Shown in pieces: positions 1-64,000 of a DNA stretch of 64,000 nt. Numbering within the stretch: position 1 is the stretch's first letter; each line of letters begins with the position of its first letter. The translations under genes and the position numbers were made by a program. The stretch comes from Verrucomicrobium sp. BvORR034 (GTDB lineage Bacteria > Verrucomicrobiota > Verrucomicrobiia > Verrucomicrobiales > Verrucomicrobiaceae). The notes beneath the pieces are model-generated. The model made no database searches. It was given only the letters and a program-made list of their open reading frames with translations, and had not been told where the DNA came from. The stretch is taken from positions 1 through 64,000 of the forward strand of contig NZ_BATQ01000064.1 of the NCBI RefSeq assembly GCF_000739635.1. Reading direction: 5' to 3'.

Positions 1-1
1 C

Positions 2-904
2 CAAATTCAGATGATGTTTGAGATGCGGAAAGGGGACGGGCCCCGCCGCCAGGTGGTGAACACCCGCAACATCCTCTTTGTCGTGAGCGGGGCCTTCGGT
101 GGTCTGGAGAAGATCATTGAGCGTCGCGTCAGCAAGGGGAGCATTGGTTTCGGTGCCGCCGTGCGGGAGGATGTGATCTCTGGCACGCCTTTGCGCCTGG
201 CTCGCACCCAGGATTTTATCGACTACGGCTTCGAGGCAGAGTTCATCGGACGTCTGCCCGTGCGGGTGGTTTGTGACTCCCTGACTGCGGACGATCTCTT
301 CGACATCATGAAGAGCAGCGAGGGGAGCCTGATCCGCCAGTTCGAGCGCGAGTTTCAGGCCTATGGCATTCATGCTACCTTTGACGACAGTGCGCTGCGG
401 GTGAAGGCCCGCCAGGCGGCCGAGGAGAAGACTGGCGCGCGTGGTCTGATGACCGTGTGGGAAAAGTCTCTGCGTGACTTCAAGTTCGAGCTGCCTTCTT
501 TGGGATTGAAGGAACTGCTGGTGGATGAGACGCTGCTGCGCGATCCAGATGCCGCCCTGGCCCACTGTCGGGACAAGGCACAGAACGTGCAGGTGAGCGC
601 TGCCGCCCGGGAGGTGGAGGATTTCGCCCAGAGCTTCAGCCACGACTATGGCCTGGAGATCCGGTTTGAGTGGGATGCGGCGAAGCTTCTGGTGGAGCGT
701 AGTGCCCGGGAAGGAAGCACGGTGGCTGAGCTTTGCCGGAAGATGTTCAAGGACTACCCCTTCGGACTACAGCTCATCGCGAGCAACAATGCAGAAAAAT
801 CATTTGTGCTTCCGTTGCGGGCGGTGCAGGAGCCAGACAAATACTTGAGCGATCTGGTGGTGGCATCTTACCGCCGTGCGCATGGCAACGATCAAAGCAA
901 ATAG
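2..904 (+). CDS. ClpX-like AAA+ ATPase, C-terminal part (5' end outside window)
   Basis: The frame is open to the left edge of the window, so the N-terminus and Walker A/B part are missing. The visible part matches the second half of the ClpX AAA+ module: a stretch like the ClpX segment after Walker B (RNILFVVSGAFGGLEKII), the EFIGRLPV motif, and the sensor-2 region KTGARGL near visible residue 145. ClpX unfolds substrates for the ClpP protease. Unlike ordinary ClpX, which ends soon after the small AAA lid, about 110 more residues follow the expected end; they again look like a mixed helix/strand lid domain. It lies 13 bp upstream of the cyclase-like gene and is probably cotranscribed with it. 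It may be a paralogue rather than the housekeeping ClpX. Confidence 0.8.
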   Translation, partial: QIQMMFEMRKGDGPRRQVVNTRNILFVVSGAFGGLEKIIERRVSKGSIGFGAAVREDVISGTPLRLARTQDFIDYGFEAEFIGRLPVRVVCDSLTADDLFDIMKSSEGSLIRQFEREFQAYGIHATFDDSALRVKARQAAEEKTGARGLMTVWEKSLRDFKFELPSLGLKELLVDETLLRDPDAALAHCRDKAQNVQVSAAAREVEDFAQSFSHDYGLEIRFEWDAAKLLVERSAREGSTVAELCRKMFKDYPFGLQLIASNNAEKSFVLPLRAVQEPDKYLSDLVVASYRRAHGNDQSK

Positions 905-917
905 ATAAAGCAAGACT

Positions 918-2219
918 ATGGGACGCAGTTGGGCGGCTAGTTTGATTTTGGGAGCAGTAGTGAGTGCCGCCCTCGTGGGCGTTTTCCACCTGACTGGCTT
1001 TTTCAGCGACAAGATGTCGCAGCTGGAGGAGTTCTACCGGAGCATCTTCATCCTTCCGGTGGAGGGGCCCTTGAAGTTCATGGTGCCGTTGCAATATGGC
1101 TTCATCACATTGATGGCCTACATCTCCTCCTGGGTGTGCATCGAGCTGCCGCGTCGTTCCAGCAAGGTCGCGTTCATCATCGCCTCGGCATTCTTGACGC
1201 TGCTGCTTTCTCCCATCCTGGCATTCTGCGGCATCCTTTTTGAGCCGCTCTCCGCCGTGCTGGCGGTGGTGGCGACGGGGCTGGGTGGCATCATCTTCGG
1301 TCACGTGGATCCAGGCTGGCAGCGGCACAAGCTGTTCCGCTACTTCGTCGGACGCGTCTCCACGGAGAACTTTGAGCGTCTGATCAATGCGAAGGACGAC
1401 TCCATGCTCACCGGAAAGCGGGAGTTGACGGTGCTGACCTGCCGCATCCTGAACTATCCGGATCTCGCCAACCAGATGGAGCCCAAGGATCTGGAGCAAC
1501 TCGGCTCGCTCTTCCTGCAGGTGACTGGGGAGTTCATGGTGGCCAAGGGGGCCTATCTGGACACCTGCACGGCGGATGGCGTGCGCGTCTTCTTTGGCAT
1601 GATGGACAAGAATGGCGGCACCCACGCCATGGACGCCTGCAAGTCGGCGCTGGAACTGAAGCAACGCCTCGTGAACCTGGACCAGGAGATCCAGAACCGC
1701 TGGCACCGGAAGCCCGCCTTCGGCGTGGCTCTGGCCACTGGCCAGATGAGCGTGGGCCGCTTTGGCTTCCGCGAGTTTGAATTCTACAGCGCCGTGGGTG
1801 AGCCGCTTGACTTCAGCCGCCGTCTCTGCGCGGTGAACCTGGTGTACGGCAGCCACTTGCTCATCTCTGCCCGTACGTTCCACCTCACGAAGGAGAAGGT
1901 GGAAACCCGTCCGATGGAAATGGTCTATGCGCCGAAGCTGCACCAGATCTCCGAAGTTTACGAACTGCTGGCAGAAAAGGGCAAGCTCAGCGAGGAGGAA
2001 TCCAAGGCCCGCGATGCCTTCTGGCAGGGCGTGGTGAGCCTTCGCAAGGGCAACTACAAAGAAGCGGTGCAGCAGCTCATGCAGGCTCGCATCGACACCC
2101 GCGAAGATCCGCCGCTGAAGTATTTCCTGGAGCGCGCTGAGGCTGGCATGAAGGATGAAAGCAGCGCAGACATGAAGGGCGTCTCCCGCCATGTGCGTCT
2201 GCTGACGGTGAATCCGTAG
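918..2219 (+). CDS. Membrane protein with degenerate class III adenylate/guanylate cyclase domain and TPR-like tail
   Basis: 433 aa. Residues 1-145 hold about four hydrophobic segments. Residues about 170-330 align with class III nucleotide cyclases: the second metal-site strand (TADGVRVFFG), the TG..SVG..G turn and the Y..VGEPL..SRRL segment are recognisable. The first metal-binding aspartate, normally in a motif like LFADIRGFT, lies where this protein has LTCRILNYP, so it appears replaced by Arg. The Asn of the usual NLASRL motif also seems changed. A helical, TPR-like tail follows (FWQGVVSLRKGNYKEAVQQL). I infer a receptor- or scaffold-type pseudo-cyclase, not a proven enzyme. The gene starts 13 bp after the ClpX-like gene and is followed by a strong terminator. 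Confidence 0.75.
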   Translation: MGRSWAASLILGAVVSAALVGVFHLTGFFSDKMSQLEEFYRSIFILPVEGPLKFMVPLQYGFITLMAYISSWVCIELPRRSSKVAFIIASAFLTLLLSPILAFCGILFEPLSAVLAVVATGLGGIIFGHVDPGWQRHKLFRYFVGRVSTENFERLINAKDDSMLTGKRELTVLTCRILNYPDLANQMEPKDLEQLGSLFLQVTGEFMVAKGAYLDTCTADGVRVFFGMMDKNGGTHAMDACKSALELKQRLVNLDQEIQNRWHRKPAFGVALATGQMSVGRFGFREFEFYSAVGEPLDFSRRLCAVNLVYGSHLLISARTFHLTKEKVETRPMEMVYAPKLHQISEVYELLAEKGKLSEEESKARDAFWQGVVSLRKGNYKEAVQQLMQARIDTREDPPLKYFLERAEAGMKDESSADMKGVSRHVRLLTVNP

Positions 2220-2253
2220 GCCGCCAGTCAGTTGTGAACCGTTAAAATCTCTC

Positions 2254-2290
2254 CCGCCGGGTTGCCCTGCACCCGGCGGTTTGCTTTTTC
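2254..2290 (+). terminator. Rho-independent terminator after cyclase-like gene
   Basis: A perfect 9-bp GC-rich stem (CCGCCGGGT / ACCCGGCGG) with an 8-nt loop is followed by a T-rich tail (TTTGCTTTTT). It starts 34 bp after the stop codon of the cyclase-like gene. Its position argues against the TTG start at 2262 for recR and in favour of the ATG at 2316. Confidence 0.85.
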
Positions 2291-2315
2291 ACATCCTTCT
2301 CCGACTGTCTATCTT

Positions 2316-2924
2316 ATGCCTGCGCTGGACTATCCCGCCCCTATCCGGGAACTCATCCTTCAGATGAAGTCGCTCCCTGGCATCGGCCAGCGGAGCGCGG
2401 AGCGGCTGGTGCTTTGGATGATGGGGCGGGGCCATGCCCGGGCGGCTGAGCTGGCGCGTGCGCTGGTGCAACTGGAGCAGCGGGTGGGGATCTGCTCAGA
2501 GTGTGGGTTTTTCATCGAGCGGGACTCGGCCTGCGGTCTGTGTGAAAGCGACAAACGGCAGAAGACGGTGCTCTGCGTGGTGGAACAAGCGGCCGATGTG
2601 CTGCGGCTGGAGCGCAGCGGAGCCTTCTCAGGCCTGTATCATGTGCTGGGAGGGCGCCTGTCCCCGCTGGACAACATTACACCTTCTGACCTGCGCATTC
2701 GTGAGCTGGCGGCGCGGGTGCCTGCCTTGGGGGTAGAGGAGGTGATCCTGGCCCTGAGCGCGGACGTGGAAGGGGAGGCGACTTCCAACTACCTCGCCGA
2801 CTCCCTGCGCCCTCTGGGGGTGAAGGTGACCCGGCTGGCCCAAGGGATGCCGGCGGGAGGCGGGTTGGATCACGTGGATGAAATGACGCTGCATCATGCC
2901 CTGAGCGGTCGTCGTGCGATGTAG
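2316..2924 (+). CDS. recR: Recombination mediator protein RecR
   Basis: 202 aa, the usual RecR length. RecR works with RecF/RecO to load RecA on gapped DNA. Seen in order: the helix-hairpin-helix motif PGIGQRSAERL (residues 21-31), a four-cysteine zinc finger (Cys60, 63, 73, 76), then a Toprim domain beginning around KTVLCVVE and ending before the C-terminal DEMTLHHAL segment. The frame also offers a TTG at 2262, but that lies inside the terminator stem, so the ATG at 2316 is chosen. The usual neighbours dnaX or a YbaB-type gene are not in the window. Confidence 0.95.
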   Translation: MPALDYPAPIRELILQMKSLPGIGQRSAERLVLWMMGRGHARAAELARALVQLEQRVGICSECGFFIERDSACGLCESDKRQKTVLCVVEQAADVLRLERSGAFSGLYHVLGGRLSPLDNITPSDLRIRELAARVPALGVEEVILALSADVEGEATSNYLADSLRPLGVKVTRLAQGMPAGGGLDHVDEMTLHHALSGRRAM

Positions 2925-3023
2925 GACGTCTGATTGGCGCGCTTCATGGGAAGCCGGGCAGGTTGTCACGTTCCTGGGTGCACGGTTGACGAGCCCTGAA
3001 CTCTTGCTCTAAATCTCCCGCGC

Positions 3024-3620
3024 ATGACCCCCCCTTCTTCCAACGGATTTCGCACGACCCTTAGCAGCCTCATCTTCCTGAGCCGGTGGTTGCAGGCTCC
3101 ACTCTATCTCGGCCTGATTCTCGCCCAGGGGGTGTATGTCTGGGTGTTCCTCAAGGAGCTGTGGCACCTGGTGGGACATGCTCCCGTCATCAAGGAGCAG
3201 GAAATCATGCTCATCGTGTTGGGGTTGATCGATGTGGTGATGATCGCGAATCTGCTCATCATGGTGATCATCGGGGGCTATGAGACCTTCGTATCGCGAC
3301 TGGATCTGGACGGGCATCCAGACCAGCCGGAGTGGCTCTCACATGTGAACGCAGGGGTGTTGAAGGTGAAGCTAGCCACCGCCCTGATCGGCATTTCGTC
3401 CATTCACCTGCTCAAGAGTTTCATTGATGCCAACAGCAAGACGTTGCACGAGCTCTTCTGGCAGACATGCATTCATTTTACCTTCCTGATCTCTGCCCTC
3501 GTTCTCGCGTGGATTGACAAGCTGACGAGCCACCCTGCTGCGCATGGGAATGGGGTGGAGAAGGGCAAGGGCAATGGAAATGGCGGCCAGATGCACGAGG
3601 CCGACAAGGCTGGGGTGTAA
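3024..3620 (+). CDS. yqhA: YqhA/UPF0114 family membrane protein
   Basis: 198 aa. The family is defined by an integral inner-membrane protein of unknown role. Diagnostic segments are present: SRWLQAPLYLGL near the N-terminus, GLIDVVMIANLLIMV, GGYETFVSRLDLD, VKLATALIGISSIHLLKSF and the final helix ending AWIDKL. These align along almost all of E. coli YqhA. Four hydrophobic helices are visible. The last 30 residues are a hydrophilic Gly/Asn/Lys tail absent from short homologues. The gene stands alone, followed by a convergent repeat-filled gap. Confidence 0.9.
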   Translation: MTPPSSNGFRTTLSSLIFLSRWLQAPLYLGLILAQGVYVWVFLKELWHLVGHAPVIKEQEIMLIVLGLIDVVMIANLLIMVIIGGYETFVSRLDLDGHPDQPEWLSHVNAGVLKVKLATALIGISSIHLLKSFIDANSKTLHELFWQTCIHFTFLISALVLAWIDKLTSHPAAHGNGVEKGKGNGNGGQMHEADKAGV

Positions 3621-3689
3621 GGGACACAGAAGACTGGAAGACCTGAGCTGGCGCTCCTGCGGACGGGGGCCAGCGATCCGATCGCCACA

Positions 3690-3783
3690 ACTCCTTCGGA
3701 GTAGATGTCATTGTTTGTCAACCCAACGTAGACTCGCCGGAGGCTCGTCAACGTTGGGCTTGTGGCCGCATCCTCTTCGAGGA
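3690..3783. repeat. Modular hairpin repeat, copy 1
   Basis: Three consecutive hairpins: ACTCC-TTC-GGAGT (3690-3702); a nested long palindrome at 3722-3758 whose outer arms are CCCAACGT and ACGTTGGG and whose inner part pairs GAC with GTC and GCC with GGC; and TCCTC-TTC-GAGGA (3771-3783). The same order recurs near 26.4 kb, and the first two modules recur near 8.2 kb. The long module also recurs near 16.9 kb. Confidence 0.8.
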
Positions 3784-3989
3784 AGAGCTTCTTCTGAGCG
3801 GATGGGCTACATGGACTACTCGTCGACTGACTGGCCATAGTCTCTGAACGCGTCGGTAAAGTGGTGTCCCCGAACGTGCGGCAACGGACTGTTATTATCG
3901 CACCCAGCAGCCAACCATCCTCTCAACGACACTGCCAAACCCGGTACGATTTCCCGTGTCGTCCCAGTCGCCTGCCGACCCTGCTCCCC

Positions 3990-4027
3990 ATCTTGTAAAT
4001 CCTTCCGAAATCTTGTTAATCCTGTCT
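3990..4027. repeat. AATCTTGT(A/T)AATCC direct-repeat motif
   Basis: Two near-identical units, CATCTTGTAAATCC at 3990-4003 and ATCTTGTTAATCCTGTC from 4010, separated by six bases. On the minus strand they read as GGATTAACAAGAT-type words just downstream of the AraC-type gene. I recall similar words as dispersed repeats in other environmental bacterial genomes, but could not check this. Confidence 0.5.
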
Positions 4028-4041
4028 CTCCAAAGCTCCCG

Positions 4042-4827
4042 CTAACCTGCCCGCAACCGGAACTGCCGCTGATACCTCATGGGTGTGAGCCCCACATGCT
4101 TCTGGAACTGCTGAGTGAAGGAGCTCTGGTCGCAGAAGCCCATCTCCATGGCCACCTCGCTGATCTGGCGGTCTTCATGCTGGAGCGCTTCACAGGCGGC
4201 CTGGATGCGCAGCTTCATGATGAAGGCCTGCGGGCTGCTGCCGAATGTTTCCACGAACTTGCGATGCAGCTGGCGCGGGGAGAGGTGGACGAGCTCGGCC
4301 AGCTCGCTGATGGTCACCCCGGTGCGGAAATGCTGGCGGATGTAGTTCACCGCCTTGTCGAGCTGCAGGTAGGGCTGCATGACCTGCTTGCGCCCTTCAT
4401 AGCTCTGCACGGAGCCCATGATGCCGATGGGCTGGCCCTCGCGGTTGAAGAGGGGCAGCTTGTTGGTCACAAACCAGTCCGGGATGCCCTGCTGGGTGAA
4501 GAACAGCTCCATGATGTTGAGCTTGGGCTGACCGGTGGAGAGCACCACTTCATCATCCTTGCGGAAGTTCTCCGCCAGACGGGTGGGAAAGATGTCGAAA
4601 TCATTGTGACCAATGATCTGCTTTTCCTCGGTAAACCCAAACCTCTCGTAGAAGCGACGGCTGGCGGCAATGAACCGGAATTCACGGTCTTTGGCGAAAA
4701 AGGACACCTCCGGCATGTGGTCAAACAACCGGTGGAAGGCGGAGTCCGGTGAGATCTGCCGCATGAACTGGTCTCTTGCCGAGAGCAGTTCTTCCTGAGT
4801 TTGCGGTGTTGGATGGTGTAAGCCCAC
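4042..4827 (-). CDS. PAS-domain AraC-family transcriptional regulator
   Basis: 261 aa. Residues about 30-145 form a PAS/PAC sensor (FDHMPEVSFFAKD...FIAASRRFYERFG, then GIMGSVQSYEGRK). Residues about 155-258 are an AraC-type double helix-turn-helix: first HTH around TISELAELVHLSPRQLHRKF (172-191), second around ISEVAMEMGFCDQSSFTQQF (222-241), ending with the family signature GLTPMRYQRQFR. It is divergent from the large PVC haem protein gene, sharing a 219-bp upstream region, so that gene is its most likely target (inference). The PAS ligand cannot be read from sequence. Confidence 0.9.
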   Translation of the reverse strand: MGLHHPTPQTQEELLSARDQFMRQISPDSAFHRLFDHMPEVSFFAKDREFRFIAASRRFYERFGFTEEKQIIGHNDFDIFPTRLAENFRKDDEVVLSTGQPKLNIMELFFTQQGIPDWFVTNKLPLFNREGQPIGIMGSVQSYEGRKQVMQPYLQLDKAVNYIRQHFRTGVTISELAELVHLSPRQLHRKFVETFGSSPQAFIMKLRIQAACEALQHEDRQISEVAMEMGFCDQSSFTQQFQKHVGLTPMRYQRQFRLRAG

Positions 4828-5046
4828 GTGTCTGATTTAGCACACTTGTGCCGGGAGTAAAAGCTTCATCTACAGACCGTTTGGTCCAAAAACAAGTCCT
4901 TGCAATTGGAGTGATGGGTCCGATTTCACCCTTTTTTGTGCCAAGATTGAGGGTGGGGTGCTGTCTGATTCCCCATAAAACATGTCAGCACAAAGGAATC
5001 GCAGAAAGGCGTTGTTTGTGGCGAAATTCAAGTGCCCACGAAAACC

Positions 5047-7977
5047 ATGAAACGCTTCCTCGCTTCCTTGTTCAGCCTTGCCTGCGCCGCTCCGATTCTG
5101 GCGGCGGCGGGACCCTTGCGCGTGCTCTACTACGATGCCAGCGGCACCGAGCAATCGCAGTTGGGCCCGCTTCATTCCGCCATGGCCGAACTCGGACGGG
5201 ATGCAATCTACTTCGACTATGTGGCTGGCAAGGACCTGACGCCGGAACTGGCGGCTCGCTACCAGATTGCCATCGTATCTGGCTCGGGCGCTGACGTTAC
5301 CGCTGTGCCATCGAAGGGGCGCATCGATCTCAGCGGTGGGGAAACTCCCGTGCTTATTCGTGAGAAGGTGGTTGCAGTCGCCCGCGAGCTCGGGCTGGAG
5401 AAGGACTGGCAGGCCTTTCTGGCCCAGCGTGAGCCGGAGATCCGGGAGAAGAACGCGAATGTGGCCAACTACGAAAAGCGGCCCGAGCCGCTGACGTTTC
5501 AAAAGCCCTTCAACGTGAAGGGCAGCATGGAGCGCACCCAGGTGCCTGCCGATCTGAAGCTGCAACTCTTTGCGTCCGAGCCGGACATTCGCAAACCCAT
5601 CGCCATGGCCTGGGACGACCGCGGCCGCTGCTGGGTGGCAGAGACCAGCGACTATCCGCATGGGGTAAATCCTGAGGGACGAGGAAATGACACGATCCGC
5701 ATCTGCGAAGACACCGACGGGGACGGTCGCGCGGACAAATTCACGGTCTTTGCCGACAAGCTCAACATTCCCACTGCGATCGTGTTTGCCAATGGTGGCA
5801 TCATCGTCTCGCAGCCGCCGCGTTTCCTGTTCCTGAAGGACACCAATGGCGATGACAAGGCCGATGTTCGGGAGGAAATCCTCACCGGCTGGGGGATCGG
5901 CGACACACACGCCCAGGCCAGCAACCTGCACTATGGTTATGACAACTGGCTCTACGGTGCGGTGGGCTACTCGGCCTTCAAGGGCACCGTGGCGGGGAAG
6001 GCGATCGAGTTTACCCAGGGCACCTACCGCTTCAAGGCAGACGGCTCCGCGCTGGAGTTCCTGCACCAGTTCACAAACAACACGTGGGGGCACAGTTACA
6101 ACGCTGCGGGGGACCAGTTTGGCGGCACGGCCAATGGCGCGCCCCTCTTCTACGGAGGCATTCCTAGAACTGTGGTTCCCGAGGGTGTGCGGACGATGAC
6201 GGCCAAGAAGATCAACCTCGTGGAGAAGGCCCACACCATCACGCCGAACTTCCGCCAGGTGGATGTGTTTGGCGGCTACACCTCCGCGGCGGGTTCGAGT
6301 TTCCTCTATTCCAAGAGCCTGCCATCCCGCTTCCAGGGCTGTGCCATGGTGTGTGAGCCGACACTGAAGATCATCTCCCTGATGAAAGTGGTGCCTGAAG
6401 GCGCGGGCTTTGCGGCGAAGGACGCCTACAACCTTGTGGCCAGCACCGACGAGTGGATGTCGCCTGTCTTTGCCGAGGTGGGGCCAGATGGTGCGGTCTG
6501 GTTTGCCGACTGGCAGAACTTCATTATCCAGCACAATCCCACGCCCAGCCAGGAGCGCGGCGGCTACAAAGCCACCACCGGCCCTGGTGGGGCGCACGTG
6601 AATGACTTGCGCGATCATGAGCGCGGACGCATCTATCGCATCGTGGCGGCCGATGCCCCAGTTCGCAAACCGGCGCAGTATCGCGGGGCGAGCGCAGCGC
6701 ATCTCGTTGCCCTGCTGGATGACGATGTGCAGTACACCCGCTTGCACGCCCAGCAGCGCCTGGTGGAGGGCAAGGTGATCGATGCCGTGCCTGCACTAAA
6801 GCAGAAGGTGCTGGCCAATGATGGCGACATTGGGGCCATCCATGCTCTCTGGGCTCTCCAGGGACTGAGTCAGCTGGATGAATCCACCCATCGTGCTGCC
6901 CTCCTGGCCAAGGCTCCCGAACTGCGTCGCAACGCCATCCGCGCTCTCGGCGCCGATCTGAAAAGTCAGAGCCTGTATTTTGGCGCCGGGGTGGTGAGTG
7001 ATCCCGATCTGACCACCCGCCTGGCCGCACTGGTGAAGTTGGGCGAGTTTCCCACCACACCGGAGATCAAGACGCTGGTCGTTAGTCTGGCCTCGGATGC
7101 TGCAGTGAAGAGTGATGAATGGTTGCGAGAGATGAACCGGGCGCTGGAGAAGAAGCACGGGGTGAAGGCCTACAAGCTAGGGCCGAATCTGTTGCCGAAT
7201 CCAGGATTCGAGGTGCTGGCGACCAACGGTCTGCCCGAGGGGTGGGCGCGCCGTGACTACGGCTCCGGCCGCAATCCTGGCAATCAGGGCGCGGAGTGGA
7301 AGGTGGTGTCCGGCGAGGGCAACACTCACTCTGGTAGCAACGGCGTCCGTTGCGTCACTCGCGCGGATGCTGATACGAGCCTGTATGCGGATGTGCCAGT
7401 GAAGCCCAACACGGAGTACCGCCTGGCCGGATGGATCAAGACTCATGCCTTCAGAGGCAAGGCCAGCCTGAATGCCCATAGCACTCCGGTGGAGACGGAC
7501 AAGGTGCAGCGGAACTTCAACTGGAGCGAGGTGGAGGTGGTGTTTAACTCCAAGGATCGCACCCGTCTGAGCATCAACATCCTGCATGTGGCGAAGGGCG
7601 ATGCGATCTTTGACGATGTGAGCCTGTGTGAGGTGCTGCCTGGCGAGGCCGCCGGGGACGCTCTATTGACGGGTGATGTGAAGCGAGGAGCAAACATCTT
7701 CTGGACCCATCCTGTGGCGGCTTGTGTGAACTGTCACATGCTCGGCGGGAAGGGCAGCGCGGTGGGGCCGGCACTTGATGGCATCGCCAGCCACAAGGAC
7801 GAGGCCTACATCCAGCAGAGTCTCCTCGAACCCAATGCGAAGCTGGCCGAAAGTTACACCGCTACGCCGATCTCCCCGATGCCTCCCATGGGGTTGATCC
7901 TGAAGCCGCAGGAGCTGGCGGATGTGCTGGCGTTCATGTTAAGCCTGAAGGAGGGCGTGGCTGCCGCGCAGAAGTAG
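5047..7977 (+). CDS. Secreted PVC-type dehydrogenase / HEAT / cytochrome c protein
   Basis: 976 aa from the ATG at 5047; a GTG at 5032 is in frame, but the signal peptide (MKRFLASLFSLACAAPILAAA) fits the ATG. Order: a short ThuA-like fragment (about 25-80), the planctomycete/verrucomicrobial 'membrane-bound dehydrogenase' beta-propeller (about 165-550) with calcium-type loops DTDGDGRAD and DTNGDDKAD, a helical HEAT-like stretch (about 560-700), a carbohydrate-binding-like beta-sandwich (NLLPNPGFEV to DAIFDDVSL, about 715-860), and a C-terminal cytochrome c with CVNCH at 893-897 and candidate axial Met near 945-948. Such proteins are thought to oxidise sugars or related compounds in the periplasm. 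The substrate is unknown. Confidence 0.88.
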   Translation: MKRFLASLFSLACAAPILAAAGPLRVLYYDASGTEQSQLGPLHSAMAELGRDAIYFDYVAGKDLTPELAARYQIAIVSGSGADVTAVPSKGRIDLSGGETPVLIREKVVAVARELGLEKDWQAFLAQREPEIREKNANVANYEKRPEPLTFQKPFNVKGSMERTQVPADLKLQLFASEPDIRKPIAMAWDDRGRCWVAETSDYPHGVNPEGRGNDTIRICEDTDGDGRADKFTVFADKLNIPTAIVFANGGIIVSQPPRFLFLKDTNGDDKADVREEILTGWGIGDTHAQASNLHYGYDNWLYGAVGYSAFKGTVAGKAIEFTQGTYRFKADGSALEFLHQFTNNTWGHSYNAAGDQFGGTANGAPLFYGGIPRTVVPEGVRTMTAKKINLVEKAHTITPNFRQVDVFGGYTSAAGSSFLYSKSLPSRFQGCAMVCEPTLKIISLMKVVPEGAGFAAKDAYNLVASTDEWMSPVFAEVGPDGAVWFADWQNFIIQHNPTPSQERGGYKATTGPGGAHVNDLRDHERGRIYRIVAADAPVRKPAQYRGASAAHLVALLDDDVQYTRLHAQQRLVEGKVIDAVPALKQKVLANDGDIGAIHALWALQGLSQLDESTHRAALLAKAPELRRNAIRALGADLKSQSLYFGAGVVSDPDLTTRLAALVKLGEFPTTPEIKTLVVSLASDAAVKSDEWLREMNRALEKKHGVKAYKLGPNLLPNPGFEVLATNGLPEGWARRDYGSGRNPGNQGAEWKVVSGEGNTHSGSNGVRCVTRADADTSLYADVPVKPNTEYRLAGWIKTHAFRGKASLNAHSTPVETDKVQRNFNWSEVEVVFNSKDRTRLSINILHVAKGDAIFDDVSLCEVLPGEAAGDALLTGDVKRGANIFWTHPVAACVNCHMLGGKGSAVGPALDGIASHKDEAYIQQSLLEPNAKLAESYTATPISPMPPMGLILKPQELADVLAFMLSLKEGVAAAQK

Positions 7978-8378
7978 GAGAAGAGACAGAAGACTTGAAC
8001 TCCCGCACCCGCGGGAGCGAGGGGGAGGCTGGCAGTCGCGGCCTCTCGAATCATCCGTGGCGAGGTCCCGGGAGTAGTCCGACGGGCCCCGTCGGTTGGG
8101 GAACGGAGGAGTTGGAGGTTCGAGGAACCAAGGTGTGGGTACGGCTGACCGGTGATCGCGTGACCACCTCCAAAGAGAGGCTTCAGCAGTGCCTGCCAAG
8201 GAACCTTTGGGGCCGCTGCGAACCAGACCGCCGCGACTCCTTCGGAGTCGTTTCGCTACCTCACCTACCCAACGTAGACTCGCTGGAAGCTCGTCAACGT
8301 TGGGCTTTCTTCGTTTGTGTGAACAGCAAAAGTAGTCACGGGCTTCAGCCAGTTCAGTCACGCCATTGGGCCCCCGTT
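7978..8378. other. Convergent intergenic gap filled with hairpin repeats
   Basis: This 401-bp gap lies between the PVC haem gene (rightward) and tag (leftward). It contains copy 2 of the modular hairpin repeat and further small palindromes. An open frame on the minus strand runs through it and into tag, but its codons follow the repeat sequence, so I do not call it a gene. Confidence 0.6.
8070..8304. repeat. Modular hairpin repeat, copy 2
   Basis: Modules in order: GGGAGTAGTCC followed by the hairpin CCGACGG-GCC-CCGTCGG (to 8095); GACTCC-TTC-GGAGTC at 8235-8249; and the nested palindrome at 8268-8304 with arms CCCAACGT/ACGTTGGG and inner GCT-GGA-AGC. The first module matches 26269-26294 and the last two match copies near 3.7 and 26.4 kb. 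Confidence 0.8.
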
Positions 8379-8966
8379 TCAAACCTTGCGCTTTACCGTC
8401 TTCCGTACTTCGCGGAATCGCGGGCAGCTCACCAGATGATCGTTCACCATGCCCACGGCTTGCATAAAAGCGTAGCAAATGGTGGAGCCCACGAAGGTGA
8501 AGTCCTTCTTTTGAAGCGCCTTGCTCAAGCGATCACTCACCTCGGTCTTCGCTGGCACTTGGGAAGTTGCCTCGAACTCATTCTGCACCGGCTTGCCGCC
8601 GACGTGATCCCAGAGGAATTCCGAAAACGCATCCAGGCTCCCGTTGAAGTGCACCATAACGGCGCGGGCGTTGCGCACTACGGCGGCCACCTTGAGCTTG
8701 TTGCGCACGATGCCAGGATCCAGCAGGGCGTGGTCAATGTGCTTCTGAGTCCACTTGCTCAGCTTGGCAGGATCAAAGTTCTCAAAAACCCGTCGATAGC
8801 CCTCACGCTTGTGCAGCACGGTCCTCCAGCTCAGCCCGGCCTGGGCTCCTTCCAGGTTGATCATCTCAAACAGGTGATGACCATCCTTCGTCGGTACGCC
8901 CCATTCTTCATCGTGATAGGCCACATAGAGAGGATCATCAGCAGGGCACCAGGGACAGCGGGACAT
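8379..8966 (-). CDS. tag: DNA-3-methyladenine glycosylase I
   Basis: 195 aa, the typical Tag length. Tag excises 3-methyladenine from alkylated DNA at the start of base excision repair. The N-terminal signature is clear: RCPWC, then YHDEEWGVP, with Cys4 and His18 in the positions of the family zinc ligands. The other two ligands are in the C-terminal segment (VNDHLVSC). The middle contains the helix-hairpin-helix-like core with EGAQAGLSW and the conserved GSTICYAFMQAVG segment. A tandem heptamer repeat lies just upstream of its start. It appears monocistronic. Confidence 0.96.
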   Translation of the reverse strand: MSRCPWCPADDPLYVAYHDEEWGVPTKDGHHLFEMINLEGAQAGLSWRTVLHKREGYRRVFENFDPAKLSKWTQKHIDHALLDPGIVRNKLKVAAVVRNARAVMVHFNGSLDAFSEFLWDHVGGKPVQNEFEATSQVPAKTEVSDRLSKALQKKDFTFVGSTICYAFMQAVGMVNDHLVSCPRFREVRKTVKRKV

Positions 8967-8980
8967 GGGGGAGCTAGTTA

Positions 8981-9030
8981 TGAATTATGAATTATGAATG
9001 CGGAATGCGGAATGCGGAATGCGGAATGCG
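8981..9030. repeat. Tandem heptamer repeat (GAATGCG x5 after TGAATTA x2)
   Basis: Two copies of TGAATTA (8981-8994) run into five perfect copies of GAATGCG (8996-9030). The array lies 14 bp upstream of the tag start codon (tag reads leftward), so it sits in the likely tag promoter/leader region. Such arrays can change length by slippage. Confidence 0.9.
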
Positions 9031-9063
9031 GAAACTGAATGCGCAAGTTGGGATAGCATAAGA

Positions 9064-9094
9064 AGGCCTCCTGACAACGAGTGTCAGGAGGCCT
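9064..9094 (-). terminator. Terminator hairpin downstream of the NagB-LmbE gene
   Basis: A perfect 13-bp inverted repeat (AGGCCTCCTGACA / TGTCAGGAGGCCT) with a 5-nt loop lies 31 bp beyond the stop codon of the leftward NagB-LmbE gene. On the minus strand it is followed by TTCTTATG, a weak U-tail, so it may act as a terminator or 3'-end stabiliser. Confidence 0.7.
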
Positions 9095-9124
9095 GGGGAT
9101 GGTTGCGACTGAGAAGGAGGGGAG

Positions 9125-11005
9125 CTAGGCGCGGCGGTTGCGCTGGAAGCTCTCCATGGCTTCGTAGTTGGCGAGGCCGAGGGAGTCGTACTGCTCTGCG
9201 GTGGACTGGTTGCTGCGCACGACGTCCTTCTCGATGGTGGTCAGCGACTGGTATCGTGTGTGGGAGCGGGCCTTGCGCTCGAGCTGGTTGGGGCTCATGG
9301 GCATGGCCATGTCGATCTCCCAGGGTTCGAGGGCTTTTTCCTTGCCGCGATAGAGCCAGATGGAGCAGGCCGCCGACCAGTCTTCACTTTGGAGCTCCGC
9401 CAGCGCTGCCTCGATGCCCCGGTAGCACAGGGCGGCCACGCTGGAGGGATCTGCCGCATCGCCCGTGGCATAGATCTGGTGAGGCTTGAACTCGCGCAGC
9501 AAGGTCACGATTTGTGCCGTGTCATCATGCGTGGGCTTGAAGCGGCGGTAGCGTCCTGCCTCGTAGAAGGCCAGGTTCAGGAACTGCACTTTCTCTGGCG
9601 GCAGGCCCAAGGCGTGGGCCGCATCGCGAAGTTCTCCACGCAGGATCAGGCTCTTGAGCTGGCGGACGGCGGGTGGGTCCTCACCAAAGGGGCCCTTCTC
9701 CTCCAGGAGGCGCAGAATGTGCCGGGCATACTCTGTCTGCTCGCTCCAGCCTTCGGGGGAGGCGGTGGCGAGTTCCTGCAGGATGCTGGCGAACTTGTCC
9801 GCCTCGCTATCGGGCACGCGCAGGTTGCCGCTGGTCATGCTCACGAGGCAGACATCGTGGCCCTGCTCGATGAGACGGTCGATGGTGCCGCCGATGCTGA
9901 CAATGGCGTCCTGTGGCTCAGGGCTGAAGATGAGGGCGCGTTTCGGGTAGGGTTTGGCGCGCTCCGGGCGGAAGGTGTCGTCCGCATTGGGCTTGCCACC
10001 TGGCCAGCCGGAGATGGTGTGCTGGAGCTGGTTGAAGATGCGGATGTTGAGCTGGTAGGCCGGGCCCTGCTCGCTGAGCAGGTCAGAGAGACCGTGCTCG
10101 TTGTAGTCCTCGTCCGTGAGCTTCAGCACGGGGCGCTTGTAGGTGCTGGAGAGCCAGCAGACGGCGCGGCGCGTCTCGCTTGGGGACCACTTCACAGGGC
10201 CCACCAGCCACGGCAGCTTGATGCGCGTGAGCTCGCGGGAAGCCGCTTGGTCGATGAAGAAGCGGGCGGTGTCATGATCCTGCAGGAAGGAGGCGGAGAC
10301 GGCATCCGTGACCGGGCCCTCCACGGCACGCGACACCACGCCAGCCTTGTTTTCACCCCAGGCCATCAGGACGATCTGCTTCGCTCGCAGGATGGTGCCC
10401 ACCCCCATGGTGATGGCAAAGCGGGGCACGTTCTCCTCCCCGCGGAAGTCAGCCGCTGCGTCCTGGCGGGTGATGCGGTCCAGCGTGATGCGGCGTGTCA
10501 GCGACTCGCGGGAGGAGCCGGGTTCGTTGAAGCCGATGTGACCGGTACGGCCGATGCCCAGGATCTGGAAGTCCACGCCGCCGGCGGCGTCGATCATTTC
10601 CTCATACTGGCGGCAGTGCTCGAACACCTGGTCCCCTGGCACGGTGCCGCTGGGCAGGTGGATGTTCTCCTTCGGGATGTCGATGTGATCAAAGAGCTGA
10701 TCACACATGAAGCGGTAGTAGCTCTCCGGGTGGTCGGAGCCCAGGCCGTAGTATTCGTCGAGGTTGAAGGTGATGACGTTCTTGAAGCTGAGGCCCTCCT
10801 CACGGTGCAGGCGGATGAGCTCGCGGTAGAATGGCACCGGGGTGGACCCCGTGGCCAGTCCCAGAATGGCGGGCTTGCCCTCCTTGTTGCGGGCTTCGAT
10901 CAGTTCGCGCACTTCCTTGGCCAGAGAGGCGGCTGCGGCCGATGAGGATTCAAAGATGCTGGTGGGGACTTTTTCGTAGGCTTCGGCAGCGGAGCGTCGG
11001 TTCAT
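9125..11005 (-). CDS. nagB: NagB-like glucosamine-6-phosphate deaminase fused to degenerate LmbE/PIG-L domain
   Basis: 626 aa; single-domain NagB is about 265 aa. Residues 1-265 are NagB-like: LATGSTP phosphate loop (50-56), FNLDEYYGL with Asp83, and GIGRTGHIGFNEPGSS with His156 and Glu161. E. coli NagB has Asp141 in this motif (N-D-G-H); here the position is Thr154. Residues about 350-600 have the LmbE/PIG-L deacetylase fold, but the zinc motif (normally HPDDE/D) reads SPEPQD (361-366) and the later ligand region reads ADPSSVAAL instead of an HxxH-type motif. The second domain is therefore probably structural or regulatory. NagB converts glucosamine-6-P to fructose-6-P and ammonia. The KDPG aldolase gene lies 112 bp upstream on the same strand. 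Confidence 0.88.
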   Translation of the reverse strand: MNRRSAAEAYEKVPTSIFESSSAAAASLAKEVRELIEARNKEGKPAILGLATGSTPVPFYRELIRLHREEGLSFKNVITFNLDEYYGLGSDHPESYYRFMCDQLFDHIDIPKENIHLPSGTVPGDQVFEHCRQYEEMIDAAGGVDFQILGIGRTGHIGFNEPGSSRESLTRRITLDRITRQDAAADFRGEENVPRFAITMGVGTILRAKQIVLMAWGENKAGVVSRAVEGPVTDAVSASFLQDHDTARFFIDQAASRELTRIKLPWLVGPVKWSPSETRRAVCWLSSTYKRPVLKLTDEDYNEHGLSDLLSEQGPAYQLNIRIFNQLQHTISGWPGGKPNADDTFRPERAKPYPKRALIFSPEPQDAIVSIGGTIDRLIEQGHDVCLVSMTSGNLRVPDSEADKFASILQELATASPEGWSEQTEYARHILRLLEEKGPFGEDPPAVRQLKSLILRGELRDAAHALGLPPEKVQFLNLAFYEAGRYRRFKPTHDDTAQIVTLLREFKPHQIYATGDAADPSSVAALCYRGIEAALAELQSEDWSAACSIWLYRGKEKALEPWEIDMAMPMSPNQLERKARSHTRYQSLTTIEKDVVRSNQSTAEQYDSLGLANYEAMESFQRNRRA

Positions 11006-11117
11006 GGTAGTGTGGTGAGGAAAGCAGACTGCAATGGAGGATATGTCTCGAAGCAGGGGAGTGTTACGGAATGAAGAGAACTCTCATCGCAGCAGAGGGG
11101 TCATCGCACCCCGGAGG

Positions 11118-11783
11118 TCATTCGTCGGTGCCCTCCTGGGGCTTCGAGCGGCGGATGAGATCGATGGTGCTGCGGGTGACGATGCAGGCGTCCGTCACGA
11201 TGTCGTAGCGCTCGTTGGCGAGCCACTCCTTCCGGACCATCCACGTGCCACCCACCGCGATCACGGGTTTGAAGCCCAGGTATTCGCCCATGGTTTCCCG
11301 GGTGACTCCGCCGGTGGGAAGGAAGCGCATGTTTGGGAACGGTCCATGCAGAGCTTTGATGACCGTGATGCCGCCATACGCGCTGCTGGGGAAGAACTTC
11401 ACGCACTCCAGCCCCAGCTTTACCGCCAGCATCACCTCTGTGGGCGTGCAGGCTCCGGGGATGATTGGCACGTTCTTGGACTGGCAGTGGCGGATGAGGC
11501 CTTCATCCATGCCGGGTGAAACGATGTACTTCGCCCCGGCGGCGATCGCTTCATCAGCCTGCTCAATGTTTAGAACAGTGCCTGCCCCCAGAAGGATGGA
11601 CTCTTTGAGGCTGGCCATGCGGCGCAACACCTCGAGAGCCACGGGCGTGCGCAGGGTGACCTCGGCACAGGGCAGACCGCCATCGATCAGCGCCTCCGCG
11701 AGGGGTTCAGAGTGCGAAACGTCTGAGAGGACGATCGTAGGGACAACAGCAAGCTTCTCAATTTGGGCGAGAACTTCGTGCAT
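11118..11783 (-). CDS. eda: 2-dehydro-3-deoxy-phosphogluconate (KDPG/KHG) aldolase
   Basis: 221 aa TIM-barrel aldolase. The catalytic glutamate sits in AEVTLRT (Glu41) and the Schiff-base lysine in CVKFFPSS (Lys126). GAGTV, SPGMD, PGACTPTE and the phosphate loop PTGGV are all recognisable. The enzyme cleaves KDPG to pyruvate and glyceraldehyde-3-phosphate in the Entner-Doudoroff or hexuronate pathways. It sits between moeB and the NagB-LmbE gene, all leftward; the 112-bp gap to the NagB-LmbE gene permits cotranscription. No edd or kdgK is in the window. Confidence 0.93.
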   Translation of the reverse strand: MHEVLAQIEKLAVVPTIVLSDVSHSEPLAEALIDGGLPCAEVTLRTPVALEVLRRMASLKESILLGAGTVLNIEQADEAIAAGAKYIVSPGMDEGLIRHCQSKNVPIIPGACTPTEVMLAVKLGLECVKFFPSSAYGGITVIKALHGPFPNMRFLPTGGVTRETMGEYLGFKPVIAVGGTWMVRKEWLANERYDIVTDACIVTRSTIDLIRRSKPQEGTDE

Positions 11784-11950
11784 GATTCAATCGGATGGTA
11801 GATTGCGCCGGACTTGCTTCAACTCGAAGAAAGTTTGGAGTAGATAAAAGTTACAAAATCATCAGATGAAGCGCACGAGCTTTTCCCAAGCACGGTATCG
11901 AATGGCCGTTTGAGCCCAGGTGTGACGCGAAGTTCGGGCGCGGTGATTGC

Positions 11951-11979
11951 AAAAAAGCCCGGAGGCATGGCTTCCGGGC
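11951..11979 (-). terminator. Rho-independent terminator after moeB
   Basis: On the minus strand GCCCGGA pairs with TCCGGGC around a 9-nt loop and is followed by six T residues. It lies 85 bp beyond the moeB stop codon and separates moeB transcription from the aldolase gene. Confidence 0.88.
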
Positions 11980-12063
11980 GGACGGGAGGGGAATCGATGG
12001 CAGACAGGTGAGGACAGGCTCGGGCAGCCAGGAACTGCTGCGGTAGCCGCGCACCTTCCTGCA

Positions 12064-13239
12064 TCAATACGTCGGCACAGTCGAATCAACCTCGTCGCTC
12101 CAGGCTAGGATGCCGCCGGTGACGTTCCACAGATCCTTGTAGCCCTCTTGCTGAAGCAGGCCCAGGGCCTTTGCGCTGCGCATGCCACTGCGGCAGTGGA
12201 TCACCACCTTCTGGTCCTGCGGCACCTCATCCAGACGTTCGGCCAGCTGACCCAGCGGGATGAGGGTGGAGCCGGGAATACGGGCGATCTCGAACTCGTA
12301 GGGTTCACGCACATCCAGCAGGAAGAAGGTCTCCCCGTTGGCCTGCATGGCCTGGAGATCCTTTACGGTGATAGCGGGGACGTCGGGAGTGGTGGGGGAG
12401 CTCATGGTGGGTTGGTTCTGAGAAGGCAGGCCGCAAAAGCCCTGATAGTCGATCGGTTCAGTGATGGTCGGTTGGTCGCCGCAGACCGGGCATTCGGGGT
12501 CGCGCCGGAGGTTAAAGGTGCGGAACTTCATGCTCAGCGTGTCCACATGCAACAGGCGGCCCACGAGGGGCTGGCCGATGCCGGTGATCAGTTTGATCGC
12601 CTCCGTCGCCTGCATAGTGCCGATCAGGCCTGGCAGCACACCAAGCACCCCTCCCTCTGCACAGCTGGGCACCAGCCCAGGAGCGGGTGGCTGTGGGGCC
12701 ATGCAACGGTAGCAGGGGCCGCCCAGGTGCGGGGCGAAGACGCTGCACTGCCCTTCAAACCGCAGGATGGAGCCATACACATTCGGTTTCTTCAGAAAGA
12801 CAGCCACGTCATTGCTGAGGTATCGGGTGGGGAAGTTGTCGGTGCCGTCGATGATCACATCGTAGTCCGCCGCCATCGCCATCGCGTTTTCGCCGGTGAA
12901 AACGGTCCGGTGGAGATCGATTTGCACATGGGGATTGATCTGGTGGAGCCGGTCCCTGGCAGACTCGAGCTTCGGCCGACCCACATCCGCGGTGCCGTGC
13001 AGGATCTGCCGTTGCAGGTTGGACACATCCACCACATCGGCATCTACCAGACCGATCCGCCCCAGCCCGGCCGCCGCCAGGTACATGGCAATGGGGGAGC
13101 CCAATCCGCCAGCGCCGATACAGAGCACCCCACCGGCCTTGAGCCGACGTTGGGCATCGATCCCGAACTCCGGGATGCTCAGATGCCGCGCATATCGGCG
13201 CAACTCATCGGGGGACAGGGCTGGAAGGGGATCAGACAT
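12064..13239 (-). CDS. moeB: MoeB/ThiF-type adenylyltransferase with C-terminal rhodanese domain
   Basis: 391 aa. Residues 1-250 are an E1-like ThiF/MoeB domain: RYARHLSIPEFG, the nucleotide loop GAGGLGSP, DADVVDVSNLQRQILH, the IDGTDNFPTRYL segment, and CYRC with later CPVC as zinc ligands. Residues about 285-390 are a rhodanese domain with active-site loop CRSGMRS. Such fusions adenylate and sulfurate the C-terminal Gly-Gly of MoaD, ThiS or other sulfur carriers for molybdopterin, thiamin or cysteine synthesis. No moaD/thiS partner is nearby, so the acceptor is open. A strong terminator follows. Confidence 0.93.
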   Translation of the reverse strand: MSDPLPALSPDELRRYARHLSIPEFGIDAQRRLKAGGVLCIGAGGLGSPIAMYLAAAGLGRIGLVDADVVDVSNLQRQILHGTADVGRPKLESARDRLHQINPHVQIDLHRTVFTGENAMAMAADYDVIIDGTDNFPTRYLSNDVAVFLKKPNVYGSILRFEGQCSVFAPHLGGPCYRCMAPQPPAPGLVPSCAEGGVLGVLPGLIGTMQATEAIKLITGIGQPLVGRLLHVDTLSMKFRTFNLRRDPECPVCGDQPTITEPIDYQGFCGLPSQNQPTMSSPTTPDVPAITVKDLQAMQANGETFFLLDVREPYEFEIARIPGSTLIPLGQLAERLDEVPQDQKVVIHCRSGMRSAKALGLLQQEGYKDLWNVTGGILAWSDEVDSTVPTY

Positions 13240-13690
13240 GAAGCGGGGCAGCGGGAGAAAGCAGCCGGACAGGCTCGATGGAGGCGGCCGGGTGGGTTCT
13301 CAAGGTACGTCCAGACCGCGGATTGCAACCGGGGAAAATGACTCAGAGGAGGGGAGCAACCTGGGACGGATGGCGAAACGGGACCGCCCCATCAGAGTGC
13401 TGCGACAGTCCCGAAAATCGGTTGGAAACAGGGGGCGGCGTGGCGGAAAAAGTCCGGCGGTTGTTTCCTCCAAAAAAATATTTATAGGCGAGCTGCAGAT
13501 AGCTCCTGAGTGCAAATTTTAAGAAACTAGAAACGCATGCGCTGTTGTAACAAAGAGTTAATCCATGGGATAGATGAAATAGGGGTTATGCTGGCGCTTG
13601 CAAATATTATGGGAAATTACACATGTTCAACGGCTGAGAATGGTGGTTGACTCCATGTACTGGTAAACTGTGTCAAAAAAAGGAGGTGTT
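13240..13690. other. AT-rich intergenic region
   Basis: Upstream of moeB (leftward) and of the small rightward genes. From about 13.45 kb the sequence is visibly richer in A/T than its surroundings, with runs such as CCAAAAAAATATTTATAG. I see no tRNA fold, known riboswitch or IS end. It probably carries divergent promoters, but I cannot point to a convincing -35/-10 pair. Confidence 0.4.
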
Positions 13691-13804
13691 GTGGGGGAAA
13701 TAATGTGTCAACGAAATCTATGGTGTCGAAATAGTTTCCAACTGAAGATTATTGATGGTGAGGGGGTTATGAGAAATTATTCCTCGACGTGTGAGCCAAA
13801 ATGA
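13691..13804 (+). CDS. Possible 37-codon leader ORF, translationally coupled to next gene
   Basis: A strong AGGAGG (13681-13686) precedes a GTG at 13691; an in-frame ATG follows at 13703. The frame runs to a TGA that overlaps the ATG of the next gene (ATGA at 13801-13804), a pattern typical of translational coupling. The peptide is hydrophilic with three cysteines and matches no family known to me. Codon usage is AT-rich and unlike neighbouring genes, so it may be only a leader, or chance. Confidence 0.35.
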   Translation: MGEIMCQRNLWCRNSFQLKIIDGEGVMRNYSSTCEPK

Positions 13805-14118
13805 GGCATTTAGCGCACATGACTTCGAAGCGTGTGCAGATCCCACTGCGGCGGACCGTCAAGCCCAAGGGCTCCTGGCTGATGGCCATCCTTGTACTTG
13901 GTTCGGGGCTGGCGATGGCGACCCTTTCTGTTGGGTTCGGTCTCTGGATGATTCTGGAACTAATAGACGCCAACCGAGCAGGAGTGGCTAACTCGCAGCC
14001 TAAGAAGCAGGAGGTGCGCATGGTGCAAGCCAGTGCACCCAAACCCGATCCTCAGCGGTACGCCAAGACCGCGAGTGTGGATACGATCCGCTTCTCGATT
14101 GAGCAGGGGGTGGAGTAG
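13801..14118 (+). CDS. Small single-pass membrane protein of unknown function
   Basis: 105 aa. One clear transmembrane helix near residues 26-52 (WLMAILVLGSGLAMATLSVG and following) with a basic N-terminal side (RRTVKPKGS), suggesting N-in topology, then a hydrophilic 50-residue tail. An alternative ATG lies at 13819. The start overlaps the stop of the upstream mini-ORF. I do not recognise the family. Confidence 0.55.
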   Translation: MRHLAHMTSKRVQIPLRRTVKPKGSWLMAILVLGSGLAMATLSVGFGLWMILELIDANRAGVANSQPKKQEVRMVQASAPKPDPQRYAKTASVDTIRFSIEQGVE

Positions 14119-14358
14119 TCTCTTTTGAGGGGGTAGGCCGGGCCGCCAAGGCGTGGACCGGTCAAGGCTGCTTTGTCAGCCGGAAATCCGTCAATTCTGA
14201 CGCGTGAGCGGCGGTGCAGGGTGCGTGAGGCACCTCAAGTGGGTGGGGCTGCGGGCAAAAACCAGCGTCCCGGACGGTTAGGTGTCCAAAATACTTGATT
14301 CGACGGCATTGTCTGTCGTATCCCGTCTTTTGCACTTGCCGCTTTCTCACGCTCACTC

Positions 14359-14646
14359 ATGAACACCTGGACGCCTCCTGTGAATGTGAATCTTGTGGAC
14401 CTCGGGTTCATGGATTCGCGAAGCAAGCTTATTGATCTCGCTGCCTTTTTGGATCGTGTGCAGCGGGTTGGGCAGGAGGGGGACTTCCGTGTGGCTGCGC
14501 TGAAGCAGGCCATTCAGCTCCTGGCGGGCGATCAGCCCGAGCGGGCCCGGAACATCTTGTTGAGCTTTAGCGATCCCAGCATGGAGCCGATCCCCAAGGC
14601 TACGACCCAAGGGGCGGTAGGAGCCGTTCCTCCCGCTCTGGGCTGA
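14359..14646 (+). CDS. Conserved-looking small hypothetical protein
   Basis: 95 aa, hydrophilic and mostly helical, with a region like RVAALKQAIQLLAGDQPERA that resembles a short TPR-like helical pair. No signal peptide or metal motif. It is 72 bp upstream of the TatD-like hydrolase gene and on the same strand, so cotranscription is plausible. Function unknown; I call it a gene from its codon use and position. Confidence 0.6.
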   Translation: MNTWTPPVNVNLVDLGFMDSRSKLIDLAAFLDRVQRVGQEGDFRVAALKQAIQLLAGDQPERARNILLSFSDPSMEPIPKATTQGAVGAVPPALG

Positions 14647-14718
14647 GCCCTGCTGGTTTGTTTCGCTCTGTTGCTCCCGCTTCCGTCTTTCGCGTCTGCT
14701 TCTTCTTCCCTACTCAAA

Positions 14719-15522
14719 ATGCCTTACATCGAGCCTCATGGTCACATGGTCAGCCGCACCACGGATGACTACGAAAAGCTGGCTCTGGCCGGGTGTGAAA
14801 CCATCTGTGAGCCTGCTTTCTGGGCGGGGTTTGACCGCGCCAGCGCCCAGGGATTCTACGACTATTTCCGTCAAATCACCGAGTACGAGCCCAAGCGCGC
14901 AGCCCGCTTCGGCATCAAGCACTACACCTGGCTCTGCATCAATCCCAAGGAGTCAGAGGATCTTGAGCTGGCGGATGATGTGCTGGCGCTCATCCCGCAG
15001 TTTTTGGGCAAGCCCAACGTGCTGGGCATCGGTGAGATCGGTCTGAACAAGAACAGCCGCAATGAACTTCAGGTGCTGGAGAAGCACATCCAGATCGCGG
15101 CAGACTACGACCAGCTCATTCTGGTGCACACGCCCCATCTGGAAGACAAGCTCAAGGGCACTCGATTGATTTTGGACGCGCTCAAGAACCACTCCAAGAT
15201 CACGCCAGACCGCGTCATCATTGATCACGTGGAAGAGCACACCATCAACCTCGTGCTGGATCAGGGCTTCTGGGCGGGCATCACCCTGTACCCAGAGAGC
15301 AAGTGCACGCCGCATCGTGCAATTGACATGCTCGAGGCCCACAGCGGCGAGCGCATTTGGATGAACTCAGCGTGTGACTGGGGCATCAGTGATCCCATGG
15401 CCGTGCCCAAAACTATGCTGGAGATGAAGCGCCGTGGCTGGAGCCCGACCGCCATCCAGCGGGTGGCCTATGACAACCCCGTGACCTTCATGAAGCAGAG
15501 CGGGAAATTTCATCTGGACTGA
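14719..15522 (+). CDS. TatD-family metal-dependent hydrolase, EboB-like
   Basis: 267 aa from the ATG at 14719 (an upstream in-frame start at 14671 gives an unlikely Ser/Leu-rich extension). Amidohydrolase-fold motifs: N-terminal EPHGHM, GIGEIGLNK, LVHTPH, VIIDHVEEHT and NSACDWGISDP. Together with TTDDYEKLALAGCETICEPAF at the N-terminus these resemble the TatD-like protein of the ebo metabolite-transport cluster more than nuclease TatD. No other ebo genes (UbiA-like, EboE-type) are in the window. The substrate is unknown. Confidence 0.8.
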   Translation: MPYIEPHGHMVSRTTDDYEKLALAGCETICEPAFWAGFDRASAQGFYDYFRQITEYEPKRAARFGIKHYTWLCINPKESEDLELADDVLALIPQFLGKPNVLGIGEIGLNKNSRNELQVLEKHIQIAADYDQLILVHTPHLEDKLKGTRLILDALKNHSKITPDRVIIDHVEEHTINLVLDQGFWAGITLYPESKCTPHRAIDMLEAHSGERIWMNSACDWGISDPMAVPKTMLEMKRRGWSPTAIQRVAYDNPVTFMKQSGKFHLD

Positions 15523-15628
15523 GTGCCACGTGCGGGTTCCAGGCGGCCGGAGAGGGTGGCTGCACAGTTGATTTGGCGCACAACCGCGTCTAACTAGCTG
15601 ACCGGCTTCTGCCCTTCCACCGCTTCCA

Positions 15629-16465
15629 GTGTCTGCCTCGCCTCCTCCGTCCACCATCGCCCTGATCGCCGGCAACGGCGTCTATCCGGAAACGTTCGTC
15701 CGTGCCGCTCGTAAAGCTGGGGTGGATCGCCTCGTCGTGGCAGGGTTTCTTGATGAGACCCGCCTCGATCTCGAAGAGAGCGTGGATGCCATGGCCTGGT
15801 TCCGGGTGGGGCAGCTCAGCAAGATGATCGCCTTCTTCAAAAAAGAAGGGGTGAAGCACGTGGTGATGGTGGGCCAGATCGCCCCCAAGAATCTGTTCGA
15901 CCTCCGTCCGGACCTGCGCCTGCTGATGATGCTGGCCCGTCTGAAGCGGCGCAATGCCGAGACCCTCTTTGGCGGCATTGCCGATGAGATGAAGAAGGAC
16001 GGTATCGAGTTGCTTCCCGCGACGACGTTTCTGGAGGAGTTCATGCCCACCGCCGGTCATGTGGCGGGGCCCAATCCCAAAAAACGCCGCTGGGAAGACG
16101 CGGAGTACGGCTTCACCATCGCCAAGGCCTCCAGCAAGCTCGACATCGGACAGACCGTCGTGGTGCGCAACGGTACCGTACTCGCCGTCGAGGCCTTCGA
16201 AGGCACGAACGAAGCCATCAAACGTGGTGGCTCCCTGGGTAAGGGCAGTGCCACCATGGTCAAGGTGAGCAAGCCCAACCAGGACATGCGCTTTGACGTC
16301 CCAGTTGTAGGGCCTGACACCATCTCGACCGCCGCCGCCGCAGGAGTGGACGTGATCGCCGTCGAGGCTGGTATGACCTTGATCCTGGATCAAAGCGAAG
16401 TGTTTCGCCGGTGTGCGGAGTTGAAGGTGAGCCTGCTGGCGGTGGGGGAGGCGGGAGGTCGGTGA
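15629..16465 (+). CDS. lpxI: UDP-2,3-diacylglucosamine pyrophosphatase LpxI
   Basis: 278 aa starting at a GTG. LpxI (formerly DUF1009) hydrolyses UDP-2,3-diacylglucosamine to lipid X in lipid A synthesis, replacing LpxH in many bacteria. Visible signatures: IALIAGNGVYP at the N-terminus, VVMVGQIAPKNLFDLRPD, the D/E-rich middle, the GTNEAIKRGG loop, MVKVSKPNQDMRFDVPVVG and GVDVIAVEAGMTLILD. Length fits the family. Other lpx genes are not adjacent, so it may be transcribed alone. A tandem octamer repeat follows the stop codon by 10 bp. Confidence 0.95.
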   Translation: MSASPPPSTIALIAGNGVYPETFVRAARKAGVDRLVVAGFLDETRLDLEESVDAMAWFRVGQLSKMIAFFKKEGVKHVVMVGQIAPKNLFDLRPDLRLLMMLARLKRRNAETLFGGIADEMKKDGIELLPATTFLEEFMPTAGHVAGPNPKKRRWEDAEYGFTIAKASSKLDIGQTVVVRNGTVLAVEAFEGTNEAIKRGGSLGKGSATMVKVSKPNQDMRFDVPVVGPDTISTAAAAGVDVIAVEAGMTLILDQSEVFRRCAELKVSLLAVGEAGGR

Positions 16466-16475
16466 TTCGGTAACT

Positions 16476-16512
16476 CAGTGCGTCAGTGCGTCAGTGCGTC
16501 AGTGCGTCAGTG
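16476..16512. repeat. Tandem octamer repeat (CAGTGCGT x4)
   Basis: Four perfect CAGTGCGT units plus a partial fifth (CAGTG) begin 10 bp after the lpxI stop codon. The array is not palindromic, so it is not a terminator; it is a simple microsatellite-type repeat. Confidence 0.9.
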
Positions 16513-16728
16513 AAGGGTTCGAGGAGTTTTTCATGGAAGTGTTGCAATCTGAGGTGTCATCCTAGGAGTCTTCGATATCCAGCGTCTGGATGCGAAGCAT
16601 CTTTGGAGTGCGTGCGGGAACCGCCGCTTTGGCGGCACTTGTGATGGGCTAGAACCCTTCGCCATCCAGCAGAGTCTGGCGTGTTCGCCGCAGGGCTCCG
16701 GCGCTCGTCCGACACAGGACTCCTCAAA

Positions 16729-16767
16729 GCGGTGATGCTCACCGCAGTTCCAAGGATGCTCCGCATC
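16729..16767. repeat. GCGGTGA hairpin pair, copy 1
   Basis: The perfect hairpin GCGGTGA-TGC-TCACCGC (16729-16745) is followed by GATGC-TCC-GCATC (16755-16767). The first hairpin and its flanks (AAAG before, AGT-CCAA after) recur at 46908. There the second hairpin has a different sequence but the same architecture. Confidence 0.75.
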
Positions 16768-16863
16768 AGGAGGAGGTGGCGTTTGGGCAGAGGGGGAAGA
16801 GTTTCTTGCCTCTGAAGTGGTGCCTGTGCCAAGAAGCCGATTCAGGGGACGAAGCATCTACAC

Positions 16864-16935
16864 AACGCTTTCAGCGTTGATCGTTTCTCCAACTCTACCC
16901 AACGTTGACTCGCTTGAGGCTTGTCCAACATTGGG
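16864..16935. repeat. Modular hairpin repeat, divergent copy 4
   Basis: AACGC-TTTCA-GCGTT (16864-16878) precedes a nested palindrome at 16898-16935 with arms CCCAACGTTGAC and GTCCAACATTGGG and an inner GCT/GGC part. It aligns with the 37-bp modules near 3.7, 8.3 and 26.4 kb but has several substitutions, and its first module is different in sequence though again a hairpin. Confidence 0.7.
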
Positions 16936-17091
16936 CTGGGCTACAAATCCCTTTCAGCGTCGATAACCGATTGAAATCGGAGCAGTGATCCTGGGAAGTA
17001 GCATGCTCCAGCGTCCTGCGCGTGGAGGACCAGAGCCTGTCGAAACTTGGTGACATCGGCGAGGAGGTGAAGCTTGCAGACGCTTCAGTTA

Positions 17092-17264
17092 GTGCCTCCT
17101 CACGTCGACAACTACAGGGGCGCTGGGTGGTGGGCGATCAAACACCAGTGGGTGGGAGGAGTGGCGCGAGCCATCGGGGTGGGTGCGGATAGAGAAGGTG
17201 TTTGAGGATTCCTTCTGCCGTGCGACCGCCAAGGCCGGTCGTAGTTGTCGACGTGAGGAGGCAC
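17092..17264. mobile_element. MITE-like element with 24-bp terminal inverted repeats flanked by TA
   Basis: Perfect inverted repeats lie at 17092-17115 (beginning GTGCCTCCTCACGTC) and 17241-17264, enclosing 125 bp with no gene. Both ends are flanked by TA (17090-17091 and 17265-17266), as expected for IS630/Tc1-mariner-type insertion at TA. No transposase is present, so it would be non-autonomous. Seen directly: the inverted repeats and TA. The mobile-element reading is inference from one copy. Confidence 0.45.
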
Positions 17265-17489
17265 TAGCTTCCCGGTATGCGATGTTTTCCCGGGGAGTGC
17301 TGCGAACTGCCCAAGGGTGGCTTTAGGGCCGCAAGGCGAGGTAGAATCAAACGCCACAGAATCTACTTCCCGATGAGGGATTAGCTTCGGACTGAAGGAG
17401 ATAGTTCAGCCCGGGTTCCTTGGCGGTCGCTCCGAACTCGCAATTGGTTTGTTCTCCTTGGATCGGCAACTGCGTCCGGCTGTGCAGCC

Positions 17490-17834
17490 CTATCTCTTCC
17501 GTGTCAGCATGATCTCATTGCCTTCCGTGTCCACGCACATGGCGAGGTGAGGAGGTTCGTCGTCTTCAGGCTGGGGTTCGCGGACCAACTGGCCGCCAGC
17601 GGCCGCGATTTCGGCGGCACCGGCCACCACGTCAGGCACTTGAAAACTGAGGCCGGTCCAGGTGCGGGTGCCTTCTCCGCCGCCGTGGATGCCGATGATG
17701 CCGCCGGCGATCTGGATCTCACAGATATGCGGATTCTGGCGCAACACCGTGCCTCCCAGCACCTCTGTGTAGAAGCGCGCGGCTCGGTCCATGTCTGCGG
17801 CCCAGATGATGTATTTGACGCGTTCGACGATCAT
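17490..17834 (-). CDS. VOC-family (glyoxalase/bleomycin-resistance-like) protein
   Basis: 114 aa from the ATG at 17834. The frame runs upstream to 17990, but the VOC fold begins at VERVKYIIWAADMDRAARFY. Single-module vicinal-oxygen-chelate protein: FYTEVLGG after the first strand-helix, IGIHGGGEGTRTWTGLSFQV, then PHLAMCVDTEGNEIML at the end. Members bind a metal and act as dioxygenases, glyoxalases or antibiotic-binding proteins; the reaction cannot be assigned here. Confidence 0.85.
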   Translation of the reverse strand: MIVERVKYIIWAADMDRAARFYTEVLGGTVLRQNPHICEIQIAGGIIGIHGGGEGTRTWTGLSFQVPDVVAGAAEIAAAGGQLVREPQPEDDEPPHLAMCVDTEGNEIMLTRKR

Positions 17835-17923
17835 GCGGGCACTACAGCGCAGGACTGCCACAATGCAATCCAATGCGATGCCAGCATCAGGGCAGGTTGC
17901 TTTTAGTCGTGTGGTCGCGGTCC

Positions 17924-19291
17924 CTACTGTCGTCCCGGGGCGGGCAATGCGACGGAATTCCGGCCAAAGCTCAGGGCCTCCACCAGCCAATTGCGCATGG
18001 CCTTGAAGCCGCGTAGCAGGGTGCTGTCAGTCACCTTGGTGATACCGAAGTGTTCGGTGATGCGGCTGACGCAATCGCGATAACGGGGCAGCAGCACAAA
18101 CGAGGTCCTGGACTTGCCGGAGCCGTCGTCCCGCGTCAGTGAAGGGTAGATGAGCCCTTGGGCAATGCCATCCGGTTGCGGGGTCGCGGCCACTGCCGTC
18201 TCACGCATGGGAAGGATGAGCCAGGGCCGATAGCGGAAGACCGCTGCGCCCTGGGCATTTCGCCCCAACCGGCCATAAGTGCGCGCAGGCGTGCCACCGA
18301 TCTTGGTGGAGTTGAAGGCGCGAACCCCTGCCGCTACGTCTGTGGGGACTGCTTTGCGGGCCAGCAGAAGGTCCAGACCAAAGACATTGCCAAAGACCAT
18401 GAGGCGGAAGGCCGGGCCGGCGATGAAGCAGGCTGGGATGATGATCAGAAGGCACACCAGCAGGCCCAAAGCAGGATGGATGAAGGCGCTGGCGGTGATG
18501 AGCCCCAGGACCCCCAGCTTCACCACCTTGAGCGCGGCATCCACAATGCCAAAGGGGGAGAGGGCGATGAGGACGTTGATGGCATGGCTGGAAAGCCACA
18601 CCACAGCAAAGATGGCGAAGCCAATCGGTATGTAGAGGGCGGTCTTGACCCAGGTGAGATCCGTTGCGGCGAGCGCAGGCCCGGGGACTGGCAGAGTGGC
18701 AAAACCCATCTGCGCGGTCTGCGTGATCACGGCTGTGCTCTGGGCCGCGTCCTCTGGCTGCAGGGGGATGGCATTCATCTGCGCCATGGCTACGGCCACG
18801 AGCGGTACAAAGGCGGTGCTGGCCACCAGCGCGCTGGCCTTGTCTTCAAAGAGTTCGATGAAATCCAGGGGCTTCTTCACCAGCGGCGGAGCGGCCGCGC
18901 CCAGAAAATCCTTCAGAAAACAAAGTCCCAAGACCGCGAAACAACTGCCCCAGACGCCTGGATGGCAGTACCAGGGCAGTCGGGAGCGCAGGGCTTCCTC
19001 GGTGGCGAAGTACTTCCATGCTCCGACAGCGCTCACACCCAGCAGCGGACTGACGGCCGTGCCGGTGATCTGGGAGACCCCTTCGGCCAGGCCCACACCG
19101 GGCAGATGGGACAACGCGTCAGCAGTGCCCAGAGATGGGGCGGGCTCCGTCTTGGGCGGAGAGGTCGGCGTCGTTGTGGCCTCCGCGCTGGAATTGCGGG
19201 GCGGAGAGTCCGTGCTCGCGGCGCTCAGCAGCGAGCACGCCAGCAGCAGGGCCAGGGTCGCCACAAGGGGGAGTCGGGGGCGCGTGTTCAT
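17924..19291 (-). CDS. Multi-pass membrane protein of unknown function with signal peptide
   Basis: 455 aa. N-terminal signal peptide (LPLVATLALLLACSLLSAA) followed by a Ser/Thr/Pro-rich linker to about residue 60, then about six hydrophobic segments (for example LLGLCF-type near 115, STAFVPLVAVAM, IPIGFAIFAVVWLSS, LGLLVCLLIIIPACFIAG). The C-terminal 150 residues are soluble and contain RYRPWLILPMRE and LPRYRDCVSRI, resembling a beta-rich domain. I do not recognise the family. It is not closely coupled to the VOC gene (89-bp gap). Confidence 0.75.
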   Translation of the reverse strand: MNTRPRLPLVATLALLLACSLLSAASTDSPPRNSSAEATTTPTSPPKTEPAPSLGTADALSHLPGVGLAEGVSQITGTAVSPLLGVSAVGAWKYFATEEALRSRLPWYCHPGVWGSCFAVLGLCFLKDFLGAAAPPLVKKPLDFIELFEDKASALVASTAFVPLVAVAMAQMNAIPLQPEDAAQSTAVITQTAQMGFATLPVPGPALAATDLTWVKTALYIPIGFAIFAVVWLSSHAINVLIALSPFGIVDAALKVVKLGVLGLITASAFIHPALGLLVCLLIIIPACFIAGPAFRLMVFGNVFGLDLLLARKAVPTDVAAGVRAFNSTKIGGTPARTYGRLGRNAQGAAVFRYRPWLILPMRETAVAATPQPDGIAQGLIYPSLTRDDGSGKSRTSFVLLPRYRDCVSRITEHFGITKVTDSTLLRGFKAMRNWLVEALSFGRNSVALPAPGRQ

Positions 19292-19379
19292 AAGTGGAAC
19301 GGGGGAACTGGCACATTCCGACAGCGACCGGCCCGGATTTACTCAAAGGAACTGCCGGGTGGCAGCAGATGAAAATAGG

Positions 19380-19405
19380 AAGGAGGGCCGGTGAGGGCCC
19401 TCCTT
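19380..19405 (-). terminator. Terminator after SWIB gene
   Basis: A 10-bp perfect stem (AAGGAGGGCC / GGCCCTCCTT) with a 6-nt loop; read on the minus strand it is followed by CCTATTTTC. It lies about 125 bp past the stop of the leftward SWIB gene and just upstream of the next leftward gene, insulating the two. Confidence 0.7.
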
Positions 19406-19528
19406 CGACAGGAATACCTAGGATGATGGGTGCCTTTCAGCAGGGCAGTGGGAGTACCACGGGGCGCGGCCGATCTCAACCGGAAGCTTCCCGTCGCGAA
19501 CCGCCTTGCATGGCAGGCAGCGGGTCGC

Positions 19529-19807
19529 TTACTTGATGTGAGCAGAGACGAGCTTCGTCATCTCAAACATCGTGACCTGCTTCTTGCCACCAAATACGGC
19601 CTTGAGGGCTTCGTCCGCGTTGATGTTCGTCTTCTTCTTCGGATCCTGAAGCTCGTTCTTCTTGATGTAATCCCAGAGCTTCTTGGTAACTTCGCTGCGT
19701 GGGATGGGCGTGGAGCCCACGATGACCGCAAGGATTTCATCGGGCTGCACGGGTTTCATCAGCGCAGGATTGGGTTTGCGCTCGGAGGAGGTGGATTTCT
19801 TGGCCAT
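19529..19807 (-). CDS. SWIB/MDM2-domain protein
   Basis: 92 aa from ATG 19807; an in-frame start at 19864 adds an unconvincing extension. After a basic N-terminus (AKKSTSSERKP) comes one full SWIB domain: LAVIVGSTPIPRSEVTKKLW, DYIKKNELQDPKKKTNINAD, and EALKAVFGGKKQVTMFEMTKL. SWIB domains occur in eukaryotic chromatin remodelers and, in bacteria, chiefly in Chlamydiae and some other groups, where they may act in DNA compaction. The basic tail fits a nucleoid-associated role (inference). It has its own terminator. Confidence 0.93.
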   Translation of the reverse strand: MAKKSTSSERKPNPALMKPVQPDEILAVIVGSTPIPRSEVTKKLWDYIKKNELQDPKKKTNINADEALKAVFGGKKQVTMFEMTKLVSAHIK

Positions 19808-19995
19808 GGCGCATGTTAGGGGTCGGAAAGGCGCGCTGTCAAGACTCTGCGCAGGCCTTTTCATGAGCAGGCTGTCAACAAAAAGCCGCTGGAATCAGCC
19901 TCCCAACGGGACTGCGACGCGATCACGATTTCAAGTAAAACGTTTCATGCAGGTAGTATCATGGAGAAATTGGTGCATGGGATTGCTCTCCAAGG

Positions 19996-20691
19996 TCAGG
20001 TCGCATCAGGCGGTTCCACCTGTCCCTTCTGTTGCAGCCAGCGGGCCACGGAGGCGCAAAAGACGGCCCAGACAATGCCAGCAGACCAGCCAGCCAGGAC
20101 GTCTGTGGGAAAGTGGACGCCCAAGTACATGCGGCTCATTCCCACGAGGATAACGATGGCCACGGCCACGACCAGAAAGTAATATTTCTCCCTCCGGCGC
20201 TGGGTGATGCGCCCCAGCATGGCACCCAGGGTGAGGTACACAATGGCCGCAAGCATGGAGTGACCGCTGGGGAAGGAAGGGGAGGTCGCTTCCATCAGAT
20301 GAGGGATGTGAGAGGGGCGCTCCCGGGCAAAGAAGTTCTTGAGAACGCCTGAGAGCAGCCCGCCGCCAGCGGTGGAGATCAGCACCACCAGCATGAGAGC
20401 GAACTTTTGCCTGAGCAGCAGAAAGCCCAGCACGGCCAGCGTCACCAGGGTGACCACGGTGCCGCCTCCCAGAGCGGTAATGTCGCGGCTGGCTTCTCGC
20501 AGCCAGGTGGGGCCGATGGGCAGGGCAGGGTCGGCCGGCTGGCGGAGGCTGCGCAGAATGGCCTCGTCATAGGCATGGCTCTCACCCTCCCGCACCTCGT
20601 CCGCCACCTCGATGAAAATCCAGAGGCTCAGGCAGCCGGCCAGCACAGCCAGCAGGAAGGTTCTTTCCGGGAACTGGAATCGCCAGGTCAT
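19996..20691 (-). CDS. PAP2-family membrane phosphatase
   Basis: 231 aa from ATG 20691. All three PAP2 signature motifs are present: KNFFARERP (C1), PSGHSM (C2) and SRMYLGVHFPTD (C3). Five or six hydrophobic helices surround them, which places it in the cytoplasmic membrane with the active site outside. Likely substrates are undecaprenyl pyrophosphate, phosphatidic acid or PGP; the sequence does not choose. The gene is apparently monocistronic. Confidence 0.92.
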   Translation of the reverse strand: MTWRFQFPERTFLLAVLAGCLSLWIFIEVADEVREGESHAYDEAILRSLRQPADPALPIGPTWLREASRDITALGGGTVVTLVTLAVLGFLLLRQKFALMLVVLISTAGGGLLSGVLKNFFARERPSHIPHLMEATSPSFPSGHSMLAAIVYLTLGAMLGRITQRRREKYYFLVVAVAIVILVGMSRMYLGVHFPTDVLAGWSAGIVWAVFCASVARWLQQKGQVEPPDAT

Positions 20692-20802
20692 GGGGAAAGG
20701 TGGCACCACCCTGCAGACGGGTCAATTCAGTCGGAAAAGGTTCGGAAATTGGATGGAGCTGAATTTTAAATCCTGACGTCGCAGGGGGACGATTCGGGAT
20801 TG

Positions 20803-21120
20803 ATGAAGACGCTTGCACTTTTCGCTCTGGGCCTGGCGGCCATGGCCGTCCTGCCCTCCTGCGTTGTCGAGCCCCTGCCTCCTCCTCCCCCTGGGCGTGT
20901 GGTCACGGCAGACTTGGGTTACTACAACACCCTGCCCGTCGGATATGCTGGTCCCACCTATTACTATGGGAACCGGTATTACTATGGCGGACGGTATGAT
21001 GTGGGTCGCTACCACTATCGCGGCCGCTACTATGACCACCGCTACTACCACCGTGGTCGCTACTACTACGGCGGTGCCTATCGCGGGCCTGGTGTGGGTG
21101 TCCACGTCCGGCGGTACTGA
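20803..21120 (+). CDS. Small Tyr/Arg/Gly-rich lipoprotein
   Basis: 105 aa from ATG 20803. A signal peptide ends in the lipobox LPSC (Cys near 20), then a proline run and about 70 residues dominated by Tyr, Arg and Gly (YYYGNRYYYGGRYDVGRYHY-type). Low-complexity surface lipoproteins of this kind are common in Verrucomicrobia; function unknown. It lies upstream of the PafA-like phosphatase on the same strand, 143 bp apart. Confidence 0.7.
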   Translation: MKTLALFALGLAAMAVLPSCVVEPLPPPPPGRVVTADLGYYNTLPVGYAGPTYYYGNRYYYGGRYDVGRYHYRGRYYDHRYYHRGRYYYGGAYRGPGVGVHVRRY

Positions 21121-21263
21121 TCGACAGTCAGTGGGCCTTCCGATGTTTCATGGATTCTCATTTGCAAGACAGAATGCCAGGGGCCAGTGCGTTGCCTTGG
21201 GTCCGGTGGTGAAGGTGTGAGCCTTCGCCAGCCACCCGGCCTTATCACAACGCAACCTGCTCC

Positions 21264-22964
21264 ATGAGATTCTCCAGCCCGCCCCTGGCCCTATTCTGTT
21301 CGGTCCTCACCCTCTCGACTGTCTGGCTTCCCTCCGTTGCGACTGCGCAAGAGGCGTCCAAGGACCCGGTCAATACGCCCCCCGGGGGGGCAGGTCCTGA
21401 GCGGCCCAAGCTGGTGGTCGGCATTGCGGTGGACCAGATGCGCTGGGACTTCCTCTACAAGTACCAGGAGCGCTATGGCGCAGGTGGTTTCAAGCGGCTG
21501 GTGGGGGAGGGCTTCACGTGTGAGAACGGGATGATCGGTCATCTTCCCTCTTACACAGCGGTCGGCCATGCCACAGTCTTCACCGGTTCTGTTCCTGCAA
21601 TCCACGGGATTACAGGAAACGACTGGACTGACCAGCTCACCGGAAAGAGCGTGTATTGCACCGATGACGACACGGTGCAAACCGTGGGGGGCACCACCGG
21701 CGATGGCAAGATGTCGCCTCGCAACATGCTCACCTCAACAGTGACGGATGAGCTGCGGATCGCGACCAACTACCGCTCGAAGGTTGTAGGGGTGTCGCTG
21801 AAGGATCGCGCCTCGATTCTTCCCGCCGGACACACGGCTACGGCCGCCTACTGGCTGGAGGATCTGACAGGCAACTTCATCACCAGCACGTACTACATGA
21901 ACGACCTGCCGGAGTGGGTGAAGCAGTTCAACGACTCCAAGGTGGGTGAGCAGCTCTTGTCCGGTGAGTGGAACCTTCTCCGCCCGGCGGAGGAGTATGT
22001 GCAGAGCACCCGTGATGATGTGCCCTGGGAGGGCAAGTTTGACAAAGAGGCGGCTCCAGTCTTCCCCCACCGTGTTTCTTTCTCGTACAAGCTGAAGAAG
22101 GATACCATCCGCACCACCCCGTTCGGCAACACGCTGAGTCTGCGCTTTGCCAAGGCTGCCGTGGAAGGCTACAACCTCGGTGGAGGACCGGTGACGGACT
22201 TCCTCACCATCAACTGCGCCTCCACTGACTATGTCGGACACAAGTTCGGCCCGAACTCCATGGAGGTGGAAGACACCTACCTGCGCCTGGACCAGGATCT
22301 GGCGGAATTCTTCACCTTTCTGGACGGTCGTGTGGGTAAGGGAAACTACCTGGTCTTCCTGACCGCGGACCACGGGGTGGCCCACACCGTGGGTTATATG
22401 AAAGAAAACCGCCTCCCTTCAGAGGGGTGGAATCCGAAGGGCCTGGTGCGTGAGCTCAATGACTATCTGAACGGACGGTTCGGTGTGGAGAAGCTGGTGG
22501 CAGGTGAGGCAAACTATCTGGTGAACTTCGACCTGCCCAAGATCGAGGAGAAGAACCTCGACTTCGACGCCATCAAAAATGCCGCGGTGCGTTGGATCCG
22601 GAAGTATCCGGGCGTGCTTTTCGCTGTGGACATGGAGAACATGGACGGCGCTCCCGTGCCTGAGCCGCTGCGCACGATGATGATAAACGGCTTCAACGCC
22701 AAGCGCTGCGGCAGCATTCATGTGGTGCCGAATCCCGGCTGGGTTACTGGTGCCGGCAAGCAGGGTACCACCCACGGCTCCTGGTACCCGTATGACACGC
22801 ACATTCCCGTGGTGTTCATGGGCTGGGGCATCCGCCACGGCAGCAGCAACGAGGTCGTCTATCAGCACGACATCGCGCCCACCGTGGCGGCGCTTTTGCA
22901 CATTCAAATGCCCAACGGCTGTGTGGGGCGGCCCATCAAGGCGGTGCTCAACAAGCAGCCTTGA
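21264..22964 (+). CDS. pafA: Secreted PafA-like alkaline phosphatase
   Basis: 566 aa with a signal peptide ending near VATAQ. Alkaline-phosphatase superfamily, PafA type: VDQMRWDF supplies the first metal Asp (57); LPSYTAVGHATVFTG carries the Thr nucleophile (98); SLKDRA supplies the Lys/Arg that bind phosphate in PafA; TDYVGHKFG, TADHGVAH and TTHGSWYPYDTHIPV supply the other zinc ligands. PafA enzymes release phosphate from monoesters outside the cell and need no classic Pho regulation. The C-terminus overlaps the convergent gene by 17 bp. Confidence 0.92.
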   Translation: MRFSSPPLALFCSVLTLSTVWLPSVATAQEASKDPVNTPPGGAGPERPKLVVGIAVDQMRWDFLYKYQERYGAGGFKRLVGEGFTCENGMIGHLPSYTAVGHATVFTGSVPAIHGITGNDWTDQLTGKSVYCTDDDTVQTVGGTTGDGKMSPRNMLTSTVTDELRIATNYRSKVVGVSLKDRASILPAGHTATAAYWLEDLTGNFITSTYYMNDLPEWVKQFNDSKVGEQLLSGEWNLLRPAEEYVQSTRDDVPWEGKFDKEAAPVFPHRVSFSYKLKKDTIRTTPFGNTLSLRFAKAAVEGYNLGGGPVTDFLTINCASTDYVGHKFGPNSMEVEDTYLRLDQDLAEFFTFLDGRVGKGNYLVFLTADHGVAHTVGYMKENRLPSEGWNPKGLVRELNDYLNGRFGVEKLVAGEANYLVNFDLPKIEEKNLDFDAIKNAAVRWIRKYPGVLFAVDMENMDGAPVPEPLRTMMINGFNAKRCGSIHVVPNPGWVTGAGKQGTTHGSWYPYDTHIPVVFMGWGIRHGSSNEVVYQHDIAPTVAALLHIQMPNGCVGRPIKAVLNKQP

Positions 22965-23481
22965 GCTCTAGCTCGATGCGGCTGGTGTGGAGGGTCTGCT
23001 CCCGAATTTGGGAACGGATGTTCTGCACCCGCCGCACCACTTCCGGTGCCAGTTCCAAGTCTTCCGCCTCACCTCGCATGCGTCCTTCCGGGGTGGAGGG
23101 CAGCAGCATCCGCGTGAAGCGGTGACCTTCCAGATACTGGCTCTCCTCTTCCGGGGTGGCCAGGGAGAAGAGCCCGCCGTAGAACCAGGGCTTGGGATCA
23201 GAGTCCGGGTCATGAATCTTCATGAGCCGGTGCACGATTTCACAGGATCGGGCCAGCCGCCGGGGATCCAGCACCGCCAGCCGGTCCATGTAGGCCCGGG
23301 CGTGGTGATTCAGTCCCGAGTGCACGAGCCAGCGGTCGTTCACCCGGCGGATCCAGGTTTCCACCTGGTCCAAACAGCTCTGTCGGGGGACTTCAGCGAG
23401 GGTTGCTGCGCTGGTGCCTCCGTGACTGGCGAGTTCGGCGGCTTTGTGGAGATCGTCGTGATTCATGGAGCCGGGGGCCAT
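22948..23481 (-). CDS. Hypothetical protein coupled to Rnk/GreA-C-like gene
   Basis: 177 aa from ATG 23481, which overlaps the TGA of the upstream gene (TGATG), a translational-coupling signature. The protein is hydrophilic with His- and Arg-rich helical stretches and the segment KPWFYGGLFSLATPEEESQYLEG (about 97-119). I recognise no domain. Its 3' end overlaps the end of the PafA gene on the other strand. Confidence 0.6.
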   Translation of the reverse strand: MAPGSMNHDDLHKAAELASHGGTSAATLAEVPRQSCLDQVETWIRRVNDRWLVHSGLNHHARAYMDRLAVLDPRRLARSCEIVHRLMKIHDPDSDPKPWFYGGLFSLATPEEESQYLEGHRFTRMLLPSTPEGRMRGEAEDLELAPEVVRRVQNIRSQIREQTLHTSRIELELKAAC

Positions 23482-23894
23482 CAATGGATCGCCGCCTTTT
23501 TAAAAACTGCAAGCAATTGCAACCTTCTGGTCCCGGTCGGCGAGTCCATCACCACCTGGGTTCCGGCCGTCCGGCCGAAGACCGCCGCCCCCAACGGGGA
23601 GAGGATTGAAATCTGGTCGTCTTCGAAGTTCGCCTCATGCGGAAGCACGAGGGTAAAGTCAAACCGGTCCGGTGGTGAGGTGGAAAGGTCCTCCACTCGC
23701 ACGAGCGTCTGCAGTCCGGCCACCGAAGGTTCGTCGTCGGATTCATCGTCAAAGACCTTGGCATCCTGAAGCCGGTCCGCCAGCAGACTGCGCTCCCTGG
23801 CATCGAGGGGGTTGAAGGCATCGTCGTGGTCCAGAAAGGTGCGGAGTGTATGGAGGTCAGACTGGGAAATGGTGAAGAGAGGGGAAGATTTCAT
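23481..23894 (-). CDS. Rnk / GreA-GreB C-terminal domain-like protein
   Basis: 137 aa. The second half matches the FKBP-like domain shared by Rnk and the C-terminus of GreA/GreB: DFTLVLPHEAN, ISILSPLGAAVFGR, then a short strand ending LQLLAVFK. The N-terminal half is acidic and helical and lacks the GreA coiled-coil length, so it more resembles Rnk, which binds RNA polymerase. It is coupled by a TGATG overlap to the next gene. A role in transcription is inference. Confidence 0.8.
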   Translation of the reverse strand: MKSSPLFTISQSDLHTLRTFLDHDDAFNPLDARERSLLADRLQDAKVFDDESDDEPSVAGLQTLVRVEDLSTSPPDRFDFTLVLPHEANFEDDQISILSPLGAAVFGRTAGTQVVMDSPTGTRRLQLLAVFKKAAIH

Positions 23895-24271
23895 GATGGA
23901 TCAAAATGGGATATGGGCACGGATTGAGAGCGGCTCCGGACATGACAAGACCGGGCCGTGACGGACCTGCGCAGGCCCGTGGGTACGCATGAGGGAGGAA
24001 TGAATCAGGGCAGACCAGGACGGGGCTCAATGGCCGACAATCCCTGGCAAAGGCCTGCCCCGCTTACGCGCGGCTGGCGTCAAGACGGTGCCCGCGACCA
24101 CCCGTCCACCGTCGGATAACCGGGCGGGCGGGGCTGGAAGTTTTCAGTGCGGGTGTCATGACGGTTGGGCAAAGGGTCACATTGAGCGGACCCTCCTCTA
24201 ACATACTACGCTTCTGGAAGATGCAAGGTGCCTTGCAACTTCTGCGGGATCGCCTCAGAATGGGGCTGCGC
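23895..24271. other. Divergent intergenic region
   Basis: A 377-bp gap between two divergent genes, so it should carry both promoters, but I cannot name convincing -35/-10 boxes. An upstream in-frame start for the rightward gene (24158) exists, but the sequence there does not look coding. No repeats seen. Confidence 0.35.
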
Positions 24272-24694
24272 ATGTCCGACCCCCATTCCAACTCTGTCAC
24301 GCTCACCGTTTCCATCCTGCGAGAGATGCAGGTGGTCTATGACTTTACCTCCAATCCGGCCCATTTGCCGCGCTGGGCGCCTGGTTTATGCAATAACATC
24401 CGCCGTGGCGAAGGGAGCGATGAGTGGATCATCGACACTCCCGAGGCGCCGGTGCGTCTGCAGTTCACGGCCCGCAATGAGCTAGGGGTGCTGGACCACT
24501 GGGTGCGGCCGGCACCGGAGGTTGAGATTCATGTGCCCATGCGGGTGGTCGCCGCTCCCTATGGCAGTGAGGTGATGTTCACCCTTTTCCGTCTGCCGGG
24601 CATGTCCGCCTCGGAATTTGCCGCAGATCAGCGAATGGTGCTGGCGGACCTGCGTCGGCTCAAAGGGCTCTTGGAGGCCCCAGATGCCGCCTGA
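24272..24694 (+). CDS. SRPBCC-fold protein
   Basis: 140 aa from ATG 24272. Start-domain/polyketide-cyclase fold: VTLTVSILREMQVVYDFTSNP is a typical first strand with the ligand-cavity helix; LPRWAPG follows; VRLQFTARNELGVLDHWV and EVMFTLFRLPGM supply later strands; a long C-terminal helix ends the protein (DQRMVLADLRRLKGLLE). These domains bind hydrophobic ligands; the ligand is unknown. Convergent with the next gene, 11 bp apart. Confidence 0.8.
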   Translation: MSDPHSNSVTLTVSILREMQVVYDFTSNPAHLPRWAPGLCNNIRRGEGSDEWIIDTPEAPVRLQFTARNELGVLDHWVRPAPEVEIHVPMRVVAAPYGSEVMFTLFRLPGMSASEFAADQRMVLADLRRLKGLLEAPDAA

Positions 24695-24705
24695 TCCGGT
24701 TCGAG

Positions 24706-25170
24706 CTACTTCCACCACATCAGCAGCAGAGTGCCAGCGGCAGCACCTGCTGCGCCGACACCGCACCAGCACAACAGCCGGGTTCGAGGTGACAAAGCGT
24801 CCCAACGGGCCTTGAGCTTTAACACTGGTGGGCGCAGTTTCTGCTCCGTCCAGTCCAACCCTCGGGCCATGAAGAGGGATTCGCTGCCCATCAAGCCCAG
24901 TCCGGCCACCAGTACCGGCAGCCCTGGTCCGGGCACTGCCATGAAGAACAATCCGGCGATGATCAGAAAGAGGCCGACTCCAACAAACAAGATTTGCCCC
25001 CAGCTGAAACCGCCCTTGCGCTGCTCTTGACGGCGCTTGTGCAGATTCACGAAGCGTTCGCCAGGTTTGTCATTGGCAAACAAGTGCCACTGCTGCTCCA
25101 CCCGTTCCCGAAGACTCTGTTTTTCTGTGGCCGGAGCTTTCGCTCCAGTCGCGGCGGGGGCTTTGCTCAT
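24706..25170 (-). CDS. PGPGW-type transmembrane protein
   Basis: 154 aa. Two adjacent hydrophobic helices around FVGVGLFLIIAGLFFMAVPGPGLPVLVAG carry the PGPG signature of the family; a third helix lies at the C-terminus (GVGAAGAAAGTLLLM). The N-terminus is basic and Ala-rich. Function unknown. Its ATG overlaps the TGA of the upstream gene by 4 nt, so the two form an operon. Confidence 0.8.
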   Translation of the reverse strand: MSKAPAATGAKAPATEKQSLRERVEQQWHLFANDKPGERFVNLHKRRQEQRKGGFSWGQILFVGVGLFLIIAGLFFMAVPGPGLPVLVAGLGLMGSESLFMARGLDWTEQKLRPPVLKLKARWDALSPRTRLLCWCGVGAAGAAAGTLLLMWWK

Positions 25171-25970
25171 GGCAGGCGGAAAATCAGCTTCGAGACAGGA
25201 TCACGGGCCAGGGAGCCGGGAGGAAGGCCGGTGACATCCAGTTCATGATGAGGAGGGTAAGGGGAAACAACGCGACCAAATGTCGGGGACCATTTTGCAA
25301 CGGGGAGGGATTCTTTGTCGATCAGCGCCTTGGGCGGTGCCGCTGGCTTGGGCTCGGTGACAGGCATCAGGTCTCGCGGCGGAGGGGTGAGGGCTCCCGT
25401 GTTTGTGTCAGCCTGCGGGCTGGTGGTGAAGTTTTGTCCCTCCTGCGTGCGATACACCGTGCCGTCTGAAGTGATCGTGGCAGACTCGCCCGGCTGGAGA
25501 AACCGGGTGGTGGAGTTTGCGGTGTAGCTGGAGGCGTAGTTCGATGAGACAACTCCTGGCTGCGGCGCCGTGTTCTGGTAGATCACCGTGCTCCGGACCG
25601 GGATGGTGCGGTTCGTGAGGGTCATCCCCGGAGCGGCAGGCTGGGTGGGGATGTAAGTGGAAGTGGGCGGGTTGTAGTAGCGGGTGTTTGTTGTGGCGGC
25701 GGCATACTGCTGCTGTTGTTGCAGACGCTGCGCCTGGGCCCGGGACTGGGTCGTTTCCCGTCGTGTCTGCCGGGAGAAAAGACGGTCAAAGAACCCCGGT
25801 TCTTCGCGGGTTGAGGAAGTGGCGACCGTCGTCCGGCGGGAGTTTGAGTTACCGTTGGAATTGGAGGTGGTGTAGGTCTGGGCGTTGACGCTCAAACTGG
25901 TGAGGGAGATGATGCCAAGCACCGTGAGGCATCCTCGAAGCTCGGTGCAAAAGGGTTTGAGCGTCTTCAT
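25167..25970 (-). CDS. Secreted Ser/Thr/Gln-rich protein of unknown function
   Basis: 267 aa from ATG 25970 (MKTLKPF); the frame extends to 26006. Signal peptide ending near SVNAQ, then a low-complexity region rich in Asn, Ser, Thr and Gln (for example QRLQQQQQYAAATT), and a C-terminal part with GRVVSPYPPHHELDVTGLPPGS that looks like the 'boundary' motif of secreted verrucomicrobial proteins. No enzyme motif. It overlaps the PGPGW gene by 4 nt (ATGA). Confidence 0.65.
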   Translation of the reverse strand: MKTLKPFCTELRGCLTVLGIISLTSLSVNAQTYTTSNSNGNSNSRRTTVATSSTREEPGFFDRLFSRQTRRETTQSRAQAQRLQQQQQYAAATTNTRYYNPPTSTYIPTQPAAPGMTLTNRTIPVRSTVIYQNTAPQPGVVSSNYASSYTANSTTRFLQPGESATITSDGTVYRTQEGQNFTTSPQADTNTGALTPPPRDLMPVTEPKPAAPPKALIDKESLPVAKWSPTFGRVVSPYPPHHELDVTGLPPGSLARDPVSKLIFRLP

Positions 25971-26569
25971 ACTCCTTGCTGGTGCATCAAATGTGCCCTG
26001 TGACACATCGCTCGTGGGCAGGGCGGAGCATCCTGCTGAATGGGGTTCATTTTGAGGTGGTTGCCAAAGTCGGGATTTTTGATTGCTCTATGGAGATGTG
26101 TGAAGGGATTGGCTTTGGAGGCCCGAAACGCCATGCAAACCGCGACTTTGATTGCAAAATGCAGGGGTTTGGTGAGCCTGACGGTTGGCGGGGATTGGTT
26201 TTTGGACGAGTGTCCCTGCGGCGACTGAGCCGGTTGGGACAACCGGACTACGTCTGAAGCGATGCTGCGGGAGTAGTCCTACGGTCCCCGTCGGCTCAGG
26301 AGCGCAGGGGGAGCAGGAGAAGTCGAGGGTGTTCTGGCCACCTCTGACGTTGTTCGGCATGGGGCGGGCAGTCTTCCTGTTGGTTCCTGGAACTCTCCCG
26401 GACCGCCAAAACTCCTTCGGAGTAAAGCTCCATCTTACACCCACCCAACGTAGACTCGCTGGAAGCTCGTCAACGTAGGGCTTGTGGCCATATCCTCTTC
26501 GAGGAAGAGCTGCGTTTGGCTTGACTCCGATCGGCGAACCGACTGCCCACACCCCCAATTCCGCATTCC
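25971..26569. other. Intergenic region with modular hairpin repeat
   Basis: About 600 bp between two leftward genes: it is 3' of the peptidase gene and 5' of the secreted-protein gene. It contains CCGGTT/AACCGG (26230-26246), copy 3 of the modular repeat, and probably the promoter of the downstream gene. An open leftward frame crosses it but shares its peptide words with the frame crossing copy 2, showing that it is repeat-derived. Confidence 0.6.
26269..26505. repeat. Modular hairpin repeat, copy 3
   Basis: GGGAGTAGTCCTACGG with CCCCGTCGG (26269-26294) matches the first module of copy 2. ACTCC-TTC-GGAGT follows at 26411-26423, the 37-bp nested palindrome at 26444-26480, and TCCTC-TTC-GAGGA at 26493-26505. 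The order is the same as in copy 1. Confidence 0.8.
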
Positions 26570-27298
26570 TCAGCCCCAGTCTGCATTCTTCCCGCGCGTG
26601 TCGATGTGCGTGAAGCTGGGATACTTCCCGATGCCGCCGCGGAACAGGCCGCGGTTGCGCAGGGCGTGGGCGGCCTCGGCCACTTTGGCAGGGGGGCAGT
26701 CGTACACCAGGTCGAGCGCTAGATTCTGGAGGTGGAAGGACTGTGGCGCGGCACCGGGACAGGTGGCGTTGTAGGCGGGACTGCGGTAGGCGCTGGCAAT
26801 GGTCACCAGCCGGACGCCCAGTTCGTCCTGAAGACGATCCGCGATTCGCAGGGTGGCCACCATGTTCTTCCACAGATGGCGGCCAGGCAGTTCGTTGTTC
26901 ACCCCTTGACGGGTACGGAAGTGGGCGGCCAGCAGGTCCTTGGGGCGGATGTGCTGGAGCTGGAGCTCTTCCAGAAAGGTCTGGTACGCCACACCGGTGG
27001 CGTCGAGCACCATGGGTCGATGGGTGCTATCCCGGTCACCGGCCTCTTCTTTGATGCGTTGGACCAGTTCTCGAGGCGATTTAGGGGTGCCGTTCCAGGC
27101 CTGGTCCAAGAGGGTGGCCAGCTCCTGTTGCCTCTTGCCAGCGATCCACGGGTAGCCTACTGCCCCCAGCAATGCTCCCGCCGTGGTGCCAGCCAGAGCG
27201 GCTGCCATGCGTCGACGGGTCCGGTTGGGCACCCATTCATCGTGATAGAGGATCTTCGGTCCGGCAGGAACGGGATCCGCGGGAGAGGACGGATTCAT
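26570..27298 (-). CDS. M15-type (DUF882-like) peptidase
   Basis: 242 aa. The C-terminal half has the D-Ala-D-Ala carboxypeptidase-like zinc site of peptidase M15 family 3: SAYRSPAYN, a His...Asp pair in SFHLQNLALDLV, and FTHIDTRG. The N-terminus has RTRRRMAAALAGTTAGALLG, a hydrophobic segment preceded by Arg residues that could be a Tat-like signal or membrane anchor. Family members act on peptidoglycan peptides. Likely exported. Confidence 0.85.
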   Translation of the reverse strand: MNPSSPADPVPAGPKILYHDEWVPNRTRRRMAAALAGTTAGALLGAVGYPWIAGKRQQELATLLDQAWNGTPKSPRELVQRIKEEAGDRDSTHRPMVLDATGVAYQTFLEELQLQHIRPKDLLAAHFRTRQGVNNELPGRHLWKNMVATLRIADRLQDELGVRLVTIASAYRSPAYNATCPGAAPQSFHLQNLALDLVYDCPPAKVAEAAHALRNRGLFRGGIGKYPSFTHIDTRGKNADWG

Positions 27299-27384
27299 GA
27301 CCTGATAGAGGGTGTCTCAAGTACAGCACGGCACTCGCCAGAGACCCGTTTTTGACAGGATTGCTTAACAAGAGTTCAGAAATT

Positions 27385-28569
27385 CTAGTTTTGCTTGGGG
27401 GCTGTAAAATTCAAGGCCACCGGTTTTCCCCGCACTGCCTGGAGGCTGGACAGAGTGTACCCGCCATCCGGGTTGCTTTTGAACTGGATAGGCTGTCCGG
27501 CAAAGGCGTCAGTAGCCTTTGCGGCGATCTCCGGCGTCAGCCCTGGACCGTGGAGGAGGGCCAGCTTCACCATCAGCAGTTGCGTCTCCGTGCGGGCTTG
27601 GGTGTCCCTCGCGGCCTGTAGAGAGGGGAAGATGGTGCGCACGAGGGGATTGCCTGCTTTAAGGCGCTCCTGGAGTTCCTTGATGGCTGATTGGGATTGC
27701 GGCCAAGGGAGAGTGAGGGCGGACTCTGCCTCAGCATACCGGGACCGCATCTCCGCCAGCCAGGAGTTCAGGAGTTCCGGGGTGAGGGAGGAAAACAGGT
27801 GCTCATCCACGCCGGCGGGGGGAGAGGCCGGTGTGGGCGGGGCTCCCTCGGTGGCGGCTCCTGCGGCTTGCGCCGAGTTTTGCAGCATCATCAGGGTGGC
27901 CACCTCGGTCGCCTGTTGCTCTGCCCACGCGGCAAAGCCTCGTTCGCCGGATACGGCTTGGGCCATCGTGCGCAGAGCGGGCAGCTTGGTCTCCCTGGTG
28001 AGCAGTTCCCGACGCGTGGCTTCATCCAGGGTCAGGAGATGTTTGGCCAGCAGGGAGAGAGCATCGCTCTCCATCGAGTACTGGGAAATGGCGGTTATCA
28101 TCATATCGCCATCACCCAGATGCCGCGCGGCTCGTCGTACGGCGTCCACCGCATCCAGGGCATGGCCGGTGCGGCTTTCGTTGAATTCAAAAGCCGCCTT
28201 CATGAGCCCCAGATTGCAGAGGGTCTGCATCTTGCCCAGATGAGGCAGCGGCATGAAGGGACCCTCCTCCATGGTCAGACCCCAGTCGCAAGGGGCGGTC
28301 GAGACTCCGGCTTTGGTGAAGCGGTTGAGGGCGGCCTTCTGGTGAGAGAGGAGAGCCCGGACGTTCTCCGGGTCCCAATGGTTGCCGTTGCGATGCCCCT
28401 GCAAGAGGGCGACCTCATTGCGGGTCATCTCCGTGAGAAGTCCGATGCCCTGCCAGTAGAGCAGGGCGGGGTTCACCGGTTGGGCGAGGCTGGGCTGCGC
28501 CCCGATCAAGGAGGGCAGGCACCAAAGACCAGCGGCCGCCAGGGCGGCCCGGAAAGCGCGGGGTTGCAT
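27385..28569 (-). CDS. Secreted hypothetical protein
   Basis: 394 aa with a signal peptide (AALAAAGLWCLPSLIGAQPS). The rest is mostly helical and Ala/Leu-rich; it includes NPALLYWQGIGLL and a Pro/Ala linker (about 245-260). No catalytic motif is apparent. It lies 86 bp upstream of the M15-type gene on the same strand and may be cotranscribed. I do not recognise the family. Confidence 0.7.
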   Translation of the reverse strand: MQPRAFRAALAAAGLWCLPSLIGAQPSLAQPVNPALLYWQGIGLLTEMTRNEVALLQGHRNGNHWDPENVRALLSHQKAALNRFTKAGVSTAPCDWGLTMEEGPFMPLPHLGKMQTLCNLGLMKAAFEFNESRTGHALDAVDAVRRAARHLGDGDMMITAISQYSMESDALSLLAKHLLTLDEATRRELLTRETKLPALRTMAQAVSGERGFAAWAEQQATEVATLMMLQNSAQAAGAATEGAPPTPASPPAGVDEHLFSSLTPELLNSWLAEMRSRYAEAESALTLPWPQSQSAIKELQERLKAGNPLVRTIFPSLQAARDTQARTETQLLMVKLALLHGPGLTPEIAAKATDAFAGQPIQFKSNPDGGYTLSSLQAVRGKPVALNFTAPKQN

Positions 28570-28725
28570 AGGTGCTGTCGGGTGGGGGTTCCGCCACAGG
28601 ATAACCTGCGGCGTTTTCCCAATAGATAGCGAATTTGCCTCTGCAAAGCACGCTTTTCCTTTGGCTGCCCCGGCTTCATCCAGGCTGCCGCGCCTTCCGC
28701 CCTGGCCGCGGTGCTTCCTGAAACC

Positions 28726-30189
28726 TCAGGAGGCGTCCTTCTTCAAGCTGGTGAGCATGGCCTTCAAAGATGCGGTGATCTTGTCTGCCGCCGGCACCTC
28801 CAGATAGCTGCTGCGGGCCCGCCAGGTCTCGTAGCCGCCCATGGCGTGCTGCTCCGTAGTGGGAAGATAACCGTTGTAACCATTGGCCAGGGAGATGGTG
28901 AAGCTGCCCTTGAAGGGATTCGTCTTTTTCAGATCCAGGCCGATCTCCACAAACACCTCGCAGGGGATGCTGGTGATGGCGAGATCGCCGATCCGGTGTG
29001 CCTGCAGCTTCACTGGCACCTTGTCTGGATAGGCGTCCAGCAGCACGGCCTCCCGTGCATAGATGGCCTTGCGGTCTGCCCACTGCCCGTCCTTGTCTTT
29101 GGGAACGGTGTCCAGCAGGTTGCGGGCTCGAACCAGTTCTTCCCCGGACGCCTTCCGCACGTCCAGCTGGAGCACTTCTTCCCGCGAGTCCAGCGTGAGG
29201 TTGTTTTTCCAGGGGACTGCACCGTACGCTTTCATGGCCGCCCCGGCCACGGACGCGGCCACTTCCTGGATGCGCTGTCCGGCGCGAAGTCTTCCGGCAG
29301 GCACCGTAGCGCCGAAGTTGATGTTATTGATGTTGCCGCTCGTTCCGTTGGACATGATGCCCACAAAGGGCGGCTTGTTTTGATAGCGCTGACCACCTGC
29401 GTCTAACTGGTGCGCCAGTTCATTGGCAAAGGCGGCAAAGTAGTCGGCCGAGATCGGAGGATTGCCGCCCACATAGTGCAAACTGTAGTTGGCCAGGACC
29501 GCGATTGGGCGTTTGTCGGCGGCGGACCGCACGGCGAAGACCGCCACCTGTGGGTCCACCGGACCCGTCGGGCCGCTCACCTTGGCATTGCCCACCCCGG
29601 GGTTCATCCAGGCGCGATCCGCCTTGCCATCGAAGGGGTTCTCATAGCTCTCACCCTCTTTCACAAGCCAGCGACGGTTGAAGACCTGTGTGGCATCTTC
29701 AGCCACCGCCCAGCCCGCCTCTGCGGGTTCGAGGTTTTGATACGCCGTGATCAGGCCTGCCGCGATGCGGTCAGGCAGGGCGGCGAGGTAGGCGGGGTCC
29801 GGGTCGCTCTGGAACACCGGTGCCATCGTGGCGGAGCTGTGCGTGTGCGTGGCGGAGATGAGCATCCGGTCCACTGGCACGCCGGTCTTGGCCGACGCCG
29901 CTGCTTTGGCCTTGTCGCAGATGTCCTGCGGAATCATGCAGGCATCCACCACCACCAGGATCATGGCCTTGCTGCCATCCTGCAATGCCAGGCACCGGGC
30001 GTGAATGGGGTCCGTGATGCCCTTGGCAAACCCGCCCTTCATGCTGCCGTTCACCGGCGTGGGGAAATGCGTGGGAGAGATGTCCTGGGCATGCGCCCCG
30101 GCTTTAAAAACCGGAGCAGCAGGGGAGGCAGGTGCGGCCAGCGCGGCGGCAAGAACCGTCAGCGCAGAAATCACAAAACGTCGGGTCAT
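28726..30189 (-). CDS. Neutral/alkaline ceramidase-like secreted enzyme
   Basis: 487 aa with signal peptide (VISALTVLAAALAAPASPA). Neutral ceramidase N-terminal fold: KAGAHAQDISPTHFP, DPIHARCLAL, the metal motif SATHTHSS, the NYSLHYVG histidine, and NGTSGNINN. The usual C-terminal immunoglobulin-like domain of full ceramidases is missing or short, as in many bacterial homologues. Ceramidases hydrolyse N-acyl sphingosines; bacterial paralogues may act on other amides. It precedes a TPR lipoprotein gene (also leftward, 88 bp upstream). Confidence 0.87.
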   Translation of the reverse strand: MTRRFVISALTVLAAALAAPASPAAPVFKAGAHAQDISPTHFPTPVNGSMKGGFAKGITDPIHARCLALQDGSKAMILVVVDACMIPQDICDKAKAAASAKTGVPVDRMLISATHTHSSATMAPVFQSDPDPAYLAALPDRIAAGLITAYQNLEPAEAGWAVAEDATQVFNRRWLVKEGESYENPFDGKADRAWMNPGVGNAKVSGPTGPVDPQVAVFAVRSAADKRPIAVLANYSLHYVGGNPPISADYFAAFANELAHQLDAGGQRYQNKPPFVGIMSNGTSGNINNINFGATVPAGRLRAGQRIQEVAASVAGAAMKAYGAVPWKNNLTLDSREEVLQLDVRKASGEELVRARNLLDTVPKDKDGQWADRKAIYAREAVLLDAYPDKVPVKLQAHRIGDLAITSIPCEVFVEIGLDLKKTNPFKGSFTISLANGYNGYLPTTEQHAMGGYETWRARSSYLEVPAADKITASLKAMLTSLKKDAS

Positions 30190-30277
30190 GCGGGGATTAC
30201 GGGAATCCCCGACGGCAACTGGCGCGCCTTTGTGCCTGCAAGAGGTACTTTTGTGCTCCGGGCCGCAGAAGGCTGGC

Positions 30278-31498
30278 TCAACGCCAGGGCTGGGAGGCGG
30301 GGGACTGGAGAAATTCCGCCCAGAGAGGATCCTTCAGGGAGTCCTTGAAGTTGTATTTGCCCGTGCTTTCTAGGAACTTCATGCTGCTGGCGGTCGACTC
30401 GAAGTCCTTGGCGGCCAGGAAGACGTCCAGTCCCTGGGCATGGACGTCTGCATTCTTGGGTTCCAGGGCCAGCGCTTCGCGGATCGTGGTGGCCGCGCTG
30501 GCGGGTTCACCTTTGGCCACCTGAAGCTGCCCCTTCCAGGACAGGAGCTCTGCATCTTTTTCCAACGCCGCCATGAAGCCATCCAGGCATTCAATCGCCT
30601 TGTCGTAATTCTTCTCCATGAAGTAGAGATCCACCAGCTTGAACTGGTAGTTGGCAGAGGTGTAGTGGTTCGCGGAGGCAAGCAGGGCCTTCTTGTACCC
30701 GTCGGCATCGCCAACAGCCTGCAGGGCACCCAGGTACATGGCGTTGGCCGTGACGCTGTTTTTCATCTCGGTGGGCATCGAGTTGTAAACCTCAATGACC
30801 CCCTTGTGGTCCTGCTGACGAAACTTGTCCGACATCTTTCCAAACTTCTCGATGTCTTCCAGCTTGGTGTTGGGTTTGTCGAAGAGCCGGTTCAGAAAGG
30901 ACTTGTCCAGCTCCGCGAGAGCAGGCAGCGCAGCTTGACGGCTCTGCTCCACCATGCCGGAGCCCAGCACCTGGTTGTAGAAATCCACGATTCCCAGCTT
31001 GCCCTCGGAGTCCTTTTCAACGGTGAAGTCGAGGAGGATGGTGCCCATTGTATCGGAGGAGAAACGGAAACGGGGTTTGATCAGGCCTTCATGAATGACG
31101 AGGTGCTTGTAAGTCACCTGCTGCTCCGACCACATCTTGATGAGGTGGTCCAGATTCTGTCTCAAGCCCTGGTTCATGCCGAGGCGGAACTTCTCTATGT
31201 CCGGACCGGAGGTCTGCACTCCAGAGAGGATCTTGGTGATGATGCCCTTGAGGTTGAAGGCTGCCTTAACTCCGGCGGCGTTGCTGTCCTTCAGATCCTG
31301 CTCCAGCTTCTTGGCAAAGGCATCGAGAGCCGTGCGATCCGCCTCCGGGGCGTCAGCCAGTGTTTTGTAGGCCGGGGCCGCAGGGGCCGCCTCTTCTGTG
31401 TTCGCGGTGGGCGTTTCCTGCTTTTTGGAACAAGCAGGCAGGACCACCAGGGTGGTCGCCAGAGCGGCACAAAGGGGGAGAAGTAAAGGGGATTTCAT
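30278..31498 (-). CDS. TPR-containing lipoprotein
   Basis: 406 aa. Signal peptide with lipobox LPAC (Cys near 23), then an acidic Thr/Ala linker, a helical region and TPR-like repeats at about 290-365 (VDLYFMEKNYDKAIECLDGF, WKGQLQVAKGEPASAATTIR, EALALEPKNADVHAQGLDVF). TPR lipoproteins usually scaffold envelope complexes. Partner unknown. It is divergent from the acyl carrier protein gene. Confidence 0.78.
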   Translation of the reverse strand: MKSPLLLPLCAALATTLVVLPACSKKQETPTANTEEAAPAAPAYKTLADAPEADRTALDAFAKKLEQDLKDSNAAGVKAAFNLKGIITKILSGVQTSGPDIEKFRLGMNQGLRQNLDHLIKMWSEQQVTYKHLVIHEGLIKPRFRFSSDTMGTILLDFTVEKDSEGKLGIVDFYNQVLGSGMVEQSRQAALPALAELDKSFLNRLFDKPNTKLEDIEKFGKMSDKFRQQDHKGVIEVYNSMPTEMKNSVTANAMYLGALQAVGDADGYKKALLASANHYTSANYQFKLVDLYFMEKNYDKAIECLDGFMAALEKDAELLSWKGQLQVAKGEPASAATTIREALALEPKNADVHAQGLDVFLAAKDFESTASSMKFLESTGKYNFKDSLKDPLWAEFLQSPASQPWR

Positions 31499-31628
31499 GG
31501 TCAGATTCCGCCCAAACTAGGTCAGCACGGGGAAGTTGTCGAGAAACGGGAGGGCGGAAATCCCACCTGGCAAGTGCCTCCAGCAACACCGGGTTGATAA
31601 AAATCCAGCTTGAGCTAGCGGAAGCATC

Positions 31629-31865
31629 ATGAGCACTCTCGCGCAGCTTCAGGAAGTTTTTCGAAATGTCTTCGACGACGACTCACTGGTGATCGCCAAC
31701 GAAACCACCGCACAGGACATTGAAGCGTGGGACTCTGTCCAGCATGTGACCTTGATGTTGGAAGTGGAGGATGCCTTCAAGGTGCGCCTGTCCACCTCAG
31801 AAATGGCCTACCTGAAGAACGTGGGCGACCTCGTGGAACTCATCGACAGGAAGAAGAAGAAGTAA
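31629..31865 (+). CDS. Acyl carrier protein of the FkbH/MBOAT cluster
   Basis: 78 aa. Phosphopantetheine-binding domain; the prosthetic-group Ser is Ser36 in EAWDSVQHV, a variant of the usual DSL motif common in FkbH-associated carriers. Helix 4 ends VGDLVELIDRKKKK. It lies 58 bp upstream of the FkbH-like gene, so it most likely carries the three-carbon or acyl unit loaded by that protein. This is not the fatty-acid AcpP, judging by the genomic context. Confidence 0.92.
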   Translation: MSTLAQLQEVFRNVFDDDSLVIANETTAQDIEAWDSVQHVTLMLEVEDAFKVRLSTSEMAYLKNVGDLVELIDRKKKK

Positions 31866-31923
31866 GGCGCACACCTGACCTGCCACAACAGCTTCCTGTT
31901 TTCCTTCCCTGAGCTGACCAACC

Positions 31924-33762
31924 ATGGAGTCCAACGCCTCCCCGGACCTCGTCGCCAACTACCGCCGCCTGCGCAAAGACGGTGCCCTCAATGAGGCCCT
32001 GCGGCTGGCCCGGAAGGCTGTGCCAACCCTGGAGCCGGGGCAAGTCGCCCAGCTTGGGAAACTGCTGCAAAAAGACCTGCCTGCCTCAGCCGGTCTTGCC
32101 GGAGATGGCGACGCGACTGCCGTGGAGGTGCTTTTGCTCGGGCAGTGCACCACGACTTATCTGCCGCCGGCGGTCACCGCCTGGGCATGGTCAGAAGGTC
32201 TGCGGGTGAGTGTGAAGGATGGCGAGTACGACCAGGTGCTGCAGGAGCTTATGCAATTGACGCCGGACCAGGCGCCGGCTGTGATTGTGGTGTTGCCTTG
32301 GAACCAGCGCCTCCTCGGTGGCGGTGATCGTGGAGTGGTGGAGCGTGTGGATGATGAGCTGGCTTTTCTCAAGCAGGTGTGGGCCCAAGTGGTCCGTCTG
32401 AAGTCCAAGCTGGTGCAGGTCTCCTACGACTGGGTACATCCCGGCCCACTGGGCTACAGCCTTTCCTCCCGACGCGGCGGCACGGTGGAGCTGGTGCAAC
32501 GTACCAATGCGGCCCTCCGGGCGGTCCTGCCCGCTGGTTCGTACTTCGTGGATCTCGAAAGCGTCAGCGCCTGGCGCGGCAAGGCCGAGTTCTATGACGA
32601 GCGCAACTATCACTGGCTCAAGCAGCCCTTCTCGCCCACGGGGTTGTCGCTGGTGGGCCGTCATTTGGCCACTGGTGTGCGGGCGCTGACCTCTGGACGG
32701 CGCAAGGTGCTGGTGCTGGATCTGGACAATACCCTCTGGGGCGGCGTGGTGGGGGAGAATGGTCCCCATGGCATCGCCGTGGGCGGTACCGGGGAGGGGC
32801 AGGCCTTCACCGCGTTTCAGAAGTACGCCAAGCGTCTCAAGGACTCCGGCGTGATCCTCGCGGTATCGTCCAAAAACAACGATGCCGATGCCCGAGAGCC
32901 ATTCGAGAAAAACGAAGAGATGGTGTTGAAGCTCACCGATTTCGCGTCGTTTCACGCGAGCTGGGACCCCAAGCCCTCTCGACTGCGCCTCATGGCGAAG
33001 GAGCTCAACCTGGGCCTGGACAGCTTTGTGTTCTTTGATGACAACCCCGTGGAGCGTGAGCGTATGCGGGCGGAACTGCCGGAGGTGACGGTCGTTGAGG
33101 CTCCGGTCGATCCGGATCTCTACATCCGTGCTTTGCAGGAGTCCCTGGCCTTTGAGGCCGTGGACGTGACCAGCGCGGACGCGGAACGCACTGCGCAATA
33201 CCAGGCGGAAAGCTCCAGACGCGCCAGTCAGGAAAGCGCTGCATCACCCGAGGACTACCTCGCCTCCCTGAACATGAAGGCGGAGGCTCAGCCGGTTACC
33301 GAGGCCAATCTGGACCGCGTGGTGGATCTCATCACGAAGACCAACCAGTTCAACCTCACCACCCGACGCCACTCCCGCGCCGCGGTGGAGGAGATGGTCG
33401 CTGCCTCTGGCTCAGTGGCCTTTGCGGTGAGTCTGGCGGACAAGTTTGGTGACTACGGATTGATTGCCGTGGTGCTGGGGACGAAGGGCTCTGGGGACGA
33501 AAATGCGTTGCGATTGGATACTTGGCTGATGAGCTGTCGCGCCATGGGGCGGACGGTTGAGCACTGGACCCTCAACCATCTCGCCCACCTAGCGCGGGAC
33601 TTGGGCTACGATGCCGTGAACGGCGAATACCTGCCCACGGCCAAAAATGTCCCGGTGCAGACGCTCCTCGCGGATTTTGGCTTCGTTCCTCGCAAGGGGC
33701 GTGCGGGTGAATCCATGCTGAAACTTTCTTCATATTCCGATTTGCCAACGCAGGTTTCCTAA
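31924..33762 (+). CDS. FkbH-like HAD-IIIC superfamily protein
   Basis: 612 aa. Order: N-terminal SGNH-like region (LLLGQCTTTYLPP near 78, about 60-245), HAD phosphatase core with VLVLDLDNTLWGGVVGE (about 260-276), SSKNN, and FFDDNPVERE (about 370), then a GNAT-like C-terminal domain (about 450-600, TNQFNLTTRRHSRAAV, MSCRAMGRTVEH). FkbH proteins dephosphorylate 1,3-bisphosphoglycerate and transfer the glyceryl unit to an ACP, giving glyceryl-ACP. Directly upstream is a matching ACP and downstream an MBOAT acyltransferase, which supports that role here. Confidence 0.92.
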   Translation: MESNASPDLVANYRRLRKDGALNEALRLARKAVPTLEPGQVAQLGKLLQKDLPASAGLAGDGDATAVEVLLLGQCTTTYLPPAVTAWAWSEGLRVSVKDGEYDQVLQELMQLTPDQAPAVIVVLPWNQRLLGGGDRGVVERVDDELAFLKQVWAQVVRLKSKLVQVSYDWVHPGPLGYSLSSRRGGTVELVQRTNAALRAVLPAGSYFVDLESVSAWRGKAEFYDERNYHWLKQPFSPTGLSLVGRHLATGVRALTSGRRKVLVLDLDNTLWGGVVGENGPHGIAVGGTGEGQAFTAFQKYAKRLKDSGVILAVSSKNNDADAREPFEKNEEMVLKLTDFASFHASWDPKPSRLRLMAKELNLGLDSFVFFDDNPVERERMRAELPEVTVVEAPVDPDLYIRALQESLAFEAVDVTSADAERTAQYQAESSRRASQESAASPEDYLASLNMKAEAQPVTEANLDRVVDLITKTNQFNLTTRRHSRAAVEEMVAASGSVAFAVSLADKFGDYGLIAVVLGTKGSGDENALRLDTWLMSCRAMGRTVEHWTLNHLAHLARDLGYDAVNGEYLPTAKNVPVQTLLADFGFVPRKGRAGESMLKLSSYSDLPTQVS

Positions 33763-33821
33763 GCTCAAGACCAGCGATGCCATTGACCAAGACCATGACG
33801 CCGCCGTGATGCGGGGCTGAC

Positions 33822-33843
33822 GTGCTTCAGATGATTGAAGCAC
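33822..33843 (+). promoter_or_regulatory. Stem-loop between FkbH-like and MBOAT genes
   Basis: Perfect 8-bp stem GTGCTTCA / TGAAGCAC with a 6-nt loop, with no U-run after it. It sits in the 160-bp gap of what otherwise looks like one operon. It may be an mRNA-processing or attenuation structure (inference). Confidence 0.4.
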
Positions 33844-33922
33844 AACCCAACTATTGAACCTCCAGGCACTGCGCCATCGGGGGGAGTGGGCTCACGCACA
33901 TATCGTCATTCTTGTTTAACTG

Positions 33923-35392
33923 ATGCTTTTCAACTCACCTGAGTTCGTCGTTTTTTTTCTCGTTGTCTTCGCCGTCTACTGGATGATGGCGCGCCGTTGG
34001 CGTTGGCAGAACTGGTTCCTTCTGGGCGCGAGCTATGTGTTCTACGGGTGGTGGGGATTTCATGCTCCCGGTCTGCATGGCTTTGATCGCGCGCTGCCCC
34101 TTGTGCTGCTGATCACCTCGACAGTGGCCACCCACGTTTGCGCCGTGGCGCTCTATCCATTGCCCGAGGAATCCAAGCGAAGGCGGGTCATCTTCTGGGT
34201 GGGCGTGGCGATCAATGTGGGGATGCTGGGTTACTTCAAGTACCGCGGCTTCTTCATGGAGAATGTGGAGGCGCTGGCCGCGCAGATGGGCTGGCATCTA
34301 ACGGCGATGGAGCGGAATTTCATCCTCCCAGCGGGCATCAGCTTCTATACCTTCCAGGGCTTGTCGTATCTGATTGATGTGGATGGCGGTTCCCAGAAGC
34401 CGCCGGATCGCTTCTGGGACTTTGCGTTGTTTCATGCATACTTCCCGCAGCTCGTCGCAGGGCCCATTGAGCGGACGCCGAATCTGCTGCCCCAGCTGAT
34501 GCGGCAGCGCACGCTCACTCCAGAGCGCTTCTGGAGCGGCCTCCAGCTGGTGATCATTGGCTATGTGAAAAAGGTGGCCATTGCCGATGCCATCGCTCCC
34601 ATCACGGCGGATGCCTTCAATCCTGGGCTGCCGCACTCAGGGGTGGGATTGCTGCTGGGCATCTACCTCTTTGCCCTGCAGATCTACGGGGACTTTTCTG
34701 GCTATAGCGACATCGCTCGCGGCTGTTCCCGCCTCATGGGGGTGGAACTCATGATCAACTTCCGCCAGCCCTACTTCTCGAGAAACATCACCGAGTTCTG
34801 GGAGCGCTGGCACATTTCCCTGTCGAGCTGGCTGCGGGACTACCTCTTCGTCCCGCTGTGCCGCATCTTCCGGGGCAAGAAGTGGATCCCGTTCAACCTT
34901 TTTGTCACCATGCTCGTGTCCGGCATCTGGCACGGTGCCTCGTGGAACTTTGTGTTCTGGGGCATGGTGCTGGGGATCTTGCTGGTGATCCACAAGCTTT
35001 GGGCGGGGCCCAAGGCGGGCAAACATCCGCATCGGCCGCACACTCCCCGTGCCTGGGCGGTGCAGCTGGCGGGCATGTTCCTCACCTTCCACGCGGTGTG
35101 TCTCACCCTGGTGTTCGTGAAGACCCGGAACCTGACGGAGGCTTGGAACCATGTGGCAGGCATTTTCACTAAGGGCTTCTCCACCGCCGATACCATTCCG
35201 GCCGTCTATTTTGCCTTCTACGGTCTCGTCGTGGTGCTGCTGGATTTCCCCTGTTGGTGGAATGATCGCGAACGTCCCGTGGCGGATGACGCCCCCTCCT
35301 GGCAGCGTGGGCTGGTCTTCGGCTGCCTGCTCCTGTTGCTCACCTATCTGGGGGAGATGACCGGGGTGTCCTTTGTGTACTTCCAGTTTTGA
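33923..35392 (+). CDS. MBOAT-family O-acyltransferase (AlgI-like)
   Basis: 489 aa polytopic protein. The N-terminus LFNSPEFVVFFLVVFAVYW is typical of the AlgI/DltB group. YTFQGLSYLIDV, FPQLVAGPIERT, GDFSGYSDIARG, FWERWHISLSSWLRDY, and the catalytic His in SGIWHGASW (about 332) are all present. These enzymes move acyl groups across the cytoplasmic membrane onto extracellular polymers. With the ACP, the FkbH-like protein and two SGNH-like proteins it defines the cluster. A terminator follows. Confidence 0.95.
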   Translation: MLFNSPEFVVFFLVVFAVYWMMARRWRWQNWFLLGASYVFYGWWGFHAPGLHGFDRALPLVLLITSTVATHVCAVALYPLPEESKRRRVIFWVGVAINVGMLGYFKYRGFFMENVEALAAQMGWHLTAMERNFILPAGISFYTFQGLSYLIDVDGGSQKPPDRFWDFALFHAYFPQLVAGPIERTPNLLPQLMRQRTLTPERFWSGLQLVIIGYVKKVAIADAIAPITADAFNPGLPHSGVGLLLGIYLFALQIYGDFSGYSDIARGCSRLMGVELMINFRQPYFSRNITEFWERWHISLSSWLRDYLFVPLCRIFRGKKWIPFNLFVTMLVSGIWHGASWNFVFWGMVLGILLVIHKLWAGPKAGKHPHRPHTPRAWAVQLAGMFLTFHAVCLTLVFVKTRNLTEAWNHVAGIFTKGFSTADTIPAVYFAFYGLVVVLLDFPCWWNDRERPVADDAPSWQRGLVFGCLLLLLTYLGEMTGVSFVYFQF

Positions 35393-35398
35393 TCCGCG

Positions 35399-35443
35399 CG
35401 GGTGCTGAGGTGCGGTGTACCATCGCTTGCCAGCACCCGTTTT
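35399..35443 (+). terminator. Terminator after MBOAT gene
   Basis: Stem CGGGTGCTG / CAGCACCCG (9 bp) with a 23-nt loop and a TTTT tail, 6 bp after the MBOAT stop codon. It separates the ACP-FkbH-MBOAT unit from prfC. Confidence 0.75.
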
Positions 35444-35516
35444 CCGTGGTTTGCTCGCCGCCCACTTTTTTCCTCTGGGACCTCTCAGGGGAGCCGCTCG
35501 ATTCTGACCTGACCTT

Positions 35517-37142
35517 ATGGACATTGCCTCCGAAGTCCGCCGCCGCCGCACCTTTGCCATCATTTCCCACCCGGACGCCGGGAAAACCACGCTGACGGAA
35601 AAGCTCCTCCTCTACGGAGGCGCGGTGCAGTTGGCTGGCTCAGTCACGGCCAGGAAGAATCAGCGCTCCACCACCTCCGACTGGATGGATCTGGAAAAGC
35701 AACGTGGGATCTCTGTGAGCTCCACGGTGTTGCAGTTCGAGTACAAGGACTGCGTGGTGAACCTGCTGGACACTCCCGGTCACAAGGATTTCTCAGAAGA
35801 CACCTACCGGGTGCTCACCGCCGTGGATGCCGCCATCATGGTGGTGGATGCCGGTAAGGGTATCGAGAGCCAGACACGGAAGCTCTTTGAGGTTTGCCGC
35901 AAGCGCGGTGTGCCCATTTTCACGTTCATGAACAAGCTGGACCGTCCGGCTCGTGAACCGCTGACGCTGCTGGATGAGCTGGAAACGGTGTTGGGCATCG
36001 GAGCGTGTGCGCAAAACTGGCCGCTCGGCATGGGCGACCGCTTCCGCGGTATCTTCGAGCGTCGCGAGAGCCAGGTGCATCTCTTTCAGCGTACCGCCGG
36101 CGGTGCTTATCGGGCACCAGTCCGGGTGGGTGGGCTGGAGGATGAGTATGTGAAAGAGCATGTGGATGAGCATGCCCTGGCCCAGGCTCGTGAAGAACTG
36201 GAGATGCTGGATGGAGCGGGCCATGCCTTCGACATGGACGCCATCTCGCGCGGTGAACTGACTCCCGTGTTCTTTGGCAGTGCGAGCAACAACTTCGGCG
36301 TGCAGCTCCTGCTGGACGCTTTCCTGGAGATGGCTCCCCCCCCGGCACCGCGGGTGGCCAACACTGGAGCGGTGACCCCTGAAGCTCCAGAGTTCTCGGC
36401 TTTCGTCTTCAAGATCCAGGCGAACATGGATCCCCGTCACCGCGACCGTATCTACTTCCTTCGCGTGGTCTCAGGAGCCTTTCGTCGTGACATGGTGGTG
36501 AACAACCCACGCACTGGCAAGGCGGTCAAGCTGTCCAACTCCCAACGTGTGTTTGCCCGAGAGCGTGAGACCTTGGACGAGGCCTTCGCAGGGGACGTGC
36601 TCGGCGTCGTGGGCAACTACGACCTGATGATCGGTGACACTCTGGCGGCCGATCCGAAGCTGAAGTTCGATGTGATGCCCCGCTTCGTGCCGGAGTGTTT
36701 TGCTTATTTGCATGGCGATTCGCCTTCCACCTACAAGCGGTTCCGTGAAGGTCTGCAACAGCTCCTCCAGGAGGGCGTGATCCAGCAGTTCCACCAGCCT
36801 GGCTCCGTGCAGCGGGTGCCTCTGCTCGGAGCGGTCGGCCCCCTGCAGTTCGAGGTGGTGAAGTACCGTCTGCAATCCGAATACAACGCGGAATCGCGCC
36901 TGGAGAATGCCTCCTGGCAGGTCGTTCGATGGGTGCGGCGCAAGGGAGGGGAAACATGGTCAGATGATGCGGTGACTCCTGTGCGGGAAACCGCCCTGGC
37001 CCGGGACGAGCTGGGCCGCCCAGTGCTGCTGATTTCAGACGCCTGGTACCTCGGCACCTTTCAGAATCGCAACCCGGATATCGAGTTGTCTGAAGGGCCG
37101 TATGCCGACGACAAGGGGGACGACGACGCGCTGGCGGCCTGA
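35517..37142 (+). CDS. prfC: Peptide chain release factor 3
   Basis: 541 aa (E. coli RF3 is 529). Translational GTPase that recycles RF1/RF2. G-domain motifs: HPDAGKTT (P-loop, 18-25), RGISVSST (switch I), DTPGHKDFSED (G3), NKLDR (G4). Domain II starts near MDPRHRDRIYFLRVVSG; the C-terminal domain has VGPLQFEVVKYRLQSEYN. It interrupts the acyl-transfer gene cluster but has its own upstream terminator, so it is probably transcribed separately. Confidence 0.96.
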   Translation: MDIASEVRRRRTFAIISHPDAGKTTLTEKLLLYGGAVQLAGSVTARKNQRSTTSDWMDLEKQRGISVSSTVLQFEYKDCVVNLLDTPGHKDFSEDTYRVLTAVDAAIMVVDAGKGIESQTRKLFEVCRKRGVPIFTFMNKLDRPAREPLTLLDELETVLGIGACAQNWPLGMGDRFRGIFERRESQVHLFQRTAGGAYRAPVRVGGLEDEYVKEHVDEHALAQAREELEMLDGAGHAFDMDAISRGELTPVFFGSASNNFGVQLLLDAFLEMAPPPAPRVANTGAVTPEAPEFSAFVFKIQANMDPRHRDRIYFLRVVSGAFRRDMVVNNPRTGKAVKLSNSQRVFARERETLDEAFAGDVLGVVGNYDLMIGDTLAADPKLKFDVMPRFVPECFAYLHGDSPSTYKRFREGLQQLLQEGVIQQFHQPGSVQRVPLLGAVGPLQFEVVKYRLQSEYNAESRLENASWQVVRWVRRKGGETWSDDAVTPVRETALARDELGRPVLLISDAWYLGTFQNRNPDIELSEGPYADDKGDDDALAA

Positions 37143-37230
37143 TCCGTTCACCCAAGGCAGGCGTTAAAAAAGTTTCAAGCAGGCATCGTTGCGCGCTGGA
37201 CTATGAATGAAAATTCATTCATGATTCACA

Positions 37231-38340
37231 ATGCTCGCCACCGATCCCTCACCTGACACTCCGGCGGCACCTCTCTCCAAGAAGCGATGGTTGGGCTCTG
37301 GGGCGTTGGTTGCCGCTGGACTATTCGTGTTGGGGAGGCTGGCCGCTGAGCCTCTCAGAACGCTGGGGCACTATGATAGCCGTGCAATGGAGGCCTTTGC
37401 GGCCGTGGAGCACTACGGATTGCGCAAGAAGCCGGTGGATCCTCAGGTGGCTTTCTTTGGCAGCAGCCAGACTTTTTGGGGGTTGGTGCCGGAGGTGATC
37501 GGTCGCGCCTCCGGGCACGATCCGGACGAACTGCGGGTCCTTGGAGTGGAAGCGGGCACGCCGTTTGACATGTGGAACCTGATCCGGCGCAACCCCGAGT
37601 ACTTTGACAACCTGAAACTGGCGGTGGTGGAGGTGAATCCCGTGATGATGCAGACAGGGAAAGAAGGGGATGCTCGCTTGCAGCACTCCATCAGCCAGCA
37701 CGCGACGCTGGAGGAGCGCAATCTGCTGCATCACCGGCATGAGCGGCTCAAGCAGCAGGCAGAGTGGCTGCTGCCACTGACCTCTGCGAGGCACTCATTG
37801 CGCTCGGTGTTTCTCGCACTGGCGGATCCAGAGGAAGGGGCGGAACTTTATCCTTTTCCAGAAGGGCGCATTCACCCCGCTGCCGACTGGTACATGCACA
37901 ATGCCGGTGCCGTCACGAAGCGCTCGATGGTGCCAGCGGATGTAGCCGCCCGGCGGCTGGTGGGATACAAGGGGTGGAAGGCGTCTGCCTTGCAGGACCT
38001 GTGCCTGAAGAAGGTGCTGGCCTGGATGGAGGAGCACGAGATCCCGGTGCTTATTCACCAGTTCCCGCTGCATCCGGAGGTGGTGGATCTCATCCACAAC
38101 GACACCCATTTTCATCACTGCTATACCCAGTACTCCGCTTATGTGGATAGCCTGCGTCCGAAAGCGGCTGGCATGGTGCGGCTCTTGCATCCTGACGAGT
38201 GCGGCGCGGGGATGTCGGGCATGGCGGACCGCATGCACCTGAATGAAAGCGGTGCCAGCTACTACTCCCTTCATCTGGGCGAGAACATCCGCACTTTGGT
38301 GGACCCAGTGGCTGCGGAAAAGGCGCGGGACGATCTCTGA
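37231..38340 (+). CDS. Membrane-anchored SGNH-like protein 1 of acyl-transfer cluster
   Basis: 369 aa. One N-terminal signal anchor (about 20-40, LGSGALVAAGLFVLGRLAA). The rest is periplasmic and resembles DltD/AlgJ-type SGNH proteins: FFGSSQTFWG puts a candidate nucleophile at Ser78 or Ser79, and MADRMHLNESG gives a DxxH pair (Asp333, His336). In between, TPFDMWNLIRRNP and VVEVNPVMMQ are shared with its neighbour. MBOAT proteins often need such a partner to pass the acyl group to a polymer. Acceptor unknown. Confidence 0.8.
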   Translation: MLATDPSPDTPAAPLSKKRWLGSGALVAAGLFVLGRLAAEPLRTLGHYDSRAMEAFAAVEHYGLRKKPVDPQVAFFGSSQTFWGLVPEVIGRASGHDPDELRVLGVEAGTPFDMWNLIRRNPEYFDNLKLAVVEVNPVMMQTGKEGDARLQHSISQHATLEERNLLHHRHERLKQQAEWLLPLTSARHSLRSVFLALADPEEGAELYPFPEGRIHPAADWYMHNAGAVTKRSMVPADVAARRLVGYKGWKASALQDLCLKKVLAWMEEHEIPVLIHQFPLHPEVVDLIHNDTHFHHCYTQYSAYVDSLRPKAAGMVRLLHPDECGAGMSGMADRMHLNESGASYYSLHLGENIRTLVDPVAAEKARDDL

Positions 38341-38413
38341 ATGAATCCGGCCCGGCTTGAGGCTGGATTTTTCACTTGGGTGTGTTATGCGTTTCCGGCA
38401 TTCTACCCTTCTC

Positions 38414-39499
38414 ATGGCAGACTCTCTACCCACCTCACCCAAGCGCGGCATTTCGCAGTGGTTTGGATCAGGGGCGCTGGTGGCTCTGGCCGTCCTTCTT
38501 GCCGGAAGATTCGCGGCGGAAAAATTGCGGGGACTGCCCCACTTTGATGAGCGGGGTGGGATGGATGCCTACGGGGCGGTGGAAACTTACTACCTGAAGA
38601 AGAATCCCAACCCCGTGGAGGTCGCCTGTTTTGGCACGAGCCAGAGCGTGTTTGGCATCTCGGAGAGTGAAGTGGCCACCTGTCTGGGAGAAAAGGCGGA
38701 ACGTGTGCGCAATCTCGGAACCCCCGGGGGGACGCCGTTCGACATGTGGAGTCTCGTGCGCCGGAATCCAGACAGCTTCAAGGACTTGCATCTGGCGGTG
38801 GTGGAGATCAACCCGTTCGTCCTGCAAAAGGGGCTGGAAGGCGATGATCGCATGGTGCTGAGCTTGAGCCAGAAGGCGACTCTGCATGAGCGGCTCACCA
38901 TTGCCAGCGCCCACATGCGGAGGCGGCAGTTGATGGACCTCGTGCTGCCGCTCTACTCGGCCCGTCGGTCTCTTCGGACGGTCTTTTTGAATGTGCTTGA
39001 TCCCTGTCCGGGCAATGCACTCTGCCCCTGTCCGGAGCAGAAGGCTCTTCCGGCTGCCGGTTGGGTGGTGAATCACGCCCATCGTTACAACCGCGATCGT
39101 CAGAAGGTCTCCCCGGAGCTGGTCGCCCGCCGCTTCTTTGGCAACTGGCGGGTGTCAGAGCTTCAGGACGAGTCGTTGCGCAATCTTCTGGCCTGGTTTG
39201 ATGAGCACAAGGTGCCGGTGGTGTTGCATCAGATGCCCGTGCATCCCGAGGTGGTGAAACTCGTGAAGTCAGATCCGCGCTACAGCAAGGGGTTCCAGCA
39301 GTTCTCCGACTATGTGGCTTCCCTCAAGCCAACTCCTGCGGCAGTGATCCAGATTCTGGACACGGATGAGTGTGGGGCGGGCGAGGGGGACCTCGCCGAC
39401 CGCACCCACCTGAACCAGTTGGGGGCGTGCATCTACTCGCGATACCTGGCTGAGAAGATCAAGGCCGTGCCCGGACTGGCCGTGACTCAGGGCGGCTAG
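38414..39499 (+). CDS. Membrane-anchored SGNH-like protein 2 (paralogue of its neighbour)
   Basis: 361 aa from the ATG at 38414, which aligns with the start of the preceding paralogue; earlier in-frame starts at 38357 (TTG) and 38387 exist. Anchor FGSGALVALAVLLAGRFAAEKL, then CFGTSQSVFG (Ser76) and LADRTHLNQLG (Asp329, His332). The shared segments GTPFDMWSLVRRNP and VVEINPFVLQ show that it arose by tandem duplication; sequences have clearly diverged. The first block has T-S instead of S-S, which points to the second position as nucleophile. Confidence 0.8.
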   Translation: MADSLPTSPKRGISQWFGSGALVALAVLLAGRFAAEKLRGLPHFDERGGMDAYGAVETYYLKKNPNPVEVACFGTSQSVFGISESEVATCLGEKAERVRNLGTPGGTPFDMWSLVRRNPDSFKDLHLAVVEINPFVLQKGLEGDDRMVLSLSQKATLHERLTIASAHMRRRQLMDLVLPLYSARRSLRTVFLNVLDPCPGNALCPCPEQKALPAAGWVVNHAHRYNRDRQKVSPELVARRFFGNWRVSELQDESLRNLLAWFDEHKVPVVLHQMPVHPEVVKLVKSDPRYSKGFQQFSDYVASLKPTPAAVIQILDTDECGAGEGDLADRTHLNQLGACIYSRYLAEKIKAVPGLAVTQGG

Positions 39500-39518
39500 A
39501 GTTTGTTTCAGTCCGAGA

Positions 39519-40097
39519 TCAGGCAAGCCCAAACTCCCGGCGGCCGGGATCGGACTGTAGAACGAGGAATGTGCAGATCCCCAAGAGCGTGCCGAACGGG
39601 ACGCTCATCAAGTTGAAGCCTGCCATCACCAGAATGAGCATGCGATTGCGGCGCTGGCGGATGCAGCGGCCGGCGTAGATGGTGAGCCCGGAGATGGTCC
39701 AGCCGATGAGGACAAACACCAACATCATCCCGGCAAAGATGCGGAAGATCCAGACCGGTGGCGGCCCAGAGGACGGCCGATTTTGTGAAGTAGAAGGGGA
39801 CTCCTCAGCTTGGCCTTCATTCTGCACAGATGGGTCTCGGTCGTCACTCAAGTGCTCCCCCTGTTGAGCCCGATGTGACGATGAAGACTCCCACTCCGAG
39901 GCGGGAATCATCGACAGGGCACCAAACAACACCACATAGATGAGGAGGAAGCTGGAGATCAGGATGCCCATGCCGCCTGTGATGAAATAACCCCAGGAGA
40001 GGAGCCGGAGCCGCTCATGGGTGACCGCCCGGATCTCGCCGGGCGTCAGACCGCCAACGACGGTTTCAGGAAGCACAGGAGGTTGGGAGGAATCCAT
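39519..40097 (-). CDS. Membrane protein of unknown function
   Basis: 192 aa from ATG 40097; a GTG at 40139 would extend it. Four hydrophobic segments in two pairs, separated by a low-complexity acidic Ser/Gln/Pro stretch (about 72-108). Typical of small verrucomicrobial membrane proteins ending in a LLGICTFLVLQ...EFG motif. The second half resembles general 'polytopic tail' proteins; I do not recognise a function. Convergent with the SGNH gene, 19 bp apart. Confidence 0.7.
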   Translation of the reverse strand: MDSSQPPVLPETVVGGLTPGEIRAVTHERLRLLSWGYFITGGMGILISSFLLIYVVLFGALSMIPASEWESSSSHRAQQGEHLSDDRDPSVQNEGQAEESPSTSQNRPSSGPPPVWIFRIFAGMMLVFVLIGWTISGLTIYAGRCIRQRRNRMLILVMAGFNLMSVPFGTLLGICTFLVLQSDPGRREFGLA

Positions 40098-40139
40098 GGG
40101 GAAAAGGGGCTTGTCGAAGGGATCTGCTCCAAACGTCAC

Positions 40140-40388
40140 CTAGCGGACCTGGAAGTTGGTGAATCCGTCCTGCTGCGATCTGGGCACGTACTGGTCGTCT
40201 GGTGAGGGTTCGCCCAGCACCGGGGTCCCGTAGAGGCTGTTGTAGTGCTCCATCTGGCGGGTGGTTTTGCGTGAGGTGGGCTTGCGGGCGTTGACGGGGC
40301 CGCTGCACGCCGCCAGCAACAGGAGGGTGAGGCACAGGGACGCCGTGGCCATGGCAGGGTGCCGATCGCGCTTGGTTCGCATGGACAT
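40140..40388 (-). CDS. Small lipoprotein
   Basis: 82 aa from ATG 40388. Signal peptide with lipobox LAAC after LTLLLLA; the mature part is basic and includes RQMEHYNSLYGTPVLGEPSPDDQ. It lies 42 bp upstream of the membrane-protein gene on the same strand, so the two are probably cotranscribed. Function unknown. Confidence 0.65.
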   Translation of the reverse strand: MSMRTKRDRHPAMATASLCLTLLLLAACSGPVNARKPTSRKTTRQMEHYNSLYGTPVLGEPSPDDQYVPRSQQDGFTNFQVR

Positions 40389-40510
40389 GATGTAAAACCA
40401 TTTTGAGTGCGAAGGCAACTTCCCCAGCATGCTTCACAACCAGCGTGGCGCGGCAGGGCGAATCGGGATTAGGCGGCCTGTCAGAACCAAGTCGCGATTT
40501 TTTGCCACCC

Positions 40511-41299
40511 ATGATCCTCGATGCCACCTGCCAGTTGGACTATGAATGCTCCAATTCCATCTCTGCCGTCTTCATGCTGCGCCCGCGCAGCGGATGGGCC
40601 CAGTGGATTATGAAGGAGTCCTTTCATCTCCATCCCCGGGTGCCGGTGGTGGAGTTTGACGATCTCTATGGCAACCTGTGCCAGCGGCTCGTCATACCCA
40701 AGGGGCGGCTTCACCTGTCTGTGGAGTACCGGGCGGATGTGGCGGATGGCGTGGATGTGGATCTCATGGCACCCATCCTGCCGGTGGAGCAGCTTCCCAC
40801 TGAGGTGATGCACTACCTGCTACCGAGTCGGTACTGCCCGTCGGATCAACTGGGGAAACTGGCCGTCCAGGTGGCGGGGAACTCTCCCCGCACCTATCTG
40901 AGGGTGGCCCGCATCCGCACCTGGATTCACCGGAACGTCACCTATCAACACGGAGCGAGCCACGCCTCCACCTCCGCTCTGGATACCGCTCAAAGCCGGG
41001 TGGGCGTGTGCCGGGACTTCGCGCACCTCGGCATCAGCCTGTGCCGGGCGATGAACATCCCGGCGCGGATGGTGGTGGGCTTCTTACACGAACTCCAGCC
41101 CATGGACCTGCATGCCTGGTTCGAGGCCTATCTGGGCGGGCGGTGGTTCACATTCGATGCCACCGAGGACGTGACCAAGGGCAACCGCATCGTCGTGGCC
41201 TATGGGCGGGATGCTGCCGATGTGGCGCTGGCGACCCTGTTCGGTCCCTTCAAGCTTAAGGCCATGCGCGTGACGGTCGGGGAGGTTTTGCGCCATTGA
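40511..41299 (+). CDS. Transglutaminase-like cysteine protease-fold protein
   Basis: 262 aa from ATG 40511. An N-terminal beta-rich domain (ILDATCQLDYECS...) precedes the transglutaminase core: GVCRDFAHLGISLCRAMNIPAR carries the catalytic Cys (split here only for description, about 169), DLHAWFEAYLGGRW the His and FDATED the Asp. Bacterial members with this layout act as proteases or amidases in the cytoplasm or envelope; the natural substrate is unknown. No signal peptide. Confidence 0.88.
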   Translation: MILDATCQLDYECSNSISAVFMLRPRSGWAQWIMKESFHLHPRVPVVEFDDLYGNLCQRLVIPKGRLHLSVEYRADVADGVDVDLMAPILPVEQLPTEVMHYLLPSRYCPSDQLGKLAVQVAGNSPRTYLRVARIRTWIHRNVTYQHGASHASTSALDTAQSRVGVCRDFAHLGISLCRAMNIPARMVVGFLHELQPMDLHAWFEAYLGGRWFTFDATEDVTKGNRIVVAYGRDAADVALATLFGPFKLKAMRVTVGEVLRH

Positions 41300-41397
41300 A
41301 TGGCAAATAGTTGGGAAGAAAAGCCGGGGACTGGCTATTTAGGAGAGGGGCGAACGTCTGTTTGCGCCCAGACGTCTCTCCACTGTCACCTCACCTC

Positions 41398-43239
41398 ATG
41401 AGCATCCCCCTGAATCGTCCTTGGCCAGCTTTACTGCTGTCGGTTGCTGTTGCCGCATCCGCGGTCCTCGGAGTCGACCCCGTTGTTGCCCAGTCAGCTT
41501 CATCTTCCTCTGCCCAACAGGAGCTTCCCGACGCCGGGCGGATCGTCTTTCTGGGAGACAGCATCACCGCCGACGGAAAGTACGTCGAGTATGTGGAGAC
41601 TGTACTGCTGGCCAAGACCTCCAAGCGGTATGACATCATCGATCTGGGGCTCTCCAGCGAGACCGTGTCCGGACTTTCTGAGGATGGGCACGCAGGCGGG
41701 AAGTTTCCGCGTCCAGACTTGCACGAGCGGCTGACCCGGGCGCTGGACAGGACCAAACCGCAACTCGTGGTGGCCTGCTACGGGATGAACGACGGGATCT
41801 ACTACCCGTTCAGTGACGAGCGGTTTGGGAAATATGAGTCGGGCATGCGCGATTTGCGCAGGGAGGCGGCTGCACGTGGCATCTCGGTCACTCATCTGAC
41901 GCCGCCGGTGTTTGATCCGGTACCGATCAAGGACAAGGTCCTGCCCGCAGGCCTGGACGCCTACCCAAGGCCGTTCGTGGGGTACAATGAGGTGTTGGGG
42001 AAGTATGGAGCCTGGCTCCAGCGGATGGCTGTCAGCGAGAAATGGGCGGTGGTGGACATCCATGGGGCGATGACCAAGGCTCTGGATGAGAAGCGCAAGA
42101 CAGATGCCGCATTTGCTTTCGCCCGGGACGGAGTTCACCCGAACGCGGAAGGGCACTGGGTGATGGCTCAGCCGCTGCTGAACGCCTGGGGTGTGAAGCA
42201 CGATTACCAAGTGGAGGACCTGACGGCCCCTCAAGGCAGGCTGGCCGTGCTCTACAAGGCGGTTGCCGCCCGCCAACGTCAGATGAAGGCGGCCTGGATG
42301 AGCGAGGTTGGGCACAAGCGCCCTGGCGTGGCCCCAGGGTTGCCCCTGCCAGAAGCGCAAGCCAAGGCCGCCGCACTGACGGCCGAGATCCAGACCCTGC
42401 TGGCGGTGGGGCCGTCCGCCTGGGTGGGCGTGGCCAAGTCGGAGGCGCCAGCGCCAGCTGCGGCGTCCGCATCAGCGCCGTTTCCTGGCAAGAAGAGCGT
42501 CTGGAAGGGATATGATCGGTATGAGTTCGACGTGGAAGGGCACGTGGCGAGTGTGGTGGTGCCCAAAAACGTCGCGAAGGGGAAACCCTGGGTCTGGCAT
42601 GGGGAGTTCTTTGGCCACAAGCCAGATCCGGATGTGGCCCTCCTCGGCAAAGGTTTCCACATCGTGTACCTGAAAGTGAATGACATGCTGGGCAGTCCGA
42701 CGGCGGTGCAGTACTGGAACGACCTCTACAAGGTCCTGACAGAGAAGTATGGCCTGGGGCCGAAGCCCGCCCTCGTGGGGCTGAGCAGAGGCGGCCTCTA
42801 CTGCTACAACTGGGCCATCGCCAACCCGGACAAGGTCTCCTGCATCTATGCGGATGCGCCGGTCTGCGACTTCAAGAGCTGGCCGGGCGGGAAAGGGAAG
42901 GGGAAAGGAGACCCCAAGAACTGGCAGCTCGTGCTGAAGCTGTGGGGCTTCAAGGATGAGGCCGAGGCGCTGGCCTACAAGGGGAATCCCGTGGACAACC
43001 TCCAACCCCTGGCGCAGCGCAAGGTGCCGCTGCTTCACGTTTATGGCGATGCGGACGATGTGGTGCCATGGGATGAGAACACGGGTGTGATCGCCACCCG
43101 CTATCGCGGTCTCGGCGGGCCCATTGAGTTGATCGAGAAAAAGGGCGTGGGTCACCATCCGCACGGCCTGCAGGACAGCACTCCCATTGTGGAGTTCATT
43201 CTCAAGCACGCCAGCGAACCCGCGAAGCCTGCATCTTAA
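41398..43239 (+). CDS. Secreted bifunctional SGNH hydrolase plus alpha/beta-hydrolase, copy 1
   Basis: 613 aa from ATG 41398, with signal peptide (ALLLSVAVAASAVLG). Residues about 45-265 are an SGNH/GDSL hydrolase: FLGDSIT (Ser55), ACYGMNDG block, DGVHPN (Asp244, His247). Residues about 350-610 are an alpha/beta hydrolase: nucleophile elbow GLSRGG (Ser463), acid near GDADDVVPW and His in GVGHHPHG (about 586). A helical connector with a short Ala/Pro linker joins them. Both triads look complete. I infer an esterase for polysaccharide substituents. A paralogue follows directly. Confidence 0.85.
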   Translation: MSIPLNRPWPALLLSVAVAASAVLGVDPVVAQSASSSSAQQELPDAGRIVFLGDSITADGKYVEYVETVLLAKTSKRYDIIDLGLSSETVSGLSEDGHAGGKFPRPDLHERLTRALDRTKPQLVVACYGMNDGIYYPFSDERFGKYESGMRDLRREAAARGISVTHLTPPVFDPVPIKDKVLPAGLDAYPRPFVGYNEVLGKYGAWLQRMAVSEKWAVVDIHGAMTKALDEKRKTDAAFAFARDGVHPNAEGHWVMAQPLLNAWGVKHDYQVEDLTAPQGRLAVLYKAVAARQRQMKAAWMSEVGHKRPGVAPGLPLPEAQAKAAALTAEIQTLLAVGPSAWVGVAKSEAPAPAAASASAPFPGKKSVWKGYDRYEFDVEGHVASVVVPKNVAKGKPWVWHGEFFGHKPDPDVALLGKGFHIVYLKVNDMLGSPTAVQYWNDLYKVLTEKYGLGPKPALVGLSRGGLYCYNWAIANPDKVSCIYADAPVCDFKSWPGGKGKGKGDPKNWQLVLKLWGFKDEAEALAYKGNPVDNLQPLAQRKVPLLHVYGDADDVVPWDENTGVIATRYRGLGGPIELIEKKGVGHHPHGLQDSTPIVEFILKHASEPAKPAS

Positions 43240-43403
43240 GGGGTACTGCGGGGCGGGAACCCGCACAGATTGTCAAAAATCGCTTGCGAGGGGCGTTTTC
43301 AGAGGTCGGTTTGCAGTCCCTGCCACGAGGCAGGGCGGCGCGTCTCCGGCGTGTCCGGCGAACTCCTGCCCGTCCTGTCTTACCACCTCTGACTTCTCTC
43401 GCG

Positions 43404-45650
43404 ATGAATCTCTTTTTGAAGCATGCCTGGCCGACCTCCGTGTTGTCTGCCGTGATTGCCGTCTGCGCAGGGCTGGGGGCCAGCAATGTCTCCGCGCAAA
43501 ATTCCGCGTCCGGCTACTCTGTGGGGAAGGTGGGTGAACTCCCCAAGGCGGAACGCATCCTCTTCCTCGGGGACAGCATCACGGCAGATGGCAAGTACAT
43601 CGAGTACGTGGAGACCATCGTGCTGGCCACGAGCGACAAGCGGTATGACATGATCAACCTCGGTCTGGCCAGCGAGACCGTTTCCGGGCTGACGGAGAAT
43701 GGGCATGCGGACGGGAAGTTCCCACGCCCCAACCTGCATGAACGTCTCGCCCGGGCCCTGGAGAAGACCAAACCCCAGCTCATCGTGGCGTGCTATGGCA
43801 TGAACGATGGCATCTACCACCCGTATCGGGATGACCGCTTCAACAAGTTCGTGGCTGGCGTGCAGGTGGTCCGGGACCGCGCCTGGGACCGCAAGATCGC
43901 CATCACCCATCTCACCCCACCCGTATTCGACCCGCTGCCGATCAAGGACAAGGTCCTGCCTGCAGGGCGAAACTCCTATCCCGAGCCCTTCGAGCGCTAC
44001 AACTCAGTGCTCGACCGCTACACCCTGTGGATGAACGGGAAGGGCCGCCGCACCGGGTGGCGCGTGGTGGATGTGCACACGGCCATGGCGGACTATCTGG
44101 AGGAGAAGCGCAAGGCAGATCCAGAATTCACCCTGGCCAAGGACGGGGTGCACCCCAATGAGGAGGGGCACTGGGTCATCGCCCAACCGCTGCTGGCCTC
44201 ATGGGGAGTGAAGCATGATTACAAGCTGGAGGACCTGACCACGCCCGAGGGACGGCTGGGCAAGCTCTACGCGGTGGTCGCAGAGCGCCAGCACCTCATG
44301 AAGGCCGCCTGGCTGAGCGAGGTGGGACACAAGCGGCCCGGGGTAAAAGCGGGTCTCCCTCTGGAGGAAGCCCAGCAGAAAGCCGCGGCCTTGACCACGG
44401 AGATCGAGGCGATTTTGAAGGGTGGCCCTACGGTGCTGGCCGCCAGTCCTACGCCGGAGGCACCTGTGCCTTCCGCAGTGCCGATTTCTGAACCAGGTGC
44501 CAGCGTTGGCGTTGGCGCTCCCATGGCGGTCGCTCCTGTAGCCTCAACGGCAGAGGTCGCGCCGACACCCGCCCCAGCCCCAGTAGCGATGGCTCCGGCC
44601 CCGACGCCTGCACCCGCTCCTGAGGTGGAGCCCCAGGCGGCCCCGATGGTGGTCGCAGCTTCTGCTCCCCAACCGGAGGCCACTCCCGCTCCCGAACCTG
44701 CGACGGCTCCGACTCCGCAGGGTTCACCCTCTTTGCCCCTGCCTCCCGCGCCGATGGTGGCAGCCGCCACCTTGGTCAAGGCGGAACCGGTTCCCTTGTC
44801 CGCTCCCGTGCCCCCTCCGGCTTTGAAGAATCCCGGTGTGCCTCTGCTGCCGGGGAACAGTGTGGATTCTGCCGCAGAACCCGAAGGTCCCGCGCTTTTC
44901 CCAGGGCGCCGCAGCAAATGGCAGGGCTTTGACCGCTACGACTTCGATGTGAACGGCCCGCTGGTAACGGTGGTGGCTCCCAAGACGGCGGCCAAGGGCA
45001 AACCCTGGGTGTGGCATGGTGAGTTCTTCGGTCACAAGCCGGATCCCGATGTGGCCCTGCTGGAAAAAGGTTTCCATATCGCCTACATGCGCGTGAGCGA
45101 CATGCTCGGCAGTCCTCCTGCGGTGAAGCACTGGAATGCTTTTTATGCCGTGCTCACCAAGCAGTATGGGTTCAACAAAAAGCCCGCCCTGGTCGGTCTG
45201 AGCCGTGGTGGTCTGTATTGCTACAACTGGGCCATTGCCAACCCAGACAAGGTGGCCTGCATCTATGGCGATGCGCCAGTGTGTGACTTCAAGAGCTGGC
45301 CCGGTGGCAAGGGCAAGGGCAAGGGCGACGCGAAAAACTGGCAGCTTGTGATGGATCTCTGGGGGTTCAAGGACGAAGCCGAGGCGCTCGCGTACAAGGG
45401 CAATCCGGTGGACAACCTGGAAGGTCTGGCCAAGCGCAAGGTGGCGATCATCCACGTGTTTGGCGATGCCGATGACATCGTGCCCTGGCAGGAGAACACC
45501 GGCCTCGTGGCGGAGCGTTATCGCAAGCTGGGTGCCCCGATTGAATTGATCGCGAAAGCGGGTGTGGGGCATCACCCCCATGGGTTGCAGGACAGCACGC
45601 CCATCGTGGAGTTCATCCTCAAGCATGCGGCATCTCCTTCGCGCCGGTAG
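43404..45650 (+). CDS. Secreted bifunctional SGNH hydrolase plus alpha/beta-hydrolase, copy 2, with long Pro/Ala linker
   Basis: 748 aa from ATG 43404. Same architecture as copy 1: SGNH domain with FLGDSIT (Ser58), CYGMNDGIY and DGVHPNEEGH; alpha/beta hydrolase with GLSRGG (Ser600), DADDIVPW and GVGHHPHG. The two domains are very similar to those of copy 1, but here a roughly 140-residue Pro/Ala/Val-rich linker (about 345-490, with APAP and TPAP runs) separates them. This linker is the main length difference. The pair arose by tandem duplication; linker growth is typical of secreted multidomain enzymes. Confidence 0.85.
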   Translation: MNLFLKHAWPTSVLSAVIAVCAGLGASNVSAQNSASGYSVGKVGELPKAERILFLGDSITADGKYIEYVETIVLATSDKRYDMINLGLASETVSGLTENGHADGKFPRPNLHERLARALEKTKPQLIVACYGMNDGIYHPYRDDRFNKFVAGVQVVRDRAWDRKIAITHLTPPVFDPLPIKDKVLPAGRNSYPEPFERYNSVLDRYTLWMNGKGRRTGWRVVDVHTAMADYLEEKRKADPEFTLAKDGVHPNEEGHWVIAQPLLASWGVKHDYKLEDLTTPEGRLGKLYAVVAERQHLMKAAWLSEVGHKRPGVKAGLPLEEAQQKAAALTTEIEAILKGGPTVLAASPTPEAPVPSAVPISEPGASVGVGAPMAVAPVASTAEVAPTPAPAPVAMAPAPTPAPAPEVEPQAAPMVVAASAPQPEATPAPEPATAPTPQGSPSLPLPPAPMVAAATLVKAEPVPLSAPVPPPALKNPGVPLLPGNSVDSAAEPEGPALFPGRRSKWQGFDRYDFDVNGPLVTVVAPKTAAKGKPWVWHGEFFGHKPDPDVALLEKGFHIAYMRVSDMLGSPPAVKHWNAFYAVLTKQYGFNKKPALVGLSRGGLYCYNWAIANPDKVACIYGDAPVCDFKSWPGGKGKGKGDAKNWQLVMDLWGFKDEAEALAYKGNPVDNLEGLAKRKVAIIHVFGDADDIVPWQENTGLVAERYRKLGAPIELIAKAGVGHHPHGLQDSTPIVEFILKHAASPSRR

Positions 45651-45738
45651 TGCCTGACTCAGGCCGGGGCCGTGGGGCTCCGGTCAGGTTGTGCGGTTCG
45701 TTGCTTGCCACGGCCGTTGAGACCCACTAGAAAGCGGG

Positions 45739-46815
45739 ATGGTTTCGATCTCCATCAAGCACGTCACGAAGCGCTTCGGCCAGGTCTTTGGCCTGAATGA
45801 CGTGAGCCTGGAGATCCTGCGCGGGGAGATGTTCTTCCTGCTCGGTCCGAGCGGTTGTGGAAAAACGACTCTGCTGCGTCACATCGCGGGCTTCTACCGG
45901 CCGGACAAGGGGCAGGTGCTTTTCGACGGCGAAGATGTCAGTGGCCTGCCTCCGCATCGAAGAGGGGCGGCCATGATGTTCCAGAGTTATGCCCTATGGC
46001 CGCACATGGATGTGGCGGCGAATGTGGCCTTTGGCCTGGAAGAGCGCCGCCGCCCGGCCAAGGAGATTGACCGCCGGGTGGAAGATGCCCTGGGCATGGT
46101 CAAGATGGACGGGCTGGGGGACCGCCGGATATCGCAATTGAGCGGGGGACAGCAGCAGCGCGTGGCTTTGGCACGGGCGCTGGTGGTACGACCGCAAGTG
46201 CTGCTGCTGGACGAACCGCTCTCCAACCTGGATGCACGTCTGCGGATTGAGATGCGCTCTGAGATCCGTCGGATCTGCCGTGACTCCGGTCTGACGGCGG
46301 TCTATGTGACCCATGATCAGAAGGAGGCGCTGAGCATGGCGGACCGGATGGCGGTGATGGACGGCGGCAAGATCGTCCAGGTGGGAACGCCCCCGCAGAT
46401 CTACTGCCAGCCCGGCAGCAAGATGGTGGCCGCCTTCATCGGGGAGACGAATCTCATCAATGGTACGGTGAAACAACAGAGCTACCGTGCCGGTCTCTGG
46501 GACGTGGACACGCCCTGCGGCATGTTGCGGGGCAGCCCGAGCGGGGAGTTTGTGCCTGTGGCTGGTCAGCCGGTGACCTTGTCCATCCGGCCGGAGGCTC
46601 TTTTTCTAGGGGAAGTGGGGGACTCTCCCAATCGCTTCTTTGGGAACATCATCGAGACCACCTATCTCGGCGAGATGGTGCAGTACGAGCTTTGCACGCG
46701 AGATGGGACCTTACTCCGCATCAGTGAGATGAACCCCTCCACGCTGTACCAGCCTGGGCCGGATGAGTTGAGGCTGATGGCGCGCACGGAGGATGTGCTC
46801 ATCATGCGGCAGTAG
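45739..46815 (+). CDS. ABC transporter ATP-binding protein (CUT1/PotA/FbpC-like)
   Basis: 358 aa. Walker A GPSGCGKTT (37-45), signature LSGGQQQRVALARA (134-147), Walker B VLLLDEPLSNLDARLR (154-169), H-loop in YVTHDQKEALS. A TOBE domain follows (about 240-358). This type energises import of sugars, polyamines, thiamin or iron. No permease or binding-protein gene is adjacent, so it is an orphan here and the substrate cannot be assigned. Confidence 0.92.
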   Translation: MVSISIKHVTKRFGQVFGLNDVSLEILRGEMFFLLGPSGCGKTTLLRHIAGFYRPDKGQVLFDGEDVSGLPPHRRGAAMMFQSYALWPHMDVAANVAFGLEERRRPAKEIDRRVEDALGMVKMDGLGDRRISQLSGGQQQRVALARALVVRPQVLLLDEPLSNLDARLRIEMRSEIRRICRDSGLTAVYVTHDQKEALSMADRMAVMDGGKIVQVGTPPQIYCQPGSKMVAAFIGETNLINGTVKQQSYRAGLWDVDTPCGMLRGSPSGEFVPVAGQPVTLSIRPEALFLGEVGDSPNRFFGNIIETTYLGEMVQYELCTRDGTLLRISEMNPSTLYQPGPDELRLMARTEDVLIMRQ

Positions 46816-46907
46816 GGCCTGCTGCGCGAGACACAAGACGCAAGACCTGAGAGCAGGGGCTTCGGCGGAGATTGTGAGGTGACTGGATTTCACAAGGCGT
46901 AGCCAAA

Positions 46908-46950
46908 GCGGTGATGCTCACCGCAGTCCCAAAATCTTGCTGCGCAAGAT
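46908..46950. repeat. GCGGTGA hairpin pair, copy 2
   Basis: Perfect hairpin GCGGTGA-TGC-TCACCGC (46908-46924) followed after AGTCCCAAA by ATCTTGC-TGC-GCAAGAT (46934-46950). The first hairpin and its flanks match 16729; the second hairpin differs in sequence but not in form. The gap is tail-to-tail between the ABC ATPase and a leftward PVC haem gene. Confidence 0.75.
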
Positions 46951-47016
46951 CAGGTGTTGGGTGTGTGGTGGAGGGGGCGTGCGAATAAGCCTGAGATGTT
47001 GCAGGGCTGGGTATCC

Positions 47017-49587
47017 CTACTTCTTCGACTTCAAATACTCCACAAGATCCCGGATCTGCACATCGCTCAGGCGGGCCACCATGCCCTCGGGCATGATGGA
47101 GACGGGGAGGTGCTCACGTTTGGTGATTTCCTCAATCTTCACATCGAATGGGCGGCCATCCAGACCGACGTAGGTGTGCACATTGCCGCGCTCCATGAGC
47201 TGGAAGGCGGTGCGCGCCTTTCCATCACTGGTGGTCAGGTTGTAGGACTCGTATTGGGGTGGGACGTTGCGGCTGGGCTGAAGCAGGGATTCAAGGATAT
47301 AATCCGGTGATTTGGCGGCACCGACGGTGGAGAGGTTGGGGCCGGCGGGGCTGCCCACGCCGTCGATCCGATGGCACAGGACGCAACCGCCAAGCTTCGG
47401 GTGGAAGAACACCTCGCGTCCCTGCGCAAGATCGGGCTTGTCGGGTACCGCAGCCAGGTATTTCTCCCACGCGGGGATGTCGTTGAATGGGGGACGGCCG
47501 GTGGGTGGAGGCGGCAGCGGGGCGTCACTCATGGCGAGTTCCTTGGCCCGCTTCATGATCGGGTCGGAGTCCATGTTAAGAATACCCAGGGCTTTCTTGT
47601 CCTCCTCATTCAAGGTCATGTGCATCAAGGCTGCGGATCTGGCCTCGGGAGACTTCTTGGGATCAAACGCGACCTGTCGGAGCAGACTCTCCCGATTGTT
47701 GTCGCGGAGGGAACCGATGATCTGGGTGACAAACTCCTGGAAGGCACCGTCGCCCTCATTCAGAAGGGGCGCGAGATCGGCAGCCAGCAGTTGATGTTCA
47801 CGATCCGGCAATATTTCCAGGGCGGCACGCTTGAGGCGGTATGGCGTCTGGGCATCTGAAAGGCGGGCTTTCAAGCGCTTGATGAGATCGGCCTCCTGAA
47901 TTTGCTCGGACTCAAGGCGCCCCAATGCGGTGATGCCAGCGTAGAACAGCGCCGGAGTGAGTTCAGGATCGGTCAGCAGCTTTTCGACATCTGCCTTGTA
48001 GTCCGCCATCCGATTGTCGGAAACCCACTTCAGGGCGAGGAGGCGGACGGTGGGATCGGTATCGGTGAGGAATTCCTTGGGCAGGAGGAGTGGCTCCGCT
48101 CCAGTGCGTTTGGCATCACGGCTCAGCGCGAGAAGCAGCCCCTGCCGCTGGTGGGGATAGGGGAGTTTGTTGTCCTTCAGAATCCAGAGGAGATCCTGCT
48201 CCCGGGCCATCCGGGTGATGGCGGCGGAGAAGGTCCACGGATTGGGATCATTGAGCCATTCTGCCGCCTCCAGTGCGGTGACCTTTTCCTTCTTCAGGAT
48301 CTTGTCGAGTTGCTCCTGCTTCCAGGCAACGCCGCTTTTCACCGCGAGCGGTCCCTTCAAGTCAGTCGCTTTTTTGGCAGAGATTCGCCAGATGCGCCCT
48401 TTGCCATGGAGTTCGTAGTCTCGCTTCACCCAGTCACTCACATAGAGGGAGCCATCGGGTGCCGTGGCAAAGGCGACCGGGCGGAAGTCGTTGCCACCAT
48501 GAACCAGGACTTTTTTCTCCGCAGGGAGGTAGGCATGGGCGGTGTCGGGCAGGAAGTATGCCTCGATGGTGTGATCCACCCAGGAGGCCACGAGCAGGCT
48601 GCCGTGCCATGGGGCGGGGAGGCCCCGGAACCCCTTGGTCGCGCCGGGGGCATAGAAGGTGATGTCACACGGGGCCTCGCCGGTGGCGGCGAGCATGGGC
48701 AGCGTCCCGGGCAGTTCTCCGTTCCAACTGATGAAGGGATGCAGACCGCTGCGGCCGTAGCGGAACTGGTAGCCGTAGTCGCCACCCTCGATGACATGGT
48801 GCAAACGGCACGGTGGCCGGGAATCAGGATCATTGTCTGTGGCGAAGACATCGCCCCAGGAATCGACGCAGACTCCAAAGGGGTTCCAAAAGCCGGTGGC
48901 GATGCGCCGCAGCTTGCCGCCCTCGGTGGTGGCGTGAAAGATGTTCCCGCCTTCCCCTTGATCACTGTGTTTGCTCCCGTCTGAACCTGCCAGGGTGTAC
49001 GCGGCACCCAGATTCTCCCCCAGTCCGAAATAGAGGCCGCCGTTCCCGTCAAAAGCCAGTCCACCGAGACCGTTGTGGGGGTAAATTCCTTCTGTCTCGA
49101 GAGAGACGAGCTTGCGGTCCACCTGCTCAGCCTTGCCATCCCCGTCCGCATCCCGCAGTCGGAGGATCTCATTGCGTGTGGCCACATAAACGGAGCCATC
49201 CGGGGCCGTGGCCAGATCCATGGTCATGCTGGTGCCTTCGAAGAACACATTGGCCTTCTCAGCTTTGCCGTCCTTGTCGGCGTCTTCCATCCAGAGAATG
49301 CGGTCGTGCTCCGGTCCCTGGTAGCCGGGAGGACGGAAGTGGGTGTTGCTTTCGATGACGAGCAGCTTGCCGTCCCGGGTGAAAGTCAGCCCAATAGGTG
49401 TACGCAGGAGGGGATCGCTGGCAAAGAGGTCCACCTTGAGGGCGGGGTCCGCGACGGTGGGAGCCTCGATTTTTTCTTTCGAGGTGCCGCTGCCTCCGTT
49501 CTGGCCCCAGGCGGGGGCCATCAGCAGCAGGACGAGTCCAGCCATGAATGTCAGGGCAGGGATTGGCGGGAGGGAGACACCGTTCAT
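47017..49587 (-). CDS. Secreted PVC-type dehydrogenase / HEAT / cytochrome c protein 2
   Basis: 856 aa from ATG 49587; an in-frame ATG exists at 49635 but the signal peptide (LTFMAGLVLLLMAPAWGQ) fits the later one. Order: beta-propeller with calcium-type loops DADKDGKAE and DADGDGKAE and a GVCVDSWGD-type blade, HEAT-like helices (about 440-690), then cytochrome c with CVLCH near 735-739 and candidate Met near 832. It differs from the first copy (5.0 kb) by lacking the ThuA-like fragment and the carbohydrate-binding module. Periplasmic substrate oxidation is the family expectation; substrate unknown. Confidence 0.87.
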   Translation of the reverse strand: MNGVSLPPIPALTFMAGLVLLLMAPAWGQNGGSGTSKEKIEAPTVADPALKVDLFASDPLLRTPIGLTFTRDGKLLVIESNTHFRPPGYQGPEHDRILWMEDADKDGKAEKANVFFEGTSMTMDLATAPDGSVYVATRNEILRLRDADGDGKAEQVDRKLVSLETEGIYPHNGLGGLAFDGNGGLYFGLGENLGAAYTLAGSDGSKHSDQGEGGNIFHATTEGGKLRRIATGFWNPFGVCVDSWGDVFATDNDPDSRPPCRLHHVIEGGDYGYQFRYGRSGLHPFISWNGELPGTLPMLAATGEAPCDITFYAPGATKGFRGLPAPWHGSLLVASWVDHTIEAYFLPDTAHAYLPAEKKVLVHGGNDFRPVAFATAPDGSLYVSDWVKRDYELHGKGRIWRISAKKATDLKGPLAVKSGVAWKQEQLDKILKKEKVTALEAAEWLNDPNPWTFSAAITRMAREQDLLWILKDNKLPYPHQRQGLLLALSRDAKRTGAEPLLLPKEFLTDTDPTVRLLALKWVSDNRMADYKADVEKLLTDPELTPALFYAGITALGRLESEQIQEADLIKRLKARLSDAQTPYRLKRAALEILPDREHQLLAADLAPLLNEGDGAFQEFVTQIIGSLRDNNRESLLRQVAFDPKKSPEARSAALMHMTLNEEDKKALGILNMDSDPIMKRAKELAMSDAPLPPPPTGRPPFNDIPAWEKYLAAVPDKPDLAQGREVFFHPKLGGCVLCHRIDGVGSPAGPNLSTVGAAKSPDYILESLLQPSRNVPPQYESYNLTTSDGKARTAFQLMERGNVHTYVGLDGRPFDVKIEEITKREHLPVSIMPEGMVARLSDVQIRDLVEYLKSKK

Positions 49588-49703
49588 CAACGCCAGTTTA
49601 CGCAACGGTTGACAAGGAAACAATCCGGGAGTCATGATCTTTGCTCGATGGATCGAAAGGCCGGAGTCGTTCGGTTCGTCCTGTATGCACCGCCTGCCGC
49701 AGC

Positions 49704-50546
49704 ATGAACTTCCTGCCCACCCTCATCGGCTGTTTTGCCAAGCCTGTCGCTGAAAATCCCACTGTGGTGATGATGGAGGCGGCATTTCGCCACCACGGGC
49801 TGCACTACCTCTATGTAAACATGGAGGTGTCCCCTGAAAATTTGGCAGATGCCGTGCGCGGTGCCAAGGCCCAGGGGTATGTGGGATTTAACTGCAGCTT
49901 GCCGCACAAGGTGGCGGTCATCGAGCACCTGGATGGACTCGGTGAATCGGCGAGACTGATTGGAGCAGTGAACTGCGCTGTGAAACGTGGGGACCAGTGG
50001 ATCGGGGAGAACACCGATGGCAAAGGCTTCCTCAACAGCCTTCAGGAAGTGGCAGACCCCAATGGGCAGCATGTCGTCATTCTGGGGGCCGGAGGCGCGG
50101 CTCGCGCCATCGCCGTGGAGCTGGCCCTGGCGGGAGCGAGGAAATTCACCATCGTGAACCGTTCCGAGGATCGCGGCATGGAGCTGACGACGCACGTCAC
50201 GCGGAATACGCCCGCTGCGGCGGTCTTCGCACCCTGGACCGGACCCTTCGCCATCCCGGAGGATGCCGGAGTGGTGGTGAATGCGACTTCCATCGGGCTG
50301 TATCCAGACGTGGATGTCATGCCGGAGATCGATTTGGCGACATTAAAACCAGAGATGGTGGTGGCGGACGTCATTCCCAATCCTCCTTACACCCGGCTGT
50401 TCAATGAGGCCGAGAACCTGGGTTGCAAGGTGCTGGATGGTCTGGGCATGCTTGTGAACCAGGGCGCGACCAATATTGAATATTGGGCCGGAGTTTCGCC
50501 CGACAAGGGCGTGATGCGTGAGGCCCTGGCGAGGTTGTTTGGTTAG
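49704..50546 (+). CDS. aroE: Shikimate dehydrogenase-like protein
   Basis: 280 aa from ATG 49704. AroE fold: N-terminal TLIGCFAKPVAENPT, SLPHK with the catalytic Lys, GAVNC, ENTDGKGF with the catalytic Asp, nucleotide loop GAGGAARA, NRSEDR and LGMLVNQGA. In classical AroE the shikimate carboxylate is held by two Ser in a motif such as GNPIAHSKSP; here that segment reads GCFAKPVAENP and neither Ser is obvious. It may still be the AroE of the aromatic pathway, or a quinate/other-substrate paralogue. It is divergent from the PVC haem gene. Confidence 0.82.
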   Translation: MNFLPTLIGCFAKPVAENPTVVMMEAAFRHHGLHYLYVNMEVSPENLADAVRGAKAQGYVGFNCSLPHKVAVIEHLDGLGESARLIGAVNCAVKRGDQWIGENTDGKGFLNSLQEVADPNGQHVVILGAGGAARAIAVELALAGARKFTIVNRSEDRGMELTTHVTRNTPAAAVFAPWTGPFAIPEDAGVVVNATSIGLYPDVDVMPEIDLATLKPEMVVADVIPNPPYTRLFNEAENLGCKVLDGLGMLVNQGATNIEYWAGVSPDKGVMREALARLFG

Positions 50547-50578
50547 AGGGCGCGGTTTGGCGGTTCACCCGATGGGCC

Positions 50579-50674
50579 TACCGCTCTGCGGTAGAATACG
50601 GGGTGCCCTTTTCCATGGGTTGCACTCGCTACGCTCGCTTCACCCATGGCTATTCATGGTGAACCCTCCGGGTT
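50579..50674. repeat. Cluster of nested palindromes (TACCGC / CCATGGGT type)
   Basis: TACCGC-TCT-GCGGTA (50579-50593), then CCATGGGT (50613-50620) pairing with ACCCATGG (50642-50649) around a loop that itself contains CGCTACGCTCGC, then AACCC-TCC-GGGTT (50662-50674). The cluster fills the tail-to-tail gap between aroE and the large beta-strand-repeat gene. I recall this type of sequence as a dispersed element in planctomycete/verrucomicrobial genomes; not checked. Confidence 0.75.
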
Positions 50675-50773
50675 CGAGGGCCAACGATTGTGGTGTCTCG
50701 TGACGAGGCCAAATGGATGTCAACTTGGAGCCCGGAGGAAGCTGTTTGAAACAAACAGAACCCGGCCCAAGCA

Positions 50774-53700
50774 CTAGAAACGCCTTCTCCTCCTCATCAC
50801 TCCCACCGCCAGGGCTACCATTAGCAGCACCGTTCTTCCCGGCTCAGGCACGTTCGTGACGGAGATGACGCCCTCTGTATAAAGCTTGCTGGTATCCCAC
50901 GAAAGATCCCCGCTTAAACCGGGGAGGGCGAGAATGCTGAACTCTCCCGTCCGGGACCCGAGGCCGGACCAGTCAAAGAGCTTCCAGGAATCGTTCACGG
51001 CCCATTCCATCATGTCCATGGGGTTGTTGATGATGAGGGTGGCTCCGTTCTCGATGACCAGTGAGCCATTGATGACCATGACATCCGCCGCAGTGCTGTC
51101 GCCAGCGTTGTTTCCCAACATCTGGCCATGGATGAGATCGAGTGCAAGACTGCTGCCAGACTTGAAGGTGAGAGTGCCGCTGCCAGTGGTGGCGATCTCC
51201 AGACGGGCGGCTTGCGCGATGGCCAGGGTGGAATCGCCCACTGCCACGGTGCCGTTAACCGTGATGTTCGAGCCTGTTCCCGGTGCGACCCGCCCGATGC
51301 CGCCCAGCGTGGCCCCTGCGGCCACGGTGACGTTCCCGCTACCCGTGGCGGATCCCGGGCTGCCGCCGGTGTTCATCGCCAGGAGGGTGCCCGCCAGGAT
51401 GTCTGTGCCGCCGCCGTGGGTGCTGGCACCTGTGATGGCCCAGGTGCCGGTCCCGGTCTTCTCAATGCGGGTTAGGATGGTTGCACTCGGGTTGTTAATG
51501 CTGACGATGGAGTTCGCTCCGGTGTTGGTGCCGCTGAGACGCAAGAGGCGCTCGACCGGATTGGACCCGGCTGCCTGCATCGCAGAGGTGAATTTCACCG
51601 TGCCGGTGCCGTTGTTTTCGAGCACGGCCACGACGGAAATGATCTCATTGGGTAGATCAGTGTTTGAAATCCGGACCACGCGATTGGTGGATGAGTCCGT
51701 GCTTCCGATGTAGCGGAGCACGGAATAGGCATTGAGACCCGTCGAGCCAGTCGTGCGGTTCGAGAGGTCAATGATGCCGGAGTCTGCTGTGAGGCCGGTG
51801 CCGTTGAAGGTGCCGGTGCCCAGGGAGCTGACTTGACCAAGGTCGGCCAGCTTTTCCACCTCGATGAGGCCGAAGGAAATCGTGGTCTTTCCTGCATAGG
51901 TGTTGTTCGCGCCCAAGATCAGCGGGGCGTTGTCGGCCGCCATGCGGATGCTGATGTTGTTCTCATACTGTCCGGCACCGCCGATGTAGCCTTTGCGGAA
52001 GTCGCTGGTGATGTTGGAGCCATCCAGCAGGAAGGTGGAGAGCACCGTCCCACCACCCACGAGAGCGTTCTGAGTACCATAGCCGTCGATTTGCAGCCAG
52101 TCTGAGTACACCAGGATCGAGGTGGTGTTGTTGCCGATCTTAAACTTGCCGCTGGTAGCGCCTCCGCCGAGGGTGTACTGACCTGCGGTGTTGATGTTGC
52201 CCGTGCGGAGGTGCAAGGTGCCTTCTATCACCTTGGTGGTGCCAGAGTAGTTGTGCGTGGCCGTGTCCAGGATGACGGTGCCAGCACCGCTCTTGGTGAG
52301 AGATGTGCTGGTATTCGTGCCACCCAGGTTGTTGTCGATGTTCGCGGTGATGATGAGATCGCCCAAGGTATTGTTCTGCACGATCACCAGGTCGGAGGTG
52401 GTGAATGACAGGCCAGTGGAGTTGCTTCGCAGTGTTCCACCGTCAATGTAAGTCGTGTGGGCGCCCACGCCCTCTCCCACGAGAATGCCTCCGGTGGTGA
52501 GCGTGATGCCGTCACTCATGCCGATGTAGCTGCTCTGTGCGGCATTGAACCGGAGGCTGCTGGTATCTGCACTGGCTGCGAGTGTGATGATGCCTGCGCC
52601 CAGCACCACATCGGCGTTGCCGGACAGGCTTGTGGATGTGCTGGCAGTGTAGCCGTCCACAATGCTGGAGAGTCCCACGATCTGGCGTCGTCCATCCACT
52701 GCCGCGGTAGTGGCAGCCCAGTCGTTCTTGCCCCAGGTGACGGAGGCGGTGCCATCGTGGGTGATGAGGGCATTGTTCACGCCGCCGGTGGTGCTGTAGC
52801 TGCCAGCAGGAGGTGGGGTGAACTCCAGAACGCTGCCGGAGAGCGCGCGGGCAATGTTCCCAAACGAGATGTTTACAGCGGTAGCACCATTTTGCACCGT
52901 GGTGATGTAGGACTGGCCGACGCCGATGGCCAGATTGCCAAACTGCTGGCTCGTAGTGGTGCCGGAACGTCCGGTGACCCTCAGAGTGCTGCCGGTTATC
53001 GTGAGCCCGCCCGGGGTGGAGAGGCCGTTGTAGATCAGGTTCGTGGAAACGCCCGCGTCGGCGAAGTCCAGGTACAGTTCGCCTCCGCTAAGCGTGGTGG
53101 TGCCGTCATAGTTGCTGGCGGCACGCAGCGTCAAGGTGCCGCTGCCGTCCTTGGTGATGGAGAAGATGCCGGTGCTCTGCCTGGAGATGGCATCGAGTAC
53201 CAAGATGTTTCCCGCGCCTCCGAAGGCGAGCGCCCGGTTGGTGCTGGAGTTGTCCTTGATGATGGCGCTGCCACTGGCGACATCCAGAGTGAGGGTTCCA
53301 TCCAGCGACTGGATGCGGGAGGCGTTGTTGACAGTGATGAGCCCGGTAAGGCTGTTGTCCCCACCTGTGCTGCGCAGACCCCCGCCCTGACTGGTGCCGG
53401 TGCTGCCCAGCGTGAAGGTCTCGGCCAAAGACCAGCCGTTCCCGTTAAGTTCGACGGCTCCCGTGCCGGAGACCGTGGTGGCCCCGGCGGCGGTGCCTAG
53501 CGCGTTGACGTGGCCAATGCGCAGGATGCCATTGCTCACGGCGGTCGCAGTGGTGAATGCATTGTCACCGTTCACGATCATCAAGCCACTGCCGTCTTTC
53601 GTAAAGGCGGTGCCAGTGGAGGAGTTGATCCGGCCGTTGACCACCAGGGTGCCAGCCCCACCAAAGGTCAAGGTGTTGGAGGTGGAGCTGACGGTAATCA

Positions 53701-55804
53701 CGTTGGTGGCGAGGGTGGCGCCCTGAAGCGTCAGCGTGCCAGTATCCACATTGATGCGGCCCGGCCCGGCCAGGGTGAGGGGACCCGTCAGCATGTTGCT
53801 GCCGCCCACACTGCGCAGCGCTCCGTCATTGTTCACTCCGTTCCCCGCAATGCTGATGGCTTCTGCCGAGGAGACGCCCCCGGAGAGTCGTAGCGCAGCT
53901 CCCGCGAGGACGGAGGTCGAGCCCGCTGTGGTGCCCAGAGCCCCTGGGTGACGTATCTCCAGAGATCCGCTCGCGATCTGGACGCTGCCTGTAAAGGTGT
54001 TGTCACCATCCAGGACGACATTGCCCGAGCCGTTGATGTAGAGGTTCACGGGACCAGCAGCATTGTTCACGATCTGGGAATGGATCGTCAGCGTGGCGCT
54101 CGGCGACATGTTGGTGAGGAAGAGACTGGCCCCCGTGGCGGTGCCTGCCGTGAGCTTTCCAGCGCTGCCCGCACGTCCCACGATCAGATCCTTGGCTCCG
54201 CCTGTCATCTGGATGCCAGCGGTTTGACCAAGCTGCAATTGATTGCCCGTGCCGATGTCGAGCAAGCGCTTTGAGACGGTGTCGGTTTGGGAAATGGATG
54301 CCACCATCGCTGATCCGCTGGCGGTCGCAACGGCGCGGGAGGCATTGGTCAGCTGGAGATCCGTCGTGGCAGTGTAGGTGTTCAGCGTGCTGCCCAAGGT
54401 GTGAGTGGTGGTGCCGGTGAAGCGGGTCACGACACCGTTGCTGGCCTGGGCCCAGCCGCCATTGCCCGACGCATCCGCAATCGTTGCCCACGGACCGATG
54501 AGACCATTGGCCTGGGTGGTGGAGATGGTGCCTGATGTTGGCGTGATGAAGGCGAGGGTAGTGGAAGCCTGAACCCGGCTGATGGTGCCGAGAGAGAGGT
54601 CCATGGTTCCTCCAGTGCCAGAGATCAACGACACGGTGGATCGCGTGCCGGTGGCGCTGAGATTGCCGAAGCGCTGGCTGTTGGCCACTCCGTCTTTGCC
54701 TTGCAGCACCAGGGCAGCGCGACCATAGGTGCCGCCGATAAGTTCCAGCATCCCGGCGCTGGCCACGTTGTTGTAGAGGATGTCATCCTCCGGTGCGCCT
54801 GCACCATTAAAATCCAGGATGGTGATGCCTCCTGCGACGGAGTTGGATCGCCCAAAAGTCGTTTTACCGGTGTAGGTATTAACCCCGGTGATGGTCAGAG
54901 TGGTATCCACGGCCGAAGCGAACCGGGCGAAACCGTAGCTCCCACCCTGCTCCGAGATGCCGCCGGAAATGACCGCGTTTCCTGCGGAAGCGTTGGTCAT
55001 GATGCCCGCATCCGCCGTCAGGACGATGTCACCAGTATAGGTGATGTTTGCGGAGTCCACCCGGATGGCTCCGTTTCCGACGCCATTTCCGGCCAGGTGA
55101 ATGTCGGTCACATATGTCTGGCCGGTGCCGCTGGTGGCAAGGACGCTGCCCGCCTGTACCACCACTTTGTCCAGGCCCTCGAGGTTGTTGTTGCCAGCGG
55201 TCAGCAGGAAGATGCCTTTGGTGAAATCGGGAGAGGATTGTAGAGTCAGGGTGCCAGTAAGGTCGTTGTCATTGGCAAAGCGCAGGTACTGGAAAGTCGC
55301 CGACAGCGTGCCGGAATCGCGTGCCATCGTCAGGTTGTGGGCTTTGACGGCGAGGTTGAAGTTGATGAACAGGATGGTGCCCGACCCTGAGGAGCTGTTC
55401 TCTGCTGCCGTGATGATGGCTCCGTCGGCAAAGTTCAATGCACTGCCGTTGGTGGAGCTAAAGGTGTGCGTCATGCCTCCAGCGATAGTCGGGCCGGCCT
55501 GAAGGCTGTTGAACCGCATGTTACGGACAAAGATGTTTTCCGTGAGGTTGATCGTGCCTCCGGTGACGCTGTTCGTGTTGCCGAAGGCGGCGTCGTGGGC
55601 CCCGTCGTTGTTCCAGCTGACGTTCTGGTTGAGGGTGAGATCGTACCAGTTGAGGGCGGTGGTGTTCCAGTCTCCGCCACCATTCTGCGTACCTGAATTG
55701 ACGGGGATGGGCACGCCGTCAAAAGTCAGCGTCTGGGCAAGGCTGGGCAGCGTCAGAAACGTACAAACAAGAAGTGGAAAAAATACGAATGTGATGTGTC
55801 TCAT
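50774..55804 (-). CDS. Giant autotransporter-associated beta-strand-repeat protein with PEP-CTERM tail
   Basis: 1676 aa. Signal peptide (VFFPLLVCTFLTLPSLAQ), then repeated passenger-type units such as LTKDGSGTLTLRAASNYDG, KSGAGTVILDTATHNYSG and TKDGSGLMIVNGDNAFT, each followed by a G.L..... turn, giving a long beta-solenoid. The last residues are VPEPGRTVLLMVALAVGVMR and an Arg cluster, a PEP-CTERM sorting signal. No C-terminal autotransporter barrel is visible. Likely exported and processed by an exosortase elsewhere in the genome; function in adhesion or surface structure is inferred. It lies in a cluster with another such protein at the window edge. Confidence 0.9.
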   Translation of the reverse strand: MRHITFVFFPLLVCTFLTLPSLAQTLTFDGVPIPVNSGTQNGGGDWNTTALNWYDLTLNQNVSWNNDGAHDAAFGNTNSVTGGTINLTENIFVRNMRFNSLQAGPTIAGGMTHTFSSTNGSALNFADGAIITAAENSSSGSGTILFINFNLAVKAHNLTMARDSGTLSATFQYLRFANDNDLTGTLTLQSSPDFTKGIFLLTAGNNNLEGLDKVVVQAGSVLATSGTGQTYVTDIHLAGNGVGNGAIRVDSANITYTGDIVLTADAGIMTNASAGNAVISGGISEQGGSYGFARFASAVDTTLTITGVNTYTGKTTFGRSNSVAGGITILDFNGAGAPEDDILYNNVASAGMLELIGGTYGRAALVLQGKDGVANSQRFGNLSATGTRSTVSLISGTGGTMDLSLGTISRVQASTTLAFITPTSGTISTTQANGLIGPWATIADASGNGGWAQASNGVVTRFTGTTTHTLGSTLNTYTATTDLQLTNASRAVATASGSAMVASISQTDTVSKRLLDIGTGNQLQLGQTAGIQMTGGAKDLIVGRAGSAGKLTAGTATGASLFLTNMSPSATLTIHSQIVNNAAGPVNLYINGSGNVVLDGDNTFTGSVQIASGSLEIRHPGALGTTAGSTSVLAGAALRLSGGVSSAEAISIAGNGVNNDGALRSVGGSNMLTGPLTLAGPGRINVDTGTLTLQGATLATNVITVSSTSNTLTFGGAGTLVVNGRINSSTGTAFTKDGSGLMIVNGDNAFTTATAVSNGILRIGHVNALGTAAGATTVSGTGAVELNGNGWSLAETFTLGSTGTSQGGGLRSTGGDNSLTGLITVNNASRIQSLDGTLTLDVASGSAIIKDNSSTNRALAFGGAGNILVLDAISRQSTGIFSITKDGSGTLTLRAASNYDGTTTLSGGELYLDFADAGVSTNLIYNGLSTPGGLTITGSTLRVTGRSGTTTSQQFGNLAIGVGQSYITTVQNGATAVNISFGNIARALSGSVLEFTPPPAGSYSTTGGVNNALITHDGTASVTWGKNDWAATTAAVDGRRQIVGLSSIVDGYTASTSTSLSGNADVVLGAGIITLAASADTSSLRFNAAQSSYIGMSDGITLTTGGILVGEGVGAHTTYIDGGTLRSNSTGLSFTTSDLVIVQNNTLGDLIITANIDNNLGGTNTSTSLTKSGAGTVILDTATHNYSGTTKVIEGTLHLRTGNINTAGQYTLGGGATSGKFKIGNNTTSILVYSDWLQIDGYGTQNALVGGGTVLSTFLLDGSNITSDFRKGYIGGAGQYENNISIRMAADNAPLILGANNTYAGKTTISFGLIEVEKLADLGQVSSLGTGTFNGTGLTADSGIIDLSNRTTGSTGLNAYSVLRYIGSTDSSTNRVVRISNTDLPNEIISVVAVLENNGTGTVKFTSAMQAAGSNPVERLLRLSGTNTGANSIVSINNPSATILTRIEKTGTGTWAITGASTHGGGTDILAGTLLAMNTGGSPGSATGSGNVTVAAGATLGGIGRVAPGTGSNITVNGTVAVGDSTLAIAQAARLEIATTGSGTLTFKSGSSLALDLIHGQMLGNNAGDSTAADVMVINGSLVIENGATLIINNPMDMMEWAVNDSWKLFDWSGLGSRTGEFSILALPGLSGDLSWDTSKLYTEGVISVTNVPEPGRTVLLMVALAVGVMRRRRRF

Positions 55805-56091
55805 ACGGCGAGGGCTGCTTGTGACGCGGCCGTGGACATCCCTTGTACCGTAGGAGACGGTAGTTTTAAGGGAGTCTTGGGCCGACGTTCACCAAGCAGC
55901 CCGCATGCCACCCCGGGCATAGGTGTGAGGGTGGGTCATATTCGTACCAGTAGTGGGCAGGAAAAGGGCTTCGCGACACTATGTGTCTTGAGAATCTCCC
56001 CCGGATTCCTGGGCCTCCTGGCCGAGGATTAACCTTCCCTTCGTTTGGCAATAAGGGGCATTCTGATGCCGGTGGGAGCTGACCCGTGTGA
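55805..56091. other. Intergenic region upstream of giant surface-protein gene
   Basis: 287 bp between two leftward genes: the 5' region of the 1676-aa protein and the 3' region of the GNAT gene. The promoter of the large gene is expected here. I see no hairpin repeat or convincing promoter boxes. Confidence 0.35.
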
Positions 56092-56625
56092 TCAAGGCAG
56101 GGCTTCACCCGGCATCGTCGCATCTGCAGGCGCTTCACCCACAAATCGGTGCATGAGATAGGCATCCACGTAGCCCAGCTTCGCATGATGGAATGCCTGG
56201 GGCAGGGTGGCAAGGATCTTGAAACCATGCCGCTGCCAGAGTCGCACCGCCGTGCCGTTCGTGCTGACGACGATGTTGAACTGGATGGCCCGGTAGCCCA
56301 ACCGTTCCGCCTCCGCAATTGAGTGCTCCGCCATGATGGAGCCGACGCCCATGCCCCGGGCACTGCCGGCGGTCATGTAGCTGCCATTGGCCACGTGAGC
56401 CCCGCGACCCGGCAGATTGGGCTTCAGGATATAACTGCCCACCACCTGGCCGCCGCCATCCACGGCGACATAGGCGTGGTTGCCTGGAGCGAGCCAGTAA
56501 GCCAGCGCTTCTGACCGGCTCATGTGCTCCGGAAAGACGTAGGCATCCCCACCCTGGATCACTTCATGGAAAATGTGCCAGATGGCATCGTGGTGCTCGG
56601 AGGCAGCAGGGAAGAGGTGGATCAT
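56092..56625 (-). CDS. GNAT-family N-acetyltransferase
   Basis: 177 aa. Acetyl-CoA-binding fold: HLFPAASEHHDAIWHIFHEV at the N-terminus, a beta-hairpin VVGSYILKPN, and the pyrophosphate loop motif SARGMGVGSIMAE (the Q/RxxGxG/A motif). FNIVVSTNGTAVRLWQRHGF provides the second half. The overall pattern resembles phosphinothricin/toxin-type GNATs; the acceptor is unknown. Start context supports the ATG at 56625. Confidence 0.92.
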   Translation of the reverse strand: MIHLFPAASEHHDAIWHIFHEVIQGGDAYVFPEHMSRSEALAYWLAPGNHAYVAVDGGGQVVGSYILKPNLPGRGAHVANGSYMTAGSARGMGVGSIMAEHSIAEAERLGYRAIQFNIVVSTNGTAVRLWQRHGFKILATLPQAFHHAKLGYVDAYLMHRFVGEAPADATMPGEALP

Positions 56626-56871
56626 GGCGATGGCCAGGTTTGAACAGAGGCTTTCTGTCCCAACTTAGACCATGGACCGCCGCGGATCGACAACCGATTT
56701 TCTGATCGGCAACGGGAATAACTTGGAAGGGATTCTGCTGAGGCTCCGGTTGGCCGGGCCGGAAACCTGCAGAAGGGGCGCAGCAGAATGTTGCTTGTGC
56801 CCATGAGGGCAGTAGTCGGGCGTCAGGACGTATGCCAGGTGCCCGGGCTGCGCGATCGGAATATCAATTCA

Positions 56872-57363
56872 TCAGGCGCGGGGCAGCGCGAGATAGGGAG
56901 AGGTCACGCGCGCGCTCTTACCAGCCTGATGACCGGTCGCCACATGCACGCGGGCCAGAGCAGGCTGCGGAGCGTGATGGAACACACTCAGGAATTGCTC
57001 CCAAGGGTGAAGCACCGCGTTCATGGCGGCTTCCATCAGCTCCTTGCGACGGGCGGCGCTCTTGGCACGGCGGGCTTCTTTGATCCGCACACGTTCGAGC
57101 ACGGCAGCCAGCACCCGGCTTTGAGTCAAGGTAGGCACCTCGGCGGTCTGGGGATTGAGGATACGGTATTCGCTCATGGAGATGGAGTTCTCCGAGTAGA
57201 TGGTCGTCTCGATGGAAGTAGTCTCGCTTTCGTCAAAGTGACGGATGCGGTCAGTCGTGGTCTTGGTTTTCATGTTTTGATTGCCTTGTGGGCGGCTCTT
57301 ATCTAACTTCTTGTTCTCAGCACTGCGATTGTGACGCGGGGTTGAAGCCAGTTCCGTTTTCAT
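56872..57363 (-). CDS. Hypothetical basic helical protein
   Basis: Frame of 163 aa from ATG 57363; ATG 57273 (133 aa) has a better AAGG-type ribosome site and may be the real start. The protein has an acidic/Ser-Thr stretch then a strongly basic helix (ERVRIKEARRAKSAARRKEL), like DNA- or RNA-binding helical tails. No family recognised. The preceding leftward ORF ends 4 bp upstream of the 57363 ATG, suggesting an operon. Confidence 0.5.
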   Translation of the reverse strand: MKTELASTPRHNRSAENKKLDKSRPQGNQNMKTKTTTDRIRHFDESETTSIETTIYSENSISMSEYRILNPQTAEVPTLTQSRVLAAVLERVRIKEARRAKSAARRKELMEAAMNAVLHPWEQFLSVFHHAPQPALARVHVATGHQAGKSARVTSPYLALPRA

Positions 57364-57367
57364 GGGT

Positions 57368-57613
57368 TTAAGGGACCATACGCGCAGCGAGCCGGATAAG
57401 ACTGTGTTCGTCTATTGAGGCAACCTCCCAGGTATGCTCGAGGGCTTTCGAATGCTTCAACGAAGCGACCACGGTGACGTAAGCATGAGAGAGCAGAATG
57501 GGGCTGCCGCCGTTGCAAACATACACTTGGGATTGGGCAAAATGAGGTGAGGCAAAAGGAGGCCAATTTTGGAACGGATTTTGAACACTTTTTAGAGAGG
57601 TTTTTTTGCTCAT
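57368..57613 (-). CDS. Possible small protein divergent from the DnaC-like gene
   Basis: 81 aa from ATG 57613; stop is 4 bp before the next leftward start. Codon use is mixed: A-rich start, more typical later (VVASLKHSKALEHTWEVASI). No domain recognised. It is divergent from the DnaC-like gene with only 21 bp between starts, which leaves little room for promoters, so it could be a chance frame. Confidence 0.3.
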   Translation of the reverse strand: MSKKTSLKSVQNPFQNWPPFASPHFAQSQVYVCNGGSPILLSHAYVTVVASLKHSKALEHTWEVASIDEHSLIRLAARMVP

Positions 57614-57634
57614 CCTGAGGAGCTTAGAGAGGCG

Positions 57635-58408
57635 GTGATTGAGGGTTTTCGGCAGTGGCAAAAAAGTAACGAGACCATTACGGCCAATCTGGAGTTTCCG
57701 GCGAATATCACCAAAATGTTCGCTTTCTCAGACACCTTATCATCGCGCGAAGACAGGCCCGATCAGGCGCTTCAGGTTGCCTCGACCTTCAAAAGGGAGG
57801 CGAGATCTTTTCGCCCGCTCGTGGCCGGGAAGGAACGCGGCGAGTCTGTCCGTCGCCGGGCACGACGTCTGGCGGAAATTCCCGACAGTCATTTGAAACC
57901 CTTCGAGCCGTGGCGGACGAGTCTCCCCCGGGAAGTGGTGCAGCGGGCCTTGGATTGGTGTGTGGAAGGGGCTGAAGATTCCCATGGCATTGGCCTGCTG
58001 GGGCCGGATGGGATGGGCAAGACCCGGATGCTTGTCACGTTGCTCCTGCAACTGCCGGACACCTGCTCGTGGATGTATCTACCGGCCTCCCGGCTGGCCA
58101 CGGCGGTTAAGGATCAACACGACGATGACGCCCGGGTGGTGCAGAGAGCTCGCCGACTGCTCAGCGATGCGCGGCGGGTGCGGGTGCTCTTGTTGGACGA
58201 CATGGGGGAGGAGGACGCGCCTCGGGAGGCCGCGCCGGAGCTTGAAGCCCTGCTCGACCACCGAGGCTCTTGTGGCCTGCCTGTCCTGTGGACCAGCCAG
58301 TTCGGGCTGAACGAACTGGCGGCCCGCTATGGTGGCGAAGGGTGGGCGATTGTGCGCCGCCTCACCCAGGCCACCTGGTTGGTGGAGATGGGAGATGCGG
58401 AAGGGTGA
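57635..58408 (+). CDS. Orphan DnaC/IstB-like AAA+ ATPase
   Basis: 257 aa from a GTG preceded by GAGAGG/AGGAG. Walker A GPDGMGKTR (about 123-131), Walker B VLLLDDMGEE (about 185), sensor-1-like LWTSQFGL, and a C-terminal IVRRLTQ segment place it with DnaC/IstB/helicase-loader ATPases. The frame is open upstream (HPEELREA) to a TAG at 57593, just before a T7 tract; a start before it is possible only by a frame change. There is no IstA transposase or DnaB nearby, so the partner is unknown. Confidence 0.72.
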   Translation: MIEGFRQWQKSNETITANLEFPANITKMFAFSDTLSSREDRPDQALQVASTFKREARSFRPLVAGKERGESVRRRARRLAEIPDSHLKPFEPWRTSLPREVVQRALDWCVEGAEDSHGIGLLGPDGMGKTRMLVTLLLQLPDTCSWMYLPASRLATAVKDQHDDDARVVQRARRLLSDARRVRVLLLDDMGEEDAPREAAPELEALLDHRGSCGLPVLWTSQFGLNELAARYGGEGWAIVRRLTQATWLVEMGDAEG

Positions 58409-58570
58409 GATTGGCTCAGTCGCAGAGGCATGGGGAACTCCGAGATCGAAACGGAGGGTTAGATAGAATTTACGGAATTTGGGTTAACCTAAGGACCCGC
58501 TTCAGCGACATGAAATCTCCAGCTCGAAGCTCATTCTGATAATTCCGTCTAAAAGTTCAGTCTCAGTGTT

Positions 58571-58591
58571 CTCTGTGCCTCTGTGGTTTAA
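58571..58591. repeat. CTCTGTG-type dispersed repeat
   Basis: Two CTCTGTG units 8 bp apart (58571, 58579) running into GTTTAA, 3 bp beyond the end of the phrB frame, in the tail-to-tail gap with the DnaC-like gene. On the minus strand it reads TTAAACCACAGAGGCACAGAG. A longer version lies at 62838-62870. Confidence 0.6.
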
Positions 58592-58594
58592 TTT

Positions 58595-60022
58595 TTATCG
58601 CTTCGTTGCCGCCTTGAACCGTTGCAGAGTGCGATCCCGTTCTGTGGCGTGATCCACCATCGGAAGGGGGTAGCCTTTGGCCAGGGGGAGACCATTGGTG
58701 GGCGGAGCGAAGAATTTCTCCGCGGGTACCTCCTTGAGCTCCGGCACCCAGGTCTTGATGTACTTGCCTTCGGGATCGAAGCGCTTGGTCTGGGTCCAAG
58801 GATTCTGGATGCGGAACCACGGCGCAGCGTCGGCACCCGTGCCGGCGCTCCACTGCCATCCGCCGTTGTTGCTGGCGATTTCTCCGTCCACCAGGAGCTG
58901 CATGAAGTGACTCTCGCCCTCCATCCAGTGCACGTGAAGATCCTTGGTGAGGAACATGGAAACAATCATGCGGACGCGATTGTGCATCCAGCCGGTGGCG
59001 AGGAGCTGGCGCATGCCAGCATCCACCAGCGGAAACCCGGTGCGGCCTTCCTTCCACGCCGTGAAAGCCGCGGGATCCTCATGCCAGGAGACCCCGCGCA
59101 ACTCGGGGTTGAAGTCCGTCTCCAGCACCTCAGGAAAGAAGTGGAGCACAGCCATGTAGAACTCCCGCCAAGCCAGTTCCTTGATGTAGGTGTTGATGCC
59201 TGACTGTGCTCCCGGTTGTCCACCCGCACGGGCCAGCGCCTGCTGACAGCGATGATAGAGCTCCCGGATGCTGATGAGGCCATATCGCAGGTCCGGGCTG
59301 AGTTGAGAGGTGCCGGGTACGGAAGGGAAGTTGCGCGTTTCCTCGTACCGGGGGAGCCCGGCACTGTCCACAAAGGCCTTCATCCGGTCTCGAGCGGCTT
59401 TTTCGCCGGGGGTGGGCAGGGTCGCGGTGGGCTCTGGCAGGTGCCAGTGGGCCACCGTGGGGAGGAGCAGGCTCTTGATCTTAGGGGAGGGTGCGTCTCC
59501 CAGGGTGCGTACCTTGCCGAGAGGCTGGGTTTTAGGAAGCGACAGCCAGTTCCGAGAGTAGGGGGTGAAGACCCGGTAGGGGCCGCCGCTCCCGGTCAGC
59601 ACCTCATCAGATTCATGAAGGACGGCGTCCTTGAAGGAGTGGAACGTCACCCCAAGACTTTTGCAGAGGGCTGCCACCTTCACTTCCACCATTTTCCCGT
59701 AGGGATCGGGGTCGCGATTGACATAGAGCGCGGTGGCCCCGGTCTCGCGGAGAAGTAGCTCAATCTCCGACACCGCATCTCCAGACCGGATGATGAGACG
59801 GGAGCCGATGGCCTCCAGATTCCTGGCCAGAGAGCCCAGATTGCCGCATAAAAAATGCTGGCGATTGGAGCCCGTCCAGGAGTGCGCCTTCTTCCAGGTG
59901 CTCAGGACGTAGAAGGGGATCACCTGATCGGAGCCTGTGTGTGCGGCGTGTAGCGCGGTATTGTCGGTAAGCCGCAGGTCGCGGCGAAACCAGTGCAGGG
60001 AGACGGGTGTTTTGGTCGACAT
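58595..60022 (-). CDS. phrB: Deoxyribodipyrimidine photo-lyase
   Basis: 475 aa from ATG 60022. Class I CPD photolyase/cryptochrome fold: N-terminal WFRRDLRLTDNTAL antenna-domain start, then FAD-binding C-terminal half with SQLSPDLRYGLIS, ELAWREFYMAVLHFFPEV, TGFPLVDAGMRQLLATGWMH, NRVRMIVSMFLTKDLHVHW and NNGGWQWSAGTGADAAP. It repairs UV-induced cyclobutane dimers using blue light. Length and motifs are standard. Confidence 0.96.
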   Translation of the reverse strand: MSTKTPVSLHWFRRDLRLTDNTALHAAHTGSDQVIPFYVLSTWKKAHSWTGSNRQHFLCGNLGSLARNLEAIGSRLIIRSGDAVSEIELLLRETGATALYVNRDPDPYGKMVEVKVAALCKSLGVTFHSFKDAVLHESDEVLTGSGGPYRVFTPYSRNWLSLPKTQPLGKVRTLGDAPSPKIKSLLLPTVAHWHLPEPTATLPTPGEKAARDRMKAFVDSAGLPRYEETRNFPSVPGTSQLSPDLRYGLISIRELYHRCQQALARAGGQPGAQSGINTYIKELAWREFYMAVLHFFPEVLETDFNPELRGVSWHEDPAAFTAWKEGRTGFPLVDAGMRQLLATGWMHNRVRMIVSMFLTKDLHVHWMEGESHFMQLLVDGEIASNNGGWQWSAGTGADAAPWFRIQNPWTQTKRFDPEGKYIKTWVPELKEVPAEKFFAPPTNGLPLAKGYPLPMVDHATERDRTLQRFKAATKR

Positions 60023-60195
60023 ATGAAGGGGAAGACGAAGGTGCACCTATACGCCGGCTGCACCGCAACCGGAGGCATGGTTTAATTGTATCAAGAATCT
60101 TTTCCTCGTTGCCCGGTGGGGAGGATGTGTGCAGATTTACGATTCTGAATTTTCGTTCATCTAGTTTATCGTTCGCCCCCTCCTCATCCTAGTAC

Positions 60196-60942
60196 ATGTC
60201 GCGCATTTGGAAGATCTATGTTCCTGTTTTTGTGGTGATTACGGCGGCAGCGATTGCCGTGGTGGACTGGAGGCAGAACCGTGAGAAAGACGACCGCGCA
60301 GAAGAAGTGCCGCTGGATCTGGACCCAAAGAAAATGACGGGGCTGTCCCGCGTAGGCTCTGGGTTCCTGGTGTGGGAGCGCCGCACGAAGTCGGGCGCGT
60401 GGGAGATCTGGTCAAAGCGTCTCAACGGAGGGAAGGAACGCCGTCTGGTGCCGACTGAGGCTGGAAGGGATCACTTCTGTCCCAAGATCTCTCCCGACGG
60501 CAAGAGGGTGGCATATTTGAGCTATCCGCGGGGTTCCACGGGCTACCCCGGGCATGTGGGACGGCATGGTGTGCTGTGGGTGATGGACCTGAAGAGCCGG
60601 AAACGCCGTGCGGTGGCTCCGGAGGCCCGTAGCTATGCGGAGCATCGGGCTGTGGTTTGGAGAAGTGAGGATCGGGTGTGTTTCATCGACAACAAGGGGT
60701 TCACCCAGGAGTTCAGCCTGAGCACGGGGCAGACGACGCGCCTGCTCAAGCAGCCCAGTGAGGTGTTTGGTTACCTCATGAGCCCGGACGGGAAGCATGC
60801 CACCTCCGGTACGCCGGAATTTGCCAGGGTGGACACGGAGGGGCAGACCCTCTGGCATGAGCAGCGGCAGAGTGGCTGCCAGCCGTACTTCACCGCAGAC
60901 AGCAAGTGGGGGTTTTGGATGGGGGGGCCGGCGGGCCGGTGA
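60196..60942 (+). CDS. TolB-like beta-propeller, N-terminal part of a gene split at a G7 tract
   Basis: 248 aa as read. N-terminal signal anchor (YVPVFVVITAAAIAVVDW), then repeated blades with DG..VAYLSYP and MSPDGKHAT-type turns. The frame stops soon after the tract G7 at 60921-60927. Adding one G, or a -1 slip at G-GGG-GGG, continues directly into the next frame, which carries the rest of the propeller and a LamG-like domain. I treat the two as one gene. Confidence 0.7.
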   Translation: MSRIWKIYVPVFVVITAAAIAVVDWRQNREKDDRAEEVPLDLDPKKMTGLSRVGSGFLVWERRTKSGAWEIWSKRLNGGKERRLVPTEAGRDHFCPKISPDGKRVAYLSYPRGSTGYPGHVGRHGVLWVMDLKSRKRRAVAPEARSYAEHRAVVWRSEDRVCFIDNKGFTQEFSLSTGQTTRLLKQPSEVFGYLMSPDGKHATSGTPEFARVDTEGQTLWHEQRQSGCQPYFTADSKWGFWMGGPAGR

Positions 60943-60947
60943 ACAAG

Positions 60948-62771
60948 ATGCGCCTGGCCACTCGCGAGATCAGCCAGATCCTGCAGAAGGACGATGAGCG
61001 CATGCACGGGAAGAGGAATTACATCTACTTCCCGATGGTCTCGCCCTGCCAGCGGTTGATCGCATTCGGTGCTTCCCCAGACAGCCATGACCACTTCGAG
61101 GCGGACTACGATTTGTACCTCGCCCACCTGAACCCGGTGACGCTGGAGATCATCGGCAATCCTGTACGATACACCAGCTTCAAGGGAACGGACCGGTATC
61201 CTGATGTGTACCGTACGGAACTCCCCCTGGGCACCCGATATGTGGAAGGGGAAACAACTCTGGACTTTGCCGTGAAGGATGCAGGGAAAGGACAGTGGGG
61301 CTGGCACATGACCGGCAAGGTGAACTACGAGGGGGACAAGGTGCGGCACACGTTCAAAAAACCGGGTGAATATTGGATCGAGGCCCGACAGCTTCCGGAT
61401 GGGGTGAAGCTGCGTGGTTATGTGCACGTGAGTCCGCCTGCTCCGCCCAAGGTCGAAGGAGCCCGACGCGAGGGCAAGGATGGCATTGTGGTGGATTTCG
61501 ACGAGCCGGTGGACAGCAGCGAGGCCATCGTCAAGCTGGCAGATGGGACGGTGCTCAAGAACTGGAAACTGAGTGAAGGAGACCTTTCCCTCACCGTGAA
61601 GCTTCCGGAGCAGTCCAAGGACGCTGAGGCGTTGGTGATCGAGGGTTTCAAAGACCGGGCACAGCATCCCAACCGGATGTCTGCGACGGCCCTGCGTGTA
61701 CCCAAGGCCGCCTGGCCAGCCACAGATGAAGGACTCGTGTTTGTCTGGGAACAGGTGCGCGGTCTGACCAAGCTGCCCAATGGCAACCCCTGCACGGTGG
61801 TACCGCAGGGGGTGGCCTTCTGGGACCAGCGGGGTGCCATGAAACTACGAGGCGGCTGGTTTGATGCACCTGAGGCGGGTGAGCTGGTCTCCTCCGAATG
61901 TCGGAAGACCCATGAGGTGAGTCTGGAGATGGTGATCACACCGCAGGGCAATGTGAAGGAGAAGGAGGACCGCCGCATTCTGACCCTGGCGAACAATGAT
62001 CAGGAGCGGAATCTCACGATCATCCAGCGCGGTCCAAGGCTCTTCCTCTGGATGAGAACCCCGGCCAATGGGCCGGCGGGTGATGTGGAGGAGACCTCCC
62101 TGGCCGTGGTGCAAAAGGGGTACCCGCACCACCTCGTGCTGGCCTACGGCAAGGACAAGCTGACGGTGTATGTGGACGGGCAGGCGGCCTGGACGAGAAA
62201 CCGCATCACGGGCGACTTCAGCAACTGGGAGTCCATGAAGATGCGTCTGGGAGCCTCATCAGAGGGCAAGCAACCCTGGCGTGGCGAGATCGAGCGGGTG
62301 CTGATCTACAATCGCAAGCTGAGCGACGAGGAAGTGGCGCAGCATGCCAACTCATCCATCGTGATGTCCGGCCAGCGTCTTCCTGTGAAGGAGGGCGTCG
62401 TTTGGGCGAAGTTGGTGGAGATGTCTCCCACCCCCACGTTGCAGGAGTTCCAGCCCTATACAGAGGCCCTCGTCAATCATCTCTATGAAGTGACCGAGGT
62501 GGTGGAAGGGGCCGGCGACCTCGGGGTGAAACCCGGGGATCAGATCGTGGTCTCGCAGTGGAGCTGGATGGGGGCGCAACCCCTCCCAGCCCAGAAGCTG
62601 CAAGTAGGGCAGACCTTGAAACTCCGCCTGCAGCGCCCGGAAGACCATCCGGAACTGGGCAGCCTGTTCGTGAAAGAAGGGTTGAGCAGCGGGTTCGATG
62701 CGCCAACGTTTCACGACGTCGGGGACTGGGATGCGGCGCTGGAAGGGAGTGTGCCGCAAGCGGCACGTTGA
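60948..62771 (+). CDS. Propeller end plus LamG-like domain, C-terminal part of the frameshifted gene
   Basis: 607 aa from the first ATG (60948); the frame is open upstream into the G7 tract. Early part completes the propeller of the preceding frame (YFPMVSPCQRLIAFGASPDS, YDLYLAHL). A fibronectin-like part follows (about 140-250), then a concanavalin/LamG-like domain (about 255-460: VSLEMVITPQGN, TLANNDQERNLTIIQRG, LVLAYGKDKLTVYVDGQ, GEIERVLIYNRKLSDEE), and a C-terminal soluble domain ending near a haem-free DVGDWDAALEGS segment. No catalytic motif. Independent translation would leave half a propeller, which argues for one gene. Confidence 0.65.
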   Translation: MRLATREISQILQKDDERMHGKRNYIYFPMVSPCQRLIAFGASPDSHDHFEADYDLYLAHLNPVTLEIIGNPVRYTSFKGTDRYPDVYRTELPLGTRYVEGETTLDFAVKDAGKGQWGWHMTGKVNYEGDKVRHTFKKPGEYWIEARQLPDGVKLRGYVHVSPPAPPKVEGARREGKDGIVVDFDEPVDSSEAIVKLADGTVLKNWKLSEGDLSLTVKLPEQSKDAEALVIEGFKDRAQHPNRMSATALRVPKAAWPATDEGLVFVWEQVRGLTKLPNGNPCTVVPQGVAFWDQRGAMKLRGGWFDAPEAGELVSSECRKTHEVSLEMVITPQGNVKEKEDRRILTLANNDQERNLTIIQRGPRLFLWMRTPANGPAGDVEETSLAVVQKGYPHHLVLAYGKDKLTVYVDGQAAWTRNRITGDFSNWESMKMRLGASSEGKQPWRGEIERVLIYNRKLSDEEVAQHANSSIVMSGQRLPVKEGVVWAKLVEMSPTPTLQEFQPYTEALVNHLYEVTEVVEGAGDLGVKPGDQIVVSQWSWMGAQPLPAQKLQVGQTLKLRLQRPEDHPELGSLFVKEGLSSGFDAPTFHDVGDWDAALEGSVPQAAR

Positions 62772-62837
62772 GACGGCTTCGCCTGGATTGTCGGCGCGAC
62801 CTTTGGCGAGAGGTGTCCAACGGCAGTTTGAAATATG

Positions 62838-62870
62838 CCTCTGTGAAACTCTGTGCCCTCTGTGGTTAAA
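62838..62870. repeat. CTCTGTG-type dispersed repeat, longer copy
   Basis: Three CTCTGTG units (62839, 62849, 62858) ending in GGTTAAA. It lies in the 115-bp tail-to-tail gap, 16 bp from the stop codon of the leftward beta-strand-repeat gene. Matches the motif at 58571. Confidence 0.65.
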
Positions 62871-62886
62871 CGGATTTCATTTGTCT

Positions 62887-64000
62887 CTACCGGCCCAAGC
62901 CTTGTTTGCGGCGTTTGCGGAGGAGGAAACCAGCCCCTGCCATGAGGAGCAGCATGGCGCGGGAGGGTTCGGGGATGGCAATCACGGAAATGTAGCCGGT
63001 CTGGCCGATGAGACTGGTGTCCCACTTCAGCCCTGCGGCAAGAGTGGGGAGTTCGTAGGTGGCAAAGGTACCGGTGATGCCGCCGGCGGTGACGTTGGCC
63101 CAGTCGATGAGCTGCCAGGAGTCGCCCAGGTTCCAATTCAAGGCATCCCCGGCCGCGTCCTCCACTTTGAGGGTGCCGCCCAGCTGGACTGCGCCGGTGT
63201 TGTTGAACTTGAGTACATCGCTGTAGAGCTGGCCGTGGTCGGAACCCATGGTGTCATCTTCCTGGCCGAAGATGTCGAGCAGGAGCACGCCATTGAGCAG
63301 GACGGTGCCGGTGCCGGTGCCGAGATGAAGATTCAGGTCGGAGGTGAAGAGGTCGTCGCCGAGATTGCCCACTCTCAAGGTCCCGTTGATTGTGATATTG
63401 GCGTTGGTGGTGTTGATGGCTCCGCGTCCCGCCAAGGTGGCCCCGGCCGCGATGGTGACCTGCCCGGTGCCGGTGGCGCTGCCGGTGAGGGTGTTCACGA
63501 GCAGGGTTCCTGCGTTGATGCTGGTGCCGCCGCTGTAGCTGTTGGCGTCATTGCTGAGCTCCATGGTGCCTGCGCCGCCTTTGTTAAGGGCTCCTGTGTT
63601 GGTGATCCGGCCGCTGATGATGAGGTCCGTCTCTGAGTTTGCCGTAATATCCTGAACCGTCCAGTTGGCGGCGGCAACATGGCTGACCAGAGTGCTGATC
63701 TCTGATGCGGTGGCACTGCTGCCTGTGACCTGCCAGTTGGTGGCGCTGGAGGCCCGGACCTCGTCGATCCCGTTGACGTTGCCGCCGTTCTGAAGCGTCA
63801 GATTGTTGAAGTACTGCTCCTCATTCAGCGTCAACAGCCCCCCGTTAACCACTACGGAGTCCGACATGCTTCCGTTGCCGCCGCCCAGAGTGTGGGTGGC
63901 GGTCAGGATGACGCTGGCCCCGGCATTGATGGTGAGCGTTCCGTTCCCTTCCATGCGATTGCCGCCAAAGCTGCCGCCGTTGATGGTGACGACGCCGCTG
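62887..64000 (-). CDS. Second beta-strand-repeat PEP-CTERM protein (5' end outside window)
   Basis: The frame is open to the right edge, so only about 370 C-terminal residues are seen. Passenger-type repeats (GGAGTMELSNDANSYSGGTS, NAGTLLVNTLTGSATGTG) lead to IPEPSRAMLLLMAGAGFLL and a basic tail, a PEP-CTERM signal. It is the same protein class as the 1676-aa protein but only moderately similar to its C-terminus. Full length unknown. Confidence 0.88.
   Translation of the reverse strand, partial: SGVVTINGGSFGGNRMEGNGTLTINAGASVILTATHTLGGGNGSMSDSVVVNGGLLTLNEEQYFNNLTLQNGGNVNGIDEVRASSATNWQVTGSSATASEISTLVSHVAAANWTVQDITANSETDLIISGRITNTGALNKGGAGTMELSNDANSYSGGTSINAGTLLVNTLTGSATGTGQVTIAAGATLAGRGAINTTNANITINGTLRVGNLGDDLFTSDLNLHLGTGTGTVLLNGVLLLDIFGQEDDTMGSDHGQLYSDVLKFNNTGAVQLGGTLKVEDAAGDALNWNLGDSWQLIDWANVTAGGITGTFATYELPTLAAGLKWDTSLIGQTGYISVIAIPEPSRAMLLLMAGAGFLLRKRRKQGLGR

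Follow-up and report, generated by a model that had tools for sequence, protein, structure and literature searches.

Tandem genes for secreted SGNH–alpha/beta-hydrolase fusion proteins, putative two-esterase enzymes, in Verrucomicrobium sp. BvORR034

The window analysed here is a 64,000-nucleotide stretch of contig NZ_BATQ01000064.1 from the genome of Verrucomicrobium sp. BvORR034. Two paralogous genes were found side by side on its forward (+) strand, at the coordinates given in a first-pass annotation of the same DNA. Copy 1 (41398..43239, ATG at 41398 and stop at 43239) encodes 613 amino acids and copy 2 (43404..45650, ATG at 43404 and stop at 45650) encodes 748. The two products share one layout: behind a signal peptide-like N terminus come an SGNH domain extended by helices, a Pro/Ala linker and, at the C terminus, an alpha/beta-hydrolase domain. 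The putative signal peptide of copy 1 (41398..41493), with the hydrophobic core LLSVAVAASAVL, reaches a Kyte-Doolittle window maximum of 2.47 at residue 13, and residues 7-38 were disordered in the full-length AF2 model. In copy 1 the SGNH domain and its C-terminal helical extension (residues 41-340, 41518..42417) are supported by invariant residues and a structural match. The inter-domain linker (residues 333-361, 42394..42480) spans 29 amino acids, with pLDDT below 50 at residues 344-358, and the alpha/beta-hydrolase domain (residues 362-613, 42481..43236) was assigned from alignments, AF2 and a fold match. In copy 2, the SGNH domain and helical extension lie at residues 44-335 (43533..44408; nucleophile S58) and the alpha/beta-hydrolase domain at residues 499-748 (44898..45647), with the expanded Pro/Ala-rich linker of 163 amino acids between them (residues 336-498, 44409..44897). 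Compared domain by domain, as the first-pass annotation had proposed, the copies were 66.6% identical in the SGNH domain and 77.9% in the alpha/beta domain, and 69.5% overall. The first-pass reading of two unlike serine-hydrolase folds within a single secreted chain, present as a side-by-side duplicate, is supported.

The SGNH domains of both copies carry the motifs GDSIT and DGVHPN and were matched by Pfam Lipase_GDSL_2 (PF13472) at 64.7 bits in copy 1 (residues 51-254) and 54.6 bits in copy 2, with a cut-off of 32.9. Residues S55, N131, D244 and H247 of copy 1 were invariant across 54 aligned homologues; the block II oxyanion Gly was not strictly kept at its canonical place (GLSSET/GLASET). 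The best structural match to the model of copy 1 residues 39-344 was BT4096 (7br2), with a Z score of 25.1 over 277 residues, an rmsd of 3.2 A and 20% identity. Both the SGNH core and the helical extension that follows it aligned with 7br2, whereas the BT4096 chain, at 442-450 amino acids, has no alpha/beta domain. Since this fold relative, a GDSL/SGNH hydrolase of Bacteroides thetaiotaomicron, was shown to deacetylate diltiazem (PMC8808336), removal of O-acetyl groups would be the most likely activity of the SGNH domain.

The alpha/beta domains of both copies carry the motifs GLSRGG, GDADD and GHHPHG. In copy 1 these supply the nucleophile S463, the acid D553 and the histidines H586/H587/H589, and the Ser, Asp and His were invariant (54 and 52 aligned sequences). 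Both catalytic sets are thus complete and conserved, as first annotated, and the invariant residues contradict the possibility, also raised then, that the alpha/beta domain is a non-catalytic module. The AF2 model of this domain had a pLDDT of 94.1 and a pTM of 0.91, and in it the GLSRGG Ser, GDAD Asp and GHHPHG His follow strands 106-110, 193-198 and 224-229 in the expected order. As modelled, the domain fits the alpha/beta-hydrolase fold serine hydrolases, with a G-x-S-x-G elbow, an Asp and a His. The full-length model of copy 1 (pLDDT 87.3, pTM 0.61) indicates two confident domains whose mutual orientation is uncertain. In a structure search with the model the fold was S9/SFGH/acetylxylan-esterase-like (Z about 20-21.7), its relatives including S9 enzymes, S-formylglutathione hydrolases, Ag85, the gut carbohydrate esterase 6xyc and BTAxe1 (7dwc), an acetylxylan esterase. 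The module is covered by no dedicated Pfam or NCBIfam family, and a sequence search of the PDB with its profile returned only weak matches to the C-terminal half, the best being LC-Est1C (E 1.4e-4).

The tandem pair is genus-specific: three species share it, with a similarly long copy 2 linker, whose approximate length is kept in G387 and G395. Both copies are under purifying selection (dN/dS 0.06-0.08). The pair derives from a single duplication in an ancestor common to the genus as sampled, the copies having been kept separately since. Copy 2 acquired a long, disordered Pro/Ala tether. This linker includes 43 Pro and 38 Ala among its 163 residues; the first-pass annotation was right that it is much longer, and its figure of 140 additional residues is replaced by a measured excess of about 134 (163 versus 29 amino acids). 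Relative to BvORR106, dN/dS in copy 2 was 0.129 for the linker, 0.036 for the SGNH domain and 0.015 for the alpha/beta domain, the most constrained part. A clean or strong tandem repeat was sought in the copy 2 linker and not found, which leaves an origin by tandem repetition unsupported.

The best 80 matching loci from a scan of public genomes were taken as a sample. The fused architecture was present in 79 of these, from Verrucomicrobiota, Planctomycetota and Armatimonadota, and the family extends to Akkermansia; the fusion is therefore wider than the host genus and, with both domains folding at high confidence, not a chance feature. In this group the SGNH-alpha/beta pairing is both old and widespread. 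The alpha/beta (AB) module is also joined to SGNH modules unrelated to the type in the window, and its arrangements include sulfatase-SGNH-AB (L070), AB-sulfatase-3-keto-disaccharide hydrolase (L117), AB-GH95 (L017), AB-SGNH with a weak CE2_N-like tail (L035), SGNH-SGNH-AB (L100) and SGNH-AB-SGNH (L114 and P0003, the latter being the one Bacteroidota record). In three loci (L045, L056 and L061) a sulfatase ORF starts directly past the stop of the fused gene. Six further loci (L072, L075, L076, L080, L082 and L099) were not counted as sulfatase loci, because what the L070 "sulfatase" query hits there by blast is the fused ORF itself, and Pfam found no sulfatase in L072 or L099. DUF1501/PSCyt genes lie near the fusion in 15-17 of the 80 loci, neighbourhood counts that have no matched control. 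Sulfatases are, besides, common in PVC genomes, and both points weigh against the carbohydrate-esterase reading given next.

Taken together, each gene probably encodes a secreted multicatalytic carbohydrate esterase, in which an SGNH deacetylase and a second glycan esterase act in cis and non-processively. The SGNH domain would remove O-acetyl groups by an acyl-enzyme mechanism through S55/N131/D244/H247, and the S9-like alpha/beta domain would most likely use S463, D553 and His to cut a second ester; both esters would sit on one complex polysaccharide, which may be sulfated. Removal of the esters would open the polymer to glycoside hydrolases and sulfatases. The glycan target and the synergy in cis are inferences. 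We infer, in keeping with the first-pass annotation, that one polymer loses two kinds of ester, since sulfatase, GH95 and 3-keto-disaccharide-hydrolase domains and other SGNH esterases recur as fusion partners or neighbours of the alpha/beta module. The "processive" removal proposed there was not borne out: no sign of processivity was seen, and the precedent, BoCE6-CE1 of B. ovatus, shows intramolecular synergy (PMC7110780). The two domains would instead cooperate through tethering, and the longer linker of copy 2 may, as the first-pass annotation suggested, alter the reach between them.

The polymer might alternatively be one made by the bacterium itself, in an O-acylated envelope or exopolysaccharide undergoing remodelling or turnover, rather than a food polysaccharide. 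The setting of the genes is in line with this: their neighbours encode transglutaminase-like, ABC transporter ATPase and DUF7133/cytochrome-like proteins, which do not form a polysaccharide-degradation cluster, a point that also counts against the main reading; an SGNH-like paralogue pair lies immediately upstream of the tandem, and the remaining two species of the genus show the same surrounding gene order. Homologues elsewhere, however, have sulfatases as fusion partners or neighbours and GH95 as a fusion partner, and an SGNH homologue in Paenibacillus adjoins a sugar ABC transporter and regulators of the AraC type, which fits catabolism. A role on the cell's own material is considered unlikely. 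Less likely again is an S9-like alpha/beta domain with peptidase or amidase activity (or that of an acyl-peptide hydrolase), which would give a deacetylase-peptidase chain acting, for example, on glycoproteins or peptidoglycan-like material. The domain could conceivably be a peptidase, or an esterase of non-glycan substrates, because the best Pfam match is Peptidase_S9 (20.9 bits at residues 456-586 of copy 1 and 23.2 bits in copy 2; cut-off 22.6) and many of the top fold matches are S9 exopeptidases. In S9 exopeptidases the active site is gated by a beta-propeller, but no such domain was found upstream of the alpha/beta domain, where the N-terminal part of the protein is instead the SGNH domain; the esterases SFGH, Ag85 and BTAxe1 match about equally by Z score, and the fusion partners are glycan-active enzymes. 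That one domain alone is catalytic in nature, the other being a binding or structural module, has a general precedent in hydrolase domains that were inactivated and reused, but is very improbable given catalytic sets invariant over three phyla and the strong constraint on the copy 2 alpha/beta domain.

Among the major degraders of complex polysaccharides, which are often sulfated, are the Verrucomicrobia and Planctomycetes, but many of their esterases lack assignment. It is conceivable, though more doubtful than not, that the alpha/beta module is an unrecognised carbohydrate-esterase family, and that its partnerships mark an undescribed doubly esterified polysaccharide motif needing two esterases in cis; the scope of this reading is the SGNH, sulfatase, GH95 and 3-keto-disaccharide hydrolase partners across Verrucomicrobiota, Planctomycetota, Armatimonadota and Bacteroidota. 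Conservation over three phyla, Akkermansia included, the glycan-active fusions and a natural short-/long-linker pair in one genome make this a tractable system for a new carbohydrate-esterase family. The pair is also suited to asking whether tether length controls the synergy of two esterases.

No description of an SGNH plus alpha/beta architecture of this exact kind in Verrucomicrobiota was found among open-access papers. BTAxe1 and 6xyc/6tkx are carbohydrate esterases with the same alpha/beta fold (Z about 19.9), but are only about 16-17% identical and were matched as lone alpha/beta chains, unfused to this SGNH type. P0003 of Phocaeicola massiliensis (OY726026.1, 709 amino acids) has an alpha/beta domain of the same family, 49% identical and joined to SGNH modules; it differs in having three catalytic domains and SGNH modules unlike those of the window. 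A gut sialate 9-O-acetylesterase (EstA/PvSAE) was dropped as a functional anchor because the published description of PvSAE is of a homodimer with a single SGNH fold and P0003 had no PvSAE match in the PDB at E <= 0.001. NanS of Tannerella forsythia, compared by description only, likewise joins two catalytic modules in one esterase chain, with differing regiospecificity for O7 and O9, but its substrate is sialic acid (Albers et al. 2021, Glycobiology, as described in PMC8319020 and PMC13043746). The first-pass annotation had also raised the prospect that the architecture was already characterised, and this holds for the plan but not for the domains. FjCE6-CE1 (Fjoh_3878) and BoCE6-CE1 (BACOVA_03435) are Bacteroidetes multicatalytic carbohydrate esterases with acetyl and feruloyl activities (PMC7110780). 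Like the window proteins, they combine a signal peptide, an N-terminal SGNH-fold esterase and a C-terminal alpha/beta esterase in one chain, BoCE6-CE1 with a 76-amino acid insert between the domains. By Pfam, however, the domains in the window fall outside CE6 and CE1: the SGNH domain is Lipase_GDSL_2 and not CE6-type, with no SASA match up to E = 1, and the alpha/beta domain scores 16.7 and 14.3 bits against a cut-off of 22 for the CE1-type Esterase model (PF00756). The CE6-CE1 proteins are, moreover, known from Bacteroidetes, whereas the type in the window occurs in Verrucomicrobiota, Planctomycetota and Armatimonadota. The fusion is best read as a variant without family assignment within the known class of two-esterase proteins.

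Two open reading frames, each starting from ATG, were found in tandem on the forward strand at 41398-43239 (copy 1, 613 amino acids) and 43404-45650 (copy 2, 748 amino acids), where the first-pass annotation had placed them. They are the only complete SGNH plus alpha/beta-hydrolase proteins found in this genome, the remaining matches to copy 1 covering just parts of its SGNH half. Pfam Lipase_GDSL_2 matched the N-terminal part (64.7 bits in copy 1 and 54.6 in copy 2, cut-off 32.9); the C-terminal part matched Peptidase_S9 around its threshold (20.9 and 23.2 bits, cut-off 22.6) and no family in NCBIfam. The copies are more alike in the alpha/beta domain (77.9% identity) than in the SGNH domain (66.6%).

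Two complete catalytic sets had been proposed for each protein, and an alignment of 54 fused homologues corroborated this: S55, N131, D244 and H247 of the SGNH domain and S463, D553, H586, H587 and H589 of the alpha/beta domain are invariant. An alignment of the alpha/beta domain alone (52 sequences) agreed for its catalytic residues, and the AlphaFold2 model of this domain (pLDDT 94.1, pTM 0.91) places its Ser, Asp and His after the expected strands. The model of full copy 1 has a pTM of 0.61 despite a pLDDT of 87.3, with low pLDDT at 344-358, the pattern to be expected when a flexible tether joins two well-folded domains. The closest fold to the SGNH domain with its helical extension (model residues 39-344) is BT4096 of Bacteroides thetaiotaomicron (PDB 7br2; Z 25.1, 277 residues, 3.2 A), which, according to a review, deacetylates diltiazem (PMC8808336). 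The alpha/beta domain matches, at Z about 20-21.7, S9 catalytic domains, S-formylglutathione hydrolases, antigen 85 and two carbohydrate esterases, the acetylxylan-active BTAxe1 (7dwc) and a gut enzyme (6xyc); with scores this close, the fold cannot tell a peptidase from an esterase.

When one genome per species was scanned, 79 of the best 80 loci, which are not a census, carried both domains in a single reading frame. Their records are labeled Verrucomicrobiota (many Verrucomicrobiaceae/Prosthecobacter, also Akkermansia muciniphila CSUN-56), Planctomycetota and Armatimonadota. Across the phylum, 211 of 387 genomes matched the protein at least in part, often as single-domain genes, and all 59 sampled genomes of the window's taxonomic family matched. 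A Phocaeicola massiliensis record encodes an SGNH-AB-SGNH protein, AB being the alpha/beta module, 49% identical to ours in that module. This protein (709 amino acids, locus L142, 9284-11413) has an N-terminal SGNH domain with no close relative in the PDB. Housekeeping genes (IMPDH, PPIases, MutL) surround its gene, a setting that suggests a chromosomal origin for the "plasmid" record.

The AB module also joins glycan-active partners, as sulfatase-SGNH-AB (L070), AB-sulfatase-3-keto-disaccharide hydrolase (L117), AB-GH95 (L017) and AB-SGNH with a weak CE2_N-like tail (L035); SGNH-SGNH-AB (L100) and SGNH-AB-SGNH (L114) occur, and in L018 the two domains are separate, adjoining genes. The L117 protein (5773-8859, Planctomycetaceae, 1029 amino acids) combines three chemistries in a single chain. 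In L045, L056 and L061 the fused gene is followed directly by the start of a sulfatase frame. Of the 80 loci, 17 have DUF1501 genes near the fusion and 15 have planctomycete-cytochrome (PSCyt) genes there. Sulfatases are common in these genomes and the neighborhood counts have no matched control, so the argument is carried by the domain fusions; this modularity, read from sequence, points to glycans. A standalone SGNH homologue in Paenibacillus adjoins AraC-type regulators and a sugar ABC transporter. The genes beside the tandem in the window (transglutaminase-like, ABC ATPase, DUF7133) give no clue to the polymer or the second ester.

Several nearby genes were also noted. The DUF7133 gene (47017-49635, reverse strand, 872 amino acids, with HEAT-like and cytochrome c-like matches) adjoins the ABC ATPase. 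The transglutaminase-like gene is unbroken in the window and in the congener G395. In a second congener, G387, it is split (L138, about 11580-12870) by an insertion of ~1.2 kb that resembles an insertion sequence carrying a transposase and has GCTTACGCATGAA-like ends. Just upstream of copy 1 in the window lies a second paralogue tandem (37231-38340 and 38357-39499, ~45% identical to each other) with what looks like a membrane anchor at the N terminus, GSSQ and D-x-x-HLN motifs reminiscent of SGNH/AlgX-type proteins and no match in Pfam or NCBIfam; the two could form an O-acyltransferase-like pair.

Both congeners carry the tandem of SGNH plus alpha/beta fusions in the same gene order. Copies 1 and copies 2 form fully supported sister clades next to single-copy relatives, a tree that makes the duplication, judged from these sequences, a single genus-specific event. 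Copy 1 has a linker of 29 residues and copy 2 one of 163 (43 Pro, 38 Ala); the reported expansion is real, with an excess of ~134 residues rather than 140. The copy 2 linker is not cleanly a tandem repeat and is of similar length in both congeners. Between the window and Verrucomicrobium sp. BvORR106, copy 1 has a dN/dS of 0.082 and copy 2 one of 0.064; within copy 2 the ratio is 0.015 for the alpha/beta domain and 0.129 for the linker. All are approximate because synonymous divergence is high (dS 0.8-0.9). The linker retains its length and flanking segments while its sequence drifts, a pattern that fits a flexible tether.

The SGNH half is most likely an O-acetylesterase and the alpha/beta half most likely cuts a second ester of the same polymer, with tethering expected to yield synergy. 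Nothing observed supports the "processive" removal proposed in the first-pass annotation. No paper on this family was found in a search of open-access literature. Multicatalytic esterases are a known kind, since characterized fusions exist: FjCE6-CE1 and BoCE6-CE1 from Bacteroidetes xylan loci pair an acetyl esterase with a feruloyl esterase, and in the B. ovatus enzyme the fused domains, separated by a 76-residue insert, are synergistic (PMC7110780); further fusions, of the types CE1-CE1 and CE6-CE1-CE1, have been described (PMC8040265). NanS of Tannerella forsythia is reported to combine two catalytic modules in a single chain, with different regiospecificity (O7 and O9 of sialic acid; Albers et al. 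2021, cited in PMC8319020 and PMC13043746). Unlike CE6-CE1, copies 1 and 2 fall short of the Pfam models for CE6 (SASA) and CE1 (Esterase; 16.7 and 14.3 bits, cut-off 22), but they share with FjCE6-CE1 and BoCE6-CE1 an N-terminal SGNH fold and a C-terminal alpha/beta domain in one secreted chain.
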